Origin: Deltaproteobacteria bacterium
Lineage (GTDB): Bacteria > Desulfobacterota > Desulfuromonadia > Geobacterales > Geobacteraceae
Direction: 5' to 3'
Length of the DNA stretch: 64,000 nucleotides
NCBI GenBank assembly: GCA_021848385.1
Contig: JAJZUQ010000008.1
Location: 1-64,000, forward strand
The translations under genes were made by a program, and so were the position numbers. Each line of letters starts with the position of its first letter. Positions within the stretch are counted from its first letter, which is position 1. Below are positions 1 to 64,000 of this stretch, in pieces. Under the pieces are notes generated by a model. The model worked only from the letters and a program-made list of their open reading frames with translations. It made no database searches and was not told where the DNA came from.

Positions 1-336
1 GTTTCCCCTGCACTTGCAGCCCATCAGCATCCCGAAAAGTGGTATCAAGACAAATGGTGCCATGAGAAAGGTGGCCAGCAAGAAGTTATCCTTCCAGACA
101 AGACCCGCGCCGACTGTATCACTACTACAAACGCAGTCGAAGTGGAATTCGGAAGGAATTGGGCTGAATCCATAGGACAGAGCCTTTTCTACAGCCTCCA
201 AACCGGGAAACGTGCCGGAATAGTGCTTGTGCTCGAATCCGTGGATGACCGTAGATACTGGTACAGGCTCAACAGCGTTATTCAAGAGTTTAAATTGCCC
301 ATTGACGCATGGGCAACGGGAGAAGGAGCACCATAA
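1..336 (+). CDS. Partial small protein, putative PD-(D/E)XK nuclease-like, upstream partner of the recombinase (5' end outside window)
   Basis: Frame 1 is open from base 1: ...HPEKWYQDKWCHEKGGQQEVILPDKTRADCITTTNAVEVEFGRNWAESIGQSLFYSLQTGKRAGIVLVLES...; stop TAA at 334-336 directly abuts the ATG of the recombinase. Confidence 0.55.
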   Translation, partial: VSPALAAHQHPEKWYQDKWCHEKGGQQEVILPDKTRADCITTTNAVEVEFGRNWAESIGQSLFYSLQTGKRAGIVLVLESVDDRRYWYRLNSVIQEFKLPIDAWATGEGAP

Positions 337-2145
337 ATGACTCCAAAATGCTACAGCTATATTCGTTTCAGCACCCCGGAACAATTAAAGGGGGACAGCT
401 TACGGCGTCAGCTCAAGATGAGCGAAGATTACGCCCGGGAACATGGCCTTGAACTCGACCCCATGCGTGACCTTGGCCTATCTGCTTTCAAGGGTGTGCA
501 TCGAAGCCGGGGAGCGTTGGGAGGATTTCTGACTCTTGTGGAAGCTGGGAAAATTCCCAAGGGAAGCACGCTACTCGTCGAGAGTCTAGACCGCCTCAGT
601 CGAGAACAAGTGCTTGATGCACTGGAACAGTTCTTGTCCATCGTCAGAGCGGGGGTGAAAGTTGTCACGTTAGGCGACAGGATGGAGTACACCCGCGAGA
701 GTATCAACGCCAACATCGGACAACTCATGTTCAGTCTCACCATCATGAGCCGCGCCCACGAGGAAAGTCTAACCAAGGCCAAGCGAATAAAGGCTGCATG
801 GGAACAGAAACGCAACATGATAGGGGAACAGAAGCTAACAAGCCGCGCCCCGGAATGGCTGGAACTTACCCCTGACCGTACCGCCTTTCGCCCCATTCCA
901 GAACGGGCAGAAATCATCGTTCGCATCTATCGGGAAAAGTTGGCTGGCCGTGGGGCTGGCTTAATAGCCCGCGACTTAAACCAACAAACTGCGTGGACTC
1001 CGAAAAATGGCTGGCGGAAGAGTTACGTTGAGAAGATTCTTCGCACATCAGCCGTAATTGGAGAGTATCAGCCACATAAGATGACAGTTGATGCAGATGG
1101 AAACTACAAACGTGTGCCCATCGGAGAGCCTATCCCGGACTACTTCCCGAAAGTCGTCCCAGAAGAATCATTTTATGCAGTTCGGCAACAGATGGAGCAA
1201 AGAGCCAGTTTGAATGCAGGAAATGGTGGGGGCCGAAATGGGAAAATCAGTAATCTCTTCGGCCATATCGCAAAGTGCGGTTATTGTGGCGGCTCTATGT
1301 CCTTTGTGGACAAGGGAAAGCCACCCAAAGGGGGGAGTTACCTGATATGTGACAATGCTCGTCGGGGCCTTCCGAACTGCAAACGTCGTCCCATACGCTA
1401 TGACGAGTTTGAGAATTTGGTACTAACCTTCTGCCGAGGATTGAATCCGGCTGATTTGTTGCCGGGACGTGATGAGCGTGAATCCAAACTGCAAGTACTG
1501 AAAGGGCGATTGGCTACTGTGAATGGAAAGGCGAAAGAAGCGACTGCGAAAGTCAACAATCTGACTGATTCTATCGCCACCACGGGGAATGTAGCAGTTC
1601 GCCGTACTCTGGAGGGGAGGCTTGCCGAAGCACTGAAAGAGCAGGAAATCCACGAGACTGAGGCAAGGCAGTTGAATCAAGAAATCAAGCGACATTCCCG
1701 CTCAAAGGATGAGGTAAGGGCTAGGCTGGAATCCATGCAGGAATTGCTGTCATTTCTGCAAGAACGTGATGGAGATGAGTTGATAGACGTACGGTGTAGG
1801 TTACGGGAGGAGTTGAGGAGCCTTATCGAGTGGATTGACGTACGCCCTGTGGGGCAGTTGCCGATGACAGAGGAATTGGCTGAACGGATGTTAAAAGCAG
1901 CGCTGGATGTTCACTCGGATATGAGCAAGAAGGAACAGAAAGAATTGGAAGCGGATTTAGCCGCAAGGATTGAGAACCGAGATTTCCGCGATTACGTCAT
2001 TCATTTCAAGGGCGGTAGCATCTGTACAATTGTCCCCACTACACCGCATAAACTGGCACTGGACTTTGACAAAGAAGGGGGCCGAGTGCGGAGTCAATAT
2101 CAGGGGATTGACGGAAAGACTGTGACTATTGAAGTTGCGTCTTGA
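337..2145 (+). CDS. Large serine recombinase / site-specific integrase (resolvase N-terminal, recombinase and zinc beta-ribbon domains)
   Basis: YIRFSTPEQLKGDSLRRQ catalytic-Ser region, LLVESLDRLSR, zinc-ribbon CGYCGG...C...C, long coiled-coil C-terminus. Confidence 0.93.
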   Translation: MTPKCYSYIRFSTPEQLKGDSLRRQLKMSEDYAREHGLELDPMRDLGLSAFKGVHRSRGALGGFLTLVEAGKIPKGSTLLVESLDRLSREQVLDALEQFLSIVRAGVKVVTLGDRMEYTRESINANIGQLMFSLTIMSRAHEESLTKAKRIKAAWEQKRNMIGEQKLTSRAPEWLELTPDRTAFRPIPERAEIIVRIYREKLAGRGAGLIARDLNQQTAWTPKNGWRKSYVEKILRTSAVIGEYQPHKMTVDADGNYKRVPIGEPIPDYFPKVVPEESFYAVRQQMEQRASLNAGNGGGRNGKISNLFGHIAKCGYCGGSMSFVDKGKPPKGGSYLICDNARRGLPNCKRRPIRYDEFENLVLTFCRGLNPADLLPGRDERESKLQVLKGRLATVNGKAKEATAKVNNLTDSIATTGNVAVRRTLEGRLAEALKEQEIHETEARQLNQEIKRHSRSKDEVRARLESMQELLSFLQERDGDELIDVRCRLREELRSLIEWIDVRPVGQLPMTEELAERMLKAALDVHSDMSKKEQKELEADLAARIENRDFRDYVIHFKGGSICTIVPTTPHKLALDFDKEGGRVRSQYQGIDGKTVTIEVAS

Positions 2146-2180
2146 AAGATTAAACCTAATATAACGATAGGATGTTGTGG
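2146..2180. mobile_element. Right end (attR-like junction) of a serine-integrase element inserted in comM
   Basis: comM reading frame on the minus strand matches the family up to ...AAGAHNIL and then diverges to SLY-stop, about 20 bp from the integrase stop codon. Confidence 0.7.
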
Positions 2181-2821
2181 GCTCCGGCGGCCGCCACCTC
2201 CAGTGCCCGCTTGGCGTGCTCCTGCCCCTTTACCTCGGCAAAGTCCTCGCTGTAGTCCGAGTTCTGCCGGAACAGCTCCTCCACATTCACGATAAAAGGG
2301 GGGATCGCCCGGGAGCCGTTGAGGAACTCCACTACTTCTGCCAGTTCCCCCACGCCGATGACCTCGACACCTTCCACGACCGCACCTTCGGGGGCGTTGT
2401 CCTTGGGGACGATGATGCCGGTGAAACCCGCCTTGCGGGCGGCAACGGCCACCGGGAGGCAGCCCCGGACCGGTTTGACGCTTCCGTCCAGGGAGAGTTC
2501 CCCCAGGATGAGGTAGTCGTTCAGGTGAGGGCTTCTGATGACGCCGGTGGCGGCGAGAATGCCGATGGCGATGGGGAGGTCGAAGGCGGTTCCTTCCTTT
2601 TTCAGGTCGGCGGGGGCGAGGTTGACGGTGATTTTTCGCTGGGGGAAGTCGTAGCCGGCGTTCTTGAGGGCCGACTTGACGCGGTCCTTGCTTTCCTTGA
2701 CCGCGCCGTCCGGAAGGCCGACCGTTGCGAACTGGGGGAGCCCCTGGGCGATATCCACTTCCACGTCGACCGGAATGGCGTCGATGCCGAGCAGGGCGCT
2801 GCTTAAGACCTTGGCGAGCAT
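2156..2821 (-). pseudogene. comM: 5' fragment of comM/yifB (Mg-chelatase-like AAA+ ATPase), truncated before Walker A by the integrated element
   Basis: MLAKVLSSALLGIDAIPVDVEVDIAQGLPQFATVGLPDGAVKESKDRVKSAL...GQEHAKRALEVAAAGAHNIL then stop; the family normally continues with (L/M)xGPPGSGKT. Confidence 0.88.
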
Positions 2822-2951
2822 GCCACCTCCCTGGAATACAGTTAGAGACAGCTAATGTATACCAGCAGGGTTTGTTTGCCAAGGAATTTTGTGATGAAGA
2901 GGGATGGTGGCTGCGCCGGCCCGGAAGATACCGTGCTGGCGCAGGTTGGAT

Positions 2952-3965
<1,014 letters not shown>

Positions 3966-4048
3966 TCAGCCTGGAAAGGATTGACCCGCAGGGAGCGGTT
4001 TGGTACACTCCAGTCAGTATTTGCAATCAACAATCCTGGAGGGAATGC

Positions 4049-4798
4049 ATGACGAAACGAATTCTTGCTGCCATTGGCCTTACCCTGCTGGTGGCGGGCC
4101 AATCCCCGGCCGCCGACATCAACTTCACGTCCGCCATCGGGCAGAGCACGTTCAACAGTCTCAGCAAAGAGGCAGGTGTTGCCCTTGCCTACAAGAACGT
4201 GGCTCCTCCCCATCCCCTGGGGATCACCGGCTTCGATGTCGGGGTGGAAATGGAGGCGGTGGATATCAACAAGGAGAGCGCCTACTGGAAAGCGGCATTC
4301 AATCAGGATGCCCCTTCCTATCTTGTCTTCCCCAAACTGCGGGTGCGCAAAGGGCTTCCCTTCGGGATTGATATCGGCGGGATGTACTCAAACGTTTCCA
4401 ACACCAACGTCCAGCTCTACGGAGCCGAGGTGAGCAAGGCGATCCTTGAAGGCGGCGCAGTTACCCCCGCCCTGAGTGTGCGGGGGACCTATACCCGCCT
4501 CACCGGCGTGAAAGACCTGGATATCCAGACCTACGGGGTGGACGCCTCCATAGGCAAGGGGTTCCTGTTCCTGACTCCCTATGCGGGGGCAGGCTATCTC
4601 TGGATCGACAGCAAGGCTACGGGGGATCTGCAGCGGCTGGCAACTGCCGCCGGCGCGCCTCTCAGGGCAGAGAAGTTGTCCCAGGGGCGTGTCTTTGCCG
4701 GTCTGGAGATCAAGCCGCTGCCGCTGGTACGGATCACCGGTGAATTCGAGTATGCCCTCCGTCCCATCTACTCCCTGAAGGCGGCAATAGGGTTCTGA
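4049..4798 (+). CDS. Predicted outer-membrane beta-barrel-like protein with signal peptide
   Basis: MTKRILAAIGLTLLVAGQSPAAD signal peptide; alternating amphipathic beta pattern, terminal ...LKAAIGF aromatic end. Confidence 0.6.
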   Translation: MTKRILAAIGLTLLVAGQSPAADINFTSAIGQSTFNSLSKEAGVALAYKNVAPPHPLGITGFDVGVEMEAVDINKESAYWKAAFNQDAPSYLVFPKLRVRKGLPFGIDIGGMYSNVSNTNVQLYGAEVSKAILEGGAVTPALSVRGTYTRLTGVKDLDIQTYGVDASIGKGFLFLTPYAGAGYLWIDSKATGDLQRLATAAGAPLRAEKLSQGRVFAGLEIKPLPLVRITGEFEYALRPIYSLKAAIGF

Positions 4799-4860
4799 TG
4801 GAATCAGGAGTTTGATGCCATTCGTAGGGGCGCCCTCCTGTGGGCGCCCGGAGTCATTGC

Positions 4861-5856
4861 ATGCACGCTGAAGGACACCTGGACAAAAGCATTGCCGGCC
4901 GTTTCAAATACGCCATCGTCCTGACGGCGCTCACCCTGGTGGCCGAGGTGGTCGGCGGGTTCTGGACCAACTCCCTGGCCCTCCTGTCTGACGCTGCCCA
5001 TGTCTTTCTCGACCTGTTTGCGCTCCTGCTGTCGCTGGCGGCCATCAGGCTGGCCTCATACCCGGTATCCGACACCCGCACCTTCGGCTGGCACCGGACG
5101 GAGGTATTCGCCTCCTTCATCAACGGCGCGTCGGTCTTTCTCATTGCCGTCGGGATTTGCTACGAGGCATGGGGGAGGTTGTTCCAACCGGAAGAGGTGA
5201 AGAGCCTCCCCATGTTCATCATCGCCGCCATCGGCCTGGTCATGAACCTGGTGGCGGCATCGGCGCTCCACAGTCATTCCCACGAAGACCTCAATGTCCG
5301 GAGTGCCTTCCTGCACGTTATCGGCGATGCGGCCGCTTCGGTGGGGGTTATCGCCGGCGGCATCGTCATGTACTTCACCGGCTGGTTCGTCCTGGATGCC
5401 ATCATCTCGGTGGGAATCGGCGTGGTCATCTTCTGGGGGGCCTGGCGTGTTCTTCGGGAATCGACCCATATCCTGCTGGAGGGGGTGCCGCGCGGGATGA
5501 GCACTGCCGATGTGGCCGAATCTATTCGCTCCATTGAGGGAGTCAATGACGTTCACCACCTCAATATCTGGACCATCTGCTCCCATATTCTGGCGCTTTC
5601 CGCCCATATCGACGTAGAGCCGGCTTACAAGGTAAAGCAGGCAGAGGTGCTGCGGGAGATCGAAGAACTCCTGCTTGACGAGTATCATATTTCCCACACC
5701 ACTCTGCAGGCTGAGTGTACCATGTGCATTGAGTCACCCGTTTTGAAGGAGTTCCGCCACCGGCCGCGCAAGGGGCTTCATGGACATGCCCATGGTCATG
5801 AACACGGCCATGTCCATGGGCACGCGCACGATCATGACCATGACCATGAAAAGTGA
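4861..5856 (+). CDS. Cation diffusion facilitator (CDF) metal efflux transporter with His-rich C-terminus
   Basis: NSLALLSDAAHVFLDLFALLLSLAA, HVIGDAAASVGVI CDF motifs; HGHAHGHEHGHVHGHAHDHDHDHEK tail. Confidence 0.93.
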   Translation: MHAEGHLDKSIAGRFKYAIVLTALTLVAEVVGGFWTNSLALLSDAAHVFLDLFALLLSLAAIRLASYPVSDTRTFGWHRTEVFASFINGASVFLIAVGICYEAWGRLFQPEEVKSLPMFIIAAIGLVMNLVAASALHSHSHEDLNVRSAFLHVIGDAAASVGVIAGGIVMYFTGWFVLDAIISVGIGVVIFWGAWRVLRESTHILLEGVPRGMSTADVAESIRSIEGVNDVHHLNIWTICSHILALSAHIDVEPAYKVKQAEVLREIEELLLDEYHISHTTLQAECTMCIESPVLKEFRHRPRKGLHGHAHGHEHGHVHGHAHDHDHDHEK

Positions 5857-5927
5857 AAAGTGGGCCGTTGTGTGCAACATTTCTACGAATCTGAATCCGT
5901 GACCAGGGGATCTTCCCCGGAGAATTC

Positions 5928-7136
5928 ATGCTCGATTATTCCCTCATCCAGGAAGCTGCCGACCGTCTGAAGAAGCGGGTGCGCTGCACCGAACTGATCC
6001 CTTCCCATCACTTCAGCGAAATGCTCGACTACCCCGTCCATTTCAAGTGCGAGAACCTCCAGCGTACCGGTTCGTTCAAGATCCGCGGGGCCCTGAATTT
6101 CATGACTGCCCAGCCGCGGGAAGCCTTGCGCAACGGGGTGATTACCGCTTCCGCCGGTAACCATGCCCAGGGGGTCGCCTTTTCCGCCGACCTGCTGGGG
6201 GTGAAGGCGACGGTCTACATGCCCGAATCGACTCCCCTGCAGAAGGTGCTCGCCACCCGTGACTACGGCGCGGAGGTGGTTCTCACCGGGAAAAATTTCG
6301 ACGAGGCATATGCTGCGGCGGTGCAGGCAGGGAAAGCGAGCGGCGCTCTGTTCGTCCACCCCTTTGATGACCCGCTGGTCATGGCGGGGCAGGGGACCAT
6401 CGGCCTGGAAGTGCTGGAAGAGATGCCCGATCTGGCCAACATCCTGGTCCCCATCGGTGGCGGCGGGCTGATATCCGGGATCGTATCCGCCATCAAGGAG
6501 ACCCATCCCCACGTCCGGGTGATCGGTGTGGAGTCGGCGGCGGCCCCGTCCATGCACTACTCCCTCAAGAAGGGGAGCATCACGACGGCCCCCCTGACGG
6601 TGTCCCTTGCTGACGGCATTGCGGTGAAACGGGTCGGGAAGAAGACCTATCCCATCGTGCGGGATCTGGTGGACGAGGTGGTGCTCGTGGAGGAGGAGGA
6701 GATCGCCCAGGCGATCGTGGCCCTCCTGGAGCGGACCAAGCTGCTGGTGGAGGGGGCCGGTGCGGTCACCTTGGCGGCGCTTCTCAACCGACGGGTGAAG
6801 AACATCGCCGGCAAGACCGTCTGCGTCCTTTCGGGTGGGAATATCGATGTCAAGACCATTGCCCTGGTGGTGGAGCGGGGACTGCTTGCTGCGGGGCGCT
6901 ATCTGAAGCTGAGGGTGGAACTGGACGACGTACCCGGCTCCCTGGCGCGCCTCGCGACGGACATTGCCGAAACCCGAGCCAATATCTCCCTCATTACCCA
7001 TGACCGGCGTTCCAAGTCTCTCGCCATCGGCAGGGCCGAAGTTCATCTGGAACTGGAAACCCGTGGTTTCGACCACATCCAGCAGGTGGTGAGCTACCTC
7101 AACAGCCAGGGGTACGAGGTTGAGGTGATGAAGTGA
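5928..7136 (+). CDS. ilvA: Threonine ammonia-lyase with C-terminal ACT domain
   Basis: FKCENLQRTGSFKIRGA PLP motif, SAGNHAQGVA, GGGGLISG; ACT-like C-terminus. Confidence 0.93.
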   Translation: MLDYSLIQEAADRLKKRVRCTELIPSHHFSEMLDYPVHFKCENLQRTGSFKIRGALNFMTAQPREALRNGVITASAGNHAQGVAFSADLLGVKATVYMPESTPLQKVLATRDYGAEVVLTGKNFDEAYAAAVQAGKASGALFVHPFDDPLVMAGQGTIGLEVLEEMPDLANILVPIGGGGLISGIVSAIKETHPHVRVIGVESAAAPSMHYSLKKGSITTAPLTVSLADGIAVKRVGKKTYPIVRDLVDEVVLVEEEEIAQAIVALLERTKLLVEGAGAVTLAALLNRRVKNIAGKTVCVLSGGNIDVKTIALVVERGLLAAGRYLKLRVELDDVPGSLARLATDIAETRANISLITHDRRSKSLAIGRAEVHLELETRGFDHIQQVVSYLNSQGYEVEVMK

Positions 7137-7155
7137 GGTAAAGGTAAAGGTTGCG

Positions 7156-7848
7156 TCAACACCTTCCTTTGTCTGTCTCTCCACCGAGAGTCTCTATGAA
7201 TTCACGCGTCAGGGGGGCTCCGTTTGTCCTGTCCCGTAATTCAAGTCTCTGCAGGTCTTCAATTCTGTCCACGTCGTACCATCCAGGGAGGAGCTCCGCC
7301 CGGATACCCGCTTCCGCAGCCTTGCCCAGACTTGTTGCCAGCACATCATTCCTCGACCATTCAATCCCACCGAACAGTTCTGCGTGCATCTTCTTCAGGG
7401 CGACAAGATAGTATCCCCCGTCATCGCTCGGGCCAAACACCGCTTCGGCTTCGCCGGTGACCAGTCGGGCAAAGGCGCTTTCCATGCAGGGGAGGGGAAG
7501 GTCCGGGGAATCACTGCCGATAATGGACACCTCCCGGTAGCCAAGGTCAAAAGCGGTGCGGAAGGCGTTCGCCATCCGTTCACCCAGGTCCTCCCCCTGT
7601 TGGGGGAAAAGCGGTATCCCTGGGAAAAGCCGGTGGAAATAGCCGGCCGCTTCCTGTCCCTCCATGAAAAAGATGAGCCGGTCTATGCCGGCCAGTCGCG
7701 AGGTCCGGTTGACAGTGTCCCGCAACATGCACTCGTAGAGCCGGGTGGCTTCAGCGGCGGTCAGGTGGGGAATAAGGCGGGTCTTGACCTGTCCGGGAAC
7801 AGGGCGTTTGGCAAAAATGATGAGGGCCTGCTTGCGGGGTGTGTGCAT
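7156..7848 (-). CDS. TIGR04282/DUF2064-family glycosyltransferase-like protein
   Basis: ALIIFAKRPVPGQVKTRLIPHL...IGSDSPDLPL...GPSDDGGYYLVALK. Confidence 0.85.
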   Translation of the reverse strand: MHTPRKQALIIFAKRPVPGQVKTRLIPHLTAAEATRLYECMLRDTVNRTSRLAGIDRLIFFMEGQEAAGYFHRLFPGIPLFPQQGEDLGERMANAFRTAFDLGYREVSIIGSDSPDLPLPCMESAFARLVTGEAEAVFGPSDDGGYYLVALKKMHAELFGGIEWSRNDVLATSLGKAAEAGIRAELLPGWYDVDRIEDLQRLELRDRTNGAPLTREFIETLGGETDKGRC

Positions 7849-7949
7849 AAATGGCTGTTTTTTAAGGAAACGGCAAAATGGCGGTGAAAGTCCGTGAAAC
7901 CGCAGCTGTCAAGGGTTTGGCAGAGGCGGAAATGGCAAAAAGTCTAGCG

Positions 7950-7989
7950 TTTTCCACAATTTCAAGGCTTTTCCACAGAGTTTTCAACA
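7950..7989 (+). promoter_or_regulatory. Cluster of DnaA-box-like 9-mers
   Basis: TTTTCCACA at 7950-7958 and 7969-7977 (both match TTWTNCACA), plus one-mismatch TTTTCAACA at 7981-7989. Confidence 0.4.
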
Positions 7990-8089
7990 GGTGCTGTTGG
8001 TCCCCTGTTGATGACGTTTTACGGTTGGCAACAGCCGTTTTCCCCTGTCGTGCCGGTAACTCCGGGGATTCATTGTTGTTATGTCTCTG

Positions 8090-8896
8090 TTACCGCTTGT
8101 CCCGCTCGACTGAAGCATAGGCCGAATGGTTGTGGATCGACTCGAAGTTTTCCGCTGCTACGGCGAACCAGGTGATGGTGTCGAGGGCCGAAAGTTTGAG
8201 GGTCGCTTCCCGGACCATGTCCTCTACGAACCGGGGATTCTCGAATGCCTGCTCGGTGACGAACTTTTCGTCCTGTCGCTTCAACAGCGAGTAGACCGGC
8301 GAACTGCCACAACTTTCGATGAGGGTGATCAGGTCTTCAATCCAGATGAATTCCCGGTAGCGGACCTGGACGGTCATGACGGAGCGCTGGTTGTGGGCGC
8401 CGTAACGGGAAAGCTCCTTGCTGCAGGGGCACAGGGAGGTCAGCGGCACCCGCACCTCCAGGACGAAATCGAAGACATCGTTCAGGCTTGCCCGGAAAGC
8501 ACAGGTGTATTCCATGAGGCTTCTGGCGCCGGAGACCGGGGCACGTTTCTCGATGAAGTAGGGAAACTCGATCTCCAGGTGGGCGCTGGATGCCCCCAGT
8601 TTCTGCTTCATCTCCTCCAGCATGGTTTCCATCTTGTCCAGGGCGATCTGCTCCCGGTAGCTGTTCAGGATCTCCACGAAGCGGCTCATGTGGGTCCCCT
8701 TGAACTGGTGGGGGAGGTCCACGTACATGTTGATCCGGGCCACGGTGTGCTGGACCTTCTTCTGCTTGTCCATCACCACGATGGGGTAGGAGATATCCTT
8801 CACCCCCACCTTGTTGATGGGAACCCGGCGGGTGTCGGGCGACGTCTGGACGTCACTCAGCGGCCGGGACTGCGGGTTTGTGACGTTACTTTTCAC
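8090..8896 (-). CDS. folE2: GTP cyclohydrolase FolE2 (type IB)
   Basis: [46 protein letters not shown]. Confidence 0.93.
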
Positions 8897-9579
8897 TGTT
8901 CACCTTTCACGTACTTCACCGGATCTGTCCTCCCCGCCTCGGCGAACCCCTTGAGCCGCAGACGGCAGGAATCGCAACGGCCGCAGGCAACCCCTTCCGG
9001 GGTCGGGTCGTAGCAGGAGTGGGTCCGTCCATAGTCCACGCCGAGGGCGAGCCCTCTCCCGATGATCTCGGCCTTGGTGAGATTGATGAGCGGGGCGTGG
9101 ATGGTGAAGTGGCCGGCACCCTCTACCCCTGCCTTGGTGGCCAGGTTCGCCATGCGCTCGAAAGCGGCGATGTATTCCGGCCGGCAGTCGGGATAGCCGG
9201 AGTAGTCCAAGGCGTTGACGCCGATGAAGATGTCGAAGGCGCCGAGCGCTTCTGCCCATCCCAGGGCGAAGGAGAGAAAGATGGTGTTGCGGGCCGGTAC
9301 GTAGGTTACCGGGATGTCGCTCCCCACTCCCTCCTTCGGCACGTCGATGTCGGAGGTTAGGGCGCTCCCCCCAACCTGCCGGTAGTCGAACTCCACCACC
9401 AGGTGCTCCCGTGCGCCGGCTTCCTTGGCGTTTCGCTTGGCCAGTTCCAGTTCCACGCTGTGCCGCTGGCCGTAGGCGAAGCTCATGGCGTACGGCTCAT
9501 ACCCATCCTCCCTGGCGATGGCCAGACAGGTGGTGGAGTCGAGCCCGCCGCTGTAAAGAACGACGGCTTTCCTTGTCAT
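8893..9579 (-). CDS. queC: 7-cyano-7-deazaguanine synthase
   Basis: [18 protein letters not shown]-loop, zinc-binding [24 protein letters not shown]. Confidence 0.95.
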
Positions 9580-10961
9580 GCCGGTGCTCCTTCCCCGGCA
9601 GGTTTTTTCTTCCGTGGCCGGCGGCGCTTCTTCTTCGCTTCCCCTTCGCCTGCCCCGGGTGCAGGAGTGGCTTGAGTAGCCGCCGGTGCCGGCGCGCCCT
9701 TCTTCTCATGCCGTGTCCGGTCGCCGCTCCGGCTCCGGTCACTGCCGCGTCCCTGCCCGGGCTTTCCCCTGCCTGCCGGTTTTTCAAGCCGGGGCCGCGC
9801 CTTGACCCGGACGTAGTCATGGACGAACAGGTCGTCCTCGGCCCATTCGACCGGAATCTTGTGTTTGATGTACTCCTCGATCGCCTCCAGGTAGAAGGCG
9901 CCGTCCTCGTCGGCCAGCGATATTGCCTTCCCCTCCGCGCCGGCACGGGCGGTGCGGCCGATGCGGTGGACGTAGTCCTCTGCGTCCTGGGGTAGATCGT
10001 AGTTGATGACGTGGGAGACCCCCTCGATATGGAGCCCGCGGGAGGCGACGTCGGTGGCGATCATGATGGGCAGCTTGCCGCTTTTGAAATCATCGAGGAT
10101 CTTCAGGCGCTTTCGCTGCTCCACGTCGCCTGAAATCACCTTGGCCGGGAAGCCGTTGGCGTTCAGCCGGTCGTAGAGAAATTCACCCTCACGTTTCGTG
10201 TTGATGAAGATCATGGTCCGTTCCATCCCCTTCTTTCTCAGAAACCCGAGCAAGAGGGGGAACTTTTCCTTGCGGGAGACGTGAAAGAGGATCTGCTCCA
10301 CGTTGTCTGCCGTCATTTTCTCCGGGGTGACCGAAACCTTGGTCGGCACGTTCATGAACTCGTAGGCCAGCTCCATGACCCGCTGGTTGAGGGTGGCGGA
10401 GAAGAGCATGTTCTGCCGCTGGTCATAGGGGGGGAGGCGGCGGAGGATAAAACGGAGGTCGGCGATGAATCCCATGTCGAACATTCTGTCGGCCTCGTCG
10501 ATAACGAGCGCCTCGACACTCTTCAGGGTGTAGACCTTCTGCTTCAGGTAGTCGATGAGGCGACCCGGCGTGCCGATGACCACGTCTGCCCCTTCCGTCA
10601 GGGCGTTTTTCTGGAGCATGTAGTCGACGCCACCGTAGATGGCCTGGATGGTGAAGCCGGCATATTTGCCAAGGGCCTGGGCGTCCGCTTCTATCTGCAC
10701 GACCAGTTCACGTGTGGGGGCGAGGATCAGTGCCCGGGGCTGGCGGTCATTTCCTTCCCGTGGCTTCTGAAGAAGTTTGGTGAAGAGGGCGATGAGAAAG
10801 GCGGCTGTCTTGCCGGTGCCGGTCTGGGCCTGGCCGGCTACGTCCTTGCCGGCAAGAGCGAGGGGGAGGGTCTGTTCCTGGATCGGGGTGCAGTCGGTGA
10901 AGCCGGTTTCGGTAATCCCCTGCTGTACCGGTTCCGGCAGGTTGAGTTCACTGAATTTCAT
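9576..10961 (-). CDS. DEAD-box ATP-dependent RNA helicase, RhlE/RhlB-like
   Basis: [20 protein letters not shown] motif ([10 protein letters not shown]), [13 protein letters not shown]; basic C-terminal tail. Confidence 0.93.
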
Positions 10962-11060
10962 GTATGACGTTTCCTTTATTTCGTTATTTCAAGAGGATAG
11001 CTATAGCACAGCAGGCAGGAAATAGCAAGCCGCGGGGGGCTGACGATGGAGTTCCCAATT

Positions 11061-11177
11061 ATTGATCCGGTGATTACACATATGAGTGGTAGGGGTTAGG
11101 CTTGCCTCGCCCAATCTGGGGCGGGGGCACCCCGCCCCTACATAAGGGTTTCAATGTTTAATCGCCGGAGCAATAAT
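11061..11177. repeat. Palindromic dispersed repeat family A, copy 1
   Basis: attgatccggtgattacacatatg...tgtttaatcgccggagcaataat; reverse complement closely matches 41471-41583. Confidence 0.8.
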
Positions 11178-11358
11178 AGAGATCAAAACAGCGCTCGTCA
11201 TGGAGCAGACAGAGTTCTCAGTGGAAAAACAGCAGAGGGAAGAAATCCATTGCTGACGCATTTCCCCAGATTTTTCTCCCTGCCGGCACTTCCGGACTTT
11301 CGCTTTTCCGGGCAGTTGTGCTATGGTACGCCCACCAAATTATGCCAAGGACACCACG

Positions 11359-11982
11359 ATGCAATCCTTCATCCACATCGATTCCCCCCATTACCTCCGC
11401 GAGGAGCAGCTTCCCGCGCTGCCCGATTGGCCGGCAATTTTCGGCAACGATTATCCCATAGCGCTTGAGATCGGCTGCGGCATCGGCGACTTCATCGTCA
11501 AGACCGCCGCCGAGCAGCCGGAACGGAACTTCATTGCCATCGACTTTTACAACAAGGGATGCTACAAGACCTGTCGCCGTATCGAGCGGCACGGGCTGAC
11601 CAACGTACGGGTGCTGCGGGTCGAGGCGCGCCAGTTTATCCAGGAACGGCTTTCGAAGGGGCTTCTGGCAGCAGTGTATATCAACTGCCCCGACCCTTGG
11701 CCGAAGAAGAAACACCGCAAAAGACGGCTGGTTAACCGGCTGTTTCTGGAATTCATCCGCGACTACCTGGCGCCGGGGGGGGATTTCTTCTTCGCCACCG
11801 ACTTCGATGATTACGGCATCGATGTGGCGGGGCTCATGCCGGGGGTAGATGGGTACGAAAACCAGCTGGCTCCCGACCTCTACCGCCACGAGCTGGAAGG
11901 GTATCACCTCTCCAAGTACATGCGGAAGTTCATGGCGGAGGGAAAGAGGATCTACTTCGTCCACTACAGAAAGGCGAATTGA
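11359..11982 (+). CDS. trmB: tRNA (guanine-N7-)-methyltransferase
   Basis: [14 protein letters not shown] motif, [18 protein letters not shown] signature. Confidence 0.93.
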
Positions 11983-12183
11983 ACAGGGATATTCAGGATG
12001 TACAGGATAACATCAAATGCGTAGGCACTCAGTTTGTAACCAAAAATGTTTTTTCGGATTGGCCTTTTGCAAAAGTCCACATTTGTCCCCCCGATAAAAG
12101 GCGTTCGGCGATGACAAAGCGTTTTGCATGAAGTTTCCGTTTTTTCCAGAGTTAATCCTGATTATCCTGAATATCCCTGTTAA
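11981..12183. repeat. Inverted-repeat-bounded intergenic element (AACAGGGAT...ATCCCTGTT family), copy 1
   Basis: gaacagggatattcaggatgtacaggata at left; taatcctgattatcctgaatatccctgtta at right. Confidence 0.7.
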
Positions 12184-12206
12184 TTCATGTTCTTGAAAGG
12201 TTTACC

Positions 12207-13403
12207 GTGCATGCGTATCTGACAGCAAACATCCCCGGTACCGGGGGAACCATCAAGGAGACGCCGGAGGATTTCCAGGTGACGGAGATCCCTCTCTATC
12301 TTCCCTGCGGCTCCGGCGAGCATACCTACGCGGAGATCGAGAAACGTGGCGTCACTACCCTGGATGCCCTGCGGCGGATCGCGCGGGCACTGGAGGTGTC
12401 CGATCGGGATATGGGGTACGCGGGGATGAAGGACGCCCGGGGAATCACCCGCCAGACCATCTCCATTCCACGGGTGGACCCCCAGCGGGTGCTCGACCTG
12501 GATCTGCCCGGCATCAGGGTCCTGTCGGCGGTGCGCCACACCAACAAACTGAAGCTCGGACACCTGGCGGGGAACCGTTTCCTCATCCGGCTGGTTGGTG
12601 TTGAGCCCCACGCCCTGGAACGGGCCGAGGCTGTGCTGCAGGTTCTTCTGGAGCGGGGAGTCCCCAACCGGTTTGGCAAACAGCGCTACGGCGCCCAGGG
12701 GAATTCCCACCTGATCGGCGGTGCCTGGCTGCGGGGGGACTACCGGGGCGCGGTGGATGCTCTCATGGGGAAGCCGGAACTGGTGCGGGACGAACGGTGG
12801 CAGTCTGCAATCGCCTCCTATGGGAGGGGTGAACTGGAGGAGAGCCTGCGGCTTCTCCCCGGCCATTGCCGGACCGAGCGGGATGTCCTGCAGCGCCTGG
12901 TGAAGCGTCCCGAGGCGTGGGACAAGGCCCTCAATGCGATCCATCCCCGGTTGAAGAAGCTCTACCTCTCCGCTTTCCAGTCTTTCCTGTTCGACCGGCT
13001 GCTGGAATCGCGGCTGCCGGCTCTTGACCGGGTTATGGCCGGCGACCTGGCTATCAAACACGACAACGGTGCCTGTTTCCTCGTCACCGATGCGGTGGCG
13101 GAAGCGCCCCGGGCCGCAACCTTCGAGATATCACCGAGCGGGCCGATGTTCGGCTGCAAGATGAAGTCACCGGAAGGGGAACCGGGGGAGATGGAGTCAA
13201 CTCTTCTTGCCGGTGAAGGGCTCACTCCTGCCAGCTTCGACCTGCCGGCCGGACTGCGGCTGGAAGGGGAGCGGCGATCTCTGCGGGTGCCGCTTCGCGA
13301 ACCGCTGTTGACAGAGGACGGGGCTGATCTGCTTCTTGAATTCTCCCTCCCCAAGGGCTCCTATGCTACTGCAGTGTTGCGGGAGATAGTCAAAACCGGT
13401 TAG
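12207..13403 (+). CDS. truD: tRNA pseudouridine(13) synthase
   Basis: YAGMKDARGITRQ signature, PNRFGKQRYG, RLV... Confidence 0.93.
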   Translation: MHAYLTANIPGTGGTIKETPEDFQVTEIPLYLPCGSGEHTYAEIEKRGVTTLDALRRIARALEVSDRDMGYAGMKDARGITRQTISIPRVDPQRVLDLDLPGIRVLSAVRHTNKLKLGHLAGNRFLIRLVGVEPHALERAEAVLQVLLERGVPNRFGKQRYGAQGNSHLIGGAWLRGDYRGAVDALMGKPELVRDERWQSAIASYGRGELEESLRLLPGHCRTERDVLQRLVKRPEAWDKALNAIHPRLKKLYLSAFQSFLFDRLLESRLPALDRVMAGDLAIKHDNGACFLVTDAVAEAPRAATFEISPSGPMFGCKMKSPEGEPGEMESTLLAGEGLTPASFDLPAGLRLEGERRSLRVPLREPLLTEDGADLLLEFSLPKGSYATAVLREIVKTG

Positions 13404-13503
13404 TGTGGACAGGAAAGGCTTTGTTGGTAGAATAGAAAAGGGCACCGGTGGCACCCCCCCTGGTTGTTGAACCGGCAGTGCCGTAAACAGGACGTACGGG
13501 AGG

Positions 13504-13836
13504 ATGACGATGGACAAGCGGCAGGAATCCTACGAAGTCAACCTGTTCAATCCCAAACAGGGATACATGCGCGGCGAGGTGGTGCTTATCCTGGCCATCC
13601 TTGTTGGTTGGGGGGTGGTGAACTTCGGATTCCAGGCGGTACTCTGGCTTCTGGCCGAGAATCCCCTTGGTGAAGGGATTTTTACCCGCCTCACCTTTTT
13701 CAACCTTCCCTACCACTTCTGGTTCACCGCCCAGTTTCTCCCCCTCTGGTTCATCATCCTCTGCGTGATTTTCAATATCTGCCTCGACCGTCTCACCGAG
13801 CGCCACAGCAGAAGGAGAGACAGGACCTATGAATAG
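13504..13836 (+). CDS. DUF4212 small membrane subunit of sodium/solute symporter
   Basis: Small two-TM protein directly preceding and overlapping an SSS symporter; RGEVVLILAILVGWGVVNFGFQ, WFTAQFLPLWFIILC. Confidence 0.85.
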   Translation: MTMDKRQESYEVNLFNPKQGYMRGEVVLILAILVGWGVVNFGFQAVLWLLAENPLGEGIFTRLTFFNLPYHFWFTAQFLPLWFIILCVIFNICLDRLTERHSRRRDRTYE

Positions 13837-15358
13837 CGATCCGGTGAAATTCTGGCCGCTTCTTATTGTCACAGGAGTGCTGGTATCCTTTGTGCTGGCC
13901 GGTTTGCGTGCCAAGTCCCAGGAAATGTCCGATTACGGTTTTTCCGGACGCTATATCGGGCGTATCGGCGGCGGGGCGGCAATTGCCAGCAATTGGATGA
14001 GCGCAGCCAGCTTTCTCGGCATGGCCGGCCTCCTCTATCTCCAGGGATACTTCGCCCTCGCGTACGTCATCGGCTGGACCGGCGGCTATGTCCTGCTCCT
14101 GGTCCTGATGGCGGGGCAGATCCGTCGATTCGGCAAATACACCGCCCCCGATTTTGTCGGCGCCCGCTATGATTCCGACGTCGCCAGGCTCCTGGCGGCG
14201 CTCATCTCCATAACCATATCGGTCATATACTGTGTCGCCCAGTTCAAGGGGATCGGCATGCTGTTCGGCTGGCTGTTCGGCGTCGATTACGGACGGGGGG
14301 TCGTCCTTGGCGGGGCGGTGGTGGTCTGCTACGTGGTGGTCTGCGGCATGCTCGGGGTGGCCCGCAACCAGCAGCTGCAGTACTTTGTCGTCATCGTCTC
14401 CTTCATCCTCCCCCTCATGTTCCTGGCCCACCGGTTCGGCTATTTCTGGCTCCTTCCCCAGTTCGGTTACGGCGAGGGGATCCAGGATCTGGCGACGGAA
14501 TTCAATATCAACTTTACCGCCCCCTTTGCCAGCGGCTCCCTGTTCCAATGGGTCGCCCTCTGTTTTACCCTCATGGTCGGCACGGCCGGGCTCCCCCACG
14601 TCCTTTCCCGCTTCTACATCCTTCCCAATATCCGGGATGCGCGGTGGAGCGTGGTATGGGGGCTGTTCTTCATCGCCCTCATCTACTGGTCGGCACCCGC
14701 CTATGCCGTCTTCGCCCGCCTGCTGGAAGCACGGGGAGGATACATCCCCGATCCGGTGGCAGCCGGCAAGATGGCCGACATCATGGTGCTCAAGACGGCG
14801 GTGATGGGAGGAGTGCCGGTCTGGCTGACCGGATTACTGGCCGCCGGCGCCGTAAGTGCCGCTTTCTTCACCGTCACCGGGCTCCTCATGACCGGTGCCT
14901 CATCCCTTTCCCACGATATCTATTACCGGTTGATCAACCCCCAGGCTTCGGAGTCGCGGAAAATGGCGATTGCCAAGGGGGGAACCCTGGCCCTGGCCGC
15001 CCTGGTGCTGATTATCTCCCTCCGGCCGCCTGCGCTCATAGCGGAAATAACGGCGGTCGCCTTTGCCCTCGCCGGTAACACCATTTTCCCCGCCTTCCTG
15101 CTTGGTATATGGTGGGGGCGTGCCAACCGTTACGGTGTTATCGCCGGTATGGTGCTGGGTGTCATGATAACCTTTTCCGCGCCGCTCTGTGGGAATGCCA
15201 TTCCCCTGGTAGCGAGAATCTTTCCGATCACTTCGTCGGCCTTCTGCGGGGCGCCGCTGGTAGTACTCGTCATGGTGGTGGTTTCGCTCCTGACCCCCCC
15301 TCCATCGGAGGAAATGAGACGTTTCCTGGCCGAAGTGGTCCACGGCCATCTTGACTAG
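13829..15358 (+). CDS. Sodium:solute symporter (SSS family, acetate/ActP-like)
   Basis: Multi-TM; GRYIGRIGGGAAIASNWMSAASFLGMAGLLY, GTAGLPHVLSRFYILPN. Confidence 0.88.
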   Translation: MNSDPVKFWPLLIVTGVLVSFVLAGLRAKSQEMSDYGFSGRYIGRIGGGAAIASNWMSAASFLGMAGLLYLQGYFALAYVIGWTGGYVLLLVLMAGQIRRFGKYTAPDFVGARYDSDVARLLAALISITISVIYCVAQFKGIGMLFGWLFGVDYGRGVVLGGAVVVCYVVVCGMLGVARNQQLQYFVVIVSFILPLMFLAHRFGYFWLLPQFGYGEGIQDLATEFNINFTAPFASGSLFQWVALCFTLMVGTAGLPHVLSRFYILPNIRDARWSVVWGLFFIALIYWSAPAYAVFARLLEARGGYIPDPVAAGKMADIMVLKTAVMGGVPVWLTGLLAAGAVSAAFFTVTGLLMTGASSLSHDIYYRLINPQASESRKMAIAKGGTLALAALVLIISLRPPALIAEITAVAFALAGNTIFPAFLLGIWWGRANRYGVIAGMVLGVMITFSAPLCGNAIPLVARIFPITSSAFCGAPLVVLVMVVVSLLTPPPSEEMRRFLAEVVHGHLD

Positions 15359-15534
15359 TGTCCATCCGGAAACTCCGGATGAGACACTATCGGTTTCCAA
15401 TTCGGAAACGAGGAGTTTTTCGTCCTGGCAAGGAAAACGAGGGGATGCGCGGAGGCGTACGTCGTTACGCCGCACAAGCAAACCCGATGGTTGACGCCGC
15501 CAGGGCGGAAAAGAACCGTTTCCGGATGGAAAAT
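15359..15534. mobile_element. MITE-like structured insertion with terminal inverted repeats and GACTAG direct repeats
   Basis: TIR tccatccggaaac (15361-15373) / gtttccggatgga (15518-15530); GACTAG at 15353-15358 and 15535-15540. Confidence 0.65.
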
Positions 15535-15552
15535 GACTAGAAGGAGAATGCC

Positions 15553-16785
15553 ATGTCTATGTTCCCGGTAAACAAGGGGGGCGATATCCTTGCCTGGCGC
15601 GACACGGTGGAACTGGTTGACGGGGTGAAGCGGCAGCTGGCGCAAAAGATGGCCTATCTTCTCGATGGTGACGAACTTTTATTGTTGCACGGTCTCCAGG
15701 AACGGATCGCCGATGAAATGGCCGTCGAATCGCGGTTTGCCGAGGAGGTCGAGCAGGTTCTGGCTGCACTGGCGACGGCAGGGACGGTAGATGAGATGGT
15801 TGTCGCTTATCGACACGGCCGGCAGCTGTCGTCTGACTATTTCGACCGGCGCGGGTCTGTTCTGACGGTTCAGTCGCTCTGCATCAGGCTACAGGACCGA
15901 TTGACCTGCCGTGCGGTGCACCTTGCCGGCGAATGGATGGAGCGGAGCGGTTTCGGCCCGCCCCCTGCTCCGTACTGCTGGTTCGCATTCGGAGGAGCGG
16001 GTCGAGAGGAGGGTACCGTTGCCGGGAACTTCAACTCCTTGCTTGTTCATGGAGAGGTGCATGGCGAAAGCGCTGCGTACTTCGCAGGGTTTTCCCTGAG
16101 GGTAAACGCTATCCTCGAAAATTGCGGCGTCAAGAGTGTGGGTGGCATTACCCCCGTGCATCCTTCCTGGCGGGGGAGCCTCAACGAATGGCGTACGCGC
16201 CTGATCGGGGGTGCTTCCGGTGAAAAAACGGCGGAAGACCTCTCGTTCCTGGTGCGGTTTGCCGACCTGCGCCTGGTGAGCGGGGATGCGACCCTCTGTG
16301 GCGAGACGATAAACCTGATCCGCAGCCTGTTCGAGTTCAACCGCCACGGCTTTGGCGAAGTGGCCCGCGTCACGGCGGAAATGGCGACAGGACTCGATTT
16401 TTTCGGTCGGTTGCGGTTGGAAAAGGGGGGGGAGCATCGGGGCGAATTCAATCTGGAACAGTATGCGTTGAGTCCGCTGATGGAAAACATCAGGATAATG
16501 GCGGTACGCGCCGACGTGCCGCTGACCGCCAACGTCGGGCGGATCAAGGGGCTTCTGGGAAAAGGATACCTGGGTGTCGATCTGTCCCAACGGCTGTTGC
16601 GTGCCTACCATGACTTTACCACCCTGAAACTGAAGGCGGAGATGCGTCGCATTGGTGGGGGCGAGGGGAGCTTCCTCAAGTCGGAAGAACTCGATGACCG
16701 GGAGCTGGACTCCTTGAAAGAGGGGATGGAGGCGGTGGTTAACCTGCAGCGGATAGTCTACCAGAGATTTGTCGTCAGCAGCTAG
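15553..16785 (+). CDS. DUF294-family nucleotidyltransferase-like protein with degenerate active site
   Basis: WFAFGGAGREEGTVAGNFNSLLV corresponds to family motif GSxGRxEqtlxTDQDNALI; DUF294 C-terminal region; downstream of SSS symporter. Confidence 0.7.
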   Translation: MSMFPVNKGGDILAWRDTVELVDGVKRQLAQKMAYLLDGDELLLLHGLQERIADEMAVESRFAEEVEQVLAALATAGTVDEMVVAYRHGRQLSSDYFDRRGSVLTVQSLCIRLQDRLTCRAVHLAGEWMERSGFGPPPAPYCWFAFGGAGREEGTVAGNFNSLLVHGEVHGESAAYFAGFSLRVNAILENCGVKSVGGITPVHPSWRGSLNEWRTRLIGGASGEKTAEDLSFLVRFADLRLVSGDATLCGETINLIRSLFEFNRHGFGEVARVTAEMATGLDFFGRLRLEKGGEHRGEFNLEQYALSPLMENIRIMAVRADVPLTANVGRIKGLLGKGYLGVDLSQRLLRAYHDFTTLKLKAEMRRIGGGEGSFLKSEELDDRELDSLKEGMEAVVNLQRIVYQRFVVSS

Positions 16786-16792
16786 GAGCGCT

Positions 16793-17587
16793 ATGCGGAT
16801 ATCCCTCTCATCAGGAACCCTGTTTACCTACCCGCTCCGCAAGGTATTCGAAATAGCCCGGGACGTGGGCTTTGACGGACTGGAACTGATCGTCAACCAG
16901 GATTTCCAGAAGATCAACCCCCGTTTTCTTATTCAGGATCTCTCCGCGATCCTTCCCGTGCTTTCCATCCATGCGCCATTCATGCCGCTGGACGGCTGGG
17001 GGGGGCCGATCGACTCCGTTAAGCGGAGTGTTGAGATCGCAGCCGATAGTGGTGTGCCGCTGGTCAATTTCCATCCCGCATCCTGGCTCGGATTCGAACT
17101 CAAGTACTGGCGCTGGATGTACCGGATTCTCGATTTTCAGAAGGAGGTTGGAGCAGAGGGGGTGACGCTTACCCTGGAGAACATGCCTTGGGTCGGGAGG
17201 TTCAAGATCAACCAGTATATCCTTTCCCATACCGGCAAGATGATCGACTTTCTCGAAGAGCGGAATCTCTACATGACCTTCGACTGCACCCACATGGGGT
17301 CAGGCAAGACCAACTTCATCAACGATTTCTACCTGTTCTACAATGCCGGCCGAATCCGTAACATCCATTTTTCCGACTACGGTCACGGACGCGAACATCT
17401 CCTCCCCGGTCACGGCATTCTGCCGCTCACCCGTTTTCTCAATCACCTGCGCAACACCGGCTACCACGAGACCCTGACCCTGGAACTTTCTCCCCACGAA
17501 TTCCACAATGACGAACAGATCATGGTGGAGAGCCTGAGGGAAATCCTCCTGTACCTGCGACGGGAGACCTCGCCGCTTAACCCCTGA
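16793..17587 (+). CDS. Sugar phosphate isomerase/epimerase (TIM-barrel, AP endonuclease 2-like)
   Basis: FDGLELIV, SIHAPF, LTLENMPW, MTFDCTHMG, IRNIHFSDYG..LLPGHGILPL, LTLELSPHEF. Confidence 0.85.
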   Translation: MRISLSSGTLFTYPLRKVFEIARDVGFDGLELIVNQDFQKINPRFLIQDLSAILPVLSIHAPFMPLDGWGGPIDSVKRSVEIAADSGVPLVNFHPASWLGFELKYWRWMYRILDFQKEVGAEGVTLTLENMPWVGRFKINQYILSHTGKMIDFLEERNLYMTFDCTHMGSGKTNFINDFYLFYNAGRIRNIHFSDYGHGREHLLPGHGILPLTRFLNHLRNTGYHETLTLELSPHEFHNDEQIMVESLREILLYLRRETSPLNP

Positions 17588-18032
17588 CCACGTAGACTGA
17601 GCACTTCGCATTCTTGACGACCTTGTCGGAGACGCTTCCGAGCAGATTCCTCTTGAGAAATCCCTTGCCCGTACTTCCGATGATGATGACGTCGATCTCT
17701 TCCCTTTCGGCAAAGGCGATAAGTTCTTCTGCAGGATCACCATAGACCACTTTGGATATCACGGGGATGCCCAGTTCGGCGGAATTTTTCTCAATAACGT
17801 AGAAAATCCTCTGCCGTCGCTCTTCCCATTCTTTTGCTTCGGTGATGGGGGGGGCCGGTACGAAATCGGTAAACGTGGTGCGGGGCGCGTTGGGAAGGAC
17901 CAGCATGGCGTATATGGTGCTTTTGAACTGGCTTGGATTGCCGGCCGCTATCCGTACCGCTTCCTCCGCTGCCTTGTCGGAGAGGGGGGAGCCGTCGATG
18001 GCCACCAGGATTTTCTTCGGCAGACTGAGCAT
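17577..18032 (-). CDS. Universal stress protein (UspA family)
   Basis: KKILVAIDGSPLSDKAAEEAVRIA; IDVIIIGSTGKGFLKRNLLGSVSDKVVKNAKCSVYVVR. Confidence 0.92.
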   Translation of the reverse strand: MLSLPKKILVAIDGSPLSDKAAEEAVRIAAGNPSQFKSTIYAMLVLPNAPRTTFTDFVPAPPITEAKEWEERRQRIFYVIEKNSAELGIPVISKVVYGDPAEELIAFAEREEIDVIIIGSTGKGFLKRNLLGSVSDKVVKNAKCSVYVVRG

Positions 18033-18389
18033 TGATCGTTCTCCTTGCATGTATGTCAATCGTGGTATGCAGTATAGCCTCTTTTGGTTCCCAATGCCAG
18101 TTTCGTGGCGTCCGGGACAGGGCAAACCGTCGTACACTGGCAACCTCTGTGGTGACATGCATAATTATAACCAGATAATATTTCACGCTTGACAATTTTA
18201 AAACAATATTCTATATTTTACAAAGTATTATTGCGCGTGTTTTCAATGACATCAGAGGGATAATTTGATTTAATGCTGTTGTTACCGGAACGCATATCTC
18301 AGAGTAAAACGGCAACAGTGCTGTTATCGCGCTGACCTGAGTCACCGGTTTATTGGCGACAACGGCGATCGTTTACGGCGAAAAACCCC

Positions 18390-18418
18390 TTGACTTATTG
18401 AGCCGAAAGGCTTATCAA
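18390..18418 (+). promoter_or_regulatory. Predicted sigma70-type promoter of the IclR regulator
   Basis: TTGACT (18390-18395), 17-nt spacer containing AGCC-GAAA-GGCT, TATCAA (18413-18418). Confidence 0.45.
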
Positions 18419-18454
18419 AAACGGTTGGAATCTAACTAAATTACAGGTGTAATC

Positions 18455-19237
18455 ATGGCCAAAAAAGAAAAATCAGAGTACCTCATCCAGGCGGTTTCCC
18501 ACGCACTAGACCTCCTCGAGCAGTTTCATGATGATATTGACGAACTTGGGGTTACCGAGCTTTCCAAACGTCTCAAGCTGCATAAGAACAATGTTTTCAG
18601 ATTGCTGGCAACACTTGAGTCGCGTGGTTATATCGAGCAGAACAGGGTGACGGAAAACTACCGGCTGGGACTCAAGACCCTGGAGCTGGGGCAGACCTTC
18701 ATCAAGCAGATGGGGCTTCTCCGGCAGTCTCGACCGGTGCTGGAGTCTCTGGTTAATGAATGCAACGAAACCACCTACGTGGCGATTCTCAAGGATTTCC
18801 ACATAGTCTACCTGGACGTGGTGGAGACCGGACTGACGGTACGGGTCGTCCCGCGGGTGGGTGCCCGGCTTCCCGCTTACTGCACCGCTGCCGGCAAAGT
18901 CCAGATTGCGTATATGACCGACGAGGAACTGGAGAACTACCTGCCGACCAAGGAGTTGAAGCGCTTCACCCCCAACACGATAACCGATCGTGATGAGCTG
19001 AAGAAAAACCTCAAGATCATCGCCGAGCAGGGATTCGCCATGGACAACGAGGAACTGGACATCGGTGTTCGCTGTGTCGCAGCGCCTATCCGCGACTACA
19101 CGAGACGGATTATCGGCGCGGTGAGCATCTCCGGCCCGTCCATGCGTTTCACCGATGAGCGGGTGGAGAAGGAATTGATCCCGATGGTGAAGAGGGCTGC
19201 GGAGGAGATTTCCACCAAGCTCGGCTATCACAAATAG
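18455..19237 (+). CDS. IclR-family transcriptional regulator (near sfrAB; possible GSU0514-type)
   Basis: N-terminal wHTH (ELGVTELSKRLKLHKNNVFRLLATLESRGYIEQN), C-terminal IclR effector domain (LPAYCTAAGKVQIAYM, GVRCVAAPIRDYTRRIIGAVSISGPSMR). Confidence 0.93.
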   Translation: MAKKEKSEYLIQAVSHALDLLEQFHDDIDELGVTELSKRLKLHKNNVFRLLATLESRGYIEQNRVTENYRLGLKTLELGQTFIKQMGLLRQSRPVLESLVNECNETTYVAILKDFHIVYLDVVETGLTVRVVPRVGARLPAYCTAAGKVQIAYMTDEELENYLPTKELKRFTPNTITDRDELKKNLKIIAEQGFAMDNEELDIGVRCVAAPIRDYTRRIIGAVSISGPSMRFTDERVEKELIPMVKRAAEEISTKLGYHK

Positions 19238-19261
19238 GAATCAGGTTTACAGGCCGAATAC

Positions 19262-19296
19262 AAAAAAAGCTCCCAATGAAATGGGGGCTTTTTTTT
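19262..19296 (+). terminator. Rho-independent terminator after the iclR-type gene
   Basis: aaaaaaagctcccaatgaaatgggggctttttttt. Confidence 0.8.
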
Positions 19297-19327
19297 CGCC
19301 GGTGTGTGCCAGCTTGCTTTTACCTGG

Positions 19328-19936
19328 TTAACGCCGGTTCTCCCCCAGGATTTCCCGTTCCCATATCTCGCGTATCTGCCGGACCATCTCCGCTTCCGTT
19401 CCGTTGTTGTCGATGACGATCCGAGCCCGTTGCCGTTTCTCCTCCATCGGCATCTGGCTGGCAATGCGTTGCAGGGCTGCCGCCTCGCTGAGTCCGTCGC
19501 GCTGCATGAGCCGCCGCAGTTGTGTTTCTCTGTCCACATAGACTACCCATATTTCATCGACCCGGTCGGTGATCCCGGCTTCGATGAGAAGGGGGGCCAT
19601 GTAGATGGCAAGAGGGGTTTTCCCGCGCCGCAGTCCGGCCAGCAGATCCCTTGCCCGCAGGGCAATGGCCGGATGGGTTATGGCTTCCAGTCGACTGCGG
19701 GCTGCCGGGTCGGCGAAAACGATGTTGCCCAGGGCAGCGCGATTGATGGTCCCATCATCGTTGAGCACGCCGTTGCCGAAGGCCGCGACTATTGCCTGAT
19801 AGGCCGGTTCGCCGGGTCGGACCACATCCCTCGCAAGCCGGTCGGCATCGATCACCGCTGCGCCGAGTCCGGCCAGAATCTTCGCTGCTGTGCTCTTTCC
19901 CGAGGCTATTCCACCTGTCAGGCCGATGACCCGCAT
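19328..19936 (-). CDS. coaE: Dephospho-CoA kinase
   Basis: MRVIGLTGGIASGKSTAAKIL, VIDADRLARDVVRPGEPAY. Confidence 0.95.
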   Translation of the reverse strand: MRVIGLTGGIASGKSTAAKILAGLGAAVIDADRLARDVVRPGEPAYQAIVAAFGNGVLNDDGTINRAALGNIVFADPAARSRLEAITHPAIALRARDLLAGLRRGKTPLAIYMAPLLIEAGITDRVDEIWVVYVDRETQLRRLMQRDGLSEAAALQRIASQMPMEEKRQRARIVIDNNGTEAEMVRQIREIWEREILGENRR

Positions 19937-20019
19937 CGTTCCACCTCCGCTGCTAACGTTTCACAAATCTTCTAAGTCTGTCTATGGACGCAGTTTCTGT
20001 CTGCAATCGCGGCCACGCT

Positions 20020-21150
20020 TCAGATGATCAGCTTGCCATCCCGGAGCAGGGTCTGCCGGCTTCCGTCGGCCATAATCGCCGTCAGTGTGGGGTGGTAAAA
20101 GACATAGTCCTCATGGAAGGGTGTCTGGACGGTTCCGCCGAAACCGGAGTTGTCGCCAAGAGCGATGTGTATGGTGCCGAGGATCTTTTCCGCTTCAAGA
20201 ATGTTGTCCGGCCGTGAGGCCCGGTCGTTGGTGCCGATTCCCAGCTCGGCAATGTTGCGGTTGTTGGCGTTTTCCGCAAATTTCTGTTCAAGTTTCAGGC
20301 GGTGAGGTTCTTCCCCCTGTATCTCTACAACTTTGCCGTCGGCGACACGGAGCGTCAGGGGGGAGGACAGTTTGCGGGTAGGCGCGTATTCGAGCACCAT
20401 CACCCCCGAACTCGTCCCTTCCAGCGGTGCCAGGTAAACTTCGCCGGCGGGGAGATTCCCGAAGCTTCCCGGGGTCGTCAGCATGCCGTCATCCCCTTTC
20501 GCCGTTCTCCCCCGTTTACCAAACTGCATTCTGGTGCCGTTGGGGGTTTCCACGTCGATTTCGGCAGCCAGATTTACCGCCGTCGCCAGTCTGTCGGTCC
20601 GTTCAGCAAGGGCCTGCCAGTCAACTTTCATCGAGGTGAAGAACATGTCAGGGTCGAAGGTGGGGAGGCTTGCAAAACGCCCGCCGGCACTATTGACCAG
20701 GGAGCGGAAGCGGGTGTGGCTCGTTGAGTTGTTGGAGAGGGCCACGACTACGTCGGCTATATCCGCTCTGGCTGACAGGACCAGGTCGGTAGCCGTCCGA
20801 ACGTCATCCTTGTCCGCCGTCTTGGCAAGCAGGCGGCGGAAGATGCCGGCTGCGACCAGCCGGTCAACGATCCCATCTCCAAAAACGGCACGCCAAAGGA
20901 TTTCAGGCGGCTCAGCCCCTGAAGCAGGTGTTGCCGGAAACGAGATGAAGTCTGCATTGCCGTACGTGGTGCGTGCAAACTCACCCGTCTCCCGCGCCAC
21001 GTCATGTAACCGGCGCCGCCGCTCTTCATCAGCCGGCAGAGGTGTCTCGTCGGCGCGGATAGTGTCGCCGAAAACCACGATCCGTTCTCCTTCCCGTATT
21101 CCAAGGTTGGTGGTGAACAGCGATGCAAATGCTTCACTCATCTGCGTCAT
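20020..21150 (-). CDS. M29-family aminopeptidase-like protein
   Basis: IDVETPNGTRMQFGKRGRTAKGDDGMLTTPGSFGNLPAGEVYLAPLEGTSSG...NIAELGIGTN...LGTIHIALGDNSGFGG. Confidence 0.8.
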   Translation of the reverse strand: MTQMSEAFASLFTTNLGIREGERIVVFGDTIRADETPLPADEERRRRLHDVARETGEFARTTYGNADFISFPATPASGAEPPEILWRAVFGDGIVDRLVAAGIFRRLLAKTADKDDVRTATDLVLSARADIADVVVALSNNSTSHTRFRSLVNSAGGRFASLPTFDPDMFFTSMKVDWQALAERTDRLATAVNLAAEIDVETPNGTRMQFGKRGRTAKGDDGMLTTPGSFGNLPAGEVYLAPLEGTSSGVMVLEYAPTRKLSSPLTLRVADGKVVEIQGEEPHRLKLEQKFAENANNRNIAELGIGTNDRASRPDNILEAEKILGTIHIALGDNSGFGGTVQTPFHEDYVFYHPTLTAIMADGSRQTLLRDGKLII

Positions 21151-21271
21151 GGCCTCTTCCTCCCGTGTGACTTCTTTTTTCCCTCCCCGTAGATATATCA
21201 GAGCCTGCACTTTCTGACAATCTTTAGTAAAATCCAATTAGTGTATTTTTCCCTTGATTTCGCGGGGATTG

Positions 21272-21301
21272 TTGTGTTAATTATTGCATACTGTATACAA
21301 T
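21272..21301 (+). promoter_or_regulatory. sfrB promoter region with 19-bp palindromic operator candidate
   Basis: TTGTGT (21272-21277)-N16-TATACA (21294-21299); overlapping palindrome ATTGCATACTGTATACAAT (21283-21301), 16/19 positions symmetric. Confidence 0.5.
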
Positions 21302-21381
21302 TGCAATAAGCTGATTTGCTTAATGAAAGCAAACGGTTAGCCGGATTATACGGCTATTTTCGAGTTCACGTGGAGGCTGAA

Positions 21382-23403
21382 GTGGCACAGGTGGTTTTTT
21401 CCAGCTGGGGTAGAAATATTGTCGATAATCGCAAAGGTGGCGAGCCGCAGGACACGAGTTTCCGCCTGCCGACCACGTTAGATGGCGAGCGAGCCCTGTC
21501 TGCTTTCATGGGGTGGGACGGCATCATCCTTTACAACAAGGATGTGGATATCCCGCTCATGGCTGCCGAATACATGAAGCGGGTTCAGACCCAGTATGTC
21601 TGCGGTAAGTGCACCCCCGGCAAGAAGGGGACCAGGGTTGTCATGGACGCACTGCAGCGGATCGTTACCGGCCAGGGGAAAGAGGCGGACCTCGCCACCA
21701 TCGAGGACCTGGCGGAGCTCCTCAAGAACTGCAAGTGCACCCTCTGCCCCAGTTCCTCGGTGCCGGTGCTTGACGCCGTTAAGCATTTCCGCGACGATTT
21801 CCTCGGCTATATCAATGGCAATCGTACGCCGGCAGCCGACAAGTTCCGCTTCATCGACAAGTACACCGCCCCTTGTCAGGACAAGTGTCCAGCCCACATT
21901 GACATCCCTTCCTACGTGGAGGCGGTCAAGGAATACCGTTTTGAGGAGTCGCTCGCCATCGTCCGCGAGAATATGCCTCTTCCGTCGGTCTGCGGCCGTG
22001 TCTGCCCCCATCCCTGCGAGACCGCCTGTCGCCGCAAGCAGGTGGACGAGCCGATCAGCATAATGACCCTCAAGCGCTCCGCGTCCGACTATGAATGGCA
22101 GCACCAGCATCAGCCCCCCATGCAGCCGAAGCCGCGCAAGAACAAGAAAGTGGCCATCGTCGGTGCCGGCCCTGCCGGAGTTGCGGCTGCCTACTACCTG
22201 GCCCTGGAAGGGTATCCCTGTACCATCTATGAGGCACTTCCCGAAGGGTATGGCGGCGGTATGATCGCTGTCGGCATTCCTCCTTACCGGATGCCACGAC
22301 ATCTCCTCCAGCGTGATATCGACATTGTCTCCGCCATGGGAGTGGAGATCATCTACAATACCCGTATCGGCAAAGATGTCTCCCTCGCCGAGCTGAAACA
22401 GAAATATGATGCCGTGTTCCTTGCCCCCGGCGCCCATCGCTCAAAGCCGATGGGGGTGGAAGGGGAAGACAAGGGGTACAAGGGGTTCCTCAAGGGGGGG
22501 ATCGACTTCCTCCGCGATGCGTATATGGGAAACCCGACCGGCATGGGGAAAAAGGTCTGCGTGGTCGGGGGGGGGAATACCGCCATCGACTGCGTAAGGG
22601 TGGCCCTGCGTGAAGGAGCTGAAGTATCAACTCTCCTCTATCGCCGCTCCCGCAAGGAGATGCCGGCGGACGTATGGGAAGTGGACGGGGCTGATGAAGA
22701 AGGGGTCACGTTCGAGTTTCAGGTCCTGCCGACCAGGATTATCGTTGATGACAACAACCAGATAACCGGTGTGGAGAGCGTCAGGATGGCGCTGGGTGAA
22801 CCTGACGCATCAGGCCGCCGCCGCCCGGAACCGATACCAGGTAGCGAGTTCGTCGTCGAATGCGACACGGTAATTCCCGCTATTGGCCAGGATGCGGATC
22901 TCTCCTTTATCACCCCCGATCTGGGAATCGACATCTCCAAGTGGAACACGGTTATAACCAAGTATGTTCCCCTTAAGGATGCGGCGGGCAAGGATTTGAA
23001 GGACGGCATGGGGAATCCCCTGGCCCGGACGCTCATAACCGATCTGGACGGCGTCTTTGCCGGCGGCGATGCGGAGATCGGGCCGCTCACGGTCGTGGCC
23101 TGCGTCGGTAATGCGCACCGTGCGGCCAAGGTCATCCAGCGCTGGCTTGAGGAAGGGAAGGCGTATCTTTCTGACAATGAACTGATGGAAGATATCCTTA
23201 CCTATCTGCCGGTCTATGACAAGAACGAGCAGGTTCCGTGGCTCGATTCTGCCAAGCGTGCACACCAGGCTGAGGTCCACGGCAAGGAGAGGGCCAGCCT
23301 GAAGAACTATCAGGAAGTTGAGCTCGGCTTTACCAACAGTCAGGCGGTGCGTGAGGCGGAACGATGCCTGCGCTGCTACCGTGTTGCAATGGCCGCTGTC
23401 TGA
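21382..23403 (+). CDS. sfrB: SfrB-type NAD(P)H oxidoreductase beta subunit (NuoF-like N-terminus fused to glutamate-synthase small-subunit-like FAD/NADPH module)
   Basis: VAQVVFSSWGRNIVDNRKGG; CGKCTPGKKGTRVVMDAL; CGRVCPHPCETACRRK; VAIVGAGPAGVAAAYYLA; VVGGGNTAIDCVR; GTG start after GGAGG. Confidence 0.85.
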   Translation: MAQVVFSSWGRNIVDNRKGGEPQDTSFRLPTTLDGERALSAFMGWDGIILYNKDVDIPLMAAEYMKRVQTQYVCGKCTPGKKGTRVVMDALQRIVTGQGKEADLATIEDLAELLKNCKCTLCPSSSVPVLDAVKHFRDDFLGYINGNRTPAADKFRFIDKYTAPCQDKCPAHIDIPSYVEAVKEYRFEESLAIVRENMPLPSVCGRVCPHPCETACRRKQVDEPISIMTLKRSASDYEWQHQHQPPMQPKPRKNKKVAIVGAGPAGVAAAYYLALEGYPCTIYEALPEGYGGGMIAVGIPPYRMPRHLLQRDIDIVSAMGVEIIYNTRIGKDVSLAELKQKYDAVFLAPGAHRSKPMGVEGEDKGYKGFLKGGIDFLRDAYMGNPTGMGKKVCVVGGGNTAIDCVRVALREGAEVSTLLYRRSRKEMPADVWEVDGADEEGVTFEFQVLPTRIIVDDNNQITGVESVRMALGEPDASGRRRPEPIPGSEFVVECDTVIPAIGQDADLSFITPDLGIDISKWNTVITKYVPLKDAAGKDLKDGMGNPLARTLITDLDGVFAGGDAEIGPLTVVACVGNAHRAAKVIQRWLEEGKAYLSDNELMEDILTYLPVYDKNEQVPWLDSAKRAHQAEVHGKERASLKNYQEVELGFTNSQAVREAERCLRCYRVAMAAV

Positions 23404-23517
23404 AAACGTACAATTAACGATACCATCTCGGCGCGGGGCTGAGAGCTGAGGATTCACGGGTCAACCCCTGAAATTTCAGCCTTCAGCCTTTTGCCGGGTT
23501 TTCAGGGGTGAAATCAC

Positions 23518-26037
23518 ATGGTCAGTCTGACAATCGACGGCAAGAACATAACCGTGGCTGCGGGTACCACCATTCTCGAAGCTGCCAACCAACTCGGTAT
23601 CAAGATACCGACCCTCTGCTGGCTGGAAAAGGTGTCTCCCACGGGCGCCTGTCGGGTCTGCGCGGTCGAGGTCGAAGGGGTTGACCGTACCATGACCGCC
23701 TGCAACACGCCGGTCAAGGAAGGAATCAACGTCACCACCCAGTCGGAAAAGCTCTTTGCCATCCGCCGGAAGGTGATGGAGCTGATGCTCGTCAACCATC
23801 CTCTCGACTGCCCGGTCTGTGACGCCGGCGGCGAATGCGATCTCCAGGATTCCTGCTACAAACTGGACGTGGCGAAGCAGGAGTATTCCGCTCTTCTGGA
23901 GCGGCGGCAGATTCGCTACAACTGGTCCCTTCTGGAAAGCGATCCCAATCGCTGCATTCTCTGTGAGAAATGTGTCAAGGTCGATCATGAGATCGTCGGT
24001 TGCGATGCCATAGCCGTGGTCAATCGCGGGGAAGCAGCCATCATCGACACGGTGGACGGTAAACCTCTCCAGTGTGAGTTCTGCGGTAACTGTATCGCCG
24101 CCTGCCCTACCGGGACCCTTATCAGCAAGCCGTTTAAATTCCGCGGCCGCCCCTGGTCATTTACGGTAACCAAGAGTGTCTGTGGCTTCTGCTCCAGTGG
24201 TTGTCAGATCGAGTACCACTCCCGCAACAACCGTGTGGAGAGGGTGACCAGCGACGACACTACCTATAACAGCGGTAACCTTTGCATCAATGGCCGCTTC
24301 GGCTACAGCTATCTGAACTCTGCCGACCGGCTCAACGTGCCGATGGTCGGTGGGTCAAAGAGTGACTGGAACGGGGCCATAGGGTTTGCCGTTGGGAAGC
24401 TGCAGGAGATCATCAAGACCAGCGGAGCTGCTGCGGTTGCCGGTATCGGTTCGCCCCGGGTGACCAACGAGGAGAGCTTCCTCTTCCAGAAGCTCCTGCG
24501 TGAAGGGGTTGGCACTGGCAATATCGATTCCGAGGCCCGCCTCGGCTATGCCCAGACCAAGACAATCCTCTGGGAGCGCCTCGGCTGCAGCGGGGCCGGC
24601 TCTTCCATCGACCGGCTCGACCATGCCGGAGCAATCCTCGTGCTGGGATGCGACCTGAATGCCGAGTCTACCGGCATGGAGTATCGGGTCATCAAGGCCG
24701 CTACCAAGAATGACGCGAGTCTCGTACTGGCGAACCAGCGTGACGTGAAACTGAAAAAGTTCTCCAATGTTCATCTTAAGTACCGTCCCGGCGCTGAACT
24801 TGCCCTGGTTTCCGGTCTTGTTAAGGCAATCATCGCAGAAGGGCTCGAGAACAGGGAGTTTGTAGCCGGCAAAACCAGCGGTTTCGATGCACTTAAGAGC
24901 TCTCTGGCAGGCAAAACTCTGGCAGAGCTGGCAGCTGCTGCGGGAGTGACCGAGACCGAACTGATCGAAGCTGCCCGTTACCTGGGGGGCAAGGCCGACG
25001 TGGCGATTGTCTTCGGCGCCGATGTGATACGCGGTGCTGCTTGCAGCGACACGGTCCGTGCCATAGCCGACCTCGCTCTGCTTCTCGGTTGTACTGCCGG
25101 CGGGCAGGGGGGCGTTTTCCCTGTTGAGCAGAAAAACAACATCCAGGGGATGCTCGACATGGGGGTTTCACCTGACTTCCTTCCCGGTTACAAGGCTGTC
25201 ACTACTCCCGGCAAGGACCTTTGGCAGATTGTCGAGGGTATCGAGCAAGGGAGCATCAAGGCACTCTACCTGCTGGGGTGCAACCCCCTTGTTTCATTCC
25301 CTGAGAGTGCCCGTATCAAGACTGCACTGACGAAGCTCGATCTGCTCATTGTGCAGGATATCCTGACCAGCGATCTCACTGCCATGGCACACGTTGTTTT
25401 CCCTGGGGCCGCGGCTGCCGAGAAGAACGGCTCGTTCACCACCCCGGACAACCGGGTACAATGTCTGAACCGGGCCGTAACCCCCCCGGGAGAAGCCCGG
25501 GAGGACTGGGACATTCTTGCGGAAGTGTACAGCCGCCTGACCGGCAAGCCCCATGCCCGTTCTGTCGTTGAGGTTACCGCCGAACTGAAGGACGTGACGG
25601 GAATCTATGGTGGCAGCTGCAAGGTGAGCGACGGTCGCTGCTCCGGTCTCGTCAAGACGATGCCGCCAGCGCCCTCAGCTTACAGCTTCGCCACACTGGC
25701 TTCTATCCCGGCTGCCACCGCGCAGCCTTACACGCTTACCGTCGGTGCCATCGGCTTCCATAACGGAACCATGTCAACGGCTTCTGAGAACAACCTGACT
25801 GTTTCGCCGGAAGGGTATATTGAAATTTCTGCTGGCGATGCTGCACGGCTTGGTATTGCTGACGGTGCCCGGATAAAGGTCAGCTCGCCGGTCGGCAGTA
25901 TGAGCGGGCCGGCCAAGGTTACGGGAAGGCTCCAGGCAGGACTCCTCTTCGCTCCCTATCATTTTGCCGCTCTGAACGCCAGTGCCCTTCTACCGGCTGG
26001 CTCGAACCTGGTCGGCGTCACGGTGGAGAAAGGGTAG
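23518..26037 (+). CDS. sfrA: SfrA-type oxidoreductase alpha subunit (NuoG/formate dehydrogenase-like, 2Fe-2S, 4Fe-4S, molybdopterin-oxidoreductase fold)
   Basis: N-terminal 2Fe-2S ([15 protein letters not shown]), [52 protein letters not shown]. Confidence 0.85.
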
Positions 26038-26061
26038 GCAGAGGTAGACCCACCATAAAAT

Positions 26062-26098
26062 AAAAAACCCCCGGGCATGACTGTCCGGGGGTTTTTTT
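26062..26098 (+). terminator. Rho-independent terminator after sfrA
   Basis: aaaaaacccccgggcatgactgtccgggggttttttt. Confidence 0.88.
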
Positions 26099-26116
26099 AT
26101 ATCCGTCTGCAGACGT

Positions 26117-28057
26117 TCAACCAAAGATTTTCCGGAAGAATCCCTTGCTTTCCGCTTCCCGTTTCTCCGTAATCTGCCGTAGCCCTCTGACCGCATGGGA
26201 TTCCTTGGGGTTTATGCGTAATGCCTTCTGGAATTCTCCCTCAGCCAAGCCATCCCTTCCCTCATCGAGAAGCATCAAGCCACGGAAGGCAAATGCCTCG
26301 GCAACCTTGCCGATCTGGACGGACTTGGCCAGAAGCATGCGGGCCTTTTCCTGTGCCGTTTTTGAGCTCTTGCTGGCCGGGTCGTTGTAGATGGCCCAGG
26401 CGAGGTAGGCGCAATGCATCGGGTTGTCCGGCTCCAGGGTGAATGAGTCCTGCAGGGCCTTCCTGGCGTTTTCGAATTCCCCCATTTCCAGAAAGACCTT
26501 ACCTGACTGAAACTGGATCTTGGCCTGCAGCTTGTCGTCCTGACGCCCGTCAAGTCCAACCCTGTCGGCATTGAGCAACTCGTCGTAGCGCTCCTTGGCA
26601 ACGACGCTGGAAAGTGTATTGTAGGCATTGGAATAGACGGCAAGGACATCCTGGGCTATGCTCTGGGTCGCACCTGACAACTCCATGAACTTTTCCGGCG
26701 TGTACTGGCGGGTCTTTGAGAAATAGGACTCTTTGAGCGCATTGAAGCTGAAGCTGTTCGGTGAGAGGCCGAATAATTCATAGTAATTCTTGTCCTTGAT
26801 GAATGCATGATCGCGCTGAACCGTCTGCTCGAAACCTATCTCATCGCTCGACAGGGGCGAGGCCATACCTTCGTTCCCTACAGCCAGTTCAACGGAGTCC
26901 GATATTTCTTCAACCAGGTCATCAAATCCGACGGCCTGTCCATCATCGGCGGCAACTTCTTCAAGTGGCCGGTTAAACAGGTCTTTCTGGGAGAACTCGG
27001 CGATGGCGTTGGCGGTCGGGGTTGTGTGCATGGCCAGCATACCAAGGGAATGGAGGAAAGAGAAGAATGCGGCTGCTTCGGGCGGCGTTGTCCCCATGGC
27101 GATGAGCTGCCTCAGGCTTTTCTGGCCGTCCATGAGTTCAAGCAGTTCGATGTCTTCGCTGCGCATGGTGACCAGGTTGACTCGACGAAAAAACTGTGGG
27201 GTACGCGCCGGATAGCATGCAGCGAAGCGTTCCATGAAGGCTTTACTGTCAAGCTTGCTTCCGCGCCCTTTACTCGCCTCATAGACGAGGTGGGGGATCG
27301 AGATCGGAACGAGGGGGGATTCCAGCGGCGGTGCCCCCTCGTTGAAGCTGATGCCGCTCTTTACTTCCAGAGCATCGGTCAGTTTTTTCGTGAGAAAGTG
27401 GCGGGATTCCTCAACAAGCTCGTCATAGGTAAGGAGTCCTGCCTGGGTGAGTAAAATTCGCTCTTCACCACCTGCCAGGAATGTCTTCCTGTCTCCCGGG
27501 GTGATCTTGCCCCGCGTGACAAGGTAATCCGGAAAGTCTGACGATTCCCGCGTCAGGAAGGACACCGGCTCACCCTTCAAAAATGCAACCGGTGATCCCT
27601 GGGGGAGAGAGAGAATCCCATTCCTCCCATTTTCGTAAATATCCACCAACAGATCAAGCAACGTCGTAGCCCCCTTGGAGCCGGCGGTGTCCTGCAGTGT
27701 CGTTTGCACGGCGGCAATGAATGCCTGTTGGGTAAACGGTTTTTCCAGGTAATATTTCACACCGAGACGCCGGGCTGCTTCGGCGTATTTATCGCCCTTG
27801 TAGACGCCTGTAATGACAATTACCGGCAATCCCGCCCATTTCTCCGACTTGCGGAGTTTCTGTAAAACGTCGGCACCACTCAGTTCAGGGAGACGCAGGT
27901 CGAGTATGAGAAGATCGTACCTGCCGGCATTAAGCGACTGCAGAACCTCAAGACCGGTTTTGACAGCCACCACCTCGTATCCCTGCCCGGCAAGGAACTT
28001 CTGGAGCATCCGGGAAAGGGGTTCGTTATCTTCTGCCAGTAATAGTTGGGCGGTCAT
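26117..28057 (-). CDS. Response-regulator receiver protein with degenerate J-like domain and TPR C-terminus
   Basis: REC: LLLAEDNEPLSRMLQKFL...DLLILDLRLPELSGADVL...VIVITG...YLEKPF; YYELFGLSPNSFSFNALKESYFSKTRQYTPEKF; TPR-like C-terminus. Confidence 0.8.
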   Translation of the reverse strand: MTAQLLLAEDNEPLSRMLQKFLAGQGYEVVAVKTGLEVLQSLNAGRYDLLILDLRLPELSGADVLQKLRKSEKWAGLPVIVITGVYKGDKYAEAARRLGVKYYLEKPFTQQAFIAAVQTTLQDTAGSKGATTLLDLLVDIYENGRNGILSLPQGSPVAFLKGEPVSFLTRESSDFPDYLVTRGKITPGDRKTFLAGGEERILLTQAGLLTYDELVEESRHFLTKKLTDALEVKSGISFNEGAPPLESPLVPISIPHLVYEASKGRGSKLDSKAFMERFAACYPARTPQFFRRVNLVTMRSEDIELLELMDGQKSLRQLIAMGTTPPEAAAFFSFLHSLGMLAMHTTPTANAIAEFSQKDLFNRPLEEVAADDGQAVGFDDLVEEISDSVELAVGNEGMASPLSSDEIGFEQTVQRDHAFIKDKNYYELFGLSPNSFSFNALKESYFSKTRQYTPEKFMELSGATQSIAQDVLAVYSNAYNTLSSVVAKERYDELLNADRVGLDGRQDDKLQAKIQFQSGKVFLEMGEFENARKALQDSFTLEPDNPMHCAYLAWAIYNDPASKSSKTAQEKARMLLAKSVQIGKVAEAFAFRGLMLLDEGRDGLAEGEFQKALRINPKESHAVRGLRQITEKREAESKGFFRKIFG

Positions 28058-29099
28058 TCTGATATCCTGCAACGGGCCCGGCGGACGGCGCTGCTGATTT
28101 GAGATACCTGGCTACGGCACGATTGTGTTCGTCGAGGGTGGCGGAAAAATAGTGGCTGCCATCCTTTTTGGCCACGAAGTAATAAAAGCTGGTCCGGGCA
28201 GGATTGAGCACCGCCTCCATGGCGTAGTTTCCCGGGTTGCCTATGGGCCCGGGAGGGAGCCCCTTTATCAGGTAGGTGTTGTAGGGGGATACCCGCTGGA
28301 TGTCATGCCGGCTGACGGCCCCGGCAAAGGCCCGAACGCCGTATACTGCGGTCGGATCGCTTTGAAGAGGCATATTGCTGCGGAGCCGGTTGTGGAAGAC
28401 CGACGCGATGAGGGGGCGTTCCGCCGGGATGACGGCTTCTTTTTCGATCATGGAGGCCATGGTCAGCAGTTCCCCCTTGCTTAAACCGGCGGCTTTAAGT
28501 CGCGGCTCAAACTTCTGCGCGAAGACTTTATCAAACTGCTCTACCATCTGACGGATGAGTTGTGCCGGAGCGGTGCCGGGAGTTATGTTGTAGGTGCTGG
28601 GGTAGAGGTATCCTTCAACGCTCCGCGCAGGAATCCCCAAGTCAGCCAAGAGCTTCCGGTCGACACAGGCACGAAGGAACTCCCGTTTAGTAAACAGCCC
28701 GCGACCTTCGAGCAGTTCGGCGATCTGGTATATGGAATATCCTTCCGGTACGGCAAAACGCTGCACATAGACGTCACCGTTTACCATCCGGTCAAGGATT
28801 TCCTTGGGGGTCAGGCCGTCGTTCACCTGGTAGGGGCCAGCCTGGACCTTGGCGGTGGCTCCGCGAAGCCTGGCGAGGAGCACGAACAGTTTTGCGCTCG
28901 TGATAATCTTCTTTTCTTCAAGAGTGGTGGCGATTCGACGAAAAGGCGCTCCCTGGGCGAACTCAATAACTTCAACGTGCTTGCCGCTGCCTGCGGGCGT
29001 GAACACGAAGACAGCAAAGATGCATGCCAGAATGAGCGGCACGGCCACAAGTGGGCCGATAATCAGCCAGAGCTGTCTCTTTCGCCACAATGCTTTCAT
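28026..29099 (-). CDS. mltG: Endolytic murein transglycosylase
   Basis: PEGYSIYQIAELL, LEGYLYPSTYNI, LLTMASMIEKEAV, VFHNRLRSNMPLQSDPTAVYG, SPYNTYLIKGLPPGPIGNPG. Confidence 0.95.
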   Translation of the reverse strand: MKALWRKRQLWLIIGPLVAVPLILACIFAVFVFTPAGSGKHVEVIEFAQGAPFRRIATTLEEKKIITSAKLFVLLARLRGATAKVQAGPYQVNDGLTPKEILDRMVNGDVYVQRFAVPEGYSIYQIAELLEGRGLFTKREFLRACVDRKLLADLGIPARSVEGYLYPSTYNITPGTAPAQLIRQMVEQFDKVFAQKFEPRLKAAGLSKGELLTMASMIEKEAVIPAERPLIASVFHNRLRSNMPLQSDPTAVYGVRAFAGAVSRHDIQRVSPYNTYLIKGLPPGPIGNPGNYAMEAVLNPARTSFYYFVAKKDGSHYFSATLDEHNRAVARYLKSAAPSAGPVAGYQNDRPTITGRR

Positions 29100-29280
29100 T
29101 GACAAGATACTGTACTGCTCTGTTTCAAGCTCCACCTACTCAAGATACGGCATAGTATATCCCTATCTCTAGGCCATATCCTGTCCCATGTCAAGCCTAA
29201 ATCCCTGCCGGGACAGACTGTGCCCTGTTTTGGGAGCAGGATGGGCGACGTGAACGGGAGTGGCGGGGTAAACGTTTTTA

Positions 29281-29868
29281 TCATGCCTTGAATTTGCTTT
29301 CGGTACCGTTCCTGAGGCGGTCAATATTGTCACGGTGTTTGTAGATTACAAGGGCTGCAATCATCAGGGTCATGGCAATAACGGATGGATGTTTTCCCAG
29401 GAGAATGATGAAGACCGGCATGGCTGCCGCGGCAGAGATGGAGGCGAGGGAGACATAGCGCCATTTCAGGATGACAATGATGAAAACGGCGAGGGCGCAG
29501 AGAACTGCCAGAGGTGCAATGGCAAGGAAGACGCCAAGGGCAGTGGCAACACCCTTTCCCCCCTTGAAACCGAGGAAGATGGTGTAGACGTGGCCGAGGA
29601 ATGCGGCAGCGCCGATTACCGCTATCCATTCGACCGGCAGTCCCATCTTCTGGGCAAAAACGACCGGCAGGAGCCCCTTCAGGCAGTCCCCTGCCAGGGT
29701 TATCACCCCTACTTTCCTCCCCATTGTGCGGTAGACATTGGTGGCGCCGATGTTGCCGCTGCCGGCGGTCCGTATGTCGACGCCACCGATCGCCCGGGCC
29801 AGCAGCAGTCCGGTCGGTACGGACCCGACCAGGTACGCGCCGAGGGTAAGAATGATTTCTTTCAGCAC
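29281..29868 (-). CDS. plsY: Glycerol-3-phosphate acyltransferase
   Basis: LGAYLVGSVPTGLLLAR..GVDIRTAGSGNIGATNVYRTMG, GFKGGKGVATALG. Confidence 0.96.
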   Translation of the reverse strand: MLKEIILTLGAYLVGSVPTGLLLARAIGGVDIRTAGSGNIGATNVYRTMGRKVGVITLAGDCLKGLLPVVFAQKMGLPVEWIAVIGAAAFLGHVYTIFLGFKGGKGVATALGVFLAIAPLAVLCALAVFIIVILKWRYVSLASISAAAAMPVFIILLGKHPSVIAMTLMIAALVIYKHRDNIDRLRNGTESKFKA

Positions 29869-29931
29869 ATCAGACTCCGTGGCGTATGGTTAATGAAACG
29901 GCACGCATCGTACACCATTTCTTTGCAAACT

Positions 29932-30372
29932 TCAACCTGCTGTCCGTTCGACCGTTCGACGATCCCTCCGAAGCAGGGAGAGGGAGAGGGCGAGGAGGAC
30001 GGCGTCGCGTCCCATGGCCGCCCAGGCGGATGTTTTCGTGGCCCCCTGCTGGAAACAGCCGCAGTCGATGTCCAGTCCACGTATGATAGTGGAGGCGAGA
30101 GCGAGCATGAACACCACATTCAGGAGGGAGATGATGGCTGCAGCACTCCGGGCACGCCAGCCGATGATCAGCATGAGGCCGCAGAGGGTCTCGACCCAGG
30201 GGAGAGTGGCGGCTACAAGGTAGTTGCCGAAGTAGGGGAGGAGCCTGTAGGCGGCGACGTTGCCGGCAAAAGCGACCGGAGCGACAATCTTCAGAGCTCC
30301 TGCGTAAATGAACACGAGTCCCAGAACGACACGGATAATGGTGGAAAGATACCTGCCGGCGTTGTTGATCAT
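29932..30372 (-). CDS. DoxX/MauE-family membrane protein
   Basis: RVVLGLVFIYAGALKI..., LPWVETLCGLMLIIGW, GLDIDCGCFQQ. Confidence 0.85.
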   Translation of the reverse strand: MINNAGRYLSTIIRVVLGLVFIYAGALKIVAPVAFAGNVAAYRLLPYFGNYLVAATLPWVETLCGLMLIIGWRARSAAAIISLLNVVFMLALASTIIRGLDIDCGCFQQGATKTSAWAAMGRDAVLLALSLSLLRRDRRTVERTAG

Positions 30373-30887
30373 GGCGTCCCTCCCGTTACCGGATAGCCGG
30401 CGGCTTCCCATTCGGGGAACCCCCCCTCGAAGACAAAGACTGTCGTGAAGCCTGCCGTGATTAGTTTTCCGGCCAGGTCGTGGCTGTCGTGGCAGTCATA
30501 GCCGTTACAGTAAACCACCAGCAGTGTGGTTGGCGGGTAGCGACGTGCGAACTCTGCCAGTCGGCCATCCGCTTCGCCAAGGGGGAGAGAGACCGCACCG
30601 GTTATGTGCCCAGCGGTAAAAGCCGCCCCGTCACGCGCGTCCACCATGACCGCTTCCTTCCGGTCATGGAATTCCTTCACCTGCATGAGACCAAGGGGGA
30701 GCGGAACTGCTTGTTGCCCCTTTTCCGATTGGCTCGGAGGTAGCGAAGCCGGTGCCGGACTGCTGGCCGGAACATTACCGGTCCAGGCGTTGAGCAGGAG
30801 CCGGTGGTTCCAGGCAATGCCGATGGCGGCCGCCATGAGGCAGATGGCGATCATTTCCCGCAGAAGTCTGTTGGTGCTTTGATGCAT
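30369..30887 (-). CDS. Membrane-anchored rhodanese-like domain protein
   Basis: MVDARDGAAFTAGHITGAVSLPLGE...LLVVYCNGYDCHDSHDLAGKL. Confidence 0.9.
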   Translation of the reverse strand: MHQSTNRLLREMIAICLMAAAIGIAWNHRLLLNAWTGNVPASSPAPASLPPSQSEKGQQAVPLPLGLMQVKEFHDRKEAVMVDARDGAAFTAGHITGAVSLPLGEADGRLAEFARRYPPTTLLVVYCNGYDCHDSHDLAGKLITAGFTTVFVFEGGFPEWEAAGYPVTGGTP

Positions 30888-30980
30888 GGATAAGTTCCCT
30901 CCCGGGTCTACCGGCTGTTCTGCAGATGCTGGACACCCCGCTCAAGGAGAAGCGTCGAGACCGGCGACATGCCGGAGATG

Positions 30981-32021
30981 CTAACGATTGTTGTCTGCAT
31001 GGTCGTTCTTCGCAGTCATGAGCTGTCGTACTCCGGTTGAACAGACCTTGACCACGGCGGCGCAGGGGATGGCGAGAACAATGCCCCAGAATCCCATGAT
31101 CTCCCCCATGGCCATCACCGAGAAGATTACCGCCAGGGGGTTCAGCCTCAGGGTGCCGCGCATGACGAGCGGTTTGATGATGTACCCGTCCACCACCACG
31201 TTGATGAGAAAGTAGACGGCACAGACTTTGGGGATGATGAGGATGTCGCCGCTCTTCGCGTAGCCTATCAGTGCCGGAGGGATGACCGCCACCAGTGCGC
31301 CGACGAAAGGGACGATGGTGGCGAAGCCGGCAAACATGCCATTCAGCAGAGGAAATTCGATGTCAAGAAGGGCCAGTGCCACGGCGCAGAGAATGCCGAC
31401 CAGCAGACAGTCCACTATCATTGCGAGAACGAAGCGTTCAAGTGTCCGGTTTATGCGGTTCCCCAGCTGTTTCAGTTCATTGCGGATTTCGGCAGGGGTT
31501 ATGCTGATCAGGATTTCCTTGAATTCTTCCTTGTAGAAAAGCATGAAAAAAACCAGGATCGGCGCGAGCAGCAGGTCGAACAGGGCGAACAGGATTCCCT
31601 TGAGTTGATTATAGCCCATGCCGGAGATATCCGTTGCCAGATTATTGAGAGAACCCTGTGTCTTGGCCATGAGCCAGTCGAGGTCTGCAGAGCTGTAATA
31701 GGGGAGGAGCTCGTCTTTCCAGTCGTCGAGAGCCCGCTTGATTCCCTGTAGGTAATCCGGCAGAGATGAAGTGAGGGCGTTCAGCTGATGACCGACGTAG
31801 GGGATGATAAAGAATGACGAATAAAGCGCCCCGAGAGCGATGATGCCATAGATGAAGATGATGGAGAGAAAGCGGGAAAAACCACGCTTCTCCAGATACT
31901 TCAGAAGGGGATTGAAGAGGTATGCCAGGGCCAGAGAGGTGAGCAGGGCGGAGAAGGTGTGACGAAGGAAGATGCTTGCCAGGAGCCCCAAAGCGAAGAA
32001 GGCGGCCAGGAAATAGTACAT
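30981..32021 (-). CDS. AI-2E family transporter (paralog 1)
   Basis: FSALLTSLALAYLFNPLLKYLEKRGF...FAGFATIVPFVGALVAVIPPALIGY...MGFWGIVLAIPCAAVVKV. Confidence 0.9.
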   Translation of the reverse strand: MYYFLAAFFALGLLASIFLRHTFSALLTSLALAYLFNPLLKYLEKRGFSRFLSIIFIYGIIALGALYSSFFIIPYVGHQLNALTSSLPDYLQGIKRALDDWKDELLPYYSSADLDWLMAKTQGSLNNLATDISGMGYNQLKGILFALFDLLLAPILVFFMLFYKEEFKEILISITPAEIRNELKQLGNRINRTLERFVLAMIVDCLLVGILCAVALALLDIEFPLLNGMFAGFATIVPFVGALVAVIPPALIGYAKSGDILIIPKVCAVYFLINVVVDGYIIKPLVMRGTLRLNPLAVIFSVMAMGEIMGFWGIVLAIPCAAVVKVCSTGVRQLMTAKNDHADNNR

Positions 32022-32052
32022 GCGCCCCTTGACGCCGACGTTATCCAATGAT

Positions 32053-33099
32053 TTACCCCTCTTCGGCAAATTTTCCCTGCCGGATGTAATGTGCGACAAT
32101 CTTGCCGGCGGCGGCAATGGGGATGGCCAGCAGTATCCCCCAGAATCCCATCAACTCGCCGAACGCCATGACGACGATAACGGTGACAAGCGGGTTGAGG
32201 TTCATCGCTTCCTTGAATACCAGCGGTTTTATGACGTAACCTTCCAGGAAATAGATGACGGAAAAGGCGGCGACTACCTGGAATAAGGCCATTCCGCTCT
32301 GGAATTTTACATAGGCGAAGAATAGGGCCGGGATGGTTGCCAGGATGACGCCGATGAAGGGGAGGATCGAGGCGAGGCCTGCAAATATGCCGTTGAAGAG
32401 TGCGTAGTCCACATCAAGGACAAACAGGGCGATGGCGGACAGAATCGCCACGATTGCCGATACCGCGAACTGCCCCCGGATATAGCCGCCAATGCTTCCG
32501 TTGATATCTCTCCCCAGGGCAAGCAGCGTTTCTCGTCGTCGAGCCGGAAGCCAGGAGGTTATCCCGTCCGTGATGGCCTGCTTGTAAAAAAGCATGAAGA
32601 AAACGAGAATCGGTGCCAGCACCAGGTTGAAGAGATTGAATACCATTCTGGTCAAAGTTGCGTAGAGCCCGCTACCAATCCGGCCAAGAAGCTTGTCGAA
32701 ATTTTGTGTTGCGGAATCCACCAGCCAGCGCCACTCTTCGGCGGCTGCGAAGGGCAGGAACTGGGCCTTCCATCCATCGGCAAGAGCCTGGATTTTCAGC
32801 AGGTAGCCGGGAAAGTTCTGGATCAGCTGTTGCCAGCGAAGAGTCAGGAAGGGGACGAAAAAAATCAGGATTATTGCCGAAAAAATTGCGAGGATGACAT
32901 ACAGGATGACGATTCCGTACACTCGCTGGACCTTGGTCCTCTCCAGATAGACCAGGAGCGGGTCGAGCAGGTAGGCGAGAACGAAGGAGAGGAGAAAGCA
33001 GGAAACCGTATGCCGCAGGGCGTAACCGGCGGCAATGAGGATTGCTGCAAGCGCCAGCAGAAGCAGGTAGCGGATGGCATTCGGTTGAGCGGAATTCAT
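32053..33099 (-). CDS. AI-2E family transporter (paralog 2)
   Basis: FLLSFVLAYLLDPLLVYLERTKV...FAGLASILPFIGVILATIPALFF...MGFWGILLAIPIAAAGKI. Confidence 0.9.
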   Translation of the reverse strand: MNSAQPNAIRYLLLLALAAILIAAGYALRHTVSCFLLSFVLAYLLDPLLVYLERTKVQRVYGIVILYVILAIFSAIILIFFVPFLTLRWQQLIQNFPGYLLKIQALADGWKAQFLPFAAAEEWRWLVDSATQNFDKLLGRIGSGLYATLTRMVFNLFNLVLAPILVFFMLFYKQAITDGITSWLPARRRETLLALGRDINGSIGGYIRGQFAVSAIVAILSAIALFVLDVDYALFNGIFAGLASILPFIGVILATIPALFFAYVKFQSGMALFQVVAAFSVIYFLEGYVIKPLVFKEAMNLNPLVTVIVVMAFGELMGFWGILLAIPIAAAGKIVAHYIRQGKFAEEG

Positions 33100-33163
33100 G
33101 GTGTGCTTCTCCGGGGAAGGCTGGCGGTGGAGACGCTCGTGTCCCCACTGTTTCAGTGCAATT

Positions 33164-33592
33164 CTACAATGACTCGCGAAAGGAGAAAATGTCGTGTTCT
33201 TCCAGCCACTGCCTGATCCGTCCGGTTGTCAGTTCTTCCTTCAATGCCAGCAACCGTTCCATTTCCTCCGGATAAAAGGAGAGTATGTCGTCCATCCGGC
33301 CATAGGGGCGCTTCCCGACGAATGTCCTCTCCAACAGGTCCCTCAAATCGGGATTGTTGACTCCTTTGATGAATTCGTGAAGGAGTTTTCGTTCGTGATC
33401 GTAATCGTAACCGGGGAGGGGAAGGAATCGCTCTTCGTCTTCCTCAATTTCTGCCCAGAAAGCATCATCCTCGTAGTCCACCGGGACGAAGAATACTTCT
33501 CCCGTATCCCGGTCCAGAAAATAAATCAGCTCTTCGTCCGGATTTTCAAATGCATCCAGAAGGTCGTCCCATACTATTTCAACATCCCGCAT
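33164..33592 (-). CDS. UPF0158-family protein
   Basis: MRDVEIVWDDLLDAFENPDEELIYFLDRDTGEVFFV...; acidic. Confidence 0.75.
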   Translation of the reverse strand: MRDVEIVWDDLLDAFENPDEELIYFLDRDTGEVFFVPVDYEDDAFWAEIEEDEERFLPLPGYDYDHERKLLHEFIKGVNNPDLRDLLERTFVGKRPYGRMDDILSFYPEEMERLLALKEELTTGRIRQWLEEHDIFSFRESL

Positions 33593-33697
33593 TACACCCA
33601 TCAACGTTATATCCTCATTCAGGCAGTGGTCAAGGAGGGGGGCTTTCCCCCTACCTCCACCTTTACCTTTACCTGCATTTCCTATATAGTTGCCGCC

Positions 33698-34414
33698 ATG
33701 CGTACAGTGTTCATTGCCGATGCCCACCTGCAGGATCCGGCCGATGCCAATTACCGGCTGTTGCTGCGGTTTTTAGACAGCCTGGCGGGTAATACGGCCA
33801 CACTCTTCATCATGGGGGACCTGTTCGAGTTCTGGCTCGGCTACCGTTCCAACCCCTTCCTTCACTACGTCCCCATCCTCGACAAGCTCGCTGAACTTCA
33901 CGCGGGGGGAATGGAGATCGTCTATTTCGAAGGTAACCACGACTTCCATGTGGGAACGTTTTTCACTGAAACCCTCGAAGCTCGTGTGTTTCCCGGTCCG
34001 GCAAGCATGGAGATGGAGGGGAAGCGCTTCTATCTCTGCCATGGTGACCAGGTAAACCGCCGGGACCACAGCTATCCCGTGCTCCGGTTTATCTTCCACA
34101 ATCGACTGACCCGTGCCCTCGTCCCCCGTGTGCCTGCCGCCGTTGCCATCGCAATTGCAGACCGGTTGGGGAAGCGCAGCAAGGGGAGCCATTCGCAGCG
34201 TCAACAGCGCTGGGACTATCCGGCGATTCTGCGTGAGTTCGCCTCGGCCAGGTTTCGGGAGGGGTATGATGTTGTCATCTCCGGCCATTTCCATATCCCG
34301 CTTCTGGAAACGTCACCCGACGGCAGGGTGCTCCTCTGTCTCGGGGACTGGATGACCCATTTCACCTACGGTGAGCTGGAGGACGGCCGGTTGACGCTTA
34401 ACACCTACCGCTGA
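33698..34414 (+). CDS. UDP-2,3-diacylglucosamine hydrolase-like metallophosphoesterase (LpxH family)
   Basis: TVFIADAHLQDP, LFIMGDLFEFW, EGNHDFHVG, HGDQVNRRD, VISGHFHIP. Confidence 0.87.
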   Translation: MRTVFIADAHLQDPADANYRLLLRFLDSLAGNTATLFIMGDLFEFWLGYRSNPFLHYVPILDKLAELHAGGMEIVYFEGNHDFHVGTFFTETLEARVFPGPASMEMEGKRFYLCHGDQVNRRDHSYPVLRFIFHNRLTRALVPRVPAAVAIAIADRLGKRSKGSHSQRQQRWDYPAILREFASARFREGYDVVISGHFHIPLLETSPDGRVLLCLGDWMTHFTYGELEDGRLTLNTYR

Positions 34415-34683
34415 CCGCGCTGCGTTTCCTCTGCAAGGCCGAACAGTTGCAGGTAGTTTGCCACCCGTTCTTCAAGGGTGGGGGCGTTTGCCAGCAGGCA
34501 GATCTCATCTGGCCGGTAGCTCTGGCAGACAAATGGCCGCGTTGCATAAATTCCGCATAGTCCGTCCGCGCTCAGGTGCGGGCACCTCACTCCAACCGGC
34601 TTCCGCAGGGCGCTGATGTCCGGCGCCGTGCAGCATGTCCCGCATTTCATGCACTCCACACTATCTCCAGATAAAAGCGGCAC
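34405..34683 (-). CDS. YkgJ-family cysteine cluster protein
   Basis: CMKCGTCCTAPDISALRKPVGVRCPHLSADGLCGIYATRPFVCQSYRP. Confidence 0.88.
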   Translation of the reverse strand: MPLLSGDSVECMKCGTCCTAPDISALRKPVGVRCPHLSADGLCGIYATRPFVCQSYRPDEICLLANAPTLEERVANYLQLFGLAEETQRGQR

Positions 34684-34755
34684 CAGGCAACGGGAAAGAA
34701 GGCATTGCTTCTCTTCTTGTGACCCCCGCCTCGTGCCTATCGCCTATTGCCAGTT

Positions 34756-36177
34756 TTATTTGAAGAACGCTTCCAGTGCCTGTTCTCCCACATACGACGC
34801 CTTGATCCGCCATTTGTCGCTATTGACGACGAGCGCTACCAGAGCGATCTGCGGGTCATTGATGGGGGCGTAGGCTGCAAACCAGCTGTAATGGCCGGCA
34901 GGATTGGTGCCGTTGATGGAGCCTGTCTTTGCGGCGATGTCGATGGTTGCCAGCTTCGGCCGGCCCCGCCGGTCGTGGAATGCCTTCCGTGATGTGCCGC
35001 TGTTGACAGATGTGGAGAGCATCCTCGTCAGTTCGGAAGCGCTTTCATGCGAGACAAGGCGCCGCAGGGGGTGGGCTTTTGGGCTGTAGATCTCAACCCC
35101 TTTGCCGTTTCGTATCTCTTCAGCAAGATACGGTTTCATGAGCGTGCCGTCATTGGCAATGGCCGCCATAAGTGCCGCTGCATGGAGGGGAGATATCTTC
35201 ACTTCGTGGCTGAGACCCGCGCCCATTCTTCTCAGATCCATCTGGTCGCGGGGTTCCTGGGCGATGCTCGGGACTACCGGTGTTTCGGGGAAGAGCGGCT
35301 GGTTGAAGCCGAAGAGGACAGCGGCTGCCATGAGTGAGTCACGTCCAACAACGTCACTGGCAAGTCTCCCGAAAACCGGATTGACCGATTTCCCCATGGC
35401 CATGGCCAGATTCATCTGTTGCCCCTGTTTTCCCTTTCGGGCAGGGGGAGCGTCCCAGTATTTGGGGTTTTCCGAGGTGAGCCTTCCCCTGAATGACAGG
35501 ACTGTCGACGCATTGACCTTTTTCTGCTCAAGGGCGGCTGCTGCCGTGACAATCTTGAAGAGGGACGCCATCGGGTAGAGATTGTAGCAGGATTGGCTTG
35601 CCCAGGATGGATCGGCTGCCGAGTAACCGGCCATGGCAAGGATCCGGCCGGTTTTCGGTTCGATGGCGACAAAGGCCCCGTAGGGAATGTGGAAGTTCTC
35701 CAGAACGCTTGTTACACGTGTCTGCAATTCCTGGTCAAAAGTGTAGACCATCTTGCCGCCATCGGCGAGGGGTGCCACCAGGTGCTCCCCTTCATACCGG
35801 GAAGTGGAGAGGGCATCGGTCCCCAGGCGGAAGGACTGCGCGTCCGTCAATTCACCATAGGGGCTGATTTTGGTAGCCTTCGGTGGTGTCCTGTTGACAC
35901 TGGAGACGGCATTTCGAGCGCTGAAGAGGAGGCTTCCGATGGGGTAGGCCGCAAGAAGAATGGCAAGGGCTGGCAACAGATAGCGAAGCCATTTCCGGTC
36001 CGGTGTCGGCTCGGTCAGCTTCTTGAAGGAGTTGAGGGGGTCTGTCCGGTGACGGCTGAACAGCCGCAGCCAGACGGGGCGCTTTCGTCTTGATATATGT
36101 TTGAAATCCCGCATGATTTGTTTCTGGCAAGTGCCTGTTTTTAGGCTCACTATATGCGATTCATCCTGCTTTGTCAA
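34756..36177 (-). CDS. Penicillin-binding protein transpeptidase-domain protein
   Basis: SXXK (ASLFK), SVN, KTGS motifs; single TM anchor; no transglycosylase module. Confidence 0.85.
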   Translation of the reverse strand: MTKQDESHIVSLKTGTCQKQIMRDFKHISRRKRPVWLRLFSRHRTDPLNSFKKLTEPTPDRKWLRYLLPALAILLAAYPIGSLLFSARNAVSSVNRTPPKATKISPYGELTDAQSFRLGTDALSTSRYEGEHLVAPLADGGKMVYTFDQELQTRVTSVLENFHIPYGAFVAIEPKTGRILAMAGYSAADPSWASQSCYNLYPMASLFKIVTAAAALEQKKVNASTVLSFRGRLTSENPKYWDAPPARKGKQGQQMNLAMAMGKSVNPVFGRLASDVVGRDSLMAAAVLFGFNQPLFPETPVVPSIAQEPRDQMDLRRMGAGLSHEVKISPLHAAALMAAIANDGTLMKPYLAEEIRNGKGVEIYSPKAHPLRRLVSHESASELTRMLSTSVNSGTSRKAFHDRRGRPKLATIDIAAKTGSINGTNPAGHYSWFAAYAPINDPQIALVALVVNSDKWRIKASYVGEQALEAFFK

Positions 36178-36209
36178 CGCACTGGCTGCCGTCAGCAGGT
36201 TATAAACTA

Positions 36210-37559
36210 TTAATTTGTTGAGGGGGTATCGGGGGTAACTTGAGGGGCAACCAGGTCATGAAGCGTCATGCCTGCCAGTGCATCATCTCCCCCCTTTTCC
36301 ATCCGGTCGAGGATTTCTCTGAGCCGCTCTTCACCACGGGTCAAACGCGCGATGCGACATCCGCTCCCCTGCTCCTTGAGGGTTTTCAGAACATCCTGTA
36401 GGGGGATACTCTCCAGGTCGCGGGCTGGTTGCCATGCAGGGTGGGTGCCGACGGTTTCCGCAAGATAGCCGGCGGTGGCCAGAAAGTCGAGTAGTTCCCT
36501 CACCATTCGTAGCGGAACGTCCAGGCCCTCGGCAAGCTGTTCGGCTGTCCAGGCTGCCTGGCCAGCATGGAAGGCCGTGCCGATATCCTGAAGGATGGCC
36601 AGTGCCAGCAGTTCCTTGACGCTGTGGCTCATGTTGCCGGTCCGCTGCTCGCGGAGGAACGTCCGCAGGTTCTGATGGGCATAGACCACCTCCACACCGA
36701 ACAGCACAATCAACCAGCTGGTGTATATCCACACCATAAGCACGGGGAGAACGGCCATTGTTCCGTAGATGGCATTGTACTTGGAAACGCCGACCTGGAA
36801 ATGGAGATAGCCCCATTGGGCGACCTGCCAGGATGCACCCGCCAGGATCCCGCCGATGAGGGCAGACTTCAGGCGGACATTAGTATTGGGTATGAAAATG
36901 TAGAGAAAAACCAGGGCAACCGCGATGCTGAGGTAGGGGACGAGGCTGAAGACGAACAGGAAGAGATCACCGAAGTAGCTGGAGCTTATGAACCATTGCA
37001 TGAGAGACTGGCTCTGAAGGGTCGTAGTGACGCTGGTGGCGGCCAGGAGCAGCAGGGGCGCGCTTACCACGACGCTCAGATAATCGCTGAATTTTCGGTA
37101 ATAGGAGCGGGTTTCCCGAACCCCCCAGATGAAGTTGAACGCCTCTTCGATGCTGGTCAGCAGGGCTATCACCGTGACGATCAGGGAGACCAGGCCGATT
37201 GCTCCCATGGACGTCATGTTGGTGTTGTTGATGTAGTGCACGATCCTGCTGACCATCTCTTGCGAGCCGGCTGTCACCTGCTGGAGGATGAGCGGTTCCA
37301 GCTTGTTCTGGACCCCCAGCCCTTTGAGAACGGCAAAGGTGAGGGCGAAGAACGGGACAAGAGACAGAATAGTGGTGAAGGAGAGGGCTGCGGCTCGCAG
37401 TGGGCACTGGTCCAGCCAGAAATCCCGCGCAACGAGTGCTATGATCTGTAAATACCTCAGCCCGTGACGCCGCAAACCACGGTAGTGGTCTGGCTCCAGA
37501 TCCCATAGGGTGGTGGTGAAAAAGGTCAGCAAATCTCTATGACGGCTGTTGGTTTTCAT
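36210..37559 (-). CDS. YihY/BrkB-family membrane protein with C-terminal winged-helix-like extension
   Basis: CPLRAAALSFTTILSLVPFFALTFAVLKG...AIYGTMAVLPVLMVWIYTSWLIVLFGVEVVYAHQ. Confidence 0.9.
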   Translation of the reverse strand: MKTNSRHRDLLTFFTTTLWDLEPDHYRGLRRHGLRYLQIIALVARDFWLDQCPLRAAALSFTTILSLVPFFALTFAVLKGLGVQNKLEPLILQQVTAGSQEMVSRIVHYINNTNMTSMGAIGLVSLIVTVIALLTSIEEAFNFIWGVRETRSYYRKFSDYLSVVVSAPLLLLAATSVTTTLQSQSLMQWFISSSYFGDLFLFVFSLVPYLSIAVALVFLYIFIPNTNVRLKSALIGGILAGASWQVAQWGYLHFQVGVSKYNAIYGTMAVLPVLMVWIYTSWLIVLFGVEVVYAHQNLRTFLREQRTGNMSHSVKELLALAILQDIGTAFHAGQAAWTAEQLAEGLDVPLRMVRELLDFLATAGYLAETVGTHPAWQPARDLESIPLQDVLKTLKEQGSGCRIARLTRGEERLREILDRMEKGGDDALAGMTLHDLVAPQVTPDTPSTN

Positions 37560-37589
37560 TATACCTTCCGAAGGTCGTCAAACCCGTGA

Positions 37590-37620
37590 CAAAAAAAGCC
37601 CACGCGAGGTGGGCTTTCGG
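37590..37620 (-). terminator. Rho-independent terminator downstream of the YtxH-domain gene
   Basis: minus strand: aaagcccacctcgcgtgggcttttttt. Confidence 0.8.
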
Positions 37621-37636
37621 GTGAACGGAGAAGGTC

Positions 37637-37951
37637 TCACGATTCCTTGTACTTTTCCTTTTCCCGTGCCATTGCCTCTTTTCCCGCTTCGAGCGCGGTA
37701 GAGAGGATTGATTTTTTCTCTTTGATGATGTCCTTTCCTTCTTCAAAGGATGACTTGACCTTTTCCTGTGCTTCCTTGGTGTACTCCTTGATCTTGTCGA
37801 CCGCATCCTCTGCCAGGTCCGAAATCTGCTCCCGCAGTTCCCTCCCCGATTTGGGGGCGTAGAGGAGCGCCAGTCCGGCCCCTACCGCCGCGCCGGCCAG
37901 GAAAGAAAGCAAAACAGTACCAGTGCTTACGCCGTTTTCATTGTCTGCCAT
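37637..37951 (-). CDS. YtxH-domain protein
   Basis: LSFLAGAAVGAGLALLYAPKSGRELREQISDLAEDA. Confidence 0.9.
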   Translation of the reverse strand: MADNENGVSTGTVLLSFLAGAAVGAGLALLYAPKSGRELREQISDLAEDAVDKIKEYTKEAQEKVKSSFEEGKDIIKEKKSILSTALEAGKEAMAREKEKYKES

Positions 37952-37953
37952 GG

Positions 37954-38346
37954 TTAATTCCCCCTTTTCTTTACAATTCTTTCGAGAATGAATTTACCGG
38001 CTACACGTGCTCCGGTGAGCCACATGGATGAGCTTGCGAGGGCGCCCGAAACCGACCCGACCACGCCGTTGATGGTCCGCAGGTTGCGTCCCGCATCCCC
38101 CAGCGCCTCCATGAAGCACTTGACGTCGTCGGTTCGCGTCGATGCCTCGCCGGTGATGGTCTTCAGATCGGCAAGGGTCGATTGCAGGTCCCTCAACAGT
38201 GGTTTCAGTTCACTGTCCGTGCTGGTAATGAAGTCGCGCAGGGCGGAGGCGGTTTTCCTGATTTCGATGGCGGTCGGGATCAGGACGGCGGCCAGAACCA
38301 CCAGGGTTAATGCCACGATAACCGCGGCAATGCCTACAATGTCCAT
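37954..38346 (-). CDS. DUF948-like membrane protein
   Basis: N-terminal TM then LRDFITSTDSELKPLLRDLQSTLADLKTIT. Confidence 0.7.
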   Translation of the reverse strand: MDIVGIAAVIVALTLVVLAAVLIPTAIEIRKTASALRDFITSTDSELKPLLRDLQSTLADLKTITGEASTRTDDVKCFMEALGDAGRNLRTINGVVGSVSGALASSSMWLTGARVAGKFILERIVKKRGN

Positions 38347-38456
38347 AGAGGCTCCTCGCAGAGTAAAGTCACTCCAGTATATACGAAAATTAGAGGAATG
38401 CAACCGCCAAGGCACGAAGAATCCCGTTGTACCGGCAACGGGTGTGCCGGATGCAG

Positions 38457-38487
38457 AAAAAAGCCGGAGGATGGCTCCCCCGGCTTG
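38457..38487 (-). terminator. Rho-independent terminator downstream of sucD
   Basis: minus strand: agccgggggagccatcctccggctttttt. Confidence 0.8.
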
Positions 38488-38555
38488 GCTTAATCTGTTC
38501 TGGCAGGCGAATCTGAGGAATCCCCGATCCCTTTGTCCCTCACGGAATCAGACGG

Positions 38556-39431
38556 TTATTTTCTCCCCAGGGCGGTCAGCATCGCTTCTCCCATGCGGGT
38601 CGGGCTTTTCGTTACCGTGACGCCGCATTCTTCCAGGGTCTGGATCTTGTCCTCGGCTTTCCCCTTGCCGCCGGTGATGATGGCACCGGCGTGCCCCATC
38701 CTTTTTCCCGGGGGGGCGGTGACGCCGGCAATGAACGAGGCCACCGGTTTCTTCATGTTCTCCTTGATCCACCAGGCGGCCTCTTCCTCCGCCGTGCCGC
38801 CGATTTCCCCGATCATGAAGACCCCTTCGGTCTTCGGGTCCTCATTGAACAGCTTCAGGCAGTCGATAAAATTCATGCCGATGATCGGATCGCCGCCGAT
38901 ACCGACGCAGGTGGACTGTCCCAGCCCCGCTTCGGTCACCTGCTTGACCGCCTCGTAGGTGAGGGTGCCGCTGCGGGAGACGATGCCGATCTTTCCCTTT
39001 TTATGGATGTAGCCGGGCATGATTCCCACCTTGCATTCGCCGGGGGTGATGATGCCGGGGCAGTTGGGGCCGATGAGGCGGGTCTTGCTCTCCTGGATGA
39101 TCCGCTTGACCGGGACCATGTCCCGGACCGGGATTCCCTCGGTGATGCAGACCGCCAGGTCGATGCCGGCTGCTGCTGCTTCGAGAATGGCGTCGGCGGC
39201 CCCTGGCGGCGGTACGAAGATCATGGAGACGTTGGCGCCGGTGTAGCGGACCGCCTCCTCGACGGTGTTGAAGACGGGAATCCCCTCGATGTGGATCCCC
39301 CCCTTGCCGGGGGTAACGCCGGCGACGATGTGGCTGCCGTAGTCACGGCACTGCTGGGTATGGAACAGGCCGCTCCGGCCGGTGATCCCCTGCACGACTA
39401 CCTTGGAATCCTTGTTGATCAATATGGACAT
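38556..39431 (-). CDS. sucD: Succinate-CoA ligase (ADP-forming) alpha subunit
   Basis: [68 protein letters not shown]. Confidence 0.97.
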
Positions 39432-39509
39432 GCAAGCTCTCCTAAAGTTTAAGATTCAAGGTTATGCGCATTGCAACGTTGAACCTTGAACGCTGAACGT
39501 TGAACTGGT

Positions 39510-40667
39510 TCATCCGAGCATCTTCACGATGCGTGCCGCTCCGTCCCCCAGGTTGTCGGCGGTCTGGACGTTGAGTCCCGACTCCGCCAGGAGCAGCTTC
39601 CCTTCCTCAACCTGGGAGCCGTCCATCCGTACGACGATGGGGAGGGTGCAGTGGACCTCGGATGCCGCCTCGATGATCCCCTGGGCGATGACGTCGCAGC
39701 GCATGATGCCGCCGAAGATGTTGACGAACACCCCTTTCACATCCCCGTCCTCCAGAATGATCTTGAACGCCTCGGCCACCTTCTCCCGGGTGGCTCCCCC
39801 CCCGACGTCCAGGAAGTTGGCCGGTTCGCCGCCGCATTCCTTGAGCACGTCCAGGGTAGCCATGGCCAGACCGGCGCCGTTCACCATGCAGCCGATGTTT
39901 CCGGCGAGCTTGATGTAGGAGAGGTCATACTTGCCTGCGTTGATTTCCAGCGGATCGAGCTGGGAGTAGTCCATCATGTCCGGATATTCCCGGTGGCGGA
40001 AGATGGCGTTGTCGTCGAAGGTGATCTTTGCATCCATGGCCATGAGCCACCCCGCCTTGGTCACCACGAGGGGATTGATCTCCACCAGGGCACAGTCCTT
40101 TTCCAGGCAGACCCGGTAGAGGTTGAGCATGAGTTCCACGCAGTCTTCGCAGAGGGTCCCGGTGAGCCCGAGTGCCAGGGCGATCTTGCGGGCCTGGAAG
40201 GGGCGCAGGCCGGTGAACGGGTCGATGAAGAGCTTGTGGATCTTCTCCGGCGTTTTCTGGGCCACTTCCTCGATCTCCACTCCTCCCTCTGCCGAGGCGA
40301 TGAGACAGTAGCGGGAGGAGCCGCGGTCGAGGGTGATGGAGAGGTAGAATTCACGGGCGATCTCCACCGCCTCCTCAACCAGGATGCGGCGTACCTTGAG
40401 CCCCTCCGGGCCGGTCTGGGGGGTAACGAGGCGCCGGCCGAACAGATCCTTGCCGTAATCCTGGGCCTGCTCCGGATGGTGGACCAGCTTTACCCCGCCG
40501 GCCTTGCCGCGCCCGCCGGCGTAGATCTGCGCCTTAACCACGCAGCGACCGCCGAACTCCTTGGATGCCCGCTCCACCTGGTCCGAAGTCAGTGCTACCC
40601 GCCCACGGGGGATCGGAATGCCGAAGGCATTCAGAATCTCCTTTGCCTGGTACTCATGGATGTTCAT
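39510..40667 (-). CDS. sucC: Succinate-CoA ligase (ADP-forming) beta subunit
   Basis: [62 protein letters not shown]. Confidence 0.97.
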
Positions 40668-40706
40668 GGCCGCTCCGTTTCTTTTAGTTACAATAAATTT
40701 TTTTTA

Positions 40707-40734
40707 CTTATAACATAATTTGATTGAAATACAA
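40707..40734 (-). promoter_or_regulatory. Predicted sigma70-type promoter of sucCD
   Basis: minus strand TTGTAT-N16-TATAAG. Confidence 0.4.
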
Positions 40735-40863
40735 TGGTTTATTGTGAATTTGATACGGCATGAACTCCCTTTGCGACGATCTCCCCAGAAAGTCGGGGGT
40801 GACCAGGAGCTTGACAGCATGAAGAGTGGATTATTTCTTCTGACAGCCATTATGTCTAAATTC

Positions 40864-41043
40864 GGCAGTTGAACACTGCCTGCACTCGTACTAAAGGGCT
40901 ATTTCTGTAATTCTAGGCTCATTGCGCTGCAGCCGATCAACTCACCCTGCGGGTTCGGACAGGATCGGCTGCGGACGCTTCATTTCGCCAAGAATTACGA
41001 CGAAATACCCCTCATGTACTCCTTCCGGCAGTATTCAACTGCC
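40864..41043. repeat. Long imperfect-palindrome element family B, copy 1
   Basis: ggcagttgaacactgcc...ggcagtattcaactgcc terminal inverted repeats; near-identical inverted copy at 51366-51540. Confidence 0.85.
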
Positions 41044-41242
41044 ATATCAGGTTTATTCATTGTTCTGGGTAATAGATTAAGGGAAGTTTATCGGACTGCA
41101 ACCGGCTGTCAACGGAGGGTCGTACAAAGAGGGGGCATAGGTGGGCGGAGTTGAAAAGGGTTTGGAAGCTCAACAAGCTTGTCTGTAGACAGATGGTGCC
41201 GGGTTTGCGCCTATGGACGCGCAAACCCGGCGGGTGTCTGAC

Positions 41243-41452
41243 TCACCAGCATCTTTCGGGGGGAGCGACCTGCTCCAGGAGGAGTATCTCACCGTTTCTG
41301 ACCTCGAAAACGTTGCCGACCTGGTTGATCCACCGGTCTCCTTCCTCCAGGGGGTAGGGGACCTCCCTCTGGCCGAGATAGACCTCTGCATCGTCAATGT
41401 AAGCATACCACTCAAGGCTGCCGGTCATCCATACTCTGTTCTTCAGTTCCAT
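41243..41452 (-). CDS. Small hypothetical protein
   Basis: MELKNRVWMTGSLEWYAYIDDAEVYLGQREVPYPLEEGDRWINQVGNVFEVRNGEILLLEQVAPPERCW; plausible coding composition only. Confidence 0.4.
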   Translation of the reverse strand: MELKNRVWMTGSLEWYAYIDDAEVYLGQREVPYPLEEGDRWINQVGNVFEVRNGEILLLEQVAPPERCW

Positions 41453-41470
41453 GGGAAAGTCTCCATTGTT

Positions 41471-41583
41471 GTTGCCCCGGCGATTAAACATTGAAACCCG
41501 TCTGTAGGGGCGGGGTGCCCCCGTCCCAGATTGGGCGAGGCAAGCCTAGCCCCTACCATTCGTATGTTTAATCGCCGGAGCAC
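41471..41583. repeat. Palindromic dispersed repeat family A, copy 2
   Basis: ccccggcgattaaacat...atgtttaatcgccggagc terminal inverted repeats. Confidence 0.82.
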
Positions 41584-41719
41584 TATATGATAACTATGGC
41601 TGCATGATAGCGGAAAAAGTCTGTTCCGGTCAAGCCACCAAGCTTTTTTGTTGTTGCCGCCGTGAGTTTTTGCTATTACTGAAGCTCATTCAAGTCCTCT
41701 GTGATAAAGGAGATAGAGC

Positions 41720-42559
41720 ATGAAATTCACCAAGATGCATGGTGCCGGCAACGATTACGTTTATGTGAACTGCTTCGCGGAACAGATAGGAGACCCGGAG
41801 CAGGTGGCCATACGGGTTTCCAACCGCAACTTCGGCATCGGCTCCGACGGCCTCATCCTCATCATGCCGTCGGACAAGGCAGACGTGCGGATGCGGATGT
41901 TCAACTCCGACGGCTCCGAGTCGGAGATGTGCGGCAACGGCATCCGTTGCGTGGCCAAGTATGCCTATGATCACGGCATCGTGACCAAAAAGGAGATCTC
42001 CGCCGAAACCGGCGCCGGCATCCTCACTCTGCAACTCTTCACCAACGGGGTTGACAAGGTGGAGAAGGTGCGGGTCAACATGGGGGCCCCCCGCCTCACC
42101 CGGGCACAGATCCCCATGCTTGGCGATCCCCAGGAAGGCCAGGTGGTGGGCCTCCCCCTCAATATCCTCCACGAGACCTTTGCCATCACCACCGTCTCCA
42201 TGGGGAACCCCCATTGCGTCATCTTCGTGGACGAGGTGGAGCACTTCCAGGTGGAGAAGTACGGGCCGCTCATCGAGAACCACCACATGTTCCCCCGCCG
42301 CACCAACGTCGAGTTCGTGCAGATCATCTCCCGCACCGAAGTGCGCCAGCGGACCTGGGAGCGGGGCGCCGGCGAGACCCTGGCCTGTGGCACCGGCGCC
42401 AGCGCGGTCTGCGCCGCCGGCGTGCTCAACGGTCTCACCGAGAAAAAGATCCTCAATCACCTCTCCGGCGGTGACCTTGAACTGGAGTGGGCGGAGGATG
42501 GCAGTGTTTATATGACCGGGCCGGCGGTCGAGGTGTTTTCCGGCGAGATCAACCTGTAG
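41720..42559 (+). CDS. dapF: Diaminopimelate epimerase
   Basis: [50 protein letters not shown]. Confidence 0.97.
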
Positions 42560-42561
42560 AC

Positions 42562-42598
42562 GTGCTGCGTACTGCGTACTGCGTGCTGCGTGCTGCGA
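42562..42598 (+). repeat. Heptanucleotide tandem repeat
   Basis: gtgctgc gtactgc gtactgc gtgctgc gtgctgc. Confidence 0.85.
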
Positions 42599-42666
42599 AG
42601 GTGCCTGACTGGAAAACAATATCAACCCGCGTAGCACGCGAACGCAGCACGTTTTACGAGGCCTCT

Positions 42667-43083
42667 ATGTCCAGATGTCCCATGTGCACCAAATGGCACG
42701 ACGAACCCGATCTCCGCATCACCGAGCTCGACTACTGCCACGTACTCCTCAACCGGGACCAGTTCTTTCCCGGCTATTGCTTTGTCTTCACCAAAGATCA
42801 TGTCACCGAGCTGTTCCACCTGGAGCGGGATGTCCGGACGGCCGTCATGGAAGAAGTGACCGTCGTGGCAGCCGCCCTTTACAGGCTGTTCCAACCGGCT
42901 AAAATTAACTACGAGCTCCTCGGCAACATGGTCCCCCACATGCACTGGCACCTGGTTCCCCGTTTCACGACCGACCCCCTCTGGCCACGCCCCATCTGGT
43001 CCGAACCCCACACCGAGGTGCACCTCACCCCCGCCGGATATGCTGAGCGGATCGAGTCGATCAATAAATCACTTAAAGCCTGA
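42667..43083 (+). CDS. HIT-family hydrolase
   Basis: CPMCTKW; HMHWHLVPR histidine triad. Confidence 0.92.
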   Translation: MSRCPMCTKWHDEPDLRITELDYCHVLLNRDQFFPGYCFVFTKDHVTELFHLERDVRTAVMEEVTVVAAALYRLFQPAKINYELLGNMVPHMHWHLVPRFTTDPLWPRPIWSEPHTEVHLTPAGYAERIESINKSLKA

Positions 43084-43110
43084 CGCAGTTGGTAAAACCA
43101 AAAGCTTGAA

Positions 43111-43313
43111 TTAACAGGGATATTCAGGATAATCATGATTAAAAAACCAGAACAACTGCGGATTCAGGCTACAATTTCAACGAACCTTTAGGGTGAAATC
43201 TGAATCTGGAGTTCATCCGTCTTAATCAGATGTTATCCGCTTTTTCCGTGTCCCATTTCCTTTTCAGGTACATGGTTTTGGTTTTATCCTGAATATCCTG
43301 TGCATCCCTGTTA
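43111..43313. repeat. Inverted-repeat-bounded intergenic element, copy 2
   Basis: ttaacagggatattcaggataatcatgatt ... tatcctgaatatcctgtgcatccctgtta. Confidence 0.7.
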
Positions 43314-43355
43314 GATGGATTTTTGTTTTTATTCGTGGATCAGAAAGGATCTTGT

Positions 43356-44207
43356 ATGGATTATCTCGGTGCCCACATGTCCATTGCAGGCGGTATCCAC
43401 CTCGCCCCCGAACGGGGGGCGAAGGCCGGTTGCGGCGTGATCCAGGTATTCACCCAGAACTCCAACCAGTGGCGGGGAAAGATCCCCTCCGACGCCGATG
43501 CGGCGCTGTTCCGGGAGAAATGGGCCGCATCCGGGCTTCACGAGATCGTCTGCCACGATATCTACCTCATCAACCTGGGTGCCGCGCCGGGGGAGGTGCG
43601 GGAGAAGAGTCTGGCCGGCTTCGCCGAGGAGATGCGTCGCTGCCAGCGACTCGGCATCAAAAAGATCGTCATGCACCCCGGCTCCCACAACGGTGATGGA
43701 GAAGAGGTGGGGATCAAGCGGGTCTGCGCCGCCTTCGACGAACTCTTCGACCTGGTTCCCGAGTTCACGGGGAAAGTGCTGTTGGAGACCACCGCCGGCC
43801 AGGGGACCAACCTGGGATACAGTTTCGAGCACCTGTGCGCCATCATGGATGGCACCTCCCACCCCGACCGCTTCGCCGTCTGCTACGATACCTGCCACAC
43901 CTTTGCCGCCGGCTACGACATCACCACCGAGGCGGGATATCGGCAGGTCATGGCGGAGTTCGACCGGATCATCGGCCTCGACCGACTCCAGTGCTTCCAT
44001 ATGAACGATTCCAAGAAGGGGCTCAACTGCCGGGTGGACCGCCATGAGCACATCGGCCAGGGGGCCATGGGGCTGAACGGCTTCCGCTTCATCATGAACG
44101 ATGTGCGCTTTGTGAATATACCCAAGATTCTGGAGACTCCCAAGGGGGACAATGACGAGATGGACGAGGTGAATCTCAAGGTGCTGCGGAATCTGGCGGG
44201 GAAATAA
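43356..44207 (+). CDS. nfo: Endonuclease IV (AP endonuclease)
   Basis: LGAHMSIAGGIHLAPERG, VMHPGSHNGDG, LLETTAGQGTNLGYSFEHL, CYDTCHTFAAGYDI, HMNDSKKGLNCRVDRHEHIGQG. Confidence 0.96.
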   Translation: MDYLGAHMSIAGGIHLAPERGAKAGCGVIQVFTQNSNQWRGKIPSDADAALFREKWAASGLHEIVCHDIYLINLGAAPGEVREKSLAGFAEEMRRCQRLGIKKIVMHPGSHNGDGEEVGIKRVCAAFDELFDLVPEFTGKVLLETTAGQGTNLGYSFEHLCAIMDGTSHPDRFAVCYDTCHTFAAGYDITTEAGYRQVMAEFDRIIGLDRLQCFHMNDSKKGLNCRVDRHEHIGQGAMGLNGFRFIMNDVRFVNIPKILETPKGDNDEMDEVNLKVLRNLAGK

Positions 44208-44433
44208 GGAGGTCTGCCCTGGTCTACTGGAAGGGGTGTCCCCCCATGCAGACTGAGCAGAGAGATGGCTATCTTTCTGCCGGCGACAGAGTGGTTCTCT
44301 GGTATGGCCGGTATCTTCACGCGGCATCTCCGCGTCACTATCAACGAGACAAGGGACAGAAGCAATGCCCCCGTCCCTTGCGGTGTCCACCTATTCTGCT
44401 GAAGTCCTGCATACCGAAGCGCTGCGTATCCCC

Positions 44434-45948
44434 CTACGGAACGATCTTGACGTTGTCTTTCCCTTGGAAAGAGTGGCCGTCGTAGGTCTGTCCTGTCAGC
44501 GTTGCTTCCACACTCTGGTCGGTGAGTGTCAGTGCCTCGGTGCTGACATGTACGACGAGATCGGGAAAGCCGTCGCTGTTCACATCCGTTATGGACGCCA
44601 TCGGTGTGCCGTTTCCCTTGAGCTTCACCTGCGCACTTGCCAGGCTCACCGTCGTCGGGTCCACCTCTGTCGTATCGAACGTGGCGCTGCCGAGGATCGC
44701 CACCGGTACGGTGCCGTTCGAGCCAAGGTTGATGCTGTTTGGGTATGTGTCCGGTTTGATGTCGATGGCTACATTCACAATGCCGTTGGCGTCGCTCAGC
44801 ACCCATGCGTCCAAGGTGTTTGATGGGGTGCCGAACAGCACGGTGGCCCGATTGTTTGAGGGATCGTAAACCGCCATATTGGGGCCAGACCACCCGGAAG
44901 GTGGCCCACCGTTTACGGAAAGCTTCGTCCATGCCCAGGCGAGGGATGGGCTCTCTCCTGCTACTGGATTGACTATCCACAGGTCATAACTGCCTGCATT
45001 GTACATCACTAGCATCATCCGGTTGGTAGCAGGATCATAAAAGGCTGGTGGTCCACTGAAGGGAGTCGGAGCTCCAGGAGAGCCTTCGGCAATCAGGTTC
45101 GTCCATACCGGTGTCGCCACGTTCGTGGCATTGCTTAATCCCCAAACCGCATTCGTCCAGGCACCGCTTCCCTGAGCCGATCCCCCTGCGACAAACAAGC
45201 GATTGCTGGCGGCATCATATGCATAGCTAGGACTGTATTGTCCAGGTGGCGGACCACTCACAGGGAAAAGCTGTGTCCATACGGGAGAACCTCCCAGACC
45301 ATCGGCGTTTGACAACACCCAGGCATCAGAATAGGTGCTTCCTCCCCAACCGCCGCCGTTATGTCCGCCAAAGATGACCATGCTGTTGGTTGCCGGATCA
45401 TAGCCTGCTGCGACCGAATGGCGGGGTGATGGCGATGCTCCCGCCGGATTTAGTGAAATCCATTCGGGAGTCCCACCGGTGCCGTTCGCATTCGTCAACA
45501 CCCAGACACCATTGCTGACAGGCAAACACCCCCCCACACATCCGCCGAAAACGATCATTCTGTTGTGTGCGGAATCGTACACCGCCGCATGGTTTCCCGT
45601 ATTGGGCGGTGGTGAACCACTGGGCAACAGTTTTGTCCATGCAGGGGTTCCGCTCAGGCCGTTCGCCCCCGTCAGGACCCAGACTTCATCTTGCCAGCTT
45701 GTGTTACGCCCGTAGAGAATCAGCCGGTTTGTAGCGGCATCGAGAACCACTGCGGGCTGGTACATAACCAGTTGAGGCGGGCCACCGGTTGGAGCCAATT
45801 TTAACCAACTCTGTGCGTTTGCATTGCCTGTAAATGTTGGGAGGGTGAAAAGCATTCCCCCTATTCCGACCAGTACCGTGCATATTTTGGCTATGGCTCC
45901 CATTGTAACTATTCGGATTCTTTCCCATCTGCCTTCTATTTGGCTCAT
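44434..45948 (-). CDS. Secreted Kelch-type beta-propeller protein with C-terminal cell-surface domain
   Basis: Signal peptide; repeated YDPATNxMxxFGG/VWVLxxAxGxGGTPxWxxL units; IDIKPDTYPNSINLGSNGTVPVAILGS. Confidence 0.8.
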   Translation of the reverse strand: MSQIEGRWERIRIVTMGAIAKICTVLVGIGGMLFTLPTFTGNANAQSWLKLAPTGGPPQLVMYQPAVVLDAATNRLILYGRNTSWQDEVWVLTGANGLSGTPAWTKLLPSGSPPPNTGNHAAVYDSAHNRMIVFGGCVGGCLPVSNGVWVLTNANGTGGTPEWISLNPAGASPSPRHSVAAGYDPATNSMVIFGGHNGGGWGGSTYSDAWVLSNADGLGGSPVWTQLFPVSGPPPGQYSPSYAYDAASNRLFVAGGSAQGSGAWTNAVWGLSNATNVATPVWTNLIAEGSPGAPTPFSGPPAFYDPATNRMMLVMYNAGSYDLWIVNPVAGESPSLAWAWTKLSVNGGPPSGWSGPNMAVYDPSNNRATVLFGTPSNTLDAWVLSDANGIVNVAIDIKPDTYPNSINLGSNGTVPVAILGSATFDTTEVDPTTVSLASAQVKLKGNGTPMASITDVNSDGFPDLVVHVSTEALTLTDQSVEATLTGQTYDGHSFQGKDNVKIVP

Positions 45949-46231
45949 CCTGAGGTCTCCTTTCCTCTGCGCTGAATCAATCTGCCGAAAGTTATCACTG
46001 TTGCAAAGCAGTCATCTTGGCGACTGGAGAAAATCAGCATTAACAGTGTCGGCTGGCCATGTGTCTCCGAGTTCCGTGCTGCATCTATTGGGGTGTGCAA
46101 GGACAGCTCTTCCCGTGATATTCTGCCACCAATGCCCCATCGGTATCACCTCCTTTCCCGAATCTGTCGGTATGAAGGATTTGGAATCTTTGCATACTTG
46201 AATAATAAAAGGTCGAACTGTCGAAAGTGAT

Positions 46232-46316
46232 CTCTTCGGCAGCTCGGCCATCTTTCCCGGAACAAAGATCCGTCGCTTTCCGACTCCTCCTCGCGGAGGG
46301 TCAGCGTTTCGGTGGA
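46232..46316 (-). ncRNA. GEMM-I-like (cyclic-dinucleotide) riboswitch candidate in the 5' leader of the Kelch-type gene
   Basis: minus strand: gaaacgctgaccctccGCGAggaggagtcggaaagcgacggatctttgttccgggaaagatggccgagctgccgaa; GNRA-capped stem, AAAGC core, GCCGAGCTGCCG receptor-like end. Confidence 0.55.
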
Positions 46317-46530
46317 ATCAAATACATTGGTTTTTGTTAATTTTTATCACTATACCTTTTTGTCCTACCTTGTCAAGGCTGACGGGGCACCGCTATCCTT
46401 CTAACTTCCTGTATTATTTGCCCTGCCGATTCCCAACAGTTCATGGATTGCCCGGTACGATTTTTTCAAAAAACCATTCCGCATCAGGGTGGGTGTGGTA
46501 TAAGAAGGACATCACGTACAGAGGTCTGCC

Positions 46531-47049
46531 ATGAAAGAAAAAATCGAGATCATCCAGGCCGACATCACGAAACTTTCCGTAGATGCCATCGTCAATGCGG
46601 CCAACAATACCCTGCTGGGCGGCGGAGGGGTAGACGGTGCCATCCACCGGGCGGCGGGGCCGGATTTGGTGGCGGAATGCGCCACCTTGGGCGGCTGCGC
46701 CACGGGGGACGCGAAGATCACGAAGGGGTATAAACTACCGGCACGGCATGTGATCCACACGGTGGGGCCGGTCTGGCACGGGGGGAACGAGGGGGAGCCG
46801 GAGTTGCTGAGAAGCTGCTACCGCCGCTGCTTCCAGGTGGCCCACGACAATGGCCTGACCTCCATCGCCTTCCCCGCCATCAGCGCCGGGGTCTTCGGCT
46901 ATCCCATGACGAAGGGGTGCGAGGTCGCCATGACGGAGGCGAAAACTGCCCTGGCCGCCAATCCGAAACTGGAGCGGGTGGTGTTCGTCCCCTTTAGCGC
47001 CGAGGCGTTGGCCATTTACCGGGAAACGTTCGAAAAGGTCTTCGCGTGA
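46531..47049 (+). CDS. Macro-domain protein (O-acetyl-ADP-ribose deacetylase-like)
   Basis: [34 protein letters not shown]. Confidence 0.95.
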
Positions 47050-47498
47050 AAGCGGTCATCCAGCGGGTTACCGAGGCGCGTGTGGAGGTGGACGGTGCGA
47101 CGGTTGGTGCCATCGACCGGGGGGTACTCGTGCTGCTCGGGGTGGAGAAGGGTGATGGGGAGCGGGACGCTGCCTGGCTGGCGGAGAAGATCGTGGGGCT
47201 GCGCATTTTCGAAGACGCCGCCGGCAAGATGAACCTGGCGCTTAGGGATATCGGCGGTCAGCTGCTGGCGGTCTCCCAGTTCACCCTCGCGGGGAACTGC
47301 GCCAAGGGGCGGCGCCCTTCCTTCGATACCGCTGCCCCTCCCGACGAGGCGAACCGCTTGTATGAGCTGTTCGTGGCGAAGGTGAAAGGGCTGGGAGTGC
47401 AGGTCGCCACCGGTATCTTTCAGGCGGATATGCAGGTACATCTGGTGAATGACGGGCCGGTGACGTTTATTATTGAGAGTCCGAAAGGCCGGGACTAG
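47046..47498 (+). CDS. dtd: D-aminoacyl-tRNA deacylase
   Basis: [47 protein letters not shown]. Confidence 0.96.
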
Positions 47499-47511
47499 GG
47501 ATCGGGGACCA

Positions 47512-48378
47512 GTGAAAAGTGAAAATCTGAAAACCATTCTCGATGGGCTCTATGCTGCCCGGTCGTCGCGGCACCTGGCCAACGACCCGCTTTCCTTCTG
47601 CCACCGCTATCCGGACCCGGCGGACCGGGAGATTGTCGGGTTCATCGCTGCGGCGTTTGCCTACGGCAATGTGAAGATCATCCTGAAAAACCTGGAGGCG
47701 GTCTTTGCTCCCATGGGTCCGTCGCCACGCCGTTTCGTGGAGGCGTTCGAGCCTGACCGGGGGGGGCTTACCTACGCCGGTTTCAAGCACCGTTTCAATG
47801 ACCATCGCGATCTCTGTGCCCTGATGCTGGCGATTCGCACCATGCTTGAGGAGGCGGACTCCATCGGCGACTACTTCCTCGGCTGTTACGACGCGACGGC
47901 GGAAGACATCACCCCGTCCCTCGTGGAGTTCACCTCGGCGCTCCTGGCCATGGACTACACGCCGGTCTTCGGTCCTGCAGGCATCCCCGCCGACTCCTAT
48001 TTCCCCTTCTTTTTCCCGTCGCCTGCTGCCGGGAGCGCCTGCAAGCGGCTCTGCATGTTTCTTCGCTGGATGGTCCGCCCCGCCGACGGGATCGACCTGG
48101 GACTCTGGCGTGAGGTCTCGCCGGCCAAGCTTGTGATCCCCGTGGACGCCCATATCCAGAGGATAGGTCGCAATCTTGGGCTCACCGCGCGGAAACAGGC
48201 GGACTGGCGCATGGCGCGAGAGATAACGGCGGCACTGCGCAAGCTCGATGCCTCCGACCCGGTGAAATATGATTTCTCCCTCTGTCATCTGGGGATATCG
48301 GAGGGGTGCGACGGAACGGTTCGTCCCCTCTGTAGTGAGTGCCCGGTGACCACCATCTGCAGGGCGGAATTGTCATGA
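47512..48378 (+). CDS. TIGR02757-family protein (HhH-GPD-like)
   Basis: RHLANDPLSFCHRYPDPADREIVGFIAAAFAYGNV; C-terminal CxxC..C cluster CSECPVTTIC. Confidence 0.85.
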   Translation: MKSENLKTILDGLYAARSSRHLANDPLSFCHRYPDPADREIVGFIAAAFAYGNVKIILKNLEAVFAPMGPSPRRFVEAFEPDRGGLTYAGFKHRFNDHRDLCALMLAIRTMLEEADSIGDYFLGCYDATAEDITPSLVEFTSALLAMDYTPVFGPAGIPADSYFPFFFPSPAAGSACKRLCMFLRWMVRPADGIDLGLWREVSPAKLVIPVDAHIQRIGRNLGLTARKQADWRMAREITAALRKLDASDPVKYDFSLCHLGISEGCDGTVRPLCSECPVTTICRAELS

Positions 48379-50159
48379 ACGCGACCCCCCTCGTCCTCCT
48401 CGATTCTTTTTCCACGCGCCATAACTCTTCTTCGTACCGGTTCGACGGATTCGTGGAAGAGATCGTCGCCCATGCAGCTGATGAGGTCCTTCCCGCTCTG
48501 CGACGGGTGGAGGCAGCCGTGGCTGATGGGCTGCACGCCGCCGGCTTTGTTTCCTACGAGGCAGCGCCGGGTGTTGGAACCGGCTTGCCGACCCATTCTC
48601 CCGGCCCCACGCCCCTTGTCTGGTTCGGTCTCTTCCGGCGGCGGTCCGGGTTTGCCCCACGCCTTCATGGGGGGGATGACAAGGAACATGACGCCGGTTA
48701 CGAAACGACGGACTGGGCCTCGTCGCTTGACCCGGAAGTATATGGTGCGATGGTCGGGCGGATACGAGAGTACATCGCCGCCGGAGACACCTATCAGGTC
48801 AACTACACCCTCCACCAGCATTTCCGCCTGTCCGGCGATTCCCCGCTGTATTACCAGGATCTCTGTCTCTCACAGAAGGCATCCTACTGCGCTTTCATTG
48901 ATACGGGACGTTTCCAGGCGCTTTCCGCCTCTCCCGAGCTATTCTTTGAACTGAAAGATGGAGTCATCACCTGTCGACCCATGAAAGGGACGGCACGGCG
49001 GGGACGGTGGCTCGGAGAGGACGAGACGATCAAGGAGCAGTTGAGGGAGAGCGAGAAGGAGCGGGCGGAAAACCTGATGATCGTCGATCTCCTGCGAAAC
49101 GACATGGGGAAAGTGGCTGAAACGGGGTCGGTGCGGGTGAAATCTCTCTTCGATGTGGAAACGCTGGAAACGGTTCACCAGATGACCTCCACCATCACGG
49201 CCCGGGTCAGGGATGACGCGGGGCTCGTTGATATATTCCAGGCTCTTTTCCCCTGCGGGTCGGTGACTGGTGCGCCGAAGAAGCGGAGCATGGAAATTAT
49301 CCGGGAGTTGGAGGGTTCGCCACGAGGGCTGTATACGGGCTGTATCGGTTATGTTTCACCTTCCGCCGGTAAAGCCGGTTCCTGTGATGCGGTGTTCAGT
49401 GTCGCTATCAGAACTGCCATCATAGATACAGCGACGGGGAGGGGAGAACTGGGGATCGGCAGTGCCATAACCATCGGCTCCGAAGCTGGTGCTGAGTATG
49501 ACGAATGCCTCTCCAAGGGGAGTTTTGCCCGCCGCGTGATTCCGGAATTTCAGCTTGTGGAAACCATGCTCCATGAAGAAGGTACAGGCTATTTTCTCCT
49601 GGAACGCCACTTGGCCCGCCTCTCCCGCTCGGCGGACTATTTCAGATTCCCCCTTCGACTGGGGCAGATTGCCCTGGTCCTGGAACATCGCGCCGTGCCC
49701 CTCGCCGGCTTCACCAAGGTCCGGCTGCTCGTGAACAGGAAGGGGGCGTTTACCATCCAAATGGAATCCCTTGCGCCGTCCGCAACGGAAGAGACGGTGC
49801 CGGTCGCCCTTAACCCGGCTCCGGTGGATTCTGCGGACCCATTCCTCTATCACAAGACTACCCATCGCTCTTTCTACCGTTCTGCGCTGGACCTGCATCC
49901 CTACTGTGGCGATCTGCTCTTTGTGAACGAACGGGGTGAGGTGACCGAGGGGGCCAATCATAACCTTGTCGTTCGGCTGGATGGCGAACTGGTCACCCCT
50001 CCCCTGTCGAGCGGTATTCTTCCCGGCACCTTCCGGGCGGAGTTGCTGGCGCAGGGGGAGATAGAGGAACGGGTCATCACCCCGGCGGATATGGCCCGGG
50101 CTGAAGAGATCTGGCTCATCAATTCGGTGCGTAGATGGCGGCGGGCGAAACTGCTGTAA
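48375..50159 (+). CDS. pabB: Aminodeoxychorismate synthase component I fused to class-IV aminotransferase (PabB-PabC)
   Basis: YIAAGDTYQVNYT, MKGTARRG, MIVDLLRNDMGKVAETGSV, FPCGSVTGAPKKRSMEII; C-terminal PabC/IlvE-like domain. Confidence 0.93.
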   Translation: MNATPLVLLDSFSTRHNSSSYRFDGFVEEIVAHAADEVLPALRRVEAAVADGLHAAGFVSYEAAPGVGTGLPTHSPGPTPLVWFGLFRRRSGFAPRLHGGDDKEHDAGYETTDWASSLDPEVYGAMVGRIREYIAAGDTYQVNYTLHQHFRLSGDSPLYYQDLCLSQKASYCAFIDTGRFQALSASPELFFELKDGVITCRPMKGTARRGRWLGEDETIKEQLRESEKERAENLMIVDLLRNDMGKVAETGSVRVKSLFDVETLETVHQMTSTITARVRDDAGLVDIFQALFPCGSVTGAPKKRSMEIIRELEGSPRGLYTGCIGYVSPSAGKAGSCDAVFSVAIRTAIIDTATGRGELGIGSAITIGSEAGAEYDECLSKGSFARRVIPEFQLVETMLHEEGTGYFLLERHLARLSRSADYFRFPLRLGQIALVLEHRAVPLAGFTKVRLLVNRKGAFTIQMESLAPSATEETVPVALNPAPVDSADPFLYHKTTHRSFYRSALDLHPYCGDLLFVNERGEVTEGANHNLVVRLDGELVTPPLSSGILPGTFRAELLAQGEIEERVITPADMARAEEIWLINSVRRWRRAKLL

Positions 50160-50172
50160 ACAGCAAAGGCAT

Positions 50173-50257
50173 CTTAACAGGGATAATCAGGATGTTCAGG
50201 ATTAAGATCCAGAATCTAATTTTTGGGGTTCATCCTGATTATCCTGATTATCCCGGT
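50173..50257. repeat. Inverted-repeat-bounded intergenic element, copy 3 (short)
   Basis: ttaacagggataatcaggatgttcaggatta ... catcctgattatcctgattatcccggtaa. Confidence 0.7.
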
Positions 50258-50307
50258 AAAATTGGTTTAGTAGTTATTGTTTCTGTTGACCATTGAAAGG
50301 AGCAGGT

Positions 50308-51171
50308 ATGCAGACATTCGGCTTTATCGGACTCGGCATCATGGGGAGTGGCATGGCGAAGAACCTGGTGAAAGCGGGGTTCGAGGTAACGGTCTGGAAC
50401 CGTACGGCGGACAAGTGCCGGGAGCTTGCGGAGCTGGGTGCCAAGGTCGCGGCGACGCCGCGGCAGGTGGTGGAGAACTGCCAGGTCACCTTTGCCATGC
50501 TGGCTGACCCGGCAGCCGCCCAGGCAGTCTGCGACGGTCCGGACGGAGTACTTGCGGGGATGTCGGCCGGGAAGGGATATGTGGATATGTCCACGGTTGA
50601 TGTCGCAACTTCAGCCGGCATCGCCGCCGCTGTTACCGCACGGGGGGGACTGTTCCTGGAGGCGCCGGTGTCGGGCAGCAAGAAGCAGGCCGAGGATGGG
50701 GCGCTCATCATTCTCGCTGCAGGCGACCGTTCCCTCTACGGGGAGGCCCTTCCGGGCTTTGAACGGATGGGGAAGAAGATCCTCTATCTGGGGGAGGTGG
50801 GGAACGGTGCCCGGATGAAGCTGGTGGTGAACATGGTCATGGGGGGGATGATGACCGCCTTCTGTGAAGGGCTCGCCCTTGGGGGAAAGACCGGTCTCGA
50901 TCAGGCCGATATCCTGGATGTTCTCGATGCCGGCGCCATGTCCAACCCGATGTTCAGGTTGAAGGGTGAGGTGATCGGCCAGGGCAACTTTGCTGCTGCC
51001 TTTCCCCTCAAGCATATGCAGAAGGATATGCGCCTGGCGGTAGCCATGGGGGACGGGGTCGGGCAGCCGCTCTTCTCAGCTGCCACGGCCAACGAGCTCT
51101 TCAAGCGGGCCAGGGAGATGGGGTTCGGTGACGAAGACTTCGCGGCCGTCTTCAAGGCAATTCGTGCATGA
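50308..51171 (+). CDS. 3-hydroxyisobutyrate/gamma-hydroxybutyrate dehydrogenase family (beta-HAD)
   Basis: FGFIGLGIMGSGMAKNLVKAG, FLEAPVSGSKKQAEDG, NGARMKLVVNMVMG. Confidence 0.92.
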   Translation: MQTFGFIGLGIMGSGMAKNLVKAGFEVTVWNRTADKCRELAELGAKVAATPRQVVENCQVTFAMLADPAAAQAVCDGPDGVLAGMSAGKGYVDMSTVDVATSAGIAAAVTARGGLFLEAPVSGSKKQAEDGALIILAAGDRSLYGEALPGFERMGKKILYLGEVGNGARMKLVVNMVMGGMMTAFCEGLALGGKTGLDQADILDVLDAGAMSNPMFRLKGEVIGQGNFAAAFPLKHMQKDMRLAVAMGDGVGQPLFSAATANELFKRAREMGFGDEDFAAVFKAIRA

Positions 51172-51338
51172 AGGGGGCGCTTCAATTCCTGGCCGTGGTC
51201 CTTCTGACCTGGTCTTTTCTCTATCCTCTTCTTTTTGGTGGCAGCGGACGGCGGGTTGTCTGGGGGTGGGTCGCCTGCATGGTAGCGGGCGGCGTGGTCT
51301 GTCTCTATCTTCTCGTCAGGTACCGGCGGCAGTTGTAA
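51168..51338 (+). CDS. Small (56 aa) two-TM membrane protein, ATGA-overlapping the upstream gene
   Basis: MKGALQFLAVVLLTWSFLYPLLFGGSGRRVVWGWVACMVAGGVVCLYLLVRYRRQL; below the ORF-track length cutoff. Confidence 0.6.
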   Translation: MKGALQFLAVVLLTWSFLYPLLFGGSGRRVVWGWVACMVAGGVVCLYLLVRYRRQL

Positions 51339-51365
51339 CGTTACCACTATTTTGAACATAAAAAC

Positions 51366-51540
51366 GGCAGTTTAATGCTGCCGGAAGGAGTACATGAGGG
51401 GTATTTCGTCGTAATTCTTGGTGAAATGAAGCGTCCGCAGCCGATCCTGTCCGAACCCGCAAGTTGATCGGATGCAGCGCAATGAGCCTGGAATTACAGA
51501 AATAGCCCTTTAGTACGAGTGCAGGCAGTGTTCAACTGCC
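51366..51540. repeat. Long imperfect-palindrome element family B, copy 2 (inverted relative to copy 1)
   Basis: ggcagtttaatgctgcc...ggcagtgttcaactgcc; reverse complement near-identical to 40864-41043. Confidence 0.85.
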
Positions 51541-51575
51541 GAATAGAGGTTGAATTAACCGGAACAGCCGCTTCC

Positions 51576-52670
51576 TTATGGTGTGTCATCTCCAGTTGTG
51601 TGGACGGTAACCCGGTTCTTTCCTTCCTTTTTACTTACGTACAAAGCCCCATCCGCCTTCATAATCACTGTCCGGATGTCGGACCCATCCTCGGGAAAGG
51701 CTGCCACGCCGGCCGATATGGTGGTGGAGAGCTGTGTACCTTCGAAATCGAAAGGGGCCGAGGCCAGGTTGGAGACAATGCGGCGGACGGCGATGAGGCT
51801 TGATTCCTTGCTGCTCCCGGTAAACATGACGAGGAATTCGTCTCCACCGTAACGGGCCGCGATGTCGCTCGAACGGATATTCCGGTTGATGGTCCGGGCA
51901 ATATGCCGGATCATTTCGGTGCCGGCGAAATGGCCATAGCGATCGTTGATCTTCTTCAGGTTGTCTGCGTCCAGCATACAGATGGTCAAGGTCGTACCGC
52001 TCCGTTGTGCCAGTTCTTTGTGGGCTGCAGCCAGATTGAGAAAATTGCGCATGTTGTGGAGGCCGGTGATATCGTCGGTAAGGGAGAGCTGTTCCGCCAG
52101 CTGCCGGGCGTTTTCCGCTTCGCTGGAGAGCATGGCGCCCAGGTGGGCTATGAGCATGAAGGGGAGTATTTCCAGGATATTGGAAACGAAGGTCGCTTCA
52201 AAGATATTGAGAGAAACCTCTTCGGCCGCGAGAAAAATATAGGCTATTATCGCAATGGCGGCCATTACGTAAGTAACCTTGCGTGCTTGAGTCAGAGAGG
52301 TGGCCATCAGGACAAGGTATATGAGAGAGATGAACGGGCTGTCCGTCTTGCCGGTCAGCCAGCTGACCGCGATGGTAAAGGAGAGGAAGACAATCAGGTC
52401 GATGAAGGTCTTGACAGGGCCCGATGTTTCCGGCTGCATGACATGGCGGGTGATCACATTGTACACCAGCAGGAAGATGCAGCAGAATGCGAGGTAGATG
52501 ATTTCGGTAGTATTGGAGGGGAGGATCGCGATGTCCAGGGCAACCAGGGCGATGAGGAACCAGGAGATGTTCCCCATGATCCGGTCGTACCTGACGTAGC
52601 GGGAATGGGCTCCCCACGCGGGCCTGCTGCCGGGATCCACTTCTTCCATCGATTTACAGGCCTGCTTCAT
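51576..52670 (-). CDS. Membrane-anchored diguanylate cyclase (GGDEF)
   Basis: N-terminal multi-TM region; RYGGDEFLVMF active site. Confidence 0.92.
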   Translation of the reverse strand: MKQACKSMEEVDPGSRPAWGAHSRYVRYDRIMGNISWFLIALVALDIAILPSNTTEIIYLAFCCIFLLVYNVITRHVMQPETSGPVKTFIDLIVFLSFTIAVSWLTGKTDSPFISLIYLVLMATSLTQARKVTYVMAAIAIIAYIFLAAEEVSLNIFEATFVSNILEILPFMLIAHLGAMLSSEAENARQLAEQLSLTDDITGLHNMRNFLNLAAAHKELAQRSGTTLTICMLDADNLKKINDRYGHFAGTEMIRHIARTINRNIRSSDIAARYGGDEFLVMFTGSSKESSLIAVRRIVSNLASAPFDFEGTQLSTTISAGVAAFPEDGSDIRTVIMKADGALYVSKKEGKNRVTVHTTGDDTP

Positions 52671-52872
52671 TCGTATCCTCTGCGTGAGGCTCTCTACCCT
52701 TGCCGATGGTGTGGTGAATGGGGGTTTCCTGAGACGGAAACGATGTGAGGCCTAATCTACACCAATCCACATAAATTTTCAGCGAAAATTGTTATATTTC
52801 AGGCGAAAATCACGGTCAAACCGTCTTGTTTCCCGCAGTATCACAATTATTCAGATAGCGTTGAAAAATTGC

Positions 52873-52901
52873 TTGTTATTGTATGCAGATGCAGGCATAA
52901 T
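52873..52901 (+). promoter_or_regulatory. Predicted sigma70-type promoter of typA
   Basis: TTGTTA (52873-52878)-N17-CATAAT (52896-52901). Confidence 0.55.
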
Positions 52902-52909
52902 ACTCGATT

Positions 52910-52943
52910 GCAAAGACGGGCAGCAGCCCGTCTTTGCCTTTTC
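52910..52943 (+). other. Perfect 12-bp stem, 4-nt loop hairpin followed by CTTTTC at the predicted 5' end of typA mRNA
   Basis: gcaaagacgggc agca gcccgtctttgc cttttc. Confidence 0.8.
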
Positions 52944-52987
52944 TGAACAGCACAAATTTAAGCAGCACGTCAAAGAGGAGAATCGCC

Positions 52988-54790
52988 ATGCAGGAACGCA
53001 TCAGAAATATCGCCATCATTGCCCACGTCGACCACGGCAAGACCACCCTTGTGGATGCCATGCTGCGTCACGCCGGGGTTTTCAGGGAAAACGAGCAGAT
53101 CACTGAGCGGGTTATGGATTCCAATGACCTGGAGAAGGAGCGGGGGATCACCATTCTCTCCAAGAATCTGTCCGTCCATCATGGCCAGTACAAGATCAAT
53201 ATTGTCGATACGCCGGGCCATGCCGACTTCGGCGGAGAAGTGGAGCGGGTCCTCAAGATGGTCGACTCGGTGCTGCTCCTGGTGGACGCACTGGATGGTC
53301 CCATGCCCCAGACCCGTTTTGTACTCAAGAAGTCCCTCGATCTGGCGCTTAAGCCGATTGTCGTCATCAACAAGGTTGACCGCCCCGGCGCCCGTCCTGC
53401 CGAGGTGGTGGATATGGTTTTCGACCTCTTCTGCGAACTGAACGCTACGGACGAGCAGCTTGACTTCGCCATCGTCTACACCAGCGCAAAGCTTGGCTAC
53501 GCCATGCTCGACATGAACGCTGCCTCCACCAGCATGGAGCCGCTTTTCGCGGTGATCGAGTCCAATGTCCGGCCGCCGGCAGGCGATCCCAAGGCCCCGT
53601 TCCAGCTGCTGGTCACCAATATAGATTACAATGACTATATCGGCCGGATCGCCACCGGTAAGGTATCCAATGGCAAGGTCGTTGCTGGCGAGATCATCGC
53701 TCACGTCAAGCGGGACGGGAGCATCGTGAAGGGGCGGATCAGCAAGCTCCTCGGCTATGAAGGGCTGAAGCAGGTGGAAGTGCCCGAGGCTTGCACCGGC
53801 GACATTGTTACCGTGGCAGGCTTCGACGAAGTGGGTATCGGTGAGACCCTTGCTTCCGCGGAGAATCCGATCGGGCTCCCCTACATTTCAATCGATGAGC
53901 CGACCATCTCCATGAACTTCATCGTCAACAACTCCCCCTTTGCCGGCAGGGAAGGGAAGCTCGTAACCTCCCGCAACATCCGCGAGCGTCTCGACAAGGA
54001 ACTTCGTACCAATGTCTCGCTCCGGGTAGAGGACACTGCCAATGCCGACACCTTCAAGGTCTCCGGCCGGGGTGAGCTCCATCTCTCCATTCTTATCGAG
54101 AACATGCGACGGGAAGGGTTCGAGATGGCGGTCTCCAAGCCGGAAGTCATATTCCGCGAGGTTGACGGCAAGAAGCTGGAACCGATGGAATACCTGGTGG
54201 TGGACGTGCCCAGCGAGTACCAGGGGGCCATCATCGAAAAAATGGGGCCGCGCAAGGGGGAGATGGTCGCCATGAACCCCATGGGAGAGACCATTCGCCT
54301 CGAATTCATCATCCCGGCCCGGGGGCTCATCGGCCTGCGGGGTGAGGTGCTGACCGAAACGCGCGGCACCGGCGTTCTCACCCATACCTTTCATGACTAT
54401 GCACCGTTCAAGGGGGAGATTCCCGGCCGGAAAAACGGGGTCCTCATGGCCATGGAGCACGGCGAGACAACAGCCTACTCCCTGGACGGACTACAGCCGC
54501 GGGGCATTCTCTTCATCGGCGCAGGTGTTGAAGTCTACGGCGGGATGATCATCGGCCAGCACGCCAAGGACAACGACCTGGACGTGAATCCCTGCAAGGG
54601 GAAAAAGCTCACCAACGTCCGCGCCTCCGGTTCCGACGATGCCATCAAGCTGACGCCCCCCCGCACCCTCACCCTGGAGCAGGCGCTGGAGTTCATCGAC
54701 GACGACGAGCTGGTGGAGGTTACTCCCAAGTCCATCCGCCTCCGGAAAAAGGAGCTCGACCCGAACAAGCGGAAGCGGTCGAACAAGTAA
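52988..54790 (+). CDS. typA: Ribosome-associated GTPase BipA/TypA
   Basis: [66 protein letters not shown]. Confidence 0.97.
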
Positions 54791-54915
54791 TTCTTACGAG
54801 GGTATGAAGACCGGGTAGGTTTGAGGCGGAGGGGAAACTCTCCGCCTTTCTTGCAGGGGCAACTTTGCATTGACATTACCCCCCGTTTCTACTACTTTTC
54901 CGGTAATAATCACGC

Positions 54916-55686
54916 ATGTCAGGGGAAACAATGTCCACTCGTACTTCACACAATCTTGTCTCCATCGTTTGTCTGGGCATCGCCCTTGTCATTACCGGCT
55001 GCGCATCCGCTCCTCAGCCGGTTCAAACCCCCGAGACCTATCTCAAGGAAGGGAATACGTTCTACGCCAATCGCAACTATGAGGATGCCATTGCCGAGTG
55101 GAAGAGGGTGAAAGAAAGCTACGCTTCACCGGAACTTACCATGGAAGCGGAACTGAAGATCGCCGATGCCCAGTACGACAACGGCAACTACATCGAGGCA
55201 GCAGCATCCTACGAGGAATTCCGCAAGCTCCACCCCAACAATGAAAAGGCCGATTACGCACTGTACCGGATAGGGCTCTGCAATTACAACCAGATCACCG
55301 GCATCGATACCGACCAGACCCCGGTGAAGAATGCCGTTACTCTCTTCGAATCATTCCTCAAACTCTATCCGAAATCCTCCTATGCCGGCGAGGTGCGTGA
55401 CAAGCTTGAAGTCTGCCGTATGAAACAGGTCCAGTATGAGATTTACGTCGGCCGGTTCTACCTGCGCAATGGTGACTACCAGGCTGCCATCAAGCGACTT
55501 GAGGAAGCCCTGGTTACCTTTCCCAAATCCCCCTATCACGACGAGACCCTTTTCTATCTGGGTGAGGCGTATTTGAGAGCCGGTAATCGCGACAAGGGGC
55601 GTGCAACGTACAACCGGCTGTACAGCGAATTCCGCACCAGCAAGTATGTGGATAAGGCCCGCAGCGTCATGGACAGCTATTACTGA
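54916..55686 (+). CDS. bamD: Outer membrane assembly lipoprotein BamD
   Basis: Lipobox ITGCAS; TPR repeats; YFLRNGDY-like YVGRFYLRNGDYQAAIKRLEEAL. Confidence 0.9.
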   Translation: MSGETMSTRTSHNLVSIVCLGIALVITGCASAPQPVQTPETYLKEGNTFYANRNYEDAIAEWKRVKESYASPELTMEAELKIADAQYDNGNYIEAAASYEEFRKLHPNNEKADYALYRIGLCNYNQITGIDTDQTPVKNAVTLFESFLKLYPKSSYAGEVRDKLEVCRMKQVQYEIYVGRFYLRNGDYQAAIKRLEEALVTFPKSPYHDETLFYLGEAYLRAGNRDKGRATYNRLYSEFRTSKYVDKARSVMDSYY

Positions 55687-56087
55687 TGCGCCGGTTTTCC
55701 CTTCTTTTTCTCCTCCTCTTTCTCCTCTCTGCCTGTAGCAGCAAATCCGACCGGGATGCGGTCCTGGCCGTGGCCGTCGAGCGCCAGCAGGCACTCACCA
55801 GCAGAGACATCCACCGTTACCTCCCCCTTCTCTCGCCGCACTACCAGGACAAGGGGCGCGATTATGCCGCCAAGGCCAGGGAGCTGACGGACATCCTGAC
55901 CTCTTTCGACAGGATCGGCTATCGTTCTCTTGACCGCCGCGTGGAGGTCCACGGCGACCGGGCCACGGTTACCGGCAGTTATGAGCTGCGGGTGGTTCGG
56001 CAGGGGAAGGAAATGGAGCTGGCAGGAAAAGAGGAACTGCAGCTGCGAAAAGAGGGGGGGGAATGGAAAATAGTTGGTGGTTTATGA
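55686..56087 (+). CDS. Small lipoprotein with NTF2/SnoaL-like fold
   Basis: Lipobox LLSACSS; overlaps bamD stop by 1 nt (TGATG arrangement). Confidence 0.7.
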   Translation: MRRFSLLFLLLFLLSACSSKSDRDAVLAVAVERQQALTSRDIHRYLPLLSPHYQDKGRDYAAKARELTDILTSFDRIGYRSLDRRVEVHGDRATVTGSYELRVVRQGKEMELAGKEELQLRKEGGEWKIVGGL

Positions 56088-57341
56088 TGGCGTGAAGGGG
56101 TAAGCGCCTCTGCTCCCTTCCTTCCGGGCGAGTTTATCTTCGTACATCAGCTCATCGGCCAGTTGCCAAGCCTCGATGAGCCCTTCCCCGTCCAGAGCCG
56201 TTGCGCAACCGAGGGAGAGGCTCAGGACAGGTCTGCCGTCATCCCCGATAATGTCCGCCAGGTTTTTCCTGATCCGTTCGATCACCTCCTGGGCTGCATT
56301 GATCGCCGTACCGGGCAGGATGACGGCGAATTCATCCCCGCCGATCCTTGCCACCAGGTCTTCCGTCCGGAATGCGCCTTTCAATACCTGAGCCGTCAGT
56401 TTCAGAAGTTCATCCCCCGCAGCATGCCCCTGCAGGTCGTTGACCCGTTTCAGCCTGTCCACGTCGGCAACTACTATGCTGACGGGGAAGGTCCTGCCGT
56501 TTTTCAGGCGCTCAAGCTCCTCGTCGAAATAAGCCCGGTTGTAAAGCCCGGTCAGGATATCGTGGGTGCTGAGATAGCGAAGTTTTGCCTCCGTTTCCTT
56601 CCGTTCCGTTATGTCCAGTATGGCTCCCGCCACCCCCCCCACCGACCCGTCGCTGTTCAGAAAAGGCGCCTTGTAGAAAATCACGTCATGGCGGCTCCCG
56701 TCGGCGCATACCAGGGAGCTTTCCTGTATCTGGACCTGCCTTGTCTCCATGATGGATCTGTCCAGCTGCTGGAACAACTCTGCCTGGTCGGGGGGGACCA
56801 GGTCCCGGTCGGTTCTTCCGACGATCTGTTCCCTGGTGATGCAGATATGTTCCTCAAAAGCGCTGTTGCAACCGAGGTAGCGCCCTTCGGCGTCTTTGTA
56901 GAAGATCGGCACGGGGATCGTGGTGATGAGTACCTGGATGAAGTGGAGTTTATCCTGCACGGTCTGTTCCGCACGCCGGCGGTCGGTGATGTCCCGCACG
57001 ACACAGATGATCCCTCCTCCTTCGAGAGCGGTAAGTGAAAGCTCCTGGGGAAAGGTACTGCCATTCTTTCTGAGTCCTGTCGCTTCTCCCCGCCACCTCC
57101 CGGTCTCCGTAAACAGCGGCATGATGACATCATCGAACCTTTCCAGTTCTGTCTCGCTGTAGAGGTTGCGCCAGCTTTTTCCGATGAGTTCCGCCGGTGA
57201 GTCGTAGCCGTAGATGGCGGCGTGGGCCTGATTCAGGTAGATATAGATGCCGTTCCCGTTGAGTATGGCCATGCCGTCCATGGCACCTTCCATGGCGGCC
57301 AGGTGAGCGCGGGGATCAATTTTCGGCGATGACTTTTGCAC
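56082..57341 (-). CDS. PAS-PAS-GGDEF diguanylate cyclase
   Basis: Two PAS domains (DITDRRRAEQ, DITERKETEAKL); RIGGDEFAVILP. Confidence 0.93.
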   Translation of the reverse strand: MQKSSPKIDPRAHLAAMEGAMDGMAILNGNGIYIYLNQAHAAIYGYDSPAELIGKSWRNLYSETELERFDDVIMPLFTETGRWRGEATGLRKNGSTFPQELSLTALEGGGIICVVRDITDRRRAEQTVQDKLHFIQVLITTIPVPIFYKDAEGRYLGCNSAFEEHICITREQIVGRTDRDLVPPDQAELFQQLDRSIMETRQVQIQESSLVCADGSRHDVIFYKAPFLNSDGSVGGVAGAILDITERKETEAKLRYLSTHDILTGLYNRAYFDEELERLKNGRTFPVSIVVADVDRLKRVNDLQGHAAGDELLKLTAQVLKGAFRTEDLVARIGGDEFAVILPGTAINAAQEVIERIRKNLADIIGDDGRPVLSLSLGCATALDGEGLIEAWQLADELMYEDKLARKEGSRGAYPFTPS

Positions 57342-57621
57342 TGACTACCTTTCCGGACGGCTTCGTCATGGCACATTGCACATCCAAGGTAATCTTATAC
57401 CATTTGCCAGGCGCTGCAACCGTGAGACCCGTGGCGGGGCAACCGTATTTGTGGGGCAGGATACGCTGATCTTTGATAGGAATTTTGCTCGGCAAGTGAA
57501 TAGCGATAGACTCCTCTAATAAAAACCTGTATATGAATTCTGCAGCGGCGTGGTTGCTATTGTCGTAAGGGACAGATAGGTGGAAGTTGAGATGCGACAA
57601 AATGAGGCGCTGATCTGGAAA

Positions 57622-57752
57622 AGCATATAGATGTAGATGCAAAGGATAAGTAGCAAAAACACAAAAAGCATCTACAGCTATATGCAAAATTGTTATCTAC
57701 CTGTAGATGCATGCATATACATATAGATGCTTGCATCTAAATATAGATACAC
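57622..57752. repeat. Cluster of short direct/inverted TAGATGC / GCATCTA repeats
   Basis: TAGATGT 57628, TAGATGC 57634, GCATCTA 57668, TAGATGC 57704, TAGATGC 57724, GCATCTA 57733, TAGATAC 57744. Confidence 0.75.
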
Positions 57753-57797
57753 CGGCCTAACCGGTGATTTACGAGTTGTACGACAAAAGGAAAAACG

Positions 57798-58046
57798 ATG
57801 AAAGCGACCGTCAAAGTTGTAGGCTTGATAGTCGGCTCATGGCTTCTATCAGTGGGGTGGTGGAACTTATGGATGTATCATGGTTTCCTTGGTAGCCCAG
57901 GAGTCATAAAAAGACTTATGCACGCAGACGGCGAGGATTCATATGACTCCACCCAGGTTGAAATGTTTGTCATAATCGTGCTTGCTCTCATGCTGATTTA
58001 TAAAGTCTGGGAAATAAGAGGGAGAAAGAATCAGATTAAAACCTGA
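57798..58046 (+). CDS. Small membrane protein, unknown function
   Basis: Two predicted TM segments; AAAGGA upstream; low-GC region. Confidence 0.55.
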   Translation: MKATVKVVGLIVGSWLLSVGWWNLWMYHGFLGSPGVIKRLMHADGEDSYDSTQVEMFVIIVLALMLIYKVWEIRGRKNQIKT

Positions 58047-58183
58047 TTGACAGTCAAAAATGAAAAATCGAAGTTAAAAAATCAGAGACCGAAAGAAACG
58101 AGTACAACCACGGCCTCAGACGCGGACGGCTTGCGCCGCCGGTCAAGGCCGCCCCCATTGAGCAATGACAGGAGGAACAACAG

Positions 58184-58906
58184 ATGTATCCCAGATACAA
58201 AGTAAAAGAAGCAAAATATTTTCTGAACCAGTTACGAGGATTTAAGCTTGCTAGCGAAGAATTCTGCTTTAATTTTTCAGCGCTAATTCCAGCGTCTAGA
58301 AGTGTTACATTTACAATACAGAAGCTTTATAAGCATGAAAACGGCTTCGAAGAAGAATACGGTAAGCTTAAAGACAAATTGAATATATTTCCGTTCGCAA
58401 AAGAACTTATTGAAGCAAGAAATATTTCTGAAAAGGAAGGCCACAAAGTTCCTGTATTAGTTACCACTATAATTGTATCTGGAACAAATAATAAGCTTAC
58501 ATATGAGTGCGACCCTTTGCCTGACGCTGAAAATGACGTAATAAGACAAGTTAATTTTGAATACGGAAATGATGATGAAGGTTGGATACCAGCAGAGTTA
58601 CCCGAAAACAAAAGAAAAGAACTGTATATGTCACATTATTACAATGCAGTTTCTAGAATGGCTCAATCCAATGATATTTCAATAAATTACGGGATTAAAC
58701 TATATGAAAAAGGCAGTATAACCTCTATCAGTGAATTTTACGAAGGAATGGATGCCTTTTTGTCAACTCTTGAAGAAGCCATTGTCGATTTTGAGCGCAA
58801 GTGGCCGTCTACAAGTTTATTTTCAAAGCTCGTAGCACCCACAACAAGCAAAACTTCTGCTAATTTAAGTCTGCTAGCTGGAATCATACCAGAAAAACTC
58901 AACTAG
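58184..58906 (+). CDS. Unknown protein in AT-rich island (cassette-like)
   Basis: AGGAGG RBS 10-15 nt upstream; AKYFLNQLRGFKLASEEFCFNFSALIPASRSVTFTIQ; GC content much lower than surroundings. Confidence 0.65.
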   Translation: MYPRYKVKEAKYFLNQLRGFKLASEEFCFNFSALIPASRSVTFTIQKLYKHENGFEEEYGKLKDKLNIFPFAKELIEARNISEKEGHKVPVLVTTIIVSGTNNKLTYECDPLPDAENDVIRQVNFEYGNDDEGWIPAELPENKRKELYMSHYYNAVSRMAQSNDISINYGIKLYEKGSITSISEFYEGMDAFLSTLEEAIVDFERKWPSTSLFSKLVAPTTSKTSANLSLLAGIIPEKLN

Positions 58907-58967
58907 CGGCGGCACGCGGTCTTCGCTGCGCTCGCCGGTGCGCCTTGCGACGTTAGTCGAAGCATGA
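58899..58967. repeat. attC-like imperfect hairpin immediately after the AT-rich gene
   Basis: aactcaactagcggcggcacgcggtcttcgctgcgctcgccggtgcgccttgcgacgttagtcg; GTTAGTC end, GGCGGCACGCGG/CCGGTGCGCC arms. Confidence 0.35.
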
Positions 58968-59042
58968 AATCGAGCACTTGTATTGGTCGCTTTATTGGTC
59001 TATATTTTGATCTGAGAGAGATTCGTATCAAGGAGGTAGCAC

Positions 59043-59333
59043 ATGAGAACTATTTCAATCAGTAATGACATCGTTCCAATTGCAGAATTTAAAACCAATA
59101 TTTCCAAGTGGTTCAAAACACTTCAGACATCCGGACATCCACTTATCATTACCCAAAACGGCAAACCAGCTGGTGTACTATTGTCCGCTTCGGATTACGA
59201 TGAATTGGTTTACCGAAAATCTTTTCTTGATTCTGTTGAGAAGGGGATTGCAGACGTTGAAAGCGGGCGTACCCAAACTACAGAAGAACTACGAAAAGCC
59301 CTGCGAGCCCGAAGAAGTGCCGGTAATCCATGA
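59043..59333 (+). CDS. Type II antitoxin, Phd/YefM family
   Basis: VPIAEFKTNISKWFKTLQTSGHPLIITQNGKPAGVLLSASDYDEL. Confidence 0.92.
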   Translation: MRTISISNDIVPIAEFKTNISKWFKTLQTSGHPLIITQNGKPAGVLLSASDYDELVYRKSFLDSVEKGIADVESGRTQTTEELRKALRARRSAGNP

Positions 59334-59629
59334 GCGTAACATGGTCACAGGAAGCTGGAGAAAATCTGGTTGATATAGAGGAGTTTATTGCACGTGATAG
59401 TGTAGAGCGCGCTGTTCGGTTTGTTGATGCCCTGATTGACCAGACTGAAGCCATTTTGGCTGACAATCCGAGAAGCGGAAGGACTGTGCCGGAAATAGGC
59501 AATCCTGATATCCGAGAGATTATTTACCGAGGATATCGCATTGTCTACCGATTGAATGGCGATCGAATCGACATACTTACCATTTTTGAAGGCCATCGGC
59601 TATTGCGACTGAATGAATCAGGCGATTAG
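59330..59629 (+). CDS. Type II toxin, RelE/ParE family
   Basis: TWSQEAGENLVDIEEFIARDS...NPRSGRTVPEIGNPDIREIIYRGYRIVYRLNGDRIDILTIFEGHRLL; 4-nt overlap with antitoxin. Confidence 0.93.
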   Translation: MSVTWSQEAGENLVDIEEFIARDSVERAVRFVDALIDQTEAILADNPRSGRTVPEIGNPDIREIIYRGYRIVYRLNGDRIDILTIFEGHRLLRLNESGD

Positions 59630-59635
59630 GTAATG

Positions 59636-59718
59636 ATGATGCAGGGGTGCTGCTTGCCGCGCCCTTATTGGGCGGAGCAAGCGCCGCCCCTACCGTTCAT
59701 CACCGGATCAATAACCGG
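59636..59718. repeat. Palindromic dispersed repeat family A, diverged copy 3
   Basis: aggggtgctgcttgccgcgccc...gcccctaccgttcatcaccggatcaataa shares arms with copies 1 and 2. Confidence 0.55.
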
Positions 59719-59728
59719 TCAGAAATAA

Positions 59729-59766
59729 AGAAAGCCCGGACTTCATGGGGAGTCCGGGCTTTTTCA
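59729..59766. terminator. Bidirectional rho-independent terminator between the TA operon and the octaheme cytochrome
   Basis: gaaagcccggacttcatggggagtccgggctttttc. Confidence 0.88.
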
Positions 59767-59785
59767 CGTTCATCCAACTCAGGCG

Positions 59786-61414
59786 CTATTTTGCAGCGGC
59801 TGCCCCTTCTCTGGCGTCAATAGCCTTGTTGAGGAGCGCCACCCCTTCCTTGGAGAGGGCGATGGAGTGGGTAAGGGTGTCGCGGGCCAGGTCGGGGTTG
59901 TGGAAGCCGTCGCTGTTCTCGGCGGTCCACCACTCCCAGAGCACGTGGGCCTCCTCATGCTTCTCGCGGGCCTTGGCAAGGACGTCCTCGCCTACTCCCA
60001 TCCGTTTGGCGGCGGCATAGGTGTCGATCAGCTGACCGAGCCAGTATTCCGCCTTGCGCATCTTGCCCCGGATGTAGTTCTGAATGGCATCCAGCTGGTA
60101 CAGTTTTTTCTCCACCGTCTCCTTGCTGTGGGCGTGACAGCTGAGGCAGGCTTCCCTGATATGGTTTTTCGGTCTGATAACCATGTGGGACTTGAAGGTT
60201 TTCCCGGTTTTATCTTTCATTACCGGCATGTGGCAGTCGGCGCAGGTAACCCCTGCCTTGTCATGAACACTGCCGAAAAAGGTCTCCGCCTCGGGATGGC
60301 GTATTTTCACGAGCCTTGCGCCGGTCACGGCGTGCCTGAACTCATAGAAATTCTGTTTCTTGCTGTGTTCCAGCAGATCATTCGGACTGACCAGTGGAAT
60401 ATGGTTGACCCGCTGGTCGTCGTAACCCACCTTTTTGCCGCTGTCGAATTCGAAACCGGGGCTGCAGGCGTAGTCGACATGGCACTGGGCGCACATCATG
60501 CGGGAGTCCGGCTTCTGCATGATGCCGATCTTCCGGAAGCCGTCCCGGAATGAGATCACTTTCAGGTCGGTCTTGCCGTCCTTGCCGGCGAATATCTTCG
60601 CTCCTTTCTCATCGATGGCCTGGATGAGGGCGTCCCGCACGATGCGGGGCTGGGTGCCGTGGGGATCATGACAGTGGATGCATCCCACAGGATTATTCGT
60701 ATCCTTGGCGATCTCGACCAGATCCGAGGTCCGGTCCCATTTGGCTTTCGGATCCTTATCCCCCATGAACTTCCATTTCAGGATATGGTCGGACGTTTTG
60801 CACTGGATACAGGTGGGATTCCCCCCCTTGACGGTCTCCGCCAGTTTGAAATTCGGTCCCTTGTCTTCCAGCACATCCCAGGTCTTGCCGACCGCATCAA
60901 CGCCCATCCACCGGTTCTTATACTGAAAACGGCCGTTGTCGAAGCGGTCCACGGCAAACTGATCAATAACCATGAATGCGTGGCCGCGCGGCTCATTATG
61001 CTCATAGGTAAATCCATAGGGTGCCAGCAGCTTGTCCATCATAGGAGAGCGGCCGGTTGGAACCCCCTTCTCCTTCCGCGCCTGGGATTCATAGTTCACG
61101 GTAAAGAAGCTGTTGTATTCATTCTTGTGGCACTTGCCGCAGAGCGCCTGGTCGATGATGGTCCCCGGTTTGGATTCGCTGTCTGCCAGATGCTCCTTAA
61201 GCTTGCTGTGGCAGACGTCGCAGGCCAGTTTGGCGTGCTTTGACCCTTCCTTGAGGGCCTTGACCTCCTCATGGCAGGCGTAGCAGTCCTCCCGTCCGTC
61301 ATTGACCTGCTTTGCCGCCGGTTTTGCCTTGGCGGCAGTGGACATGGACGGCAGTGAGATGGCCAGCAACGCACCTCCGACAAGGGCCAACGTCACGATG
61401 GTTTTTCCCCACAT
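59786..61414 (-). CDS. Octaheme cytochrome c, octaheme nitrite reductase (ONR)-like
   Basis: Eight heme motifs: CYACH, CDVCH, CGKCH, CIQCK, CIHCH, CAQCH, CADCH, CLSCH; VDYAC and HPE near catalytic positions. Confidence 0.85.
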   Translation of the reverse strand: MWGKTIVTLALVGGALLAISLPSMSTAAKAKPAAKQVNDGREDCYACHEEVKALKEGSKHAKLACDVCHSKLKEHLADSESKPGTIIDQALCGKCHKNEYNSFFTVNYESQARKEKGVPTGRSPMMDKLLAPYGFTYEHNEPRGHAFMVIDQFAVDRFDNGRFQYKNRWMGVDAVGKTWDVLEDKGPNFKLAETVKGGNPTCIQCKTSDHILKWKFMGDKDPKAKWDRTSDLVEIAKDTNNPVGCIHCHDPHGTQPRIVRDALIQAIDEKGAKIFAGKDGKTDLKVISFRDGFRKIGIMQKPDSRMMCAQCHVDYACSPGFEFDSGKKVGYDDQRVNHIPLVSPNDLLEHSKKQNFYEFRHAVTGARLVKIRHPEAETFFGSVHDKAGVTCADCHMPVMKDKTGKTFKSHMVIRPKNHIREACLSCHAHSKETVEKKLYQLDAIQNYIRGKMRKAEYWLGQLIDTYAAAKRMGVGEDVLAKAREKHEEAHVLWEWWTAENSDGFHNPDLARDTLTHSIALSKEGVALLNKAIDAREGAAAAK

Positions 61415-61850
61415 GGTGTTCTCTCCTTTCAGTTAGTGATATTTCAATCGCACCGATTTGATCAGCGCAACCGCTCTCCTGCCGGCAAGGGCTCCGTGGA
61501 TTTCGACTCTGTCCTTTGGGCCAGGCTTCCGGCCAGGTTATGGCTTGCATAGGGTCGGCAGATGGTGATTACGCTGGAAATAGGAATGAGTAAACTCCTC
61601 TGGTTAATTTCTCATAACTGTATCACCTGAATTTACCCTGACAACCAATCCTCCAAACTGCTGAGACCGGATTTCGCCAAGTCAGACGAATACTATTGGG
61701 CCAAATAGCGGGAGATTTTTTGCGGAAGTCAGGGTGGATGGTGCAAAAGGAAATGATATTATGTACCGCCGGCCGGATTTGTGTATAATACGCCCGCAAC
61801 GGCCGGGAGAAACCGGGCGTCAGTTCCTTGTCCGGAGGTCAACAATAACC

Positions 61851-62387
61851 ATGGCGGAAGAAAAGAAAGAACCCTGGCTCAACTATCTCGCCCTTAGCAC
61901 GGTGATCCTGGCTGTCTGCGCCACACTTTCTACCTTCAAGGGGGGAGGCTATTCCACCCGTTCGGTGATGAGCCAGTCCCAGGCCTCGGACCAGTGGGCC
62001 TTTTCCCAGGCAAAGAGCATCAAGAGCTACATCTACGAGATGCAGAAGGACAAGCTGGAGCTCGAATTGAAGGGGATCGAGGGGAAAGCGTCCCCGGCGA
62101 TAGTGGAGGAGTACGGCAAAAGAATCGACGGTTACGGGAAGAAGATCGCCAAGTACGAGGGGGAAAAGGGGCAGATCCAGAAGGAGGCCAAACGGTTCGA
62201 ATCCATACGGGACGAGGCCCAGAAACACAGTCAGGCCTTCGGTATCGCCGTGATTTTCCTCCAGATCGCCATACTCCTCTCTTCCATCGCCGCCCTCATC
62301 AAGATGAAGTATGTCTGGGTCATCGGCTGTGCCATTGGCCTCGTGGGGATCGTCTACTTCGCCAACGGTTTATTCCTTTTCTTCTGA
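61851..62387 (+). CDS. DUF4337-family membrane protein
   Basis: WLNYLALSTVILAVCATLSTFKGGGYSTRSVMSQSQASDQWAFSQAKSIK; two C-terminal TM segments. Confidence 0.85.
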   Translation: MAEEKKEPWLNYLALSTVILAVCATLSTFKGGGYSTRSVMSQSQASDQWAFSQAKSIKSYIYEMQKDKLELELKGIEGKASPAIVEEYGKRIDGYGKKIAKYEGEKGQIQKEAKRFESIRDEAQKHSQAFGIAVIFLQIAILLSSIAALIKMKYVWVIGCAIGLVGIVYFANGLFLFF

Positions 62388-62416
62388 TCTCTTTAATAAT
62401 TGCATCTTCCGTAACG

Positions 62417-62448
62417 ACAAAGCCCCAACCATCCGGTCGGGGCTTTGT
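62417..62448. terminator. Rho-independent terminator
   Basis: acaaagccccaaccatccggtcggggctttgt. Confidence 0.8.
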
Positions 62449-62507
62449 GTGTTAAGGGGCTGCTCGTAGCGGCAGCCTGATCCTCTTTGCGTCTCTGGGC
62501 CTTTGCG

Positions 62508-62999
62508 TCAAATAATTCTCGACTCAGAGAGGCGTCGTTCCAGCACGAGCCAGCTGAAAGAAGGAGAGCCAGCGACTTCTTCCCGTTCAATCTCCTTAAA
62601 TTCCGGCGGGATTGCGGGGAGTAAGGTATCCCCCTCGTACTCCCGGTGGACTATCGTGAGATAGATTCGGTCCGCAAGGTGAAGTACAGCCCGGTAGACT
62701 TCGCCGCCACCACCGATGAAGACCTCTTCCGCGCCGGTGCAGGTAGCCAGGGCTTCCTCCATGCTTGGGAAAACCTCGACTCCATCCGGACGGAATGTCG
62801 GGTTCCTGCTGAGCACGATGCAGCGCCGGTCGGGGAGGGGGTGGCCGATGGATGCGAAGGTTGTTCGCCCCATGATGACCGGGTGTCCCGTGGTGAGCTC
62901 CCGGAAGTGCCTGAGATCAGCCGGAAGGTGCCAGGGGATAACCCCCTTGCTGCCGATGACACGGTTTTCCGCCATGGCGGCGATGAGGGAAACGATCAT
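62508..62999 (-). CDS. folA: Dihydrofolate reductase
   Basis: MIVSLIAAMAENRVIGSKGVIPWHLPADLRHFRELT..GHPVIMGRTTFASIG, VFIGGGGEVYR. Confidence 0.95.
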   Translation of the reverse strand: MIVSLIAAMAENRVIGSKGVIPWHLPADLRHFRELTTGHPVIMGRTTFASIGHPLPDRRCIVLSRNPTFRPDGVEVFPSMEEALATCTGAEEVFIGGGGEVYRAVLHLADRIYLTIVHREYEGDTLLPAIPPEFKEIEREEVAGSPSFSWLVLERRLSESRII

Positions 63000-63649
63000 G
63001 GTTTTTCCCCTTCTTCCGCCCGGTCCGATGCATATACCCATTCCAGGGCGCGGCCGGTCAGGGTGGTGACGAGCATTCCCAGGCAGGTGCCGGCGATCAC
63101 GTCGCTGAGGAAGTGATAGTCGGTGAGGATGAGGGCCATTCCGAGAAGAAGCACCGCCAGGACAGACGGGACGCGATACCGGGGGAAATGGTACCAGATG
63201 GCGGCAAAGAAGGCGGTGAAGACCAGCATGTGACCGGAGGGAAAGCCTCCGTCACCGTGAAACCAGTTGAAACCGGAGGAACCGTGGTGGTGGAGCCATT
63301 TCCGCGTATAGCCCCTTCCAAAGACCCCCTGGAGCAGCGTTTTAAGGAGATAGGAGAGGGGGATGGCGGTGGCGGCGAGCAGCACGAACCTTCTTTTTCC
63401 CCCGTCCCGTCCGCTCCGTTTCAGGAGGAAATAGTCGATCCACATGATGACAGTGGCAATACAGACCAAGGGGAAGAGGAGGTCGGGTATTCGCTGGGTG
63501 CCGAGGGGAGAGAGGTGCCTGGAGTGCAGGAAGTCCATGACGGCGCGGGCCAGCCATTCGTCAACGTAAAGGTAGCTGATGCCGACCGCCAGCGCAGCCA
63601 CAATGAGTTTCCCCGTGAAATGCATGCCCCTGTCTGTCAAGGTATTCAC
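62996..63649 (-). CDS. PAP2-family phosphatase
   Basis: FPSGHMLVFTAFFAAIWYHFPRYR...LILTDYHFLSDVIAGTCLG. Confidence 0.92.
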   Translation of the reverse strand: MNTLTDRGMHFTGKLIVAALAVGISYLYVDEWLARAVMDFLHSRHLSPLGTQRIPDLLFPLVCIATVIMWIDYFLLKRSGRDGGKRRFVLLAATAIPLSYLLKTLLQGVFGRGYTRKWLHHHGSSGFNWFHGDGGFPSGHMLVFTAFFAAIWYHFPRYRVPSVLAVLLLGMALILTDYHFLSDVIAGTCLGMLVTTLTGRALEWVYASDRAEEGEKP

Positions 63650-64000
63650 CGGAGCGTGACCACGGTCACTCCGCTCCCCCCTTCGTAAGCTTCACCCTCC
63701 CGGAGTTCCCTTGCCAGCGGGTGGCCGTCCAGATACTGCCGTACGCCGCGCATGAGGGCACCGGTCCCCTTTCCATGAACGATCCTCACCTCGCCGTACC
63801 CTGCGAGGGAGGCATGGTTGAGGAACTGCTCAAGTCGGGGGAGGGCATCATCAACCCGGCTGCCGACCAGGTTGAGCTCCGTGGTCGGCGCTTCCTCTTC
63901 CGCTGCCGGCCGTTTCCCCTTAACGAGAGCTTTGGTGGCCTTACCCCGGGGTGGGGCAATGCCGTCAAGTGGGACCTCGATCTCCAGCGAGCCGGCCCGT
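63646..64000 (-). CDS. mutS2: MutS2 C-terminal fragment with Smr domain (continues past window end)
   Basis: minus-strand frame ...LDLVGSRVDDALPRLEQFLNHASLAGYGEVRIVHGKGTGALMRGVRQYLDGHPLARELREGEAYEGGSGVTVVTLR-stop. Confidence 0.9.
   Translation of the reverse strand, partial: RAGSLEIEVPLDGIAPPRGKATKALVKGKRPAAEEEAPTTELNLVGSRVDDALPRLEQFLNHASLAGYGEVRIVHGKGTGALMRGVRQYLDGHPLARELREGEAYEGGSGVTVVTLR

Follow-up and report, generated by a model that had tools for sequence, protein, structure and literature searches.

The window, by which we mean the whole stretch analysed here, comprises 64,000 nucleotides (positions 1-64,000 of the forward strand of contig JAJZUQ010000008.1, assembly GCA_021848385.1) from a Deltaproteobacteria bacterium of the Geobacteraceae. 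Its genome is labelled G000 below, and the three congeners are G001, G002 (Geobacter sp. H2geo) and G003. The gene order at the locus is DUF4212, sodium:solute symporter, DUF294 nucleotidyltransferase and TIM-barrel protein, and a short non-coding element with inverted ends lies between the second and the third gene. The features discussed in the following are:

13504..13836, plus strand: DUF4212 small membrane protein, upstream gene of the presumed operon
13829..15358, plus strand: sodium:solute symporter (PF00474), 509 aa, unchanged by the insertion
15352..15357: left copy of the target-site duplication TGACTA, single in the empty site
15356..15358, plus strand: symporter stop codon TAG (TA belonging to the duplication, G opening the element)
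15356..15389, plus strand: left-end hairpin TAGTGTCCATCCGGA-AAC-TCCGGATGAGACACTA, from fold prediction
15358..15533, plus strand: MITE, non-coding, 176 bp; the place is empty in H2geo (G002), G001 and G003
15358..15373, plus strand: left terminal inverted repeat (TIR) GTGTCCATCCGGAAAC, identical to the 3' end of the ISNCY-family insertion sequences (ISs) L099 and L100
15392..15409, plus strand: small inner hairpin GGTTTCC-AATT-CGGAAAC
15404..15523, plus strand: structured core; hairpins of the same dispersed family, lacking these ends, lie at about two dozen further places in the genome
15518..15533, minus strand: right TIR, reading TTTTCCATCCGGAAAC inward; the family consensus is GTTTCCATCCGGAAAC, from which the terminal base deviates here
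15534..15539: right copy of the target-site duplication TGACTA
15541..15546, plus strand: ribosome-binding site AAGGAG of the DUF294 gene, intact, just beyond the duplication
15553..16785, plus strand: DUF294/DUF294_C putative nucleotidyltransferase gene, 194 nt after the symporter stop, formerly 12

Positions 15352-15540 read TGACTA + GTGTCCATCCGGAAAC ... GTTTCCGGATGGAAAA + TGACTA G, with 176 bp between the two duplications. The direct repeat as such extends over 7 bp (TGACTAG, 15352-15358 and 15534-15540); comparison with other copies assigns its first six bases to the target-site duplication and the G to the element, as its first base. A preliminary description of this DNA had proposed a segment of about 176 bp with TIRs, two internal hairpins and flanking GACTAG repeats. 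The segment and both hairpins are confirmed, each feature lying at most one base from where it had been placed; the repeat is real as well, but the duplication proper is TGACTA and begins one base further left. The 16-bp ends are imperfect inverted repeats, matching at 14 of 16 positions in the window copy and at 15 of 16 in the consensus, whose terminal base is G at both ends when read inward. Their cores, TCCATCCGGAAAC, at 15361-15373 and, inverted, at 15518-15530, are the sole exact matches in the 64-kb window. Since the right terminal base of the window copy departs from the consensus, this copy may itself be immobile. The element is short, multicopy (eight full-length copies in the genome) and non-coding, its 176 bp being too short for a transposase, and the RNA fold predicted for its whole length has an energy of -93 kcal/mol (z = -8.3).

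Comparison with relatives reveals the locus in its unoccupied state. Geobacter sp. H2geo (PJFC01000005.1, contig C12 of G002) has CATCTTGACTAGAAGGAGAGAGCCATG at this place, with one target copy and no element. The empty site sought in relatives is present in all three congeners, where TAG is followed by ATG 12-13 nt later, and G037, from another genus, likewise has a tight stop-to-start gap of 12-13 nt. These four genomes support the earlier proposal that a MITE-like element entered a junction in which stop, RBS and start had lain close together, and the junction that the proposal had obtained by deleting the element on paper (CTTGACTAGAAGGAG) is the actual H2geo sequence. Some more distant genera have longer spacers at the locus, which bear no resemblance to the element. 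No spacer alignable with it was thus encountered in distant relatives, and other elements with these TIRs do exist, the two points on which the proposal had been left to stand or fall. Judging from these alignments, the window insertion is younger than the split from H2geo. Empty sites in congeners were also found for the four other copies tested (L002, L005, L006 and L008). A few insertion sites are common to congeners (L041/L042 and L011/L049/L211, judged by flanks and flanking frame), so that some insertions are older than the species.

The element belongs to a family. The left end GTGTCCATCCGGAAAC occurs exactly at 7 sites in the genome, compared with 0 for the reversed pattern. Besides fragments, the genome contains eight full-length copies, the other seven being 93-97% identical to the window copy, and an element of 174-177 bp with the same interior is present in G002, in G003 and in the genera g7, g11, g13 and g14. 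The copies in G001 have extra bases; in L041 (G001:C11:243882-244134), about 77 of them, derived from another repeat, lie within the apical loop of the core. Among the 26 copies with defined ends, 15 are flanked by an exact 6-bp duplication and 5 more by one with a single-base difference, whereas random flank pairs are identical over 6 bp in only 2 of 9726 cases. The target consensus across copies is TANNTA, and the duplications in other genera include TAGTTA, TATTTA and TAAATA. Flank comparison gave no clear duplication at the copies L002, L008, L045 and L074. The further copies with the same TIRs and 6-bp duplications that the preliminary description had recommended looking for are therefore found both in the same genome and in other genera. 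Taken at the sequence level, these data provide good support for a new, widespread Geobacteraceae MITE family of a known kind, whose insertion habit, taken up below, is unusual.

Several length and interior variants were observed alongside the full-length copies. At the L004 site (G000:C7:44998-45174, with L153 in G002 and L154 in G003), the sequence enclosed by identical (C)AGGTTA flanks differs in length among three species: one has 176 bp, another some 41 bp, which amounts to the left hairpin, and the third a palindrome of 30 bp that consists of nothing but the two end repeats. This series suggests that the element has shrunk through internal deletion or, alternatively, that two joined ends form a minimal unit. 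Very short elements, barely extending beyond the terminal hairpin and in some cases with repeated flanks, are seen at L060, L061, L063, L067, L069 and L078; L061 has about 57 bp and TAAACTA flanks, and L069 is a palindrome. In genus g13, elements of about 205 bp (L068, L075, L076, L194 and L197) have the same type of end around a wholly different interior, which indicates that several MITE families have these ends in common. The genomes of g13, g14 and g7 contain dozens of such ends.

The same ends are carried by autonomous elements (L099, L100, L101 and others). Complete ISs of 1663-1673 bp are found in another family of the order, two of them with the exact MITE consensus ends. In L099 and L100, GTGTCCATCCGGAAAC lies at the 3' end of the transposase gene and GTTTCCATCCGGAAAC at its 5' end: on the transposase strand the elements start with GTTTCC and end, inverted, with GTGTCC, which are the right and left ends of the MITE, respectively, and reproduce the asymmetry of its consensus. 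Duplications around ISs of this kind are TTTCTA, TAGTTA and TAACTA. The transposases of L099 and L100 are 73% identical to that of an IS in G014, a genome of the window's own family; the latter IS ends in GTTTCCGTCCGGAAAC and its transposase scores 473 bits (8e-142) against NF033593 (ISNCY). Intact ISs with exact ends were found only in the other family of the order, G014 being a near match, and in G033 a decayed ISNCY transposase adjoins a TIR with one mismatch. ISNCY elements with these ends probably belong to the ISDol1 group.

Compared with the ISNCY-family ISs (NF033593), the element has in common the 16-bp ends, their order and the 6-bp TANNTA duplication; it differs in the missing transposase gene, in size (176 bp vs about 1670) and in its unrelated interior, clear similarity being confined to the terminal 16 bp. 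Its classification as an ISNCY insertion sequence proper was rejected since it encodes no transposase; with no coding capacity, it is better regarded as a derivative or parasite of the family than as a member. The search for a cognate transposase, also recommended earlier, was successful in identifying the family, but neither the window's genome nor its three congeners yielded an ISNCY transposase. The element therefore has the appearance of a MITE that was moved by an ISNCY element now lost; the assembly is 93.8% complete and consists of 122 contigs, so a copy may have been missed. On this comparison of ends and targets, mobilisation in trans by an ISNCY transposase is probable. Our literature search on ISNCY and MITE papers returned no report of ISNCY-derived MITEs, and the link between a widespread Geobacteraceae MITE family and an ISNCY transposase is one for which we found no earlier description. 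Three Y1_Tnp (RAYT-like) genes were also observed in the window's genome (G000:C108:64629, C122:184 and C4:47901), and Y1_Tnp occurs in 3 of the 4 genomes of the genus.

The interior has a different affinity. Positions 15404-15523 are a member of a hairpin family dispersed over the genome without MITE ends (including L012-L028). In an alignment of 15 dispersed hairpins, 30 of the 42 pairs drawn have changes on both sides, and 91.9% of the paired cells are matched, compared with 76% in shuffled alignments (500 shuffles, all below the observed values); upon sliding the alignment, pairing drops to 36-47%. This compensatory change speaks for a fold that is maintained, either by selection or by hairpin-templated correction. 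An Rfam search of the element gave nothing above the gathering score. In 2009, 24 predicted short RNAs with a common palindrome were described in G. metallireducens (PMC2700814, Additional file 4, Fig. S1). They resemble the family described here in their intergenic position and in the central palindrome GRCGTAGCGCTGCTACGCC, which, as taken from the figure caption on which the comparison rests, occurs exactly in the dispersed cores, while the MITE core contains the variant GGCGTACGTCGTTACGCC; they differ in that the caption presents them without IS ends. Most likely, ISNCY ends came to surround one copy of the dispersed family. The opposite course, in which the dispersed hairpins would be old MITEs without ends, is less likely, as decaying copies should lose pairs instead of replacing one pair with another. 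The MITE may thus enclose, and spread, a member of a pre-existing structured intergenic family.

Collectively, we hold with high confidence that the segment is a non-autonomous MITE with ISNCY ends, which would have been moved in trans by an IS now lost, inserted at the symporter stop, and built around a captured core. A full-length ISNCY IS, later lost from the genome, would supply the DDE transposase; this enzyme would insert the element at a TANNTA-like site (TGACTA) overlapping the symporter TAG, duplicating six bases; and the interior would be a copy of the dispersed hairpin, rather than IS sequence, enclosed between IS ends. As the element begins with G and the duplication ends in TA, the TAG is regenerated and the symporter remains unchanged, and the ribosome-binding site of DUF294 is kept because it lies just outside the duplication.

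The enzyme is the point at which a different reading can enter, namely that the element is mobile but was moved by, for example, a Y1/RAYT-type transposase and resembles ISNCY ends by convergence. Such genes are present in the window's genome, where ISNCY genes were not found, and the palindromic core contains a GGAG-hairpin motif. However, complete ISNCY ISs have the 16 identical terminal bases of each consensus end in the same left-right asymmetry, together with the same 6-bp TANNTA duplication, and to our knowledge neither duplications nor terminal inverted repeats, both of which the element has, are expected from Y1 transposition; we regard this reading as improbable. Even less weight is given to the view that the spacer is ancestral and functional, serving the operon as a regulatory RNA or attenuator, and that the congeners have lost it. 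The strong structure of the core, its covariation across dispersed copies and the description of the dispersed family as predicted short RNAs in the caption cited above (PMC2700814) would fit such a function, yet the junction is tight and without remnant in the three congeners and G037, a 6-bp duplication flanks the segment, and the same element is found at unrelated loci.

Identity with a MITE already known from Geobacter was also considered. G033, which we take to be G. uraniireducens Rf4, has two near-identical pst operons, one of them with an insert of about 235 bp whose ends are CAGCGTTGTCCGGTTTGG and which is assumed to stand for the MITE Chunjie. This insert differs from the window element in ends, flanks and interior and has no meaningful similarity to it, so that identity with Chunjie, or a variant of it, was rejected as scarcely credible, and given the lack of relationship in ends and interior we regard the window element as a new MITE family. 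What the two do have in common, according to the passage on Chunjie in PMC10969869 (reported in 2008 by Chen et al. from inside an operon of G. uraniireducens), is the bacterial family, a similar size and a position within an operon that is not destroyed. The Correia element and other bacterial MITEs are likewise short and non-coding, with terminal inverted repeats, duplications and a strong fold (PMC10969869), but have other ends and another parent IS.

The junction with the symporter deserves separate consideration. In the empty site the gene ends in ...GAC TAG, and after insertion the stop is formed by the TA of the duplication and the G of the element, which at this locus is indistinguishable from the target's own G. 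The earlier view that the left repeat supplies the existing stop codon is therefore correct for the TA, which comes from the target, and not for the G, which the element supplies. Alignments lead to the same reading at L005, L006 and L008, where TAG is already present in the H2geo empty site. In 12 of 29 independent elements with duplications, a reading frame of 120 codons or more, according to simple gene calls, terminates exactly at the junction stop; when every TIR hit whose junction reads TAG is counted, 24 have the stop in that frame vs 3 and 2 in the other two. The background coincidence with a stop codon is 5/52 for non-coding TANNTA sites and 61/317 for a looser motif, against which 12/29 is enriched with p = 0.001 and 0.008, respectively, and mere chance was rejected on both comparisons. 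Active targeting is not claimed, because the magnitude of the enrichment varies with the background used and with the simple gene calls; selection may account for some or all of it, since in these genomes gene ends hold A+T-rich targets and insertion there is harmless. We tentatively raise the possibility, doubtful as it is, of an insertion habit fitted to stop codons, in which TA-ending targets, six duplicated bases and the G at either terminus would favour gene ends and rebuild TAG. If so, the MITE would spread along operons with upstream proteins intact and would bring a structured RNA hairpin into the spaces between cistrons. We know of no such habit in the Correia element or comparable MITEs of bacteria. 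That stop codons are so often restored also hints at how elements of this kind can survive where genes are densely packed.

Regarding the consequences for the operon, scans for sigma-70 promoters and intrinsic terminators across the junction gave no match. Folding of a longer stretch pairs part of the DUF294 ribosome-binding site with downstream sequence in the minimum-energy structure and leaves most of the site unpaired in the centroid. Translational coupling of symporter and DUF294 is expected to be lost, as the gap has grown from 12 to 194 nt, and independent initiation of DUF294 is predicted to be still possible and little affected. The DUF294 protein is likely a regulator of the transporter, and related species provide a natural experiment, with the same gene cluster present with or without a strongly folding 182-nt spacer. 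Elsewhere in the window, a c-di-GMP-I riboswitch (RF01051, 39.7 bits, Rfam) was detected at 46235-46315 on the minus strand.

Follow-up and report, generated by a model that had tools for sequence, protein, structure and literature searches.

A probable hairpin MITE with IS1380-like ends in a Geobacteraceae genome shares its tip with repeats of other phyla

The IS1380 family of insertion sequences includes ISEcp1, which moves CTX-M resistance genes. In the accessible text of the relevant reports, the left inverted repeat (IRL) of ISEcp1 is printed as CCTAGATTCTACGT (PMC7864471), and 5-bp direct repeats are given for IS1247, another member of the family (PMC3281130). Among Geobacter repeats, Chunjie of G. 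uraniireducens Rf4 is described in a review as an intergenic MITE of 178-235 bp with conserved ends and direct repeats (PMC10969869), and the available parts of the genome papers on G. metallireducens and G. bemidjiensis describe multicopy nucleotide sequences that are palindrome-based intergenic repeats (PMC2700814, PMC2996986). Hairpins recur in two further systems. REP/BIME sequences, which are linked to RAYT transposases, are intergenic palindromes that sometimes occur as inverted pairs, and the intrastrand triplex motif TM_ECO is presented, in the accessible text, as a G/C-rich hairpin repeat of many bacterial genomes (PMC4666352).

The element described here lies in a 64,000-nucleotide stretch (positions 1 to 64,000 of contig JAJZUQ010000008.1; hereafter the window) of a draft Geobacteraceae genome, G000 (3.26 Mb, 122 contigs). 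Two inverted hairpin copies, 10.3 kb apart, were found at the positions given by the original prediction. The two share ~94% identity, in keeping with the near-identity that had been claimed, and copy 2 shows the expected 5-nt deletion in its loop; each copy ends, as described, in GGCAGTTGAAYACTGCC-type mini-palindromes. The inner stem gcagccgatc/gatcggctgc, proposed for both copies, is perfect in copy 1 but has one mismatch in copy 2 (gcatccgatc). Folding of the whole element as a single long hairpin was confirmed for both copies against dinucleotide-preserving shuffles, with z scores of -10.3 (RNA) and -8.2 (DNA) for copy 1 and -5.5 (DNA) for copy 2, and 0 of 200 shuffles folded as well as the element copies. 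It was also correct that no ORF explains the element, since only short ORFs are found at its edges, overlapping them. The predicted spans lie inside the element, but the true element is longer (40855-41051 and 51357-51549): when 23 copies were aligned with their flanks, conservation extended outward on both sides to CCT...AGG. The features are as follows.

40855..41051, + strand (the tip strand is +): copy 1, a hairpin element of 197 bp upstream of sucC; the conserved block reaches TCT/CCT...AGG
40855..40880, + strand: left terminal repeat of copy 1, including the mini-palindrome GGCAGTTGAACACTGCC
41027..41051, - strand: right terminal repeat of copy 1, including GGCAGTTGAATACTGCC
40929..40938, + strand: left strand of the tip stem of copy 1 (GCAGCCGATC)
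40939..40961, + strand: conserved tip of copy 1, AACTCACCC-TGC-GGGTTCGGACA (covariance model R1)
40963..40972, + strand: right strand of the tip stem of copy 1 (GATCGGCTGC)
51357..51549, - strand: copy 2, a hairpin element of 193 bp; the orthologous site in genome G002 is without the element
51448..51465, - strand: tip of copy 2 with the 5-nt deletion (AACTTGCGGGTTCGGACA), mini-stem lost
51352..51356, left of copy 2 on the + strand: target-site duplication TTGAA, present as a single copy at G002:C12:327859-327863
51550..51554, right of copy 2 on the + strand: target-site duplication TTGAA; flanks identical, empty site in G002

The R1 model covers the tip and its stem (59 positions, 14 pairs); it matches copy 1 at 40921-40979 (E 3.5e-14) and gives no match at copy 2. 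The window also holds a c-di-GMP-I riboswitch (Rfam RF01051, 39.7 bits; 46235-46315, - strand) between ORFs 44434-45948 and 46531-47049, and a second, unrelated repeat of ~115 bp at 41469-41585 and 11060-11176, of which G000 has about a dozen further copies at 83-94% identity.

The predicted pair does exist, but a search of G000 with copy 1 returned 23 near-full copies, the window pair among them (171-181 nt matched, identity 91-100%), and partial copies beside these. The window pair therefore belongs to a repeat family, termed subfamily A. The elements of G000 are ~193-203 bp long, multi-copy and non-coding; ~17-bp inverted ends (CCTRAAWWCGGCAGTTG) enclose one long imperfect hairpin without a gene, and insertion occurs between genes with duplication of a 5-bp target of the form NTNAN. 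In a fixed register, identical 5-bp flanks were present at seven of the 23 copies, copy 2 among them, and 16 copies were without them. Random re-pairing of left and right flanks (10,000 trials, 23 copies) yielded a mean of 0.51 and a maximum of 5 identical pairs, and a shift of the right flank by 1-3 bases left 0 of 23. In another genome, G042, six of nine copies with both ends readable had identical 5-bp flanks. Sixteen identical duplications from these and other copies, one of which (from L023) was read by eye, gave the consensus N-T-N-A-N, with T in 15/16 and A in 16/16. For copy 2, G002 provides a precise empty site, where the flanks adjoin, overlapping by exactly TTGAA, and the joined flanks align gap-free; copy 2 is also absent from G001 and G003. 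Copy 1 has no intact target duplication, and its site in G002 is without the element, in a neighbourhood too diverged for a precise empty site.

Four full copies of subfamily A are present in G002, and a record titled uncultured Geobacter (L121) holds elements that match this subfamily closely. More diverged elements of the genus have the core alone in common with it. Each of the four genomes of the genus (G000-G003) holds subfamily B, with 24 to 34 matching stretches; these counts list some elements as two rows and, for G000 and G002, include A cores. Subfamily B comes in two forms, a longer one that has the tip and a shorter one that lacks it. At one orthologous intergenic site, the long form of B is found in G000 and G003 (L073, L071), the short form in G002 (L085) and an element of another subfamily in G001. 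Comparison of L085 with L071, L073 and L110 suggests a hotspot or in-place replacement across species of the genus. Some copies may decay through cross-hairpin deletion, leaving solo ends. Solo element ends occur in G000 at C21:25409, C33:21372 and C70:8171, C122:45487 is a 63-bp deletion derivative, and only a 38-bp end fragment is found at G003:C1:166515; L061, L099, L100 and L101 (solo ends and the 63-bp miniature) look like cross-hairpin deletions with one terminal palindrome left. G042 has seen a recent burst of the element, with 60 matches in the R1 covariance-model search and, in 20 stretches fetched, nearly identical elements that start with CCTAGATTCGGCAGTTGG and end with CCGGTTTTAGG.

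A MITE was one of the options of the original prediction, and it is the one that held: the 5-bp duplications, the empty site in G002, the copy number of this non-coding element and its IS1380-like ends identify it as a MITE. We consider that the feature is probably a ~200-bp non-autonomous DNA transposon moved in trans by an IS1380-family DDE transposase, which would bind the ends. Over 13-15 bp, the ends of subfamily B (CCTGAATCCGTGAG) agree with terminal repeats found in IS1380-family insertion sequences: at four IS1380 loci (L289, L292, L294 and L298) the ends read CCTGAATCCGTGA(G), identical to the 13-15 bases at the subfamily B termini. In subfamily A, only the first 8-9 bp match. The elements of G042 start with CCTAGATTC, as does the ISEcp1 IRL. 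To judge from these sequences, trans-mobilisation by an IS1380-type transposase is likely. The ends of 31 IS1380 loci were taken from an automatic scan that accepts only CC-type ends starting with C/T pairs, and many of these loci gave no convincing end pair.

A survey of 345 sampled genomes of the phylum detected IS1380-family transposases (NF033539) in 57 at E <= 1e-40; 47 exceeded the curated cut-off. Within the family Geobacteraceae, one of 48 genomes (G007) had a transposase above the cut-off, and its IS1380 ends (CCTGGGTTT...) differ from those of the element. No intact IS1380 transposase was found in G000-G003; G001 contains an N-terminal fragment and G000 a single match (E 4.9e-4). Since the transposase is absent or decayed in the G000 draft, the copies there may now be immobile. 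In the search for an autonomous partner near partial G000 copies, element ends were read on C122, C54, C72, C15, C64, C65, C63, C21, C33, C70 and C94; the ORFs listed, those around C21, C33 and C70, are ordinary-looking genes with no transposase seen. When 2371 stop-to-stop frames of loci L112-L191 were clustered, no gene linked to the element across lineages emerged: the clusters consisted of unrelated families or of frames running through the repeat. Long frames through the repeats (L150, L190 and similar loci) form protein-like clusters across loci and may be annotated as spurious proteins. A search for the tip inside full IS1380 loci gave one look-alike (L289), which lies outside the insertion sequence.

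The hairpin ends in a 23-base tip, AACTCGCCC-TNY-GGGCTCARACA, that is found on unrelated yet complementary stems in Acidithiobacillus, Zoogloea, Nitrospirae, Acidobacteria and others. An exact-pattern scan of the species-genome collection (AACTCRCCCTN{2,5}GGGYTCRRACA) returned at least 120 matching stretches; from base frequencies, we estimate a chance expectation of fewer than ten. Among the matches listed, 80 loci of the at least 120 stretches, record titles included Zoogloea, Rhodoferax, Acidithiobacillus, Thiobacillus, Azoarcus, Denitromonas, Nitrospirae, Desulfobacterales, Geobacter, Acidobacteria, Chitinivibrionales, Armatimonadetes, Bacteroides and Clostridia; because many of these records are metagenome bins, phyla with a single record may be contamination. 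From 133 tip matches, 118 of them with full flanks, 66 non-redundant loci with 75-nt flanks were drawn, and arm complementarity exceeded the 99th percentile of between-locus arm exchange in 46 of them and did not in 20. Across 60 diverse sequences, 77.9% of cells were paired versus 58.6% in shuffles (0 of 500 as high), and the covariation analysis that had been called for gave a score of 0.489 versus 0.174 for shuffled sequences and 0.263 at the best slide. The four-pair mini-stem shows G-C to A-U double changes in eight sequences. As the sequences were picked by the tip pattern, conservation within the pattern is partly by construction, whereas stem pairing is not. In L270 and L279 the tip is shortened (AACTCGCTTCGCTCAGACA) and the mini-stem smaller, a hint that R1 does not capture the whole family.

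The spread of the tip is patchy, like that of mobile DNA. R1 matched 11 of 48 genomes and 6 of 14 genera in the family (E <= 0.001), and 48 of 345 sampled genomes and 33 of 224 genera in the phylum (E <= 1e-5). In 15 genomes, each chosen for holding a scan locus, the counts ranged from 2 to 62 (Zoogloea dura 62, Chitinivibrionales 43, Silvimonas terrae 24, Denitromonas halophila 22, Acidithiobacillus sulfurivorans 21). Plasmid sequences searched for the element gave no match with two elements, and viral contigs gave one tip match. When 117 tip-bearing sites were scanned for CC-type ends, IS1380-like ends with matching flanks were found at a few of them: L156 (TTCAT) and L229 (CAGAA), the latter in G007. 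L137, L228 and L116 have IS1380-like ends with flanks identical at 4/5 positions, and all five elements measure 198-199 bp. Acidithiobacillus-type copies have CCTAAAAACGGCAGTTG ends, the same as those of the element; the Zoogloea copies and five Nitrospirae copies showed no IS1380-like ends. In Zoogloea dura (G391, L325-L344), longer repeats contain the tip hairpins as closely spaced inverted pairs, much like BIMEs, and Denitromonas units likewise occur as close inverted pairs. With IS1380-like ends in some lineages and none in Zoogloea and Nitrospirae, the tip seems common to differently-ended elements.

The hairpin is polar. TTCGCT occurs in 15 left and 14 right arms of the 66 sites, and its reverse complement in 1 and 0, respectively. 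A plain palindrome would place the complement in the opposite arm, and counts of single 6-mers overlap the top of the shuffled sets (maximum 17), so that the polarity counts as evidence and the number does not. On the strand complementary to the tip motif, a GNA loop is present at 103 of 133 sites (GCA 51, GAA 43, GTA 7, GGA 2), where the A is fixed by the search pattern and the G is free. GNA triloops closed by a C-G pair form very stable DNA mini-hairpins; the complementary strand would carry a compact GNA loop. Extraordinarily stable hairpins have been described, in an account whose available part does not name GNA (PMC10527192). The tip and the repeated TTCGCT-type boxes might be kept by selection for a DNA hairpin, and a host or transposon protein might recognise the tip in that form.

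The hairpin could instead be a transcript, a structured RNA acting in trans or in cis that has spread as repeats and whose tip is an RNA-protein or RNA-ligand site. The strong tip-stem covariation across the 60 diverse sequences and the strong RNA folding agree with such a role, and two weak pointers suggest transcripts of the complementary strand: in tandem-gene contexts of the Geobacter-like subfamilies A and B, this strand was gene-sense in 17 of 24 cases and the tip strand in 7 of 24, and A-C mismatches outnumber G-T mismatches on the tip strand. The orientation bias was dropped as a candidate signal when it vanished in the diverse set (27 versus 26); these contexts rest on longest-ORF gene calls rather than a gene finder, and 15 of 97 diverse sites lie inside a long frame, whether or not these frames are real genes. 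Arm mismatches on the tip strand at 52 non-redundant loci comprised 76 G-T, 101 A-C and 489 others; G-T and A-C are both depleted relative to the others, which gives no sign of G-U tolerance on this strand. Rfam gave no match at the gathering level for the element and 18 diverse loci, and chance-level matches only at a relaxed threshold. On these counts, a DNA-level role is weakly favoured. The surroundings of copy 1 show just two weak promoter-like matches and nothing resembling a terminator, and the near-identity of the copies reflects recent insertion, with its precise empty site. The structured ncRNA that the original prediction had entertained thus finds no backing in Rfam, in an excess of G-U over A-C or in a consistent gene orientation, and we regard it as quite unlikely. 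The same prediction had also proposed the two copies as a site for inversion of the intervening dapF-to-beta-HAD segment, as their inverted arrangement would allow. Here, sucC, dapF and the copy-2 site are collinear in G001, G002 and G003, with the same order and relative orientation across both sites; none of these genomes has the copy 2 element, and G000 contains 21 further near-full copies. Inversion is already refuted at the level of fixed arrangements, and as an explanation of the pair it is extremely improbable.

Two other readings concern how the repeats move. REP/BIME-like repeats mobilised by a RAYT (HUH, single-strand) transposase, with the hairpin as substrate, would account for palindromic, intergenic, multi-copy elements, for the close inverted pairs of Zoogloea and Denitromonas and for a tip loop that is strand-specific, with GNA on one strand. 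Target duplications and a precise empty site are, however, unexpected from RAYT/IS200-type transposition, and both are found here, as are terminal inverted ends on an element of ~200 bp, which makes this mode of movement highly improbable. The same MITE might instead be mobilised by a DDE transposase of a non-IS1380 family; other DDE families with CC ends and 5-bp target-site duplications exist (IS1634). None of the IS1380 elements examined had the full A-type end (...CGGCAGTTG), and the few duplications readable at IS1380 loci (TTTTT, GGGAC) do not follow the NTNAN preference. Against this stand the 13-15 bp of subfamily B ends that equal IS1380 ends at four loci and a target-site duplication of the same length as in IS1380, so that a mobiliser from outside the family seems unlikely. 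We therefore retain the MITE moved in trans by an IS1380-family transposase as the preferred reading.

More tentatively, the tip and the strand-polar TTCGCT-type boxes might define an undescribed superfamily of structured elements over several phyla, with different ends and with the tip as a protein-read recognition site, a reading that is possible rather than probable. If it is true, the tip hairpin would be read on one strand, with its GNA loop, by a conserved protein; it would have been combined with IS1380-like ends in Geobacter-like bacteria and Acidithiobacillus and with other ends elsewhere, and the unit conserved by evolution would be the tip, not the transposase ends. A tip that is nearly constant across phyla, on stems that are rewritten with their pairing kept, predicts an unnamed binding partner, and the R1 covariance model is now available for counting and mapping the family. 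If the IS1380 link is right, a non-autonomous partner class would be added to the IS1380 family. The MITE kind is already known; the conservation of the tip across phyla is the part worth pursuing. In the literature searched, with subscription journals and supplements outside reach, no description of this tip was found.

Among the known systems, TM_ECO was rejected as a match, because the consensus printed in the accessible text, CCCTCNCCC...GGGNGAGGG...GGGNGAGGG, is a different sequence (PMC4666352). The G. metallireducens and G. bemidjiensis repeats possibly overlap with the element; in the available parts of the papers they are treated for regulation and insertion, with no cross-phylum tip (PMC2700814, PMC2996986). 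Chunjie, although similar in size, is probably another family, given one R1 match in G033, which we take to be G. uraniireducens Rf4, versus 38 full Chunjie copies. REP/BIME sequences differ from the elements described here, which have 5-bp target duplications and terminal repeats. The IS1380 family, as represented by ISEcp1 and IS1247 in the accessible reports, is alike in its ends (CCTGAATCCGTGAG / CCTAGATTC) and its 5-bp duplications; the elements here differ in being ~200 bp long, without a transposase, and in having a hairpin interior that resembles no IS1380 element seen at these loci. Bacterial MITEs usually keep their ends and lose their middle, whereas here the reverse is seen.

Follow-up and report, generated by a model that had tools for sequence, protein, structure and literature searches.

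The closest described systems to the element analysed here are the GEMM-Ib (3',3'-cGAMP) riboswitches of Geobacter (pgcA GSU1761, pilM and Gmet_0970) and the canonical c-di-GMP-I riboswitches of the Vc2 type (RF01051). According to extracts of the cited papers, on which the background here and below is based, the ligand contacts in Vc2 are G20, G21-C46, A47 and C92 (PMC7288161, PMC9049102), and those of the Geobacter cGAMP aptamer are A14, C15-G40, A41 and C75 (PMC6274999), while the pilM cGAMP aptamer of G. metallireducens contains a lower G-U pair, U15-G38 (PMC9262584). The change A20G converts the cGAMP-selective Gmet_0970 GEMM-Ib aptamer into one that selects c-di-GMP (PMC6456294, Figure 2 legend), position 20 being a selectivity factor and no absolute filter (PMC9262584). 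One riboswitch for cGAMP of this type has been reported to form an anti-terminator on ligand binding and to turn expression ON (PMC6456294). Vc2 numbering is used throughout, as we transferred it from the published contact lists.

An earlier note on the window, i.e. the whole stretch of 64 kb analysed here, had pointed to a GEMM-I-like candidate with an altered core on the minus strand, upstream of a Kelch-type gene. This element shares with the Geobacter GEMM-Ib riboswitches the three-helix aptamer, the C21-G46 and U22-G45 pairs of lower P2, A47, C92 and the overlapping intrinsic terminator, together with a predicted ligand-ON logic. However, it differs from them in having G20 instead of A20, in that its G23/A24 can pair with C44/U43 where they have an AAA/GRC internal loop, and in a P3 and a J1/3 strand that are closer to the subtype described below. 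With the canonical c-di-GMP-I riboswitches it shares G20, A47, C92, the GNRA loop and the P3 receptor layout, but it contains C21-G46 and U22-G45 instead of G21-C46 and C22-G45. It thereby corresponds, as a natural element, to the GEMM-Ib riboswitch that was engineered to carry A20G.

A GEMM-I riboswitch in an under-described variant

The sequence is present at the minus-strand position given by the earlier note, and its candidate is a genuine GEMM-I riboswitch. Using cmscan with the Rfam cut-offs, RF01051 (c-di-GMP-I/GEMM-I) matched 46315-46235(-) at full length (model positions 1-87 of 87), with 39.7 bits for a gathering score of 35 and an E value of 2.8e-4 in the search of the 64 kb against all 4227 Rfam families; no other family passed these cut-offs in the window. 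The covariance-model score is therefore significant, placing the altered-core element within the GEMM family. The minimum-energy fold of the aptamer alone is ordinary (z -0.50; 55 of 200 shuffles as good), so membership rests on the covariance model, which evaluates both sequence and structure, and on the relatives of the element. In all, it is a member of a known riboswitch class in an under-described variant, and automatic annotation with RF01051 merges cGAMP and c-di-GMP sensors. Our subtype model R1 gave it 61.8 bits, a value that is favoured, as are those of the whole G20/C21-G46 group, because R1 was built from that group plus the window copy.

In a permissive scan of 701 bases, RF03167 (c-di-GMP-I-GGC), which belongs to the same clan and has the same overall layout, outscored RF01051 (43.1 bits, E 9e-9), and the pair that is inverted in the window copy, G21-C46, is a ligand-contact pair in Vc2 (PMC7288161, PMC9049102, in extract). 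This could be expected of a separate variant class that recognises another ligand, in the manner of the c-di-GMP-I-GGC or -UAU variants. We nevertheless consider such a class very improbable, because 43.1 bits is below the RF03167 gathering score of 59 and because position 47 is A and not the G that, by our reading of the model consensus, the GGC label denotes. The RF03167 match was also considered as a sign of a GGC-type ligand and discarded, since RF03167 is likewise the top-scoring model on eight cGAMP-type copies from the same genome.

Table 1. Positions of the riboswitch, its parts and associated genes in the window.
Feature	Positions	Strand	Basis
Promoter-like site TTGACA-16-TATAGT (-35 46376-46371, -10 46354-46349)	46349..46376	-	11/12 consensus bases, sigma-70-like
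GEMM-I (c-di-GMP-I) aptamer	46235..46315	-	RF01051 39.7 bits; subtype model R1 61.8 bits
G20 (Vc2 numbering), base separating c-di-GMP (G) from cGAMP (A) sensors	46305..46305	-	Alignment to R1; role from PMC6456294 (extract)
C21, U22: 5' side of ligand-adjacent P2 base pairs	46303..46304	-	Alignment
GNRA loop GCGA of P2	46291..46294	-	Sequence, alignment
Single A, predicted P2 bulge	46285..46285	-	Minimum-energy fold and alignment A1
G45, G46: 3' side of ligand-proximal pairs	46280..46281	-	Alignment
A47, stacked between two ligand bases	46279..46279	-	Alignment; role from PMC9049102 (extract)
C92, pairs with second ligand base	46239..46239	-	Alignment; equals C75 of Geobacter cGAMP aptamer (PMC6274999, extract)
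Expression platform: intrinsic-terminator hairpin, arms 46249-46234 and 46227-46211, U-rich tract 46210-46201	46201..46249	-	Fold
42-codon open frame with strong, near-perfect Shine-Dalgarno (AAAGGAGGTGA, 46156-46146), between terminator and Kelch gene	46012..46140	-	
Downstream gene, 504-aa Kelch beta-propeller protein	44434..45948	-	PF24681 E 1.5e-40
Membrane GGDEF protein, Thr for Asp at Hypr selectivity position (GHFAGT, GGDEF motif)	51576-52670	-	

The GNRA loop (GCGA, 46294-46291), the AAAGC core and the GCCGAGCTGCCG strand were all found as previously described, and the element has the residue layout of RF01051, with a GNRA-capped P2, A47 in J2/3 and C92 in J1/3. Its P2 pairs continuously, as CUGACCCUCC/GGAGGAGUCGG with one bulged A, where its relatives have an internal loop of 2-3 nt; A23/A24 are replaced by G/A, one P2 base is lost, and J1/2 deviates as well (GAAACG), either containing a C.C mismatch or lacking one base. 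Core bases do differ, as the earlier note had claimed, but most of the differences belong to a naturally recurring subtype, with G20 and C21-G46, and are no isolated change. The altered specificity that the note had proposed holds, as a prediction, with respect to the eight cGAMP-type sister copies, but not with respect to the GEMM-I family overall. The specificity-determining residues, G20, A47 and C92, match those of an ordinary c-di-GMP riboswitch. With G20 and C92, c-di-AMP is unlikely as a ligand.

Sister copies in the same genome

Of the eleven RF01051 matches that the genome of origin contains at E values up to 10, nine exceed the cut-off. In a one-model alignment, all eight other above-threshold copies (8/8) show A20, C21-G46, U22-G45, A47 and C92, which is the cGAMP (GEMM-Ib) layout. 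The window copy possesses the same C21-G46 and U22-G45 lower P2, found also in published cGAMP aptamers, the same A47 and C92, and an overlapping terminator; however, it contains G at 46305 in place of A20, as do c-di-GMP-selective GEMM-I riboswitches, and is the only above-threshold copy of the genome with G20 on that scaffold. The tenth genomic copy, below threshold, has G20 with G21-C46, and the eleventh match (18.7 bits) looks like a chance one and was left out of the alignment. A G20 copy on a cGAMP-type lower P2 beside A20 sisters offers a clean native pair for separating the contributions of G20A and of the inverted C21-G46.

Two other arrangements were observed among these loci. L001 and L006 (G000:C6:20987-21281) are tandem cGAMP-type riboswitches about 140 bases apart, each with its own terminator-like hairpin, and L010 (G000:C31:33035-33119), a sub-threshold GEMM-I element with G20/G21-C46, immediately precedes a short open frame whose beginning is signal-like.

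Distribution of the G20/C21-G46 subtype

DNA searches with the aptamer retrieved relatives whose core reads AAAGCC..GGAAAGC and thus contains G20, C21-G46 and C22-G45, the best of them matching at 81-84% over about 63 bases. These elements (for example L048, L050, L054/L111, L138, L144 and L241) have the same P3 strand, GATGGCCGAGCTGCC, and also an overlapping terminator, but they differ from the window copy in having C22 and P2 arms of 11/11 bases, instead of U22 and 10/11. The window copy is itself divergent: its end branch is long (0.72), and none of 74 aptamers is more than 70% identical to it.

A subtype alignment of 25 members, window copy included, contained 22 invariant columns; 86.6% of its cells pair, and nine pairs change on both sides, a number reached by 8 of 500 shuffles. 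Its covariation score was 0.204, compared to 0.134 in shuffled alignments (0/500) and 0.074-0.115 when slid. Alignments A2-A4 were fitted to model R1. Covariation in P1 is visible in L142 and L139, where this helix is rewritten (AUAAAG/CUUUAU).

We then counted exact patterns, which miss variants, including that of the window itself, so that all counts are lower bounds. The subtype pattern (C or U at 22) appeared in at least 26 of the 141 genomes of the order and 15 of its 29 genera, with no genome of the 141 containing the reversed-pattern control, and the cGAMP-type pattern in at least 126 genomes and 28 genera. Both patterns occur together in 24 of the 26 genomes with the subtype, with only G128 and G129 showing no cGAMP pattern; since the subtype is nearly always found beside cGAMP-type elements, co-occurrence within the order cannot separate their ligands. 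On contigs, a pattern with a P2 gap of 10-16 gave 15 matches and covers shorter-P2 members only, as most members need 17-18. L140 (Eubacteriaceae) was dropped because the rest of the aptamer is missing, and L147 is the same element as L056 and does not count as a separate genome.

Tallies of distinct sequences showed a different composition inside and outside the genus. In four genomes of the genus, 112 rows were reduced to 62 distinct elements: 45 with A20/C21-G46/U22-G45, two with G20/C21-G46/C22-G45, one (the window copy) with G20/C21-G46/U22-G45 and 14 others with G21-C46. In 13 genomes from outside the genus (Nitrospiraceae, Desulfobulbaceae, Desulfobacteraceae and others), 99 rows gave 97 distinct GEMM-I elements, including at least one weak second match (L296:73-145); 76 of these are G20/C21-G46, a number that is inflated by at least the 13 bait elements for which the genomes were chosen, 14 are G20/G21-C46, three contain A20, always with G21-C46, and four are others. 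A20/C21-G46 was found in none of these 97 elements. Our search of openly accessible literature retrieved no named G20/C21-G46 group, and an earlier description in the founding papers of 2015 is possible.

A tree was built from 75 aptamers and 83 columns, excluding positions 20-22, 45 and 46, and leaving out identical rows and three weak partial matches from an initial 90. The 13 cGAMP-type rows formed one branch (98/90) with the window copy outside, among the G20/C21-G46 rows, in a weakly supported placement; forcing it into the cGAMP rows was not rejected on these 83 columns (p-AU 0.311). We tentatively propose, as a scenario with less than even chances, that G20/C21-G46 elements are a surviving intermediate toward cGAMP riboswitches: c-di-GMP sensors would first have acquired the inversion of G21-C46, on a wide scale in Nitrospirota and Desulfobacterota, and G20A would later have given rise to cGAMP sensing in Geobacter-like bacteria, with the window copy, one base away from the cGAMP layout at five positions, being perhaps bispecific. 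The window copy is possibly a relic of such an intermediate between c-di-GMP and cGAMP sensors, a hypothesis on its ancestry that is backed by the distribution and not by the tree. The wide G20/C21-G46 group offers a testable route for ligand change within a riboswitch class.

Expression platform and downstream genes

A scan of a 621-base region identified two promoter-like sites, compared to 0.8 expected in shuffles; from the site in Table 1, upstream of the aptamer, transcription would start near 46342. Both this site and the terminator lie where they would be expected. The terminator hairpin (46249-46211) has a predicted energy of -16.8 kcal/mol (z -2.87), with one of 200 shuffles as good, and is followed by an interrupted U tract, UUUUAUUAUU; a simple terminator scan returned no terminators, this hairpin included. 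Inspection by eye of 17 aptamers, among them that in the window, revealed in all of them (17/17) a matching arm and a U-rich tract within 45 nt downstream. The 5' arm of the terminator is the 3' strand of the aptamer, and because they share this strand both structures are mutually exclusive; therefore, the ligand should switch the gene ON. In the proposed mechanism, the nascent RNA would fold into the three-helix aptamer, and c-di-GMP would sit at the junction, contacted by G20 and C92 and with A47 intercalated between its two bases. Once bound, it would keep the strand GGCCGAGCUGCCGAAG inside the aptamer, allowing transcription of the downstream Kelch-type gene, whereas without ligand GGCCGAGCUGCCGAAG would pair with CUUUCGACAGUUCGACC to form the terminator.

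The Kelch-type gene and its spacing had been correctly recognised: its domain is confirmed (PF24681, E 1.5e-40), and about 285 nt separate the element from the ATG at 45948. The product is probably exported, judging from an N-terminal signal-like segment. It showed no full-length relative in the 58 related genomes searched; only its C-terminal ca. 120 amino acids have relatives, in three other genomes of the 58, plus one paralogue in its own genome. Likewise, no orthologous riboswitch locus was found in the 58 genomes through relatives of the Kelch protein. This lack of an orthologous locus, together with the long end branch, the J1/2 and P2 irregularities and an R1 score (61.8) at the low end of its class (about 57 to 92), is what a decayed riboswitch might show, still recognisable but having lost binding or switching. 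However, the three specificity residues, the GNRA loop, P3 and J1/3 are intact, as are the promoter and the overlapping terminator, and a J1/2 starting with G is also found in the strong-scoring members L048, L053 and L061; in our view, decay is quite improbable.

The 42-codon open frame in front of the Kelch gene may encode a leader peptide. This frame was rejected as a conserved part of the system, because its AAGGAGGTGA motif follows only six of the 138 distinct aptamers with at least 300 downstream bases, and the single NCBIfam match to the frame scores far under the cut-off. On the other side, a gene for a macro-domain protein (46531-47049(+); PF01661, E 9.4e-47) is divergent from the riboswitch promoter.

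Predicted ligand and GGDEF proteins

Family membership, the conserved contact residues, the overlapping terminator and the recurrence of the subtype are observed; as to ligand, direction and physiological target, we infer that this GEMM-I riboswitch of the G20/C21-G46 subtype is probably a c-di-GMP-activated transcriptional ON switch for the Kelch-type gene. This prediction is made because the A20G swap has been measured and the window copy shows the resulting combination naturally at the five contact-proximal positions. Its lower P2 matches the type on which the swap was measured, as it recurs in two published cGAMP aptamers, that of pilM (U15-G38) and the one in the Geobacter crystal structure (C15-G40); the comparison was made with these two in place of the Gmet_0970 sequence itself. 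In Geobacter-like bacteria, the separation of c-di-GMP from cGAMP signalling depends largely on one riboswitch letter.

Since G20 is a selectivity factor only, cGAMP may also bind the window copy, and a sensor of cGAMP, or a dual cGAMP/c-di-GMP sensor, could exist if the cGAMP-type lower P2 retained affinity for cGAMP despite G20. Indeed, this lower P2 is identical to that of the eight cGAMP-type copies, G20 acts as a selectivity factor and not as a filter (PMC9262584, in extract), sensitivity to both ligands has been reported for the omcST riboswitch of G. sulfurreducens (PMC6456294, in extract), and a GGDEF protein with a Hypr-type Thr is encoded 5.3 kb away. We still regard this alternative as unlikely, because A20G on a GEMM-Ib scaffold results in c-di-GMP selectivity (PMC6456294, in extract), G20/C21-G46 elements are abundant in 13 genomes without any A20/C21-G46, and the closest relatives have C22-G45, so that U22 may have arisen later by a C-to-U change, without cGAMP ancestry being required. 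A c-di-GMP ON switch is thus the reading we retain.

Two GGDEF proteins are encoded in the window, as had been noted. The genome yielded 17 GGDEF matches, of which 16 were inspected, the remaining match being a further fragment of one of the inspected proteins; the substrate motif was readable in 14 of the 16, with Asp at the selectivity position in 13 and Thr in one, the protein encoded at 51576-52670. Natural enzymes with Ser or Thr at this position contain exclusively GGDE[F/Y], according to the extract of PMC6456294. Following this rule, taken from the GacA paper, and given its Thr with a GGDEF motif and the conservation of this Thr, the 51576-52670 product is, from its sequence, a candidate cGAMP synthase of this genome. 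The Thr is kept in all ten sequences (10/10) found at E values up to 1e-40 in 28 genomes, its own included.
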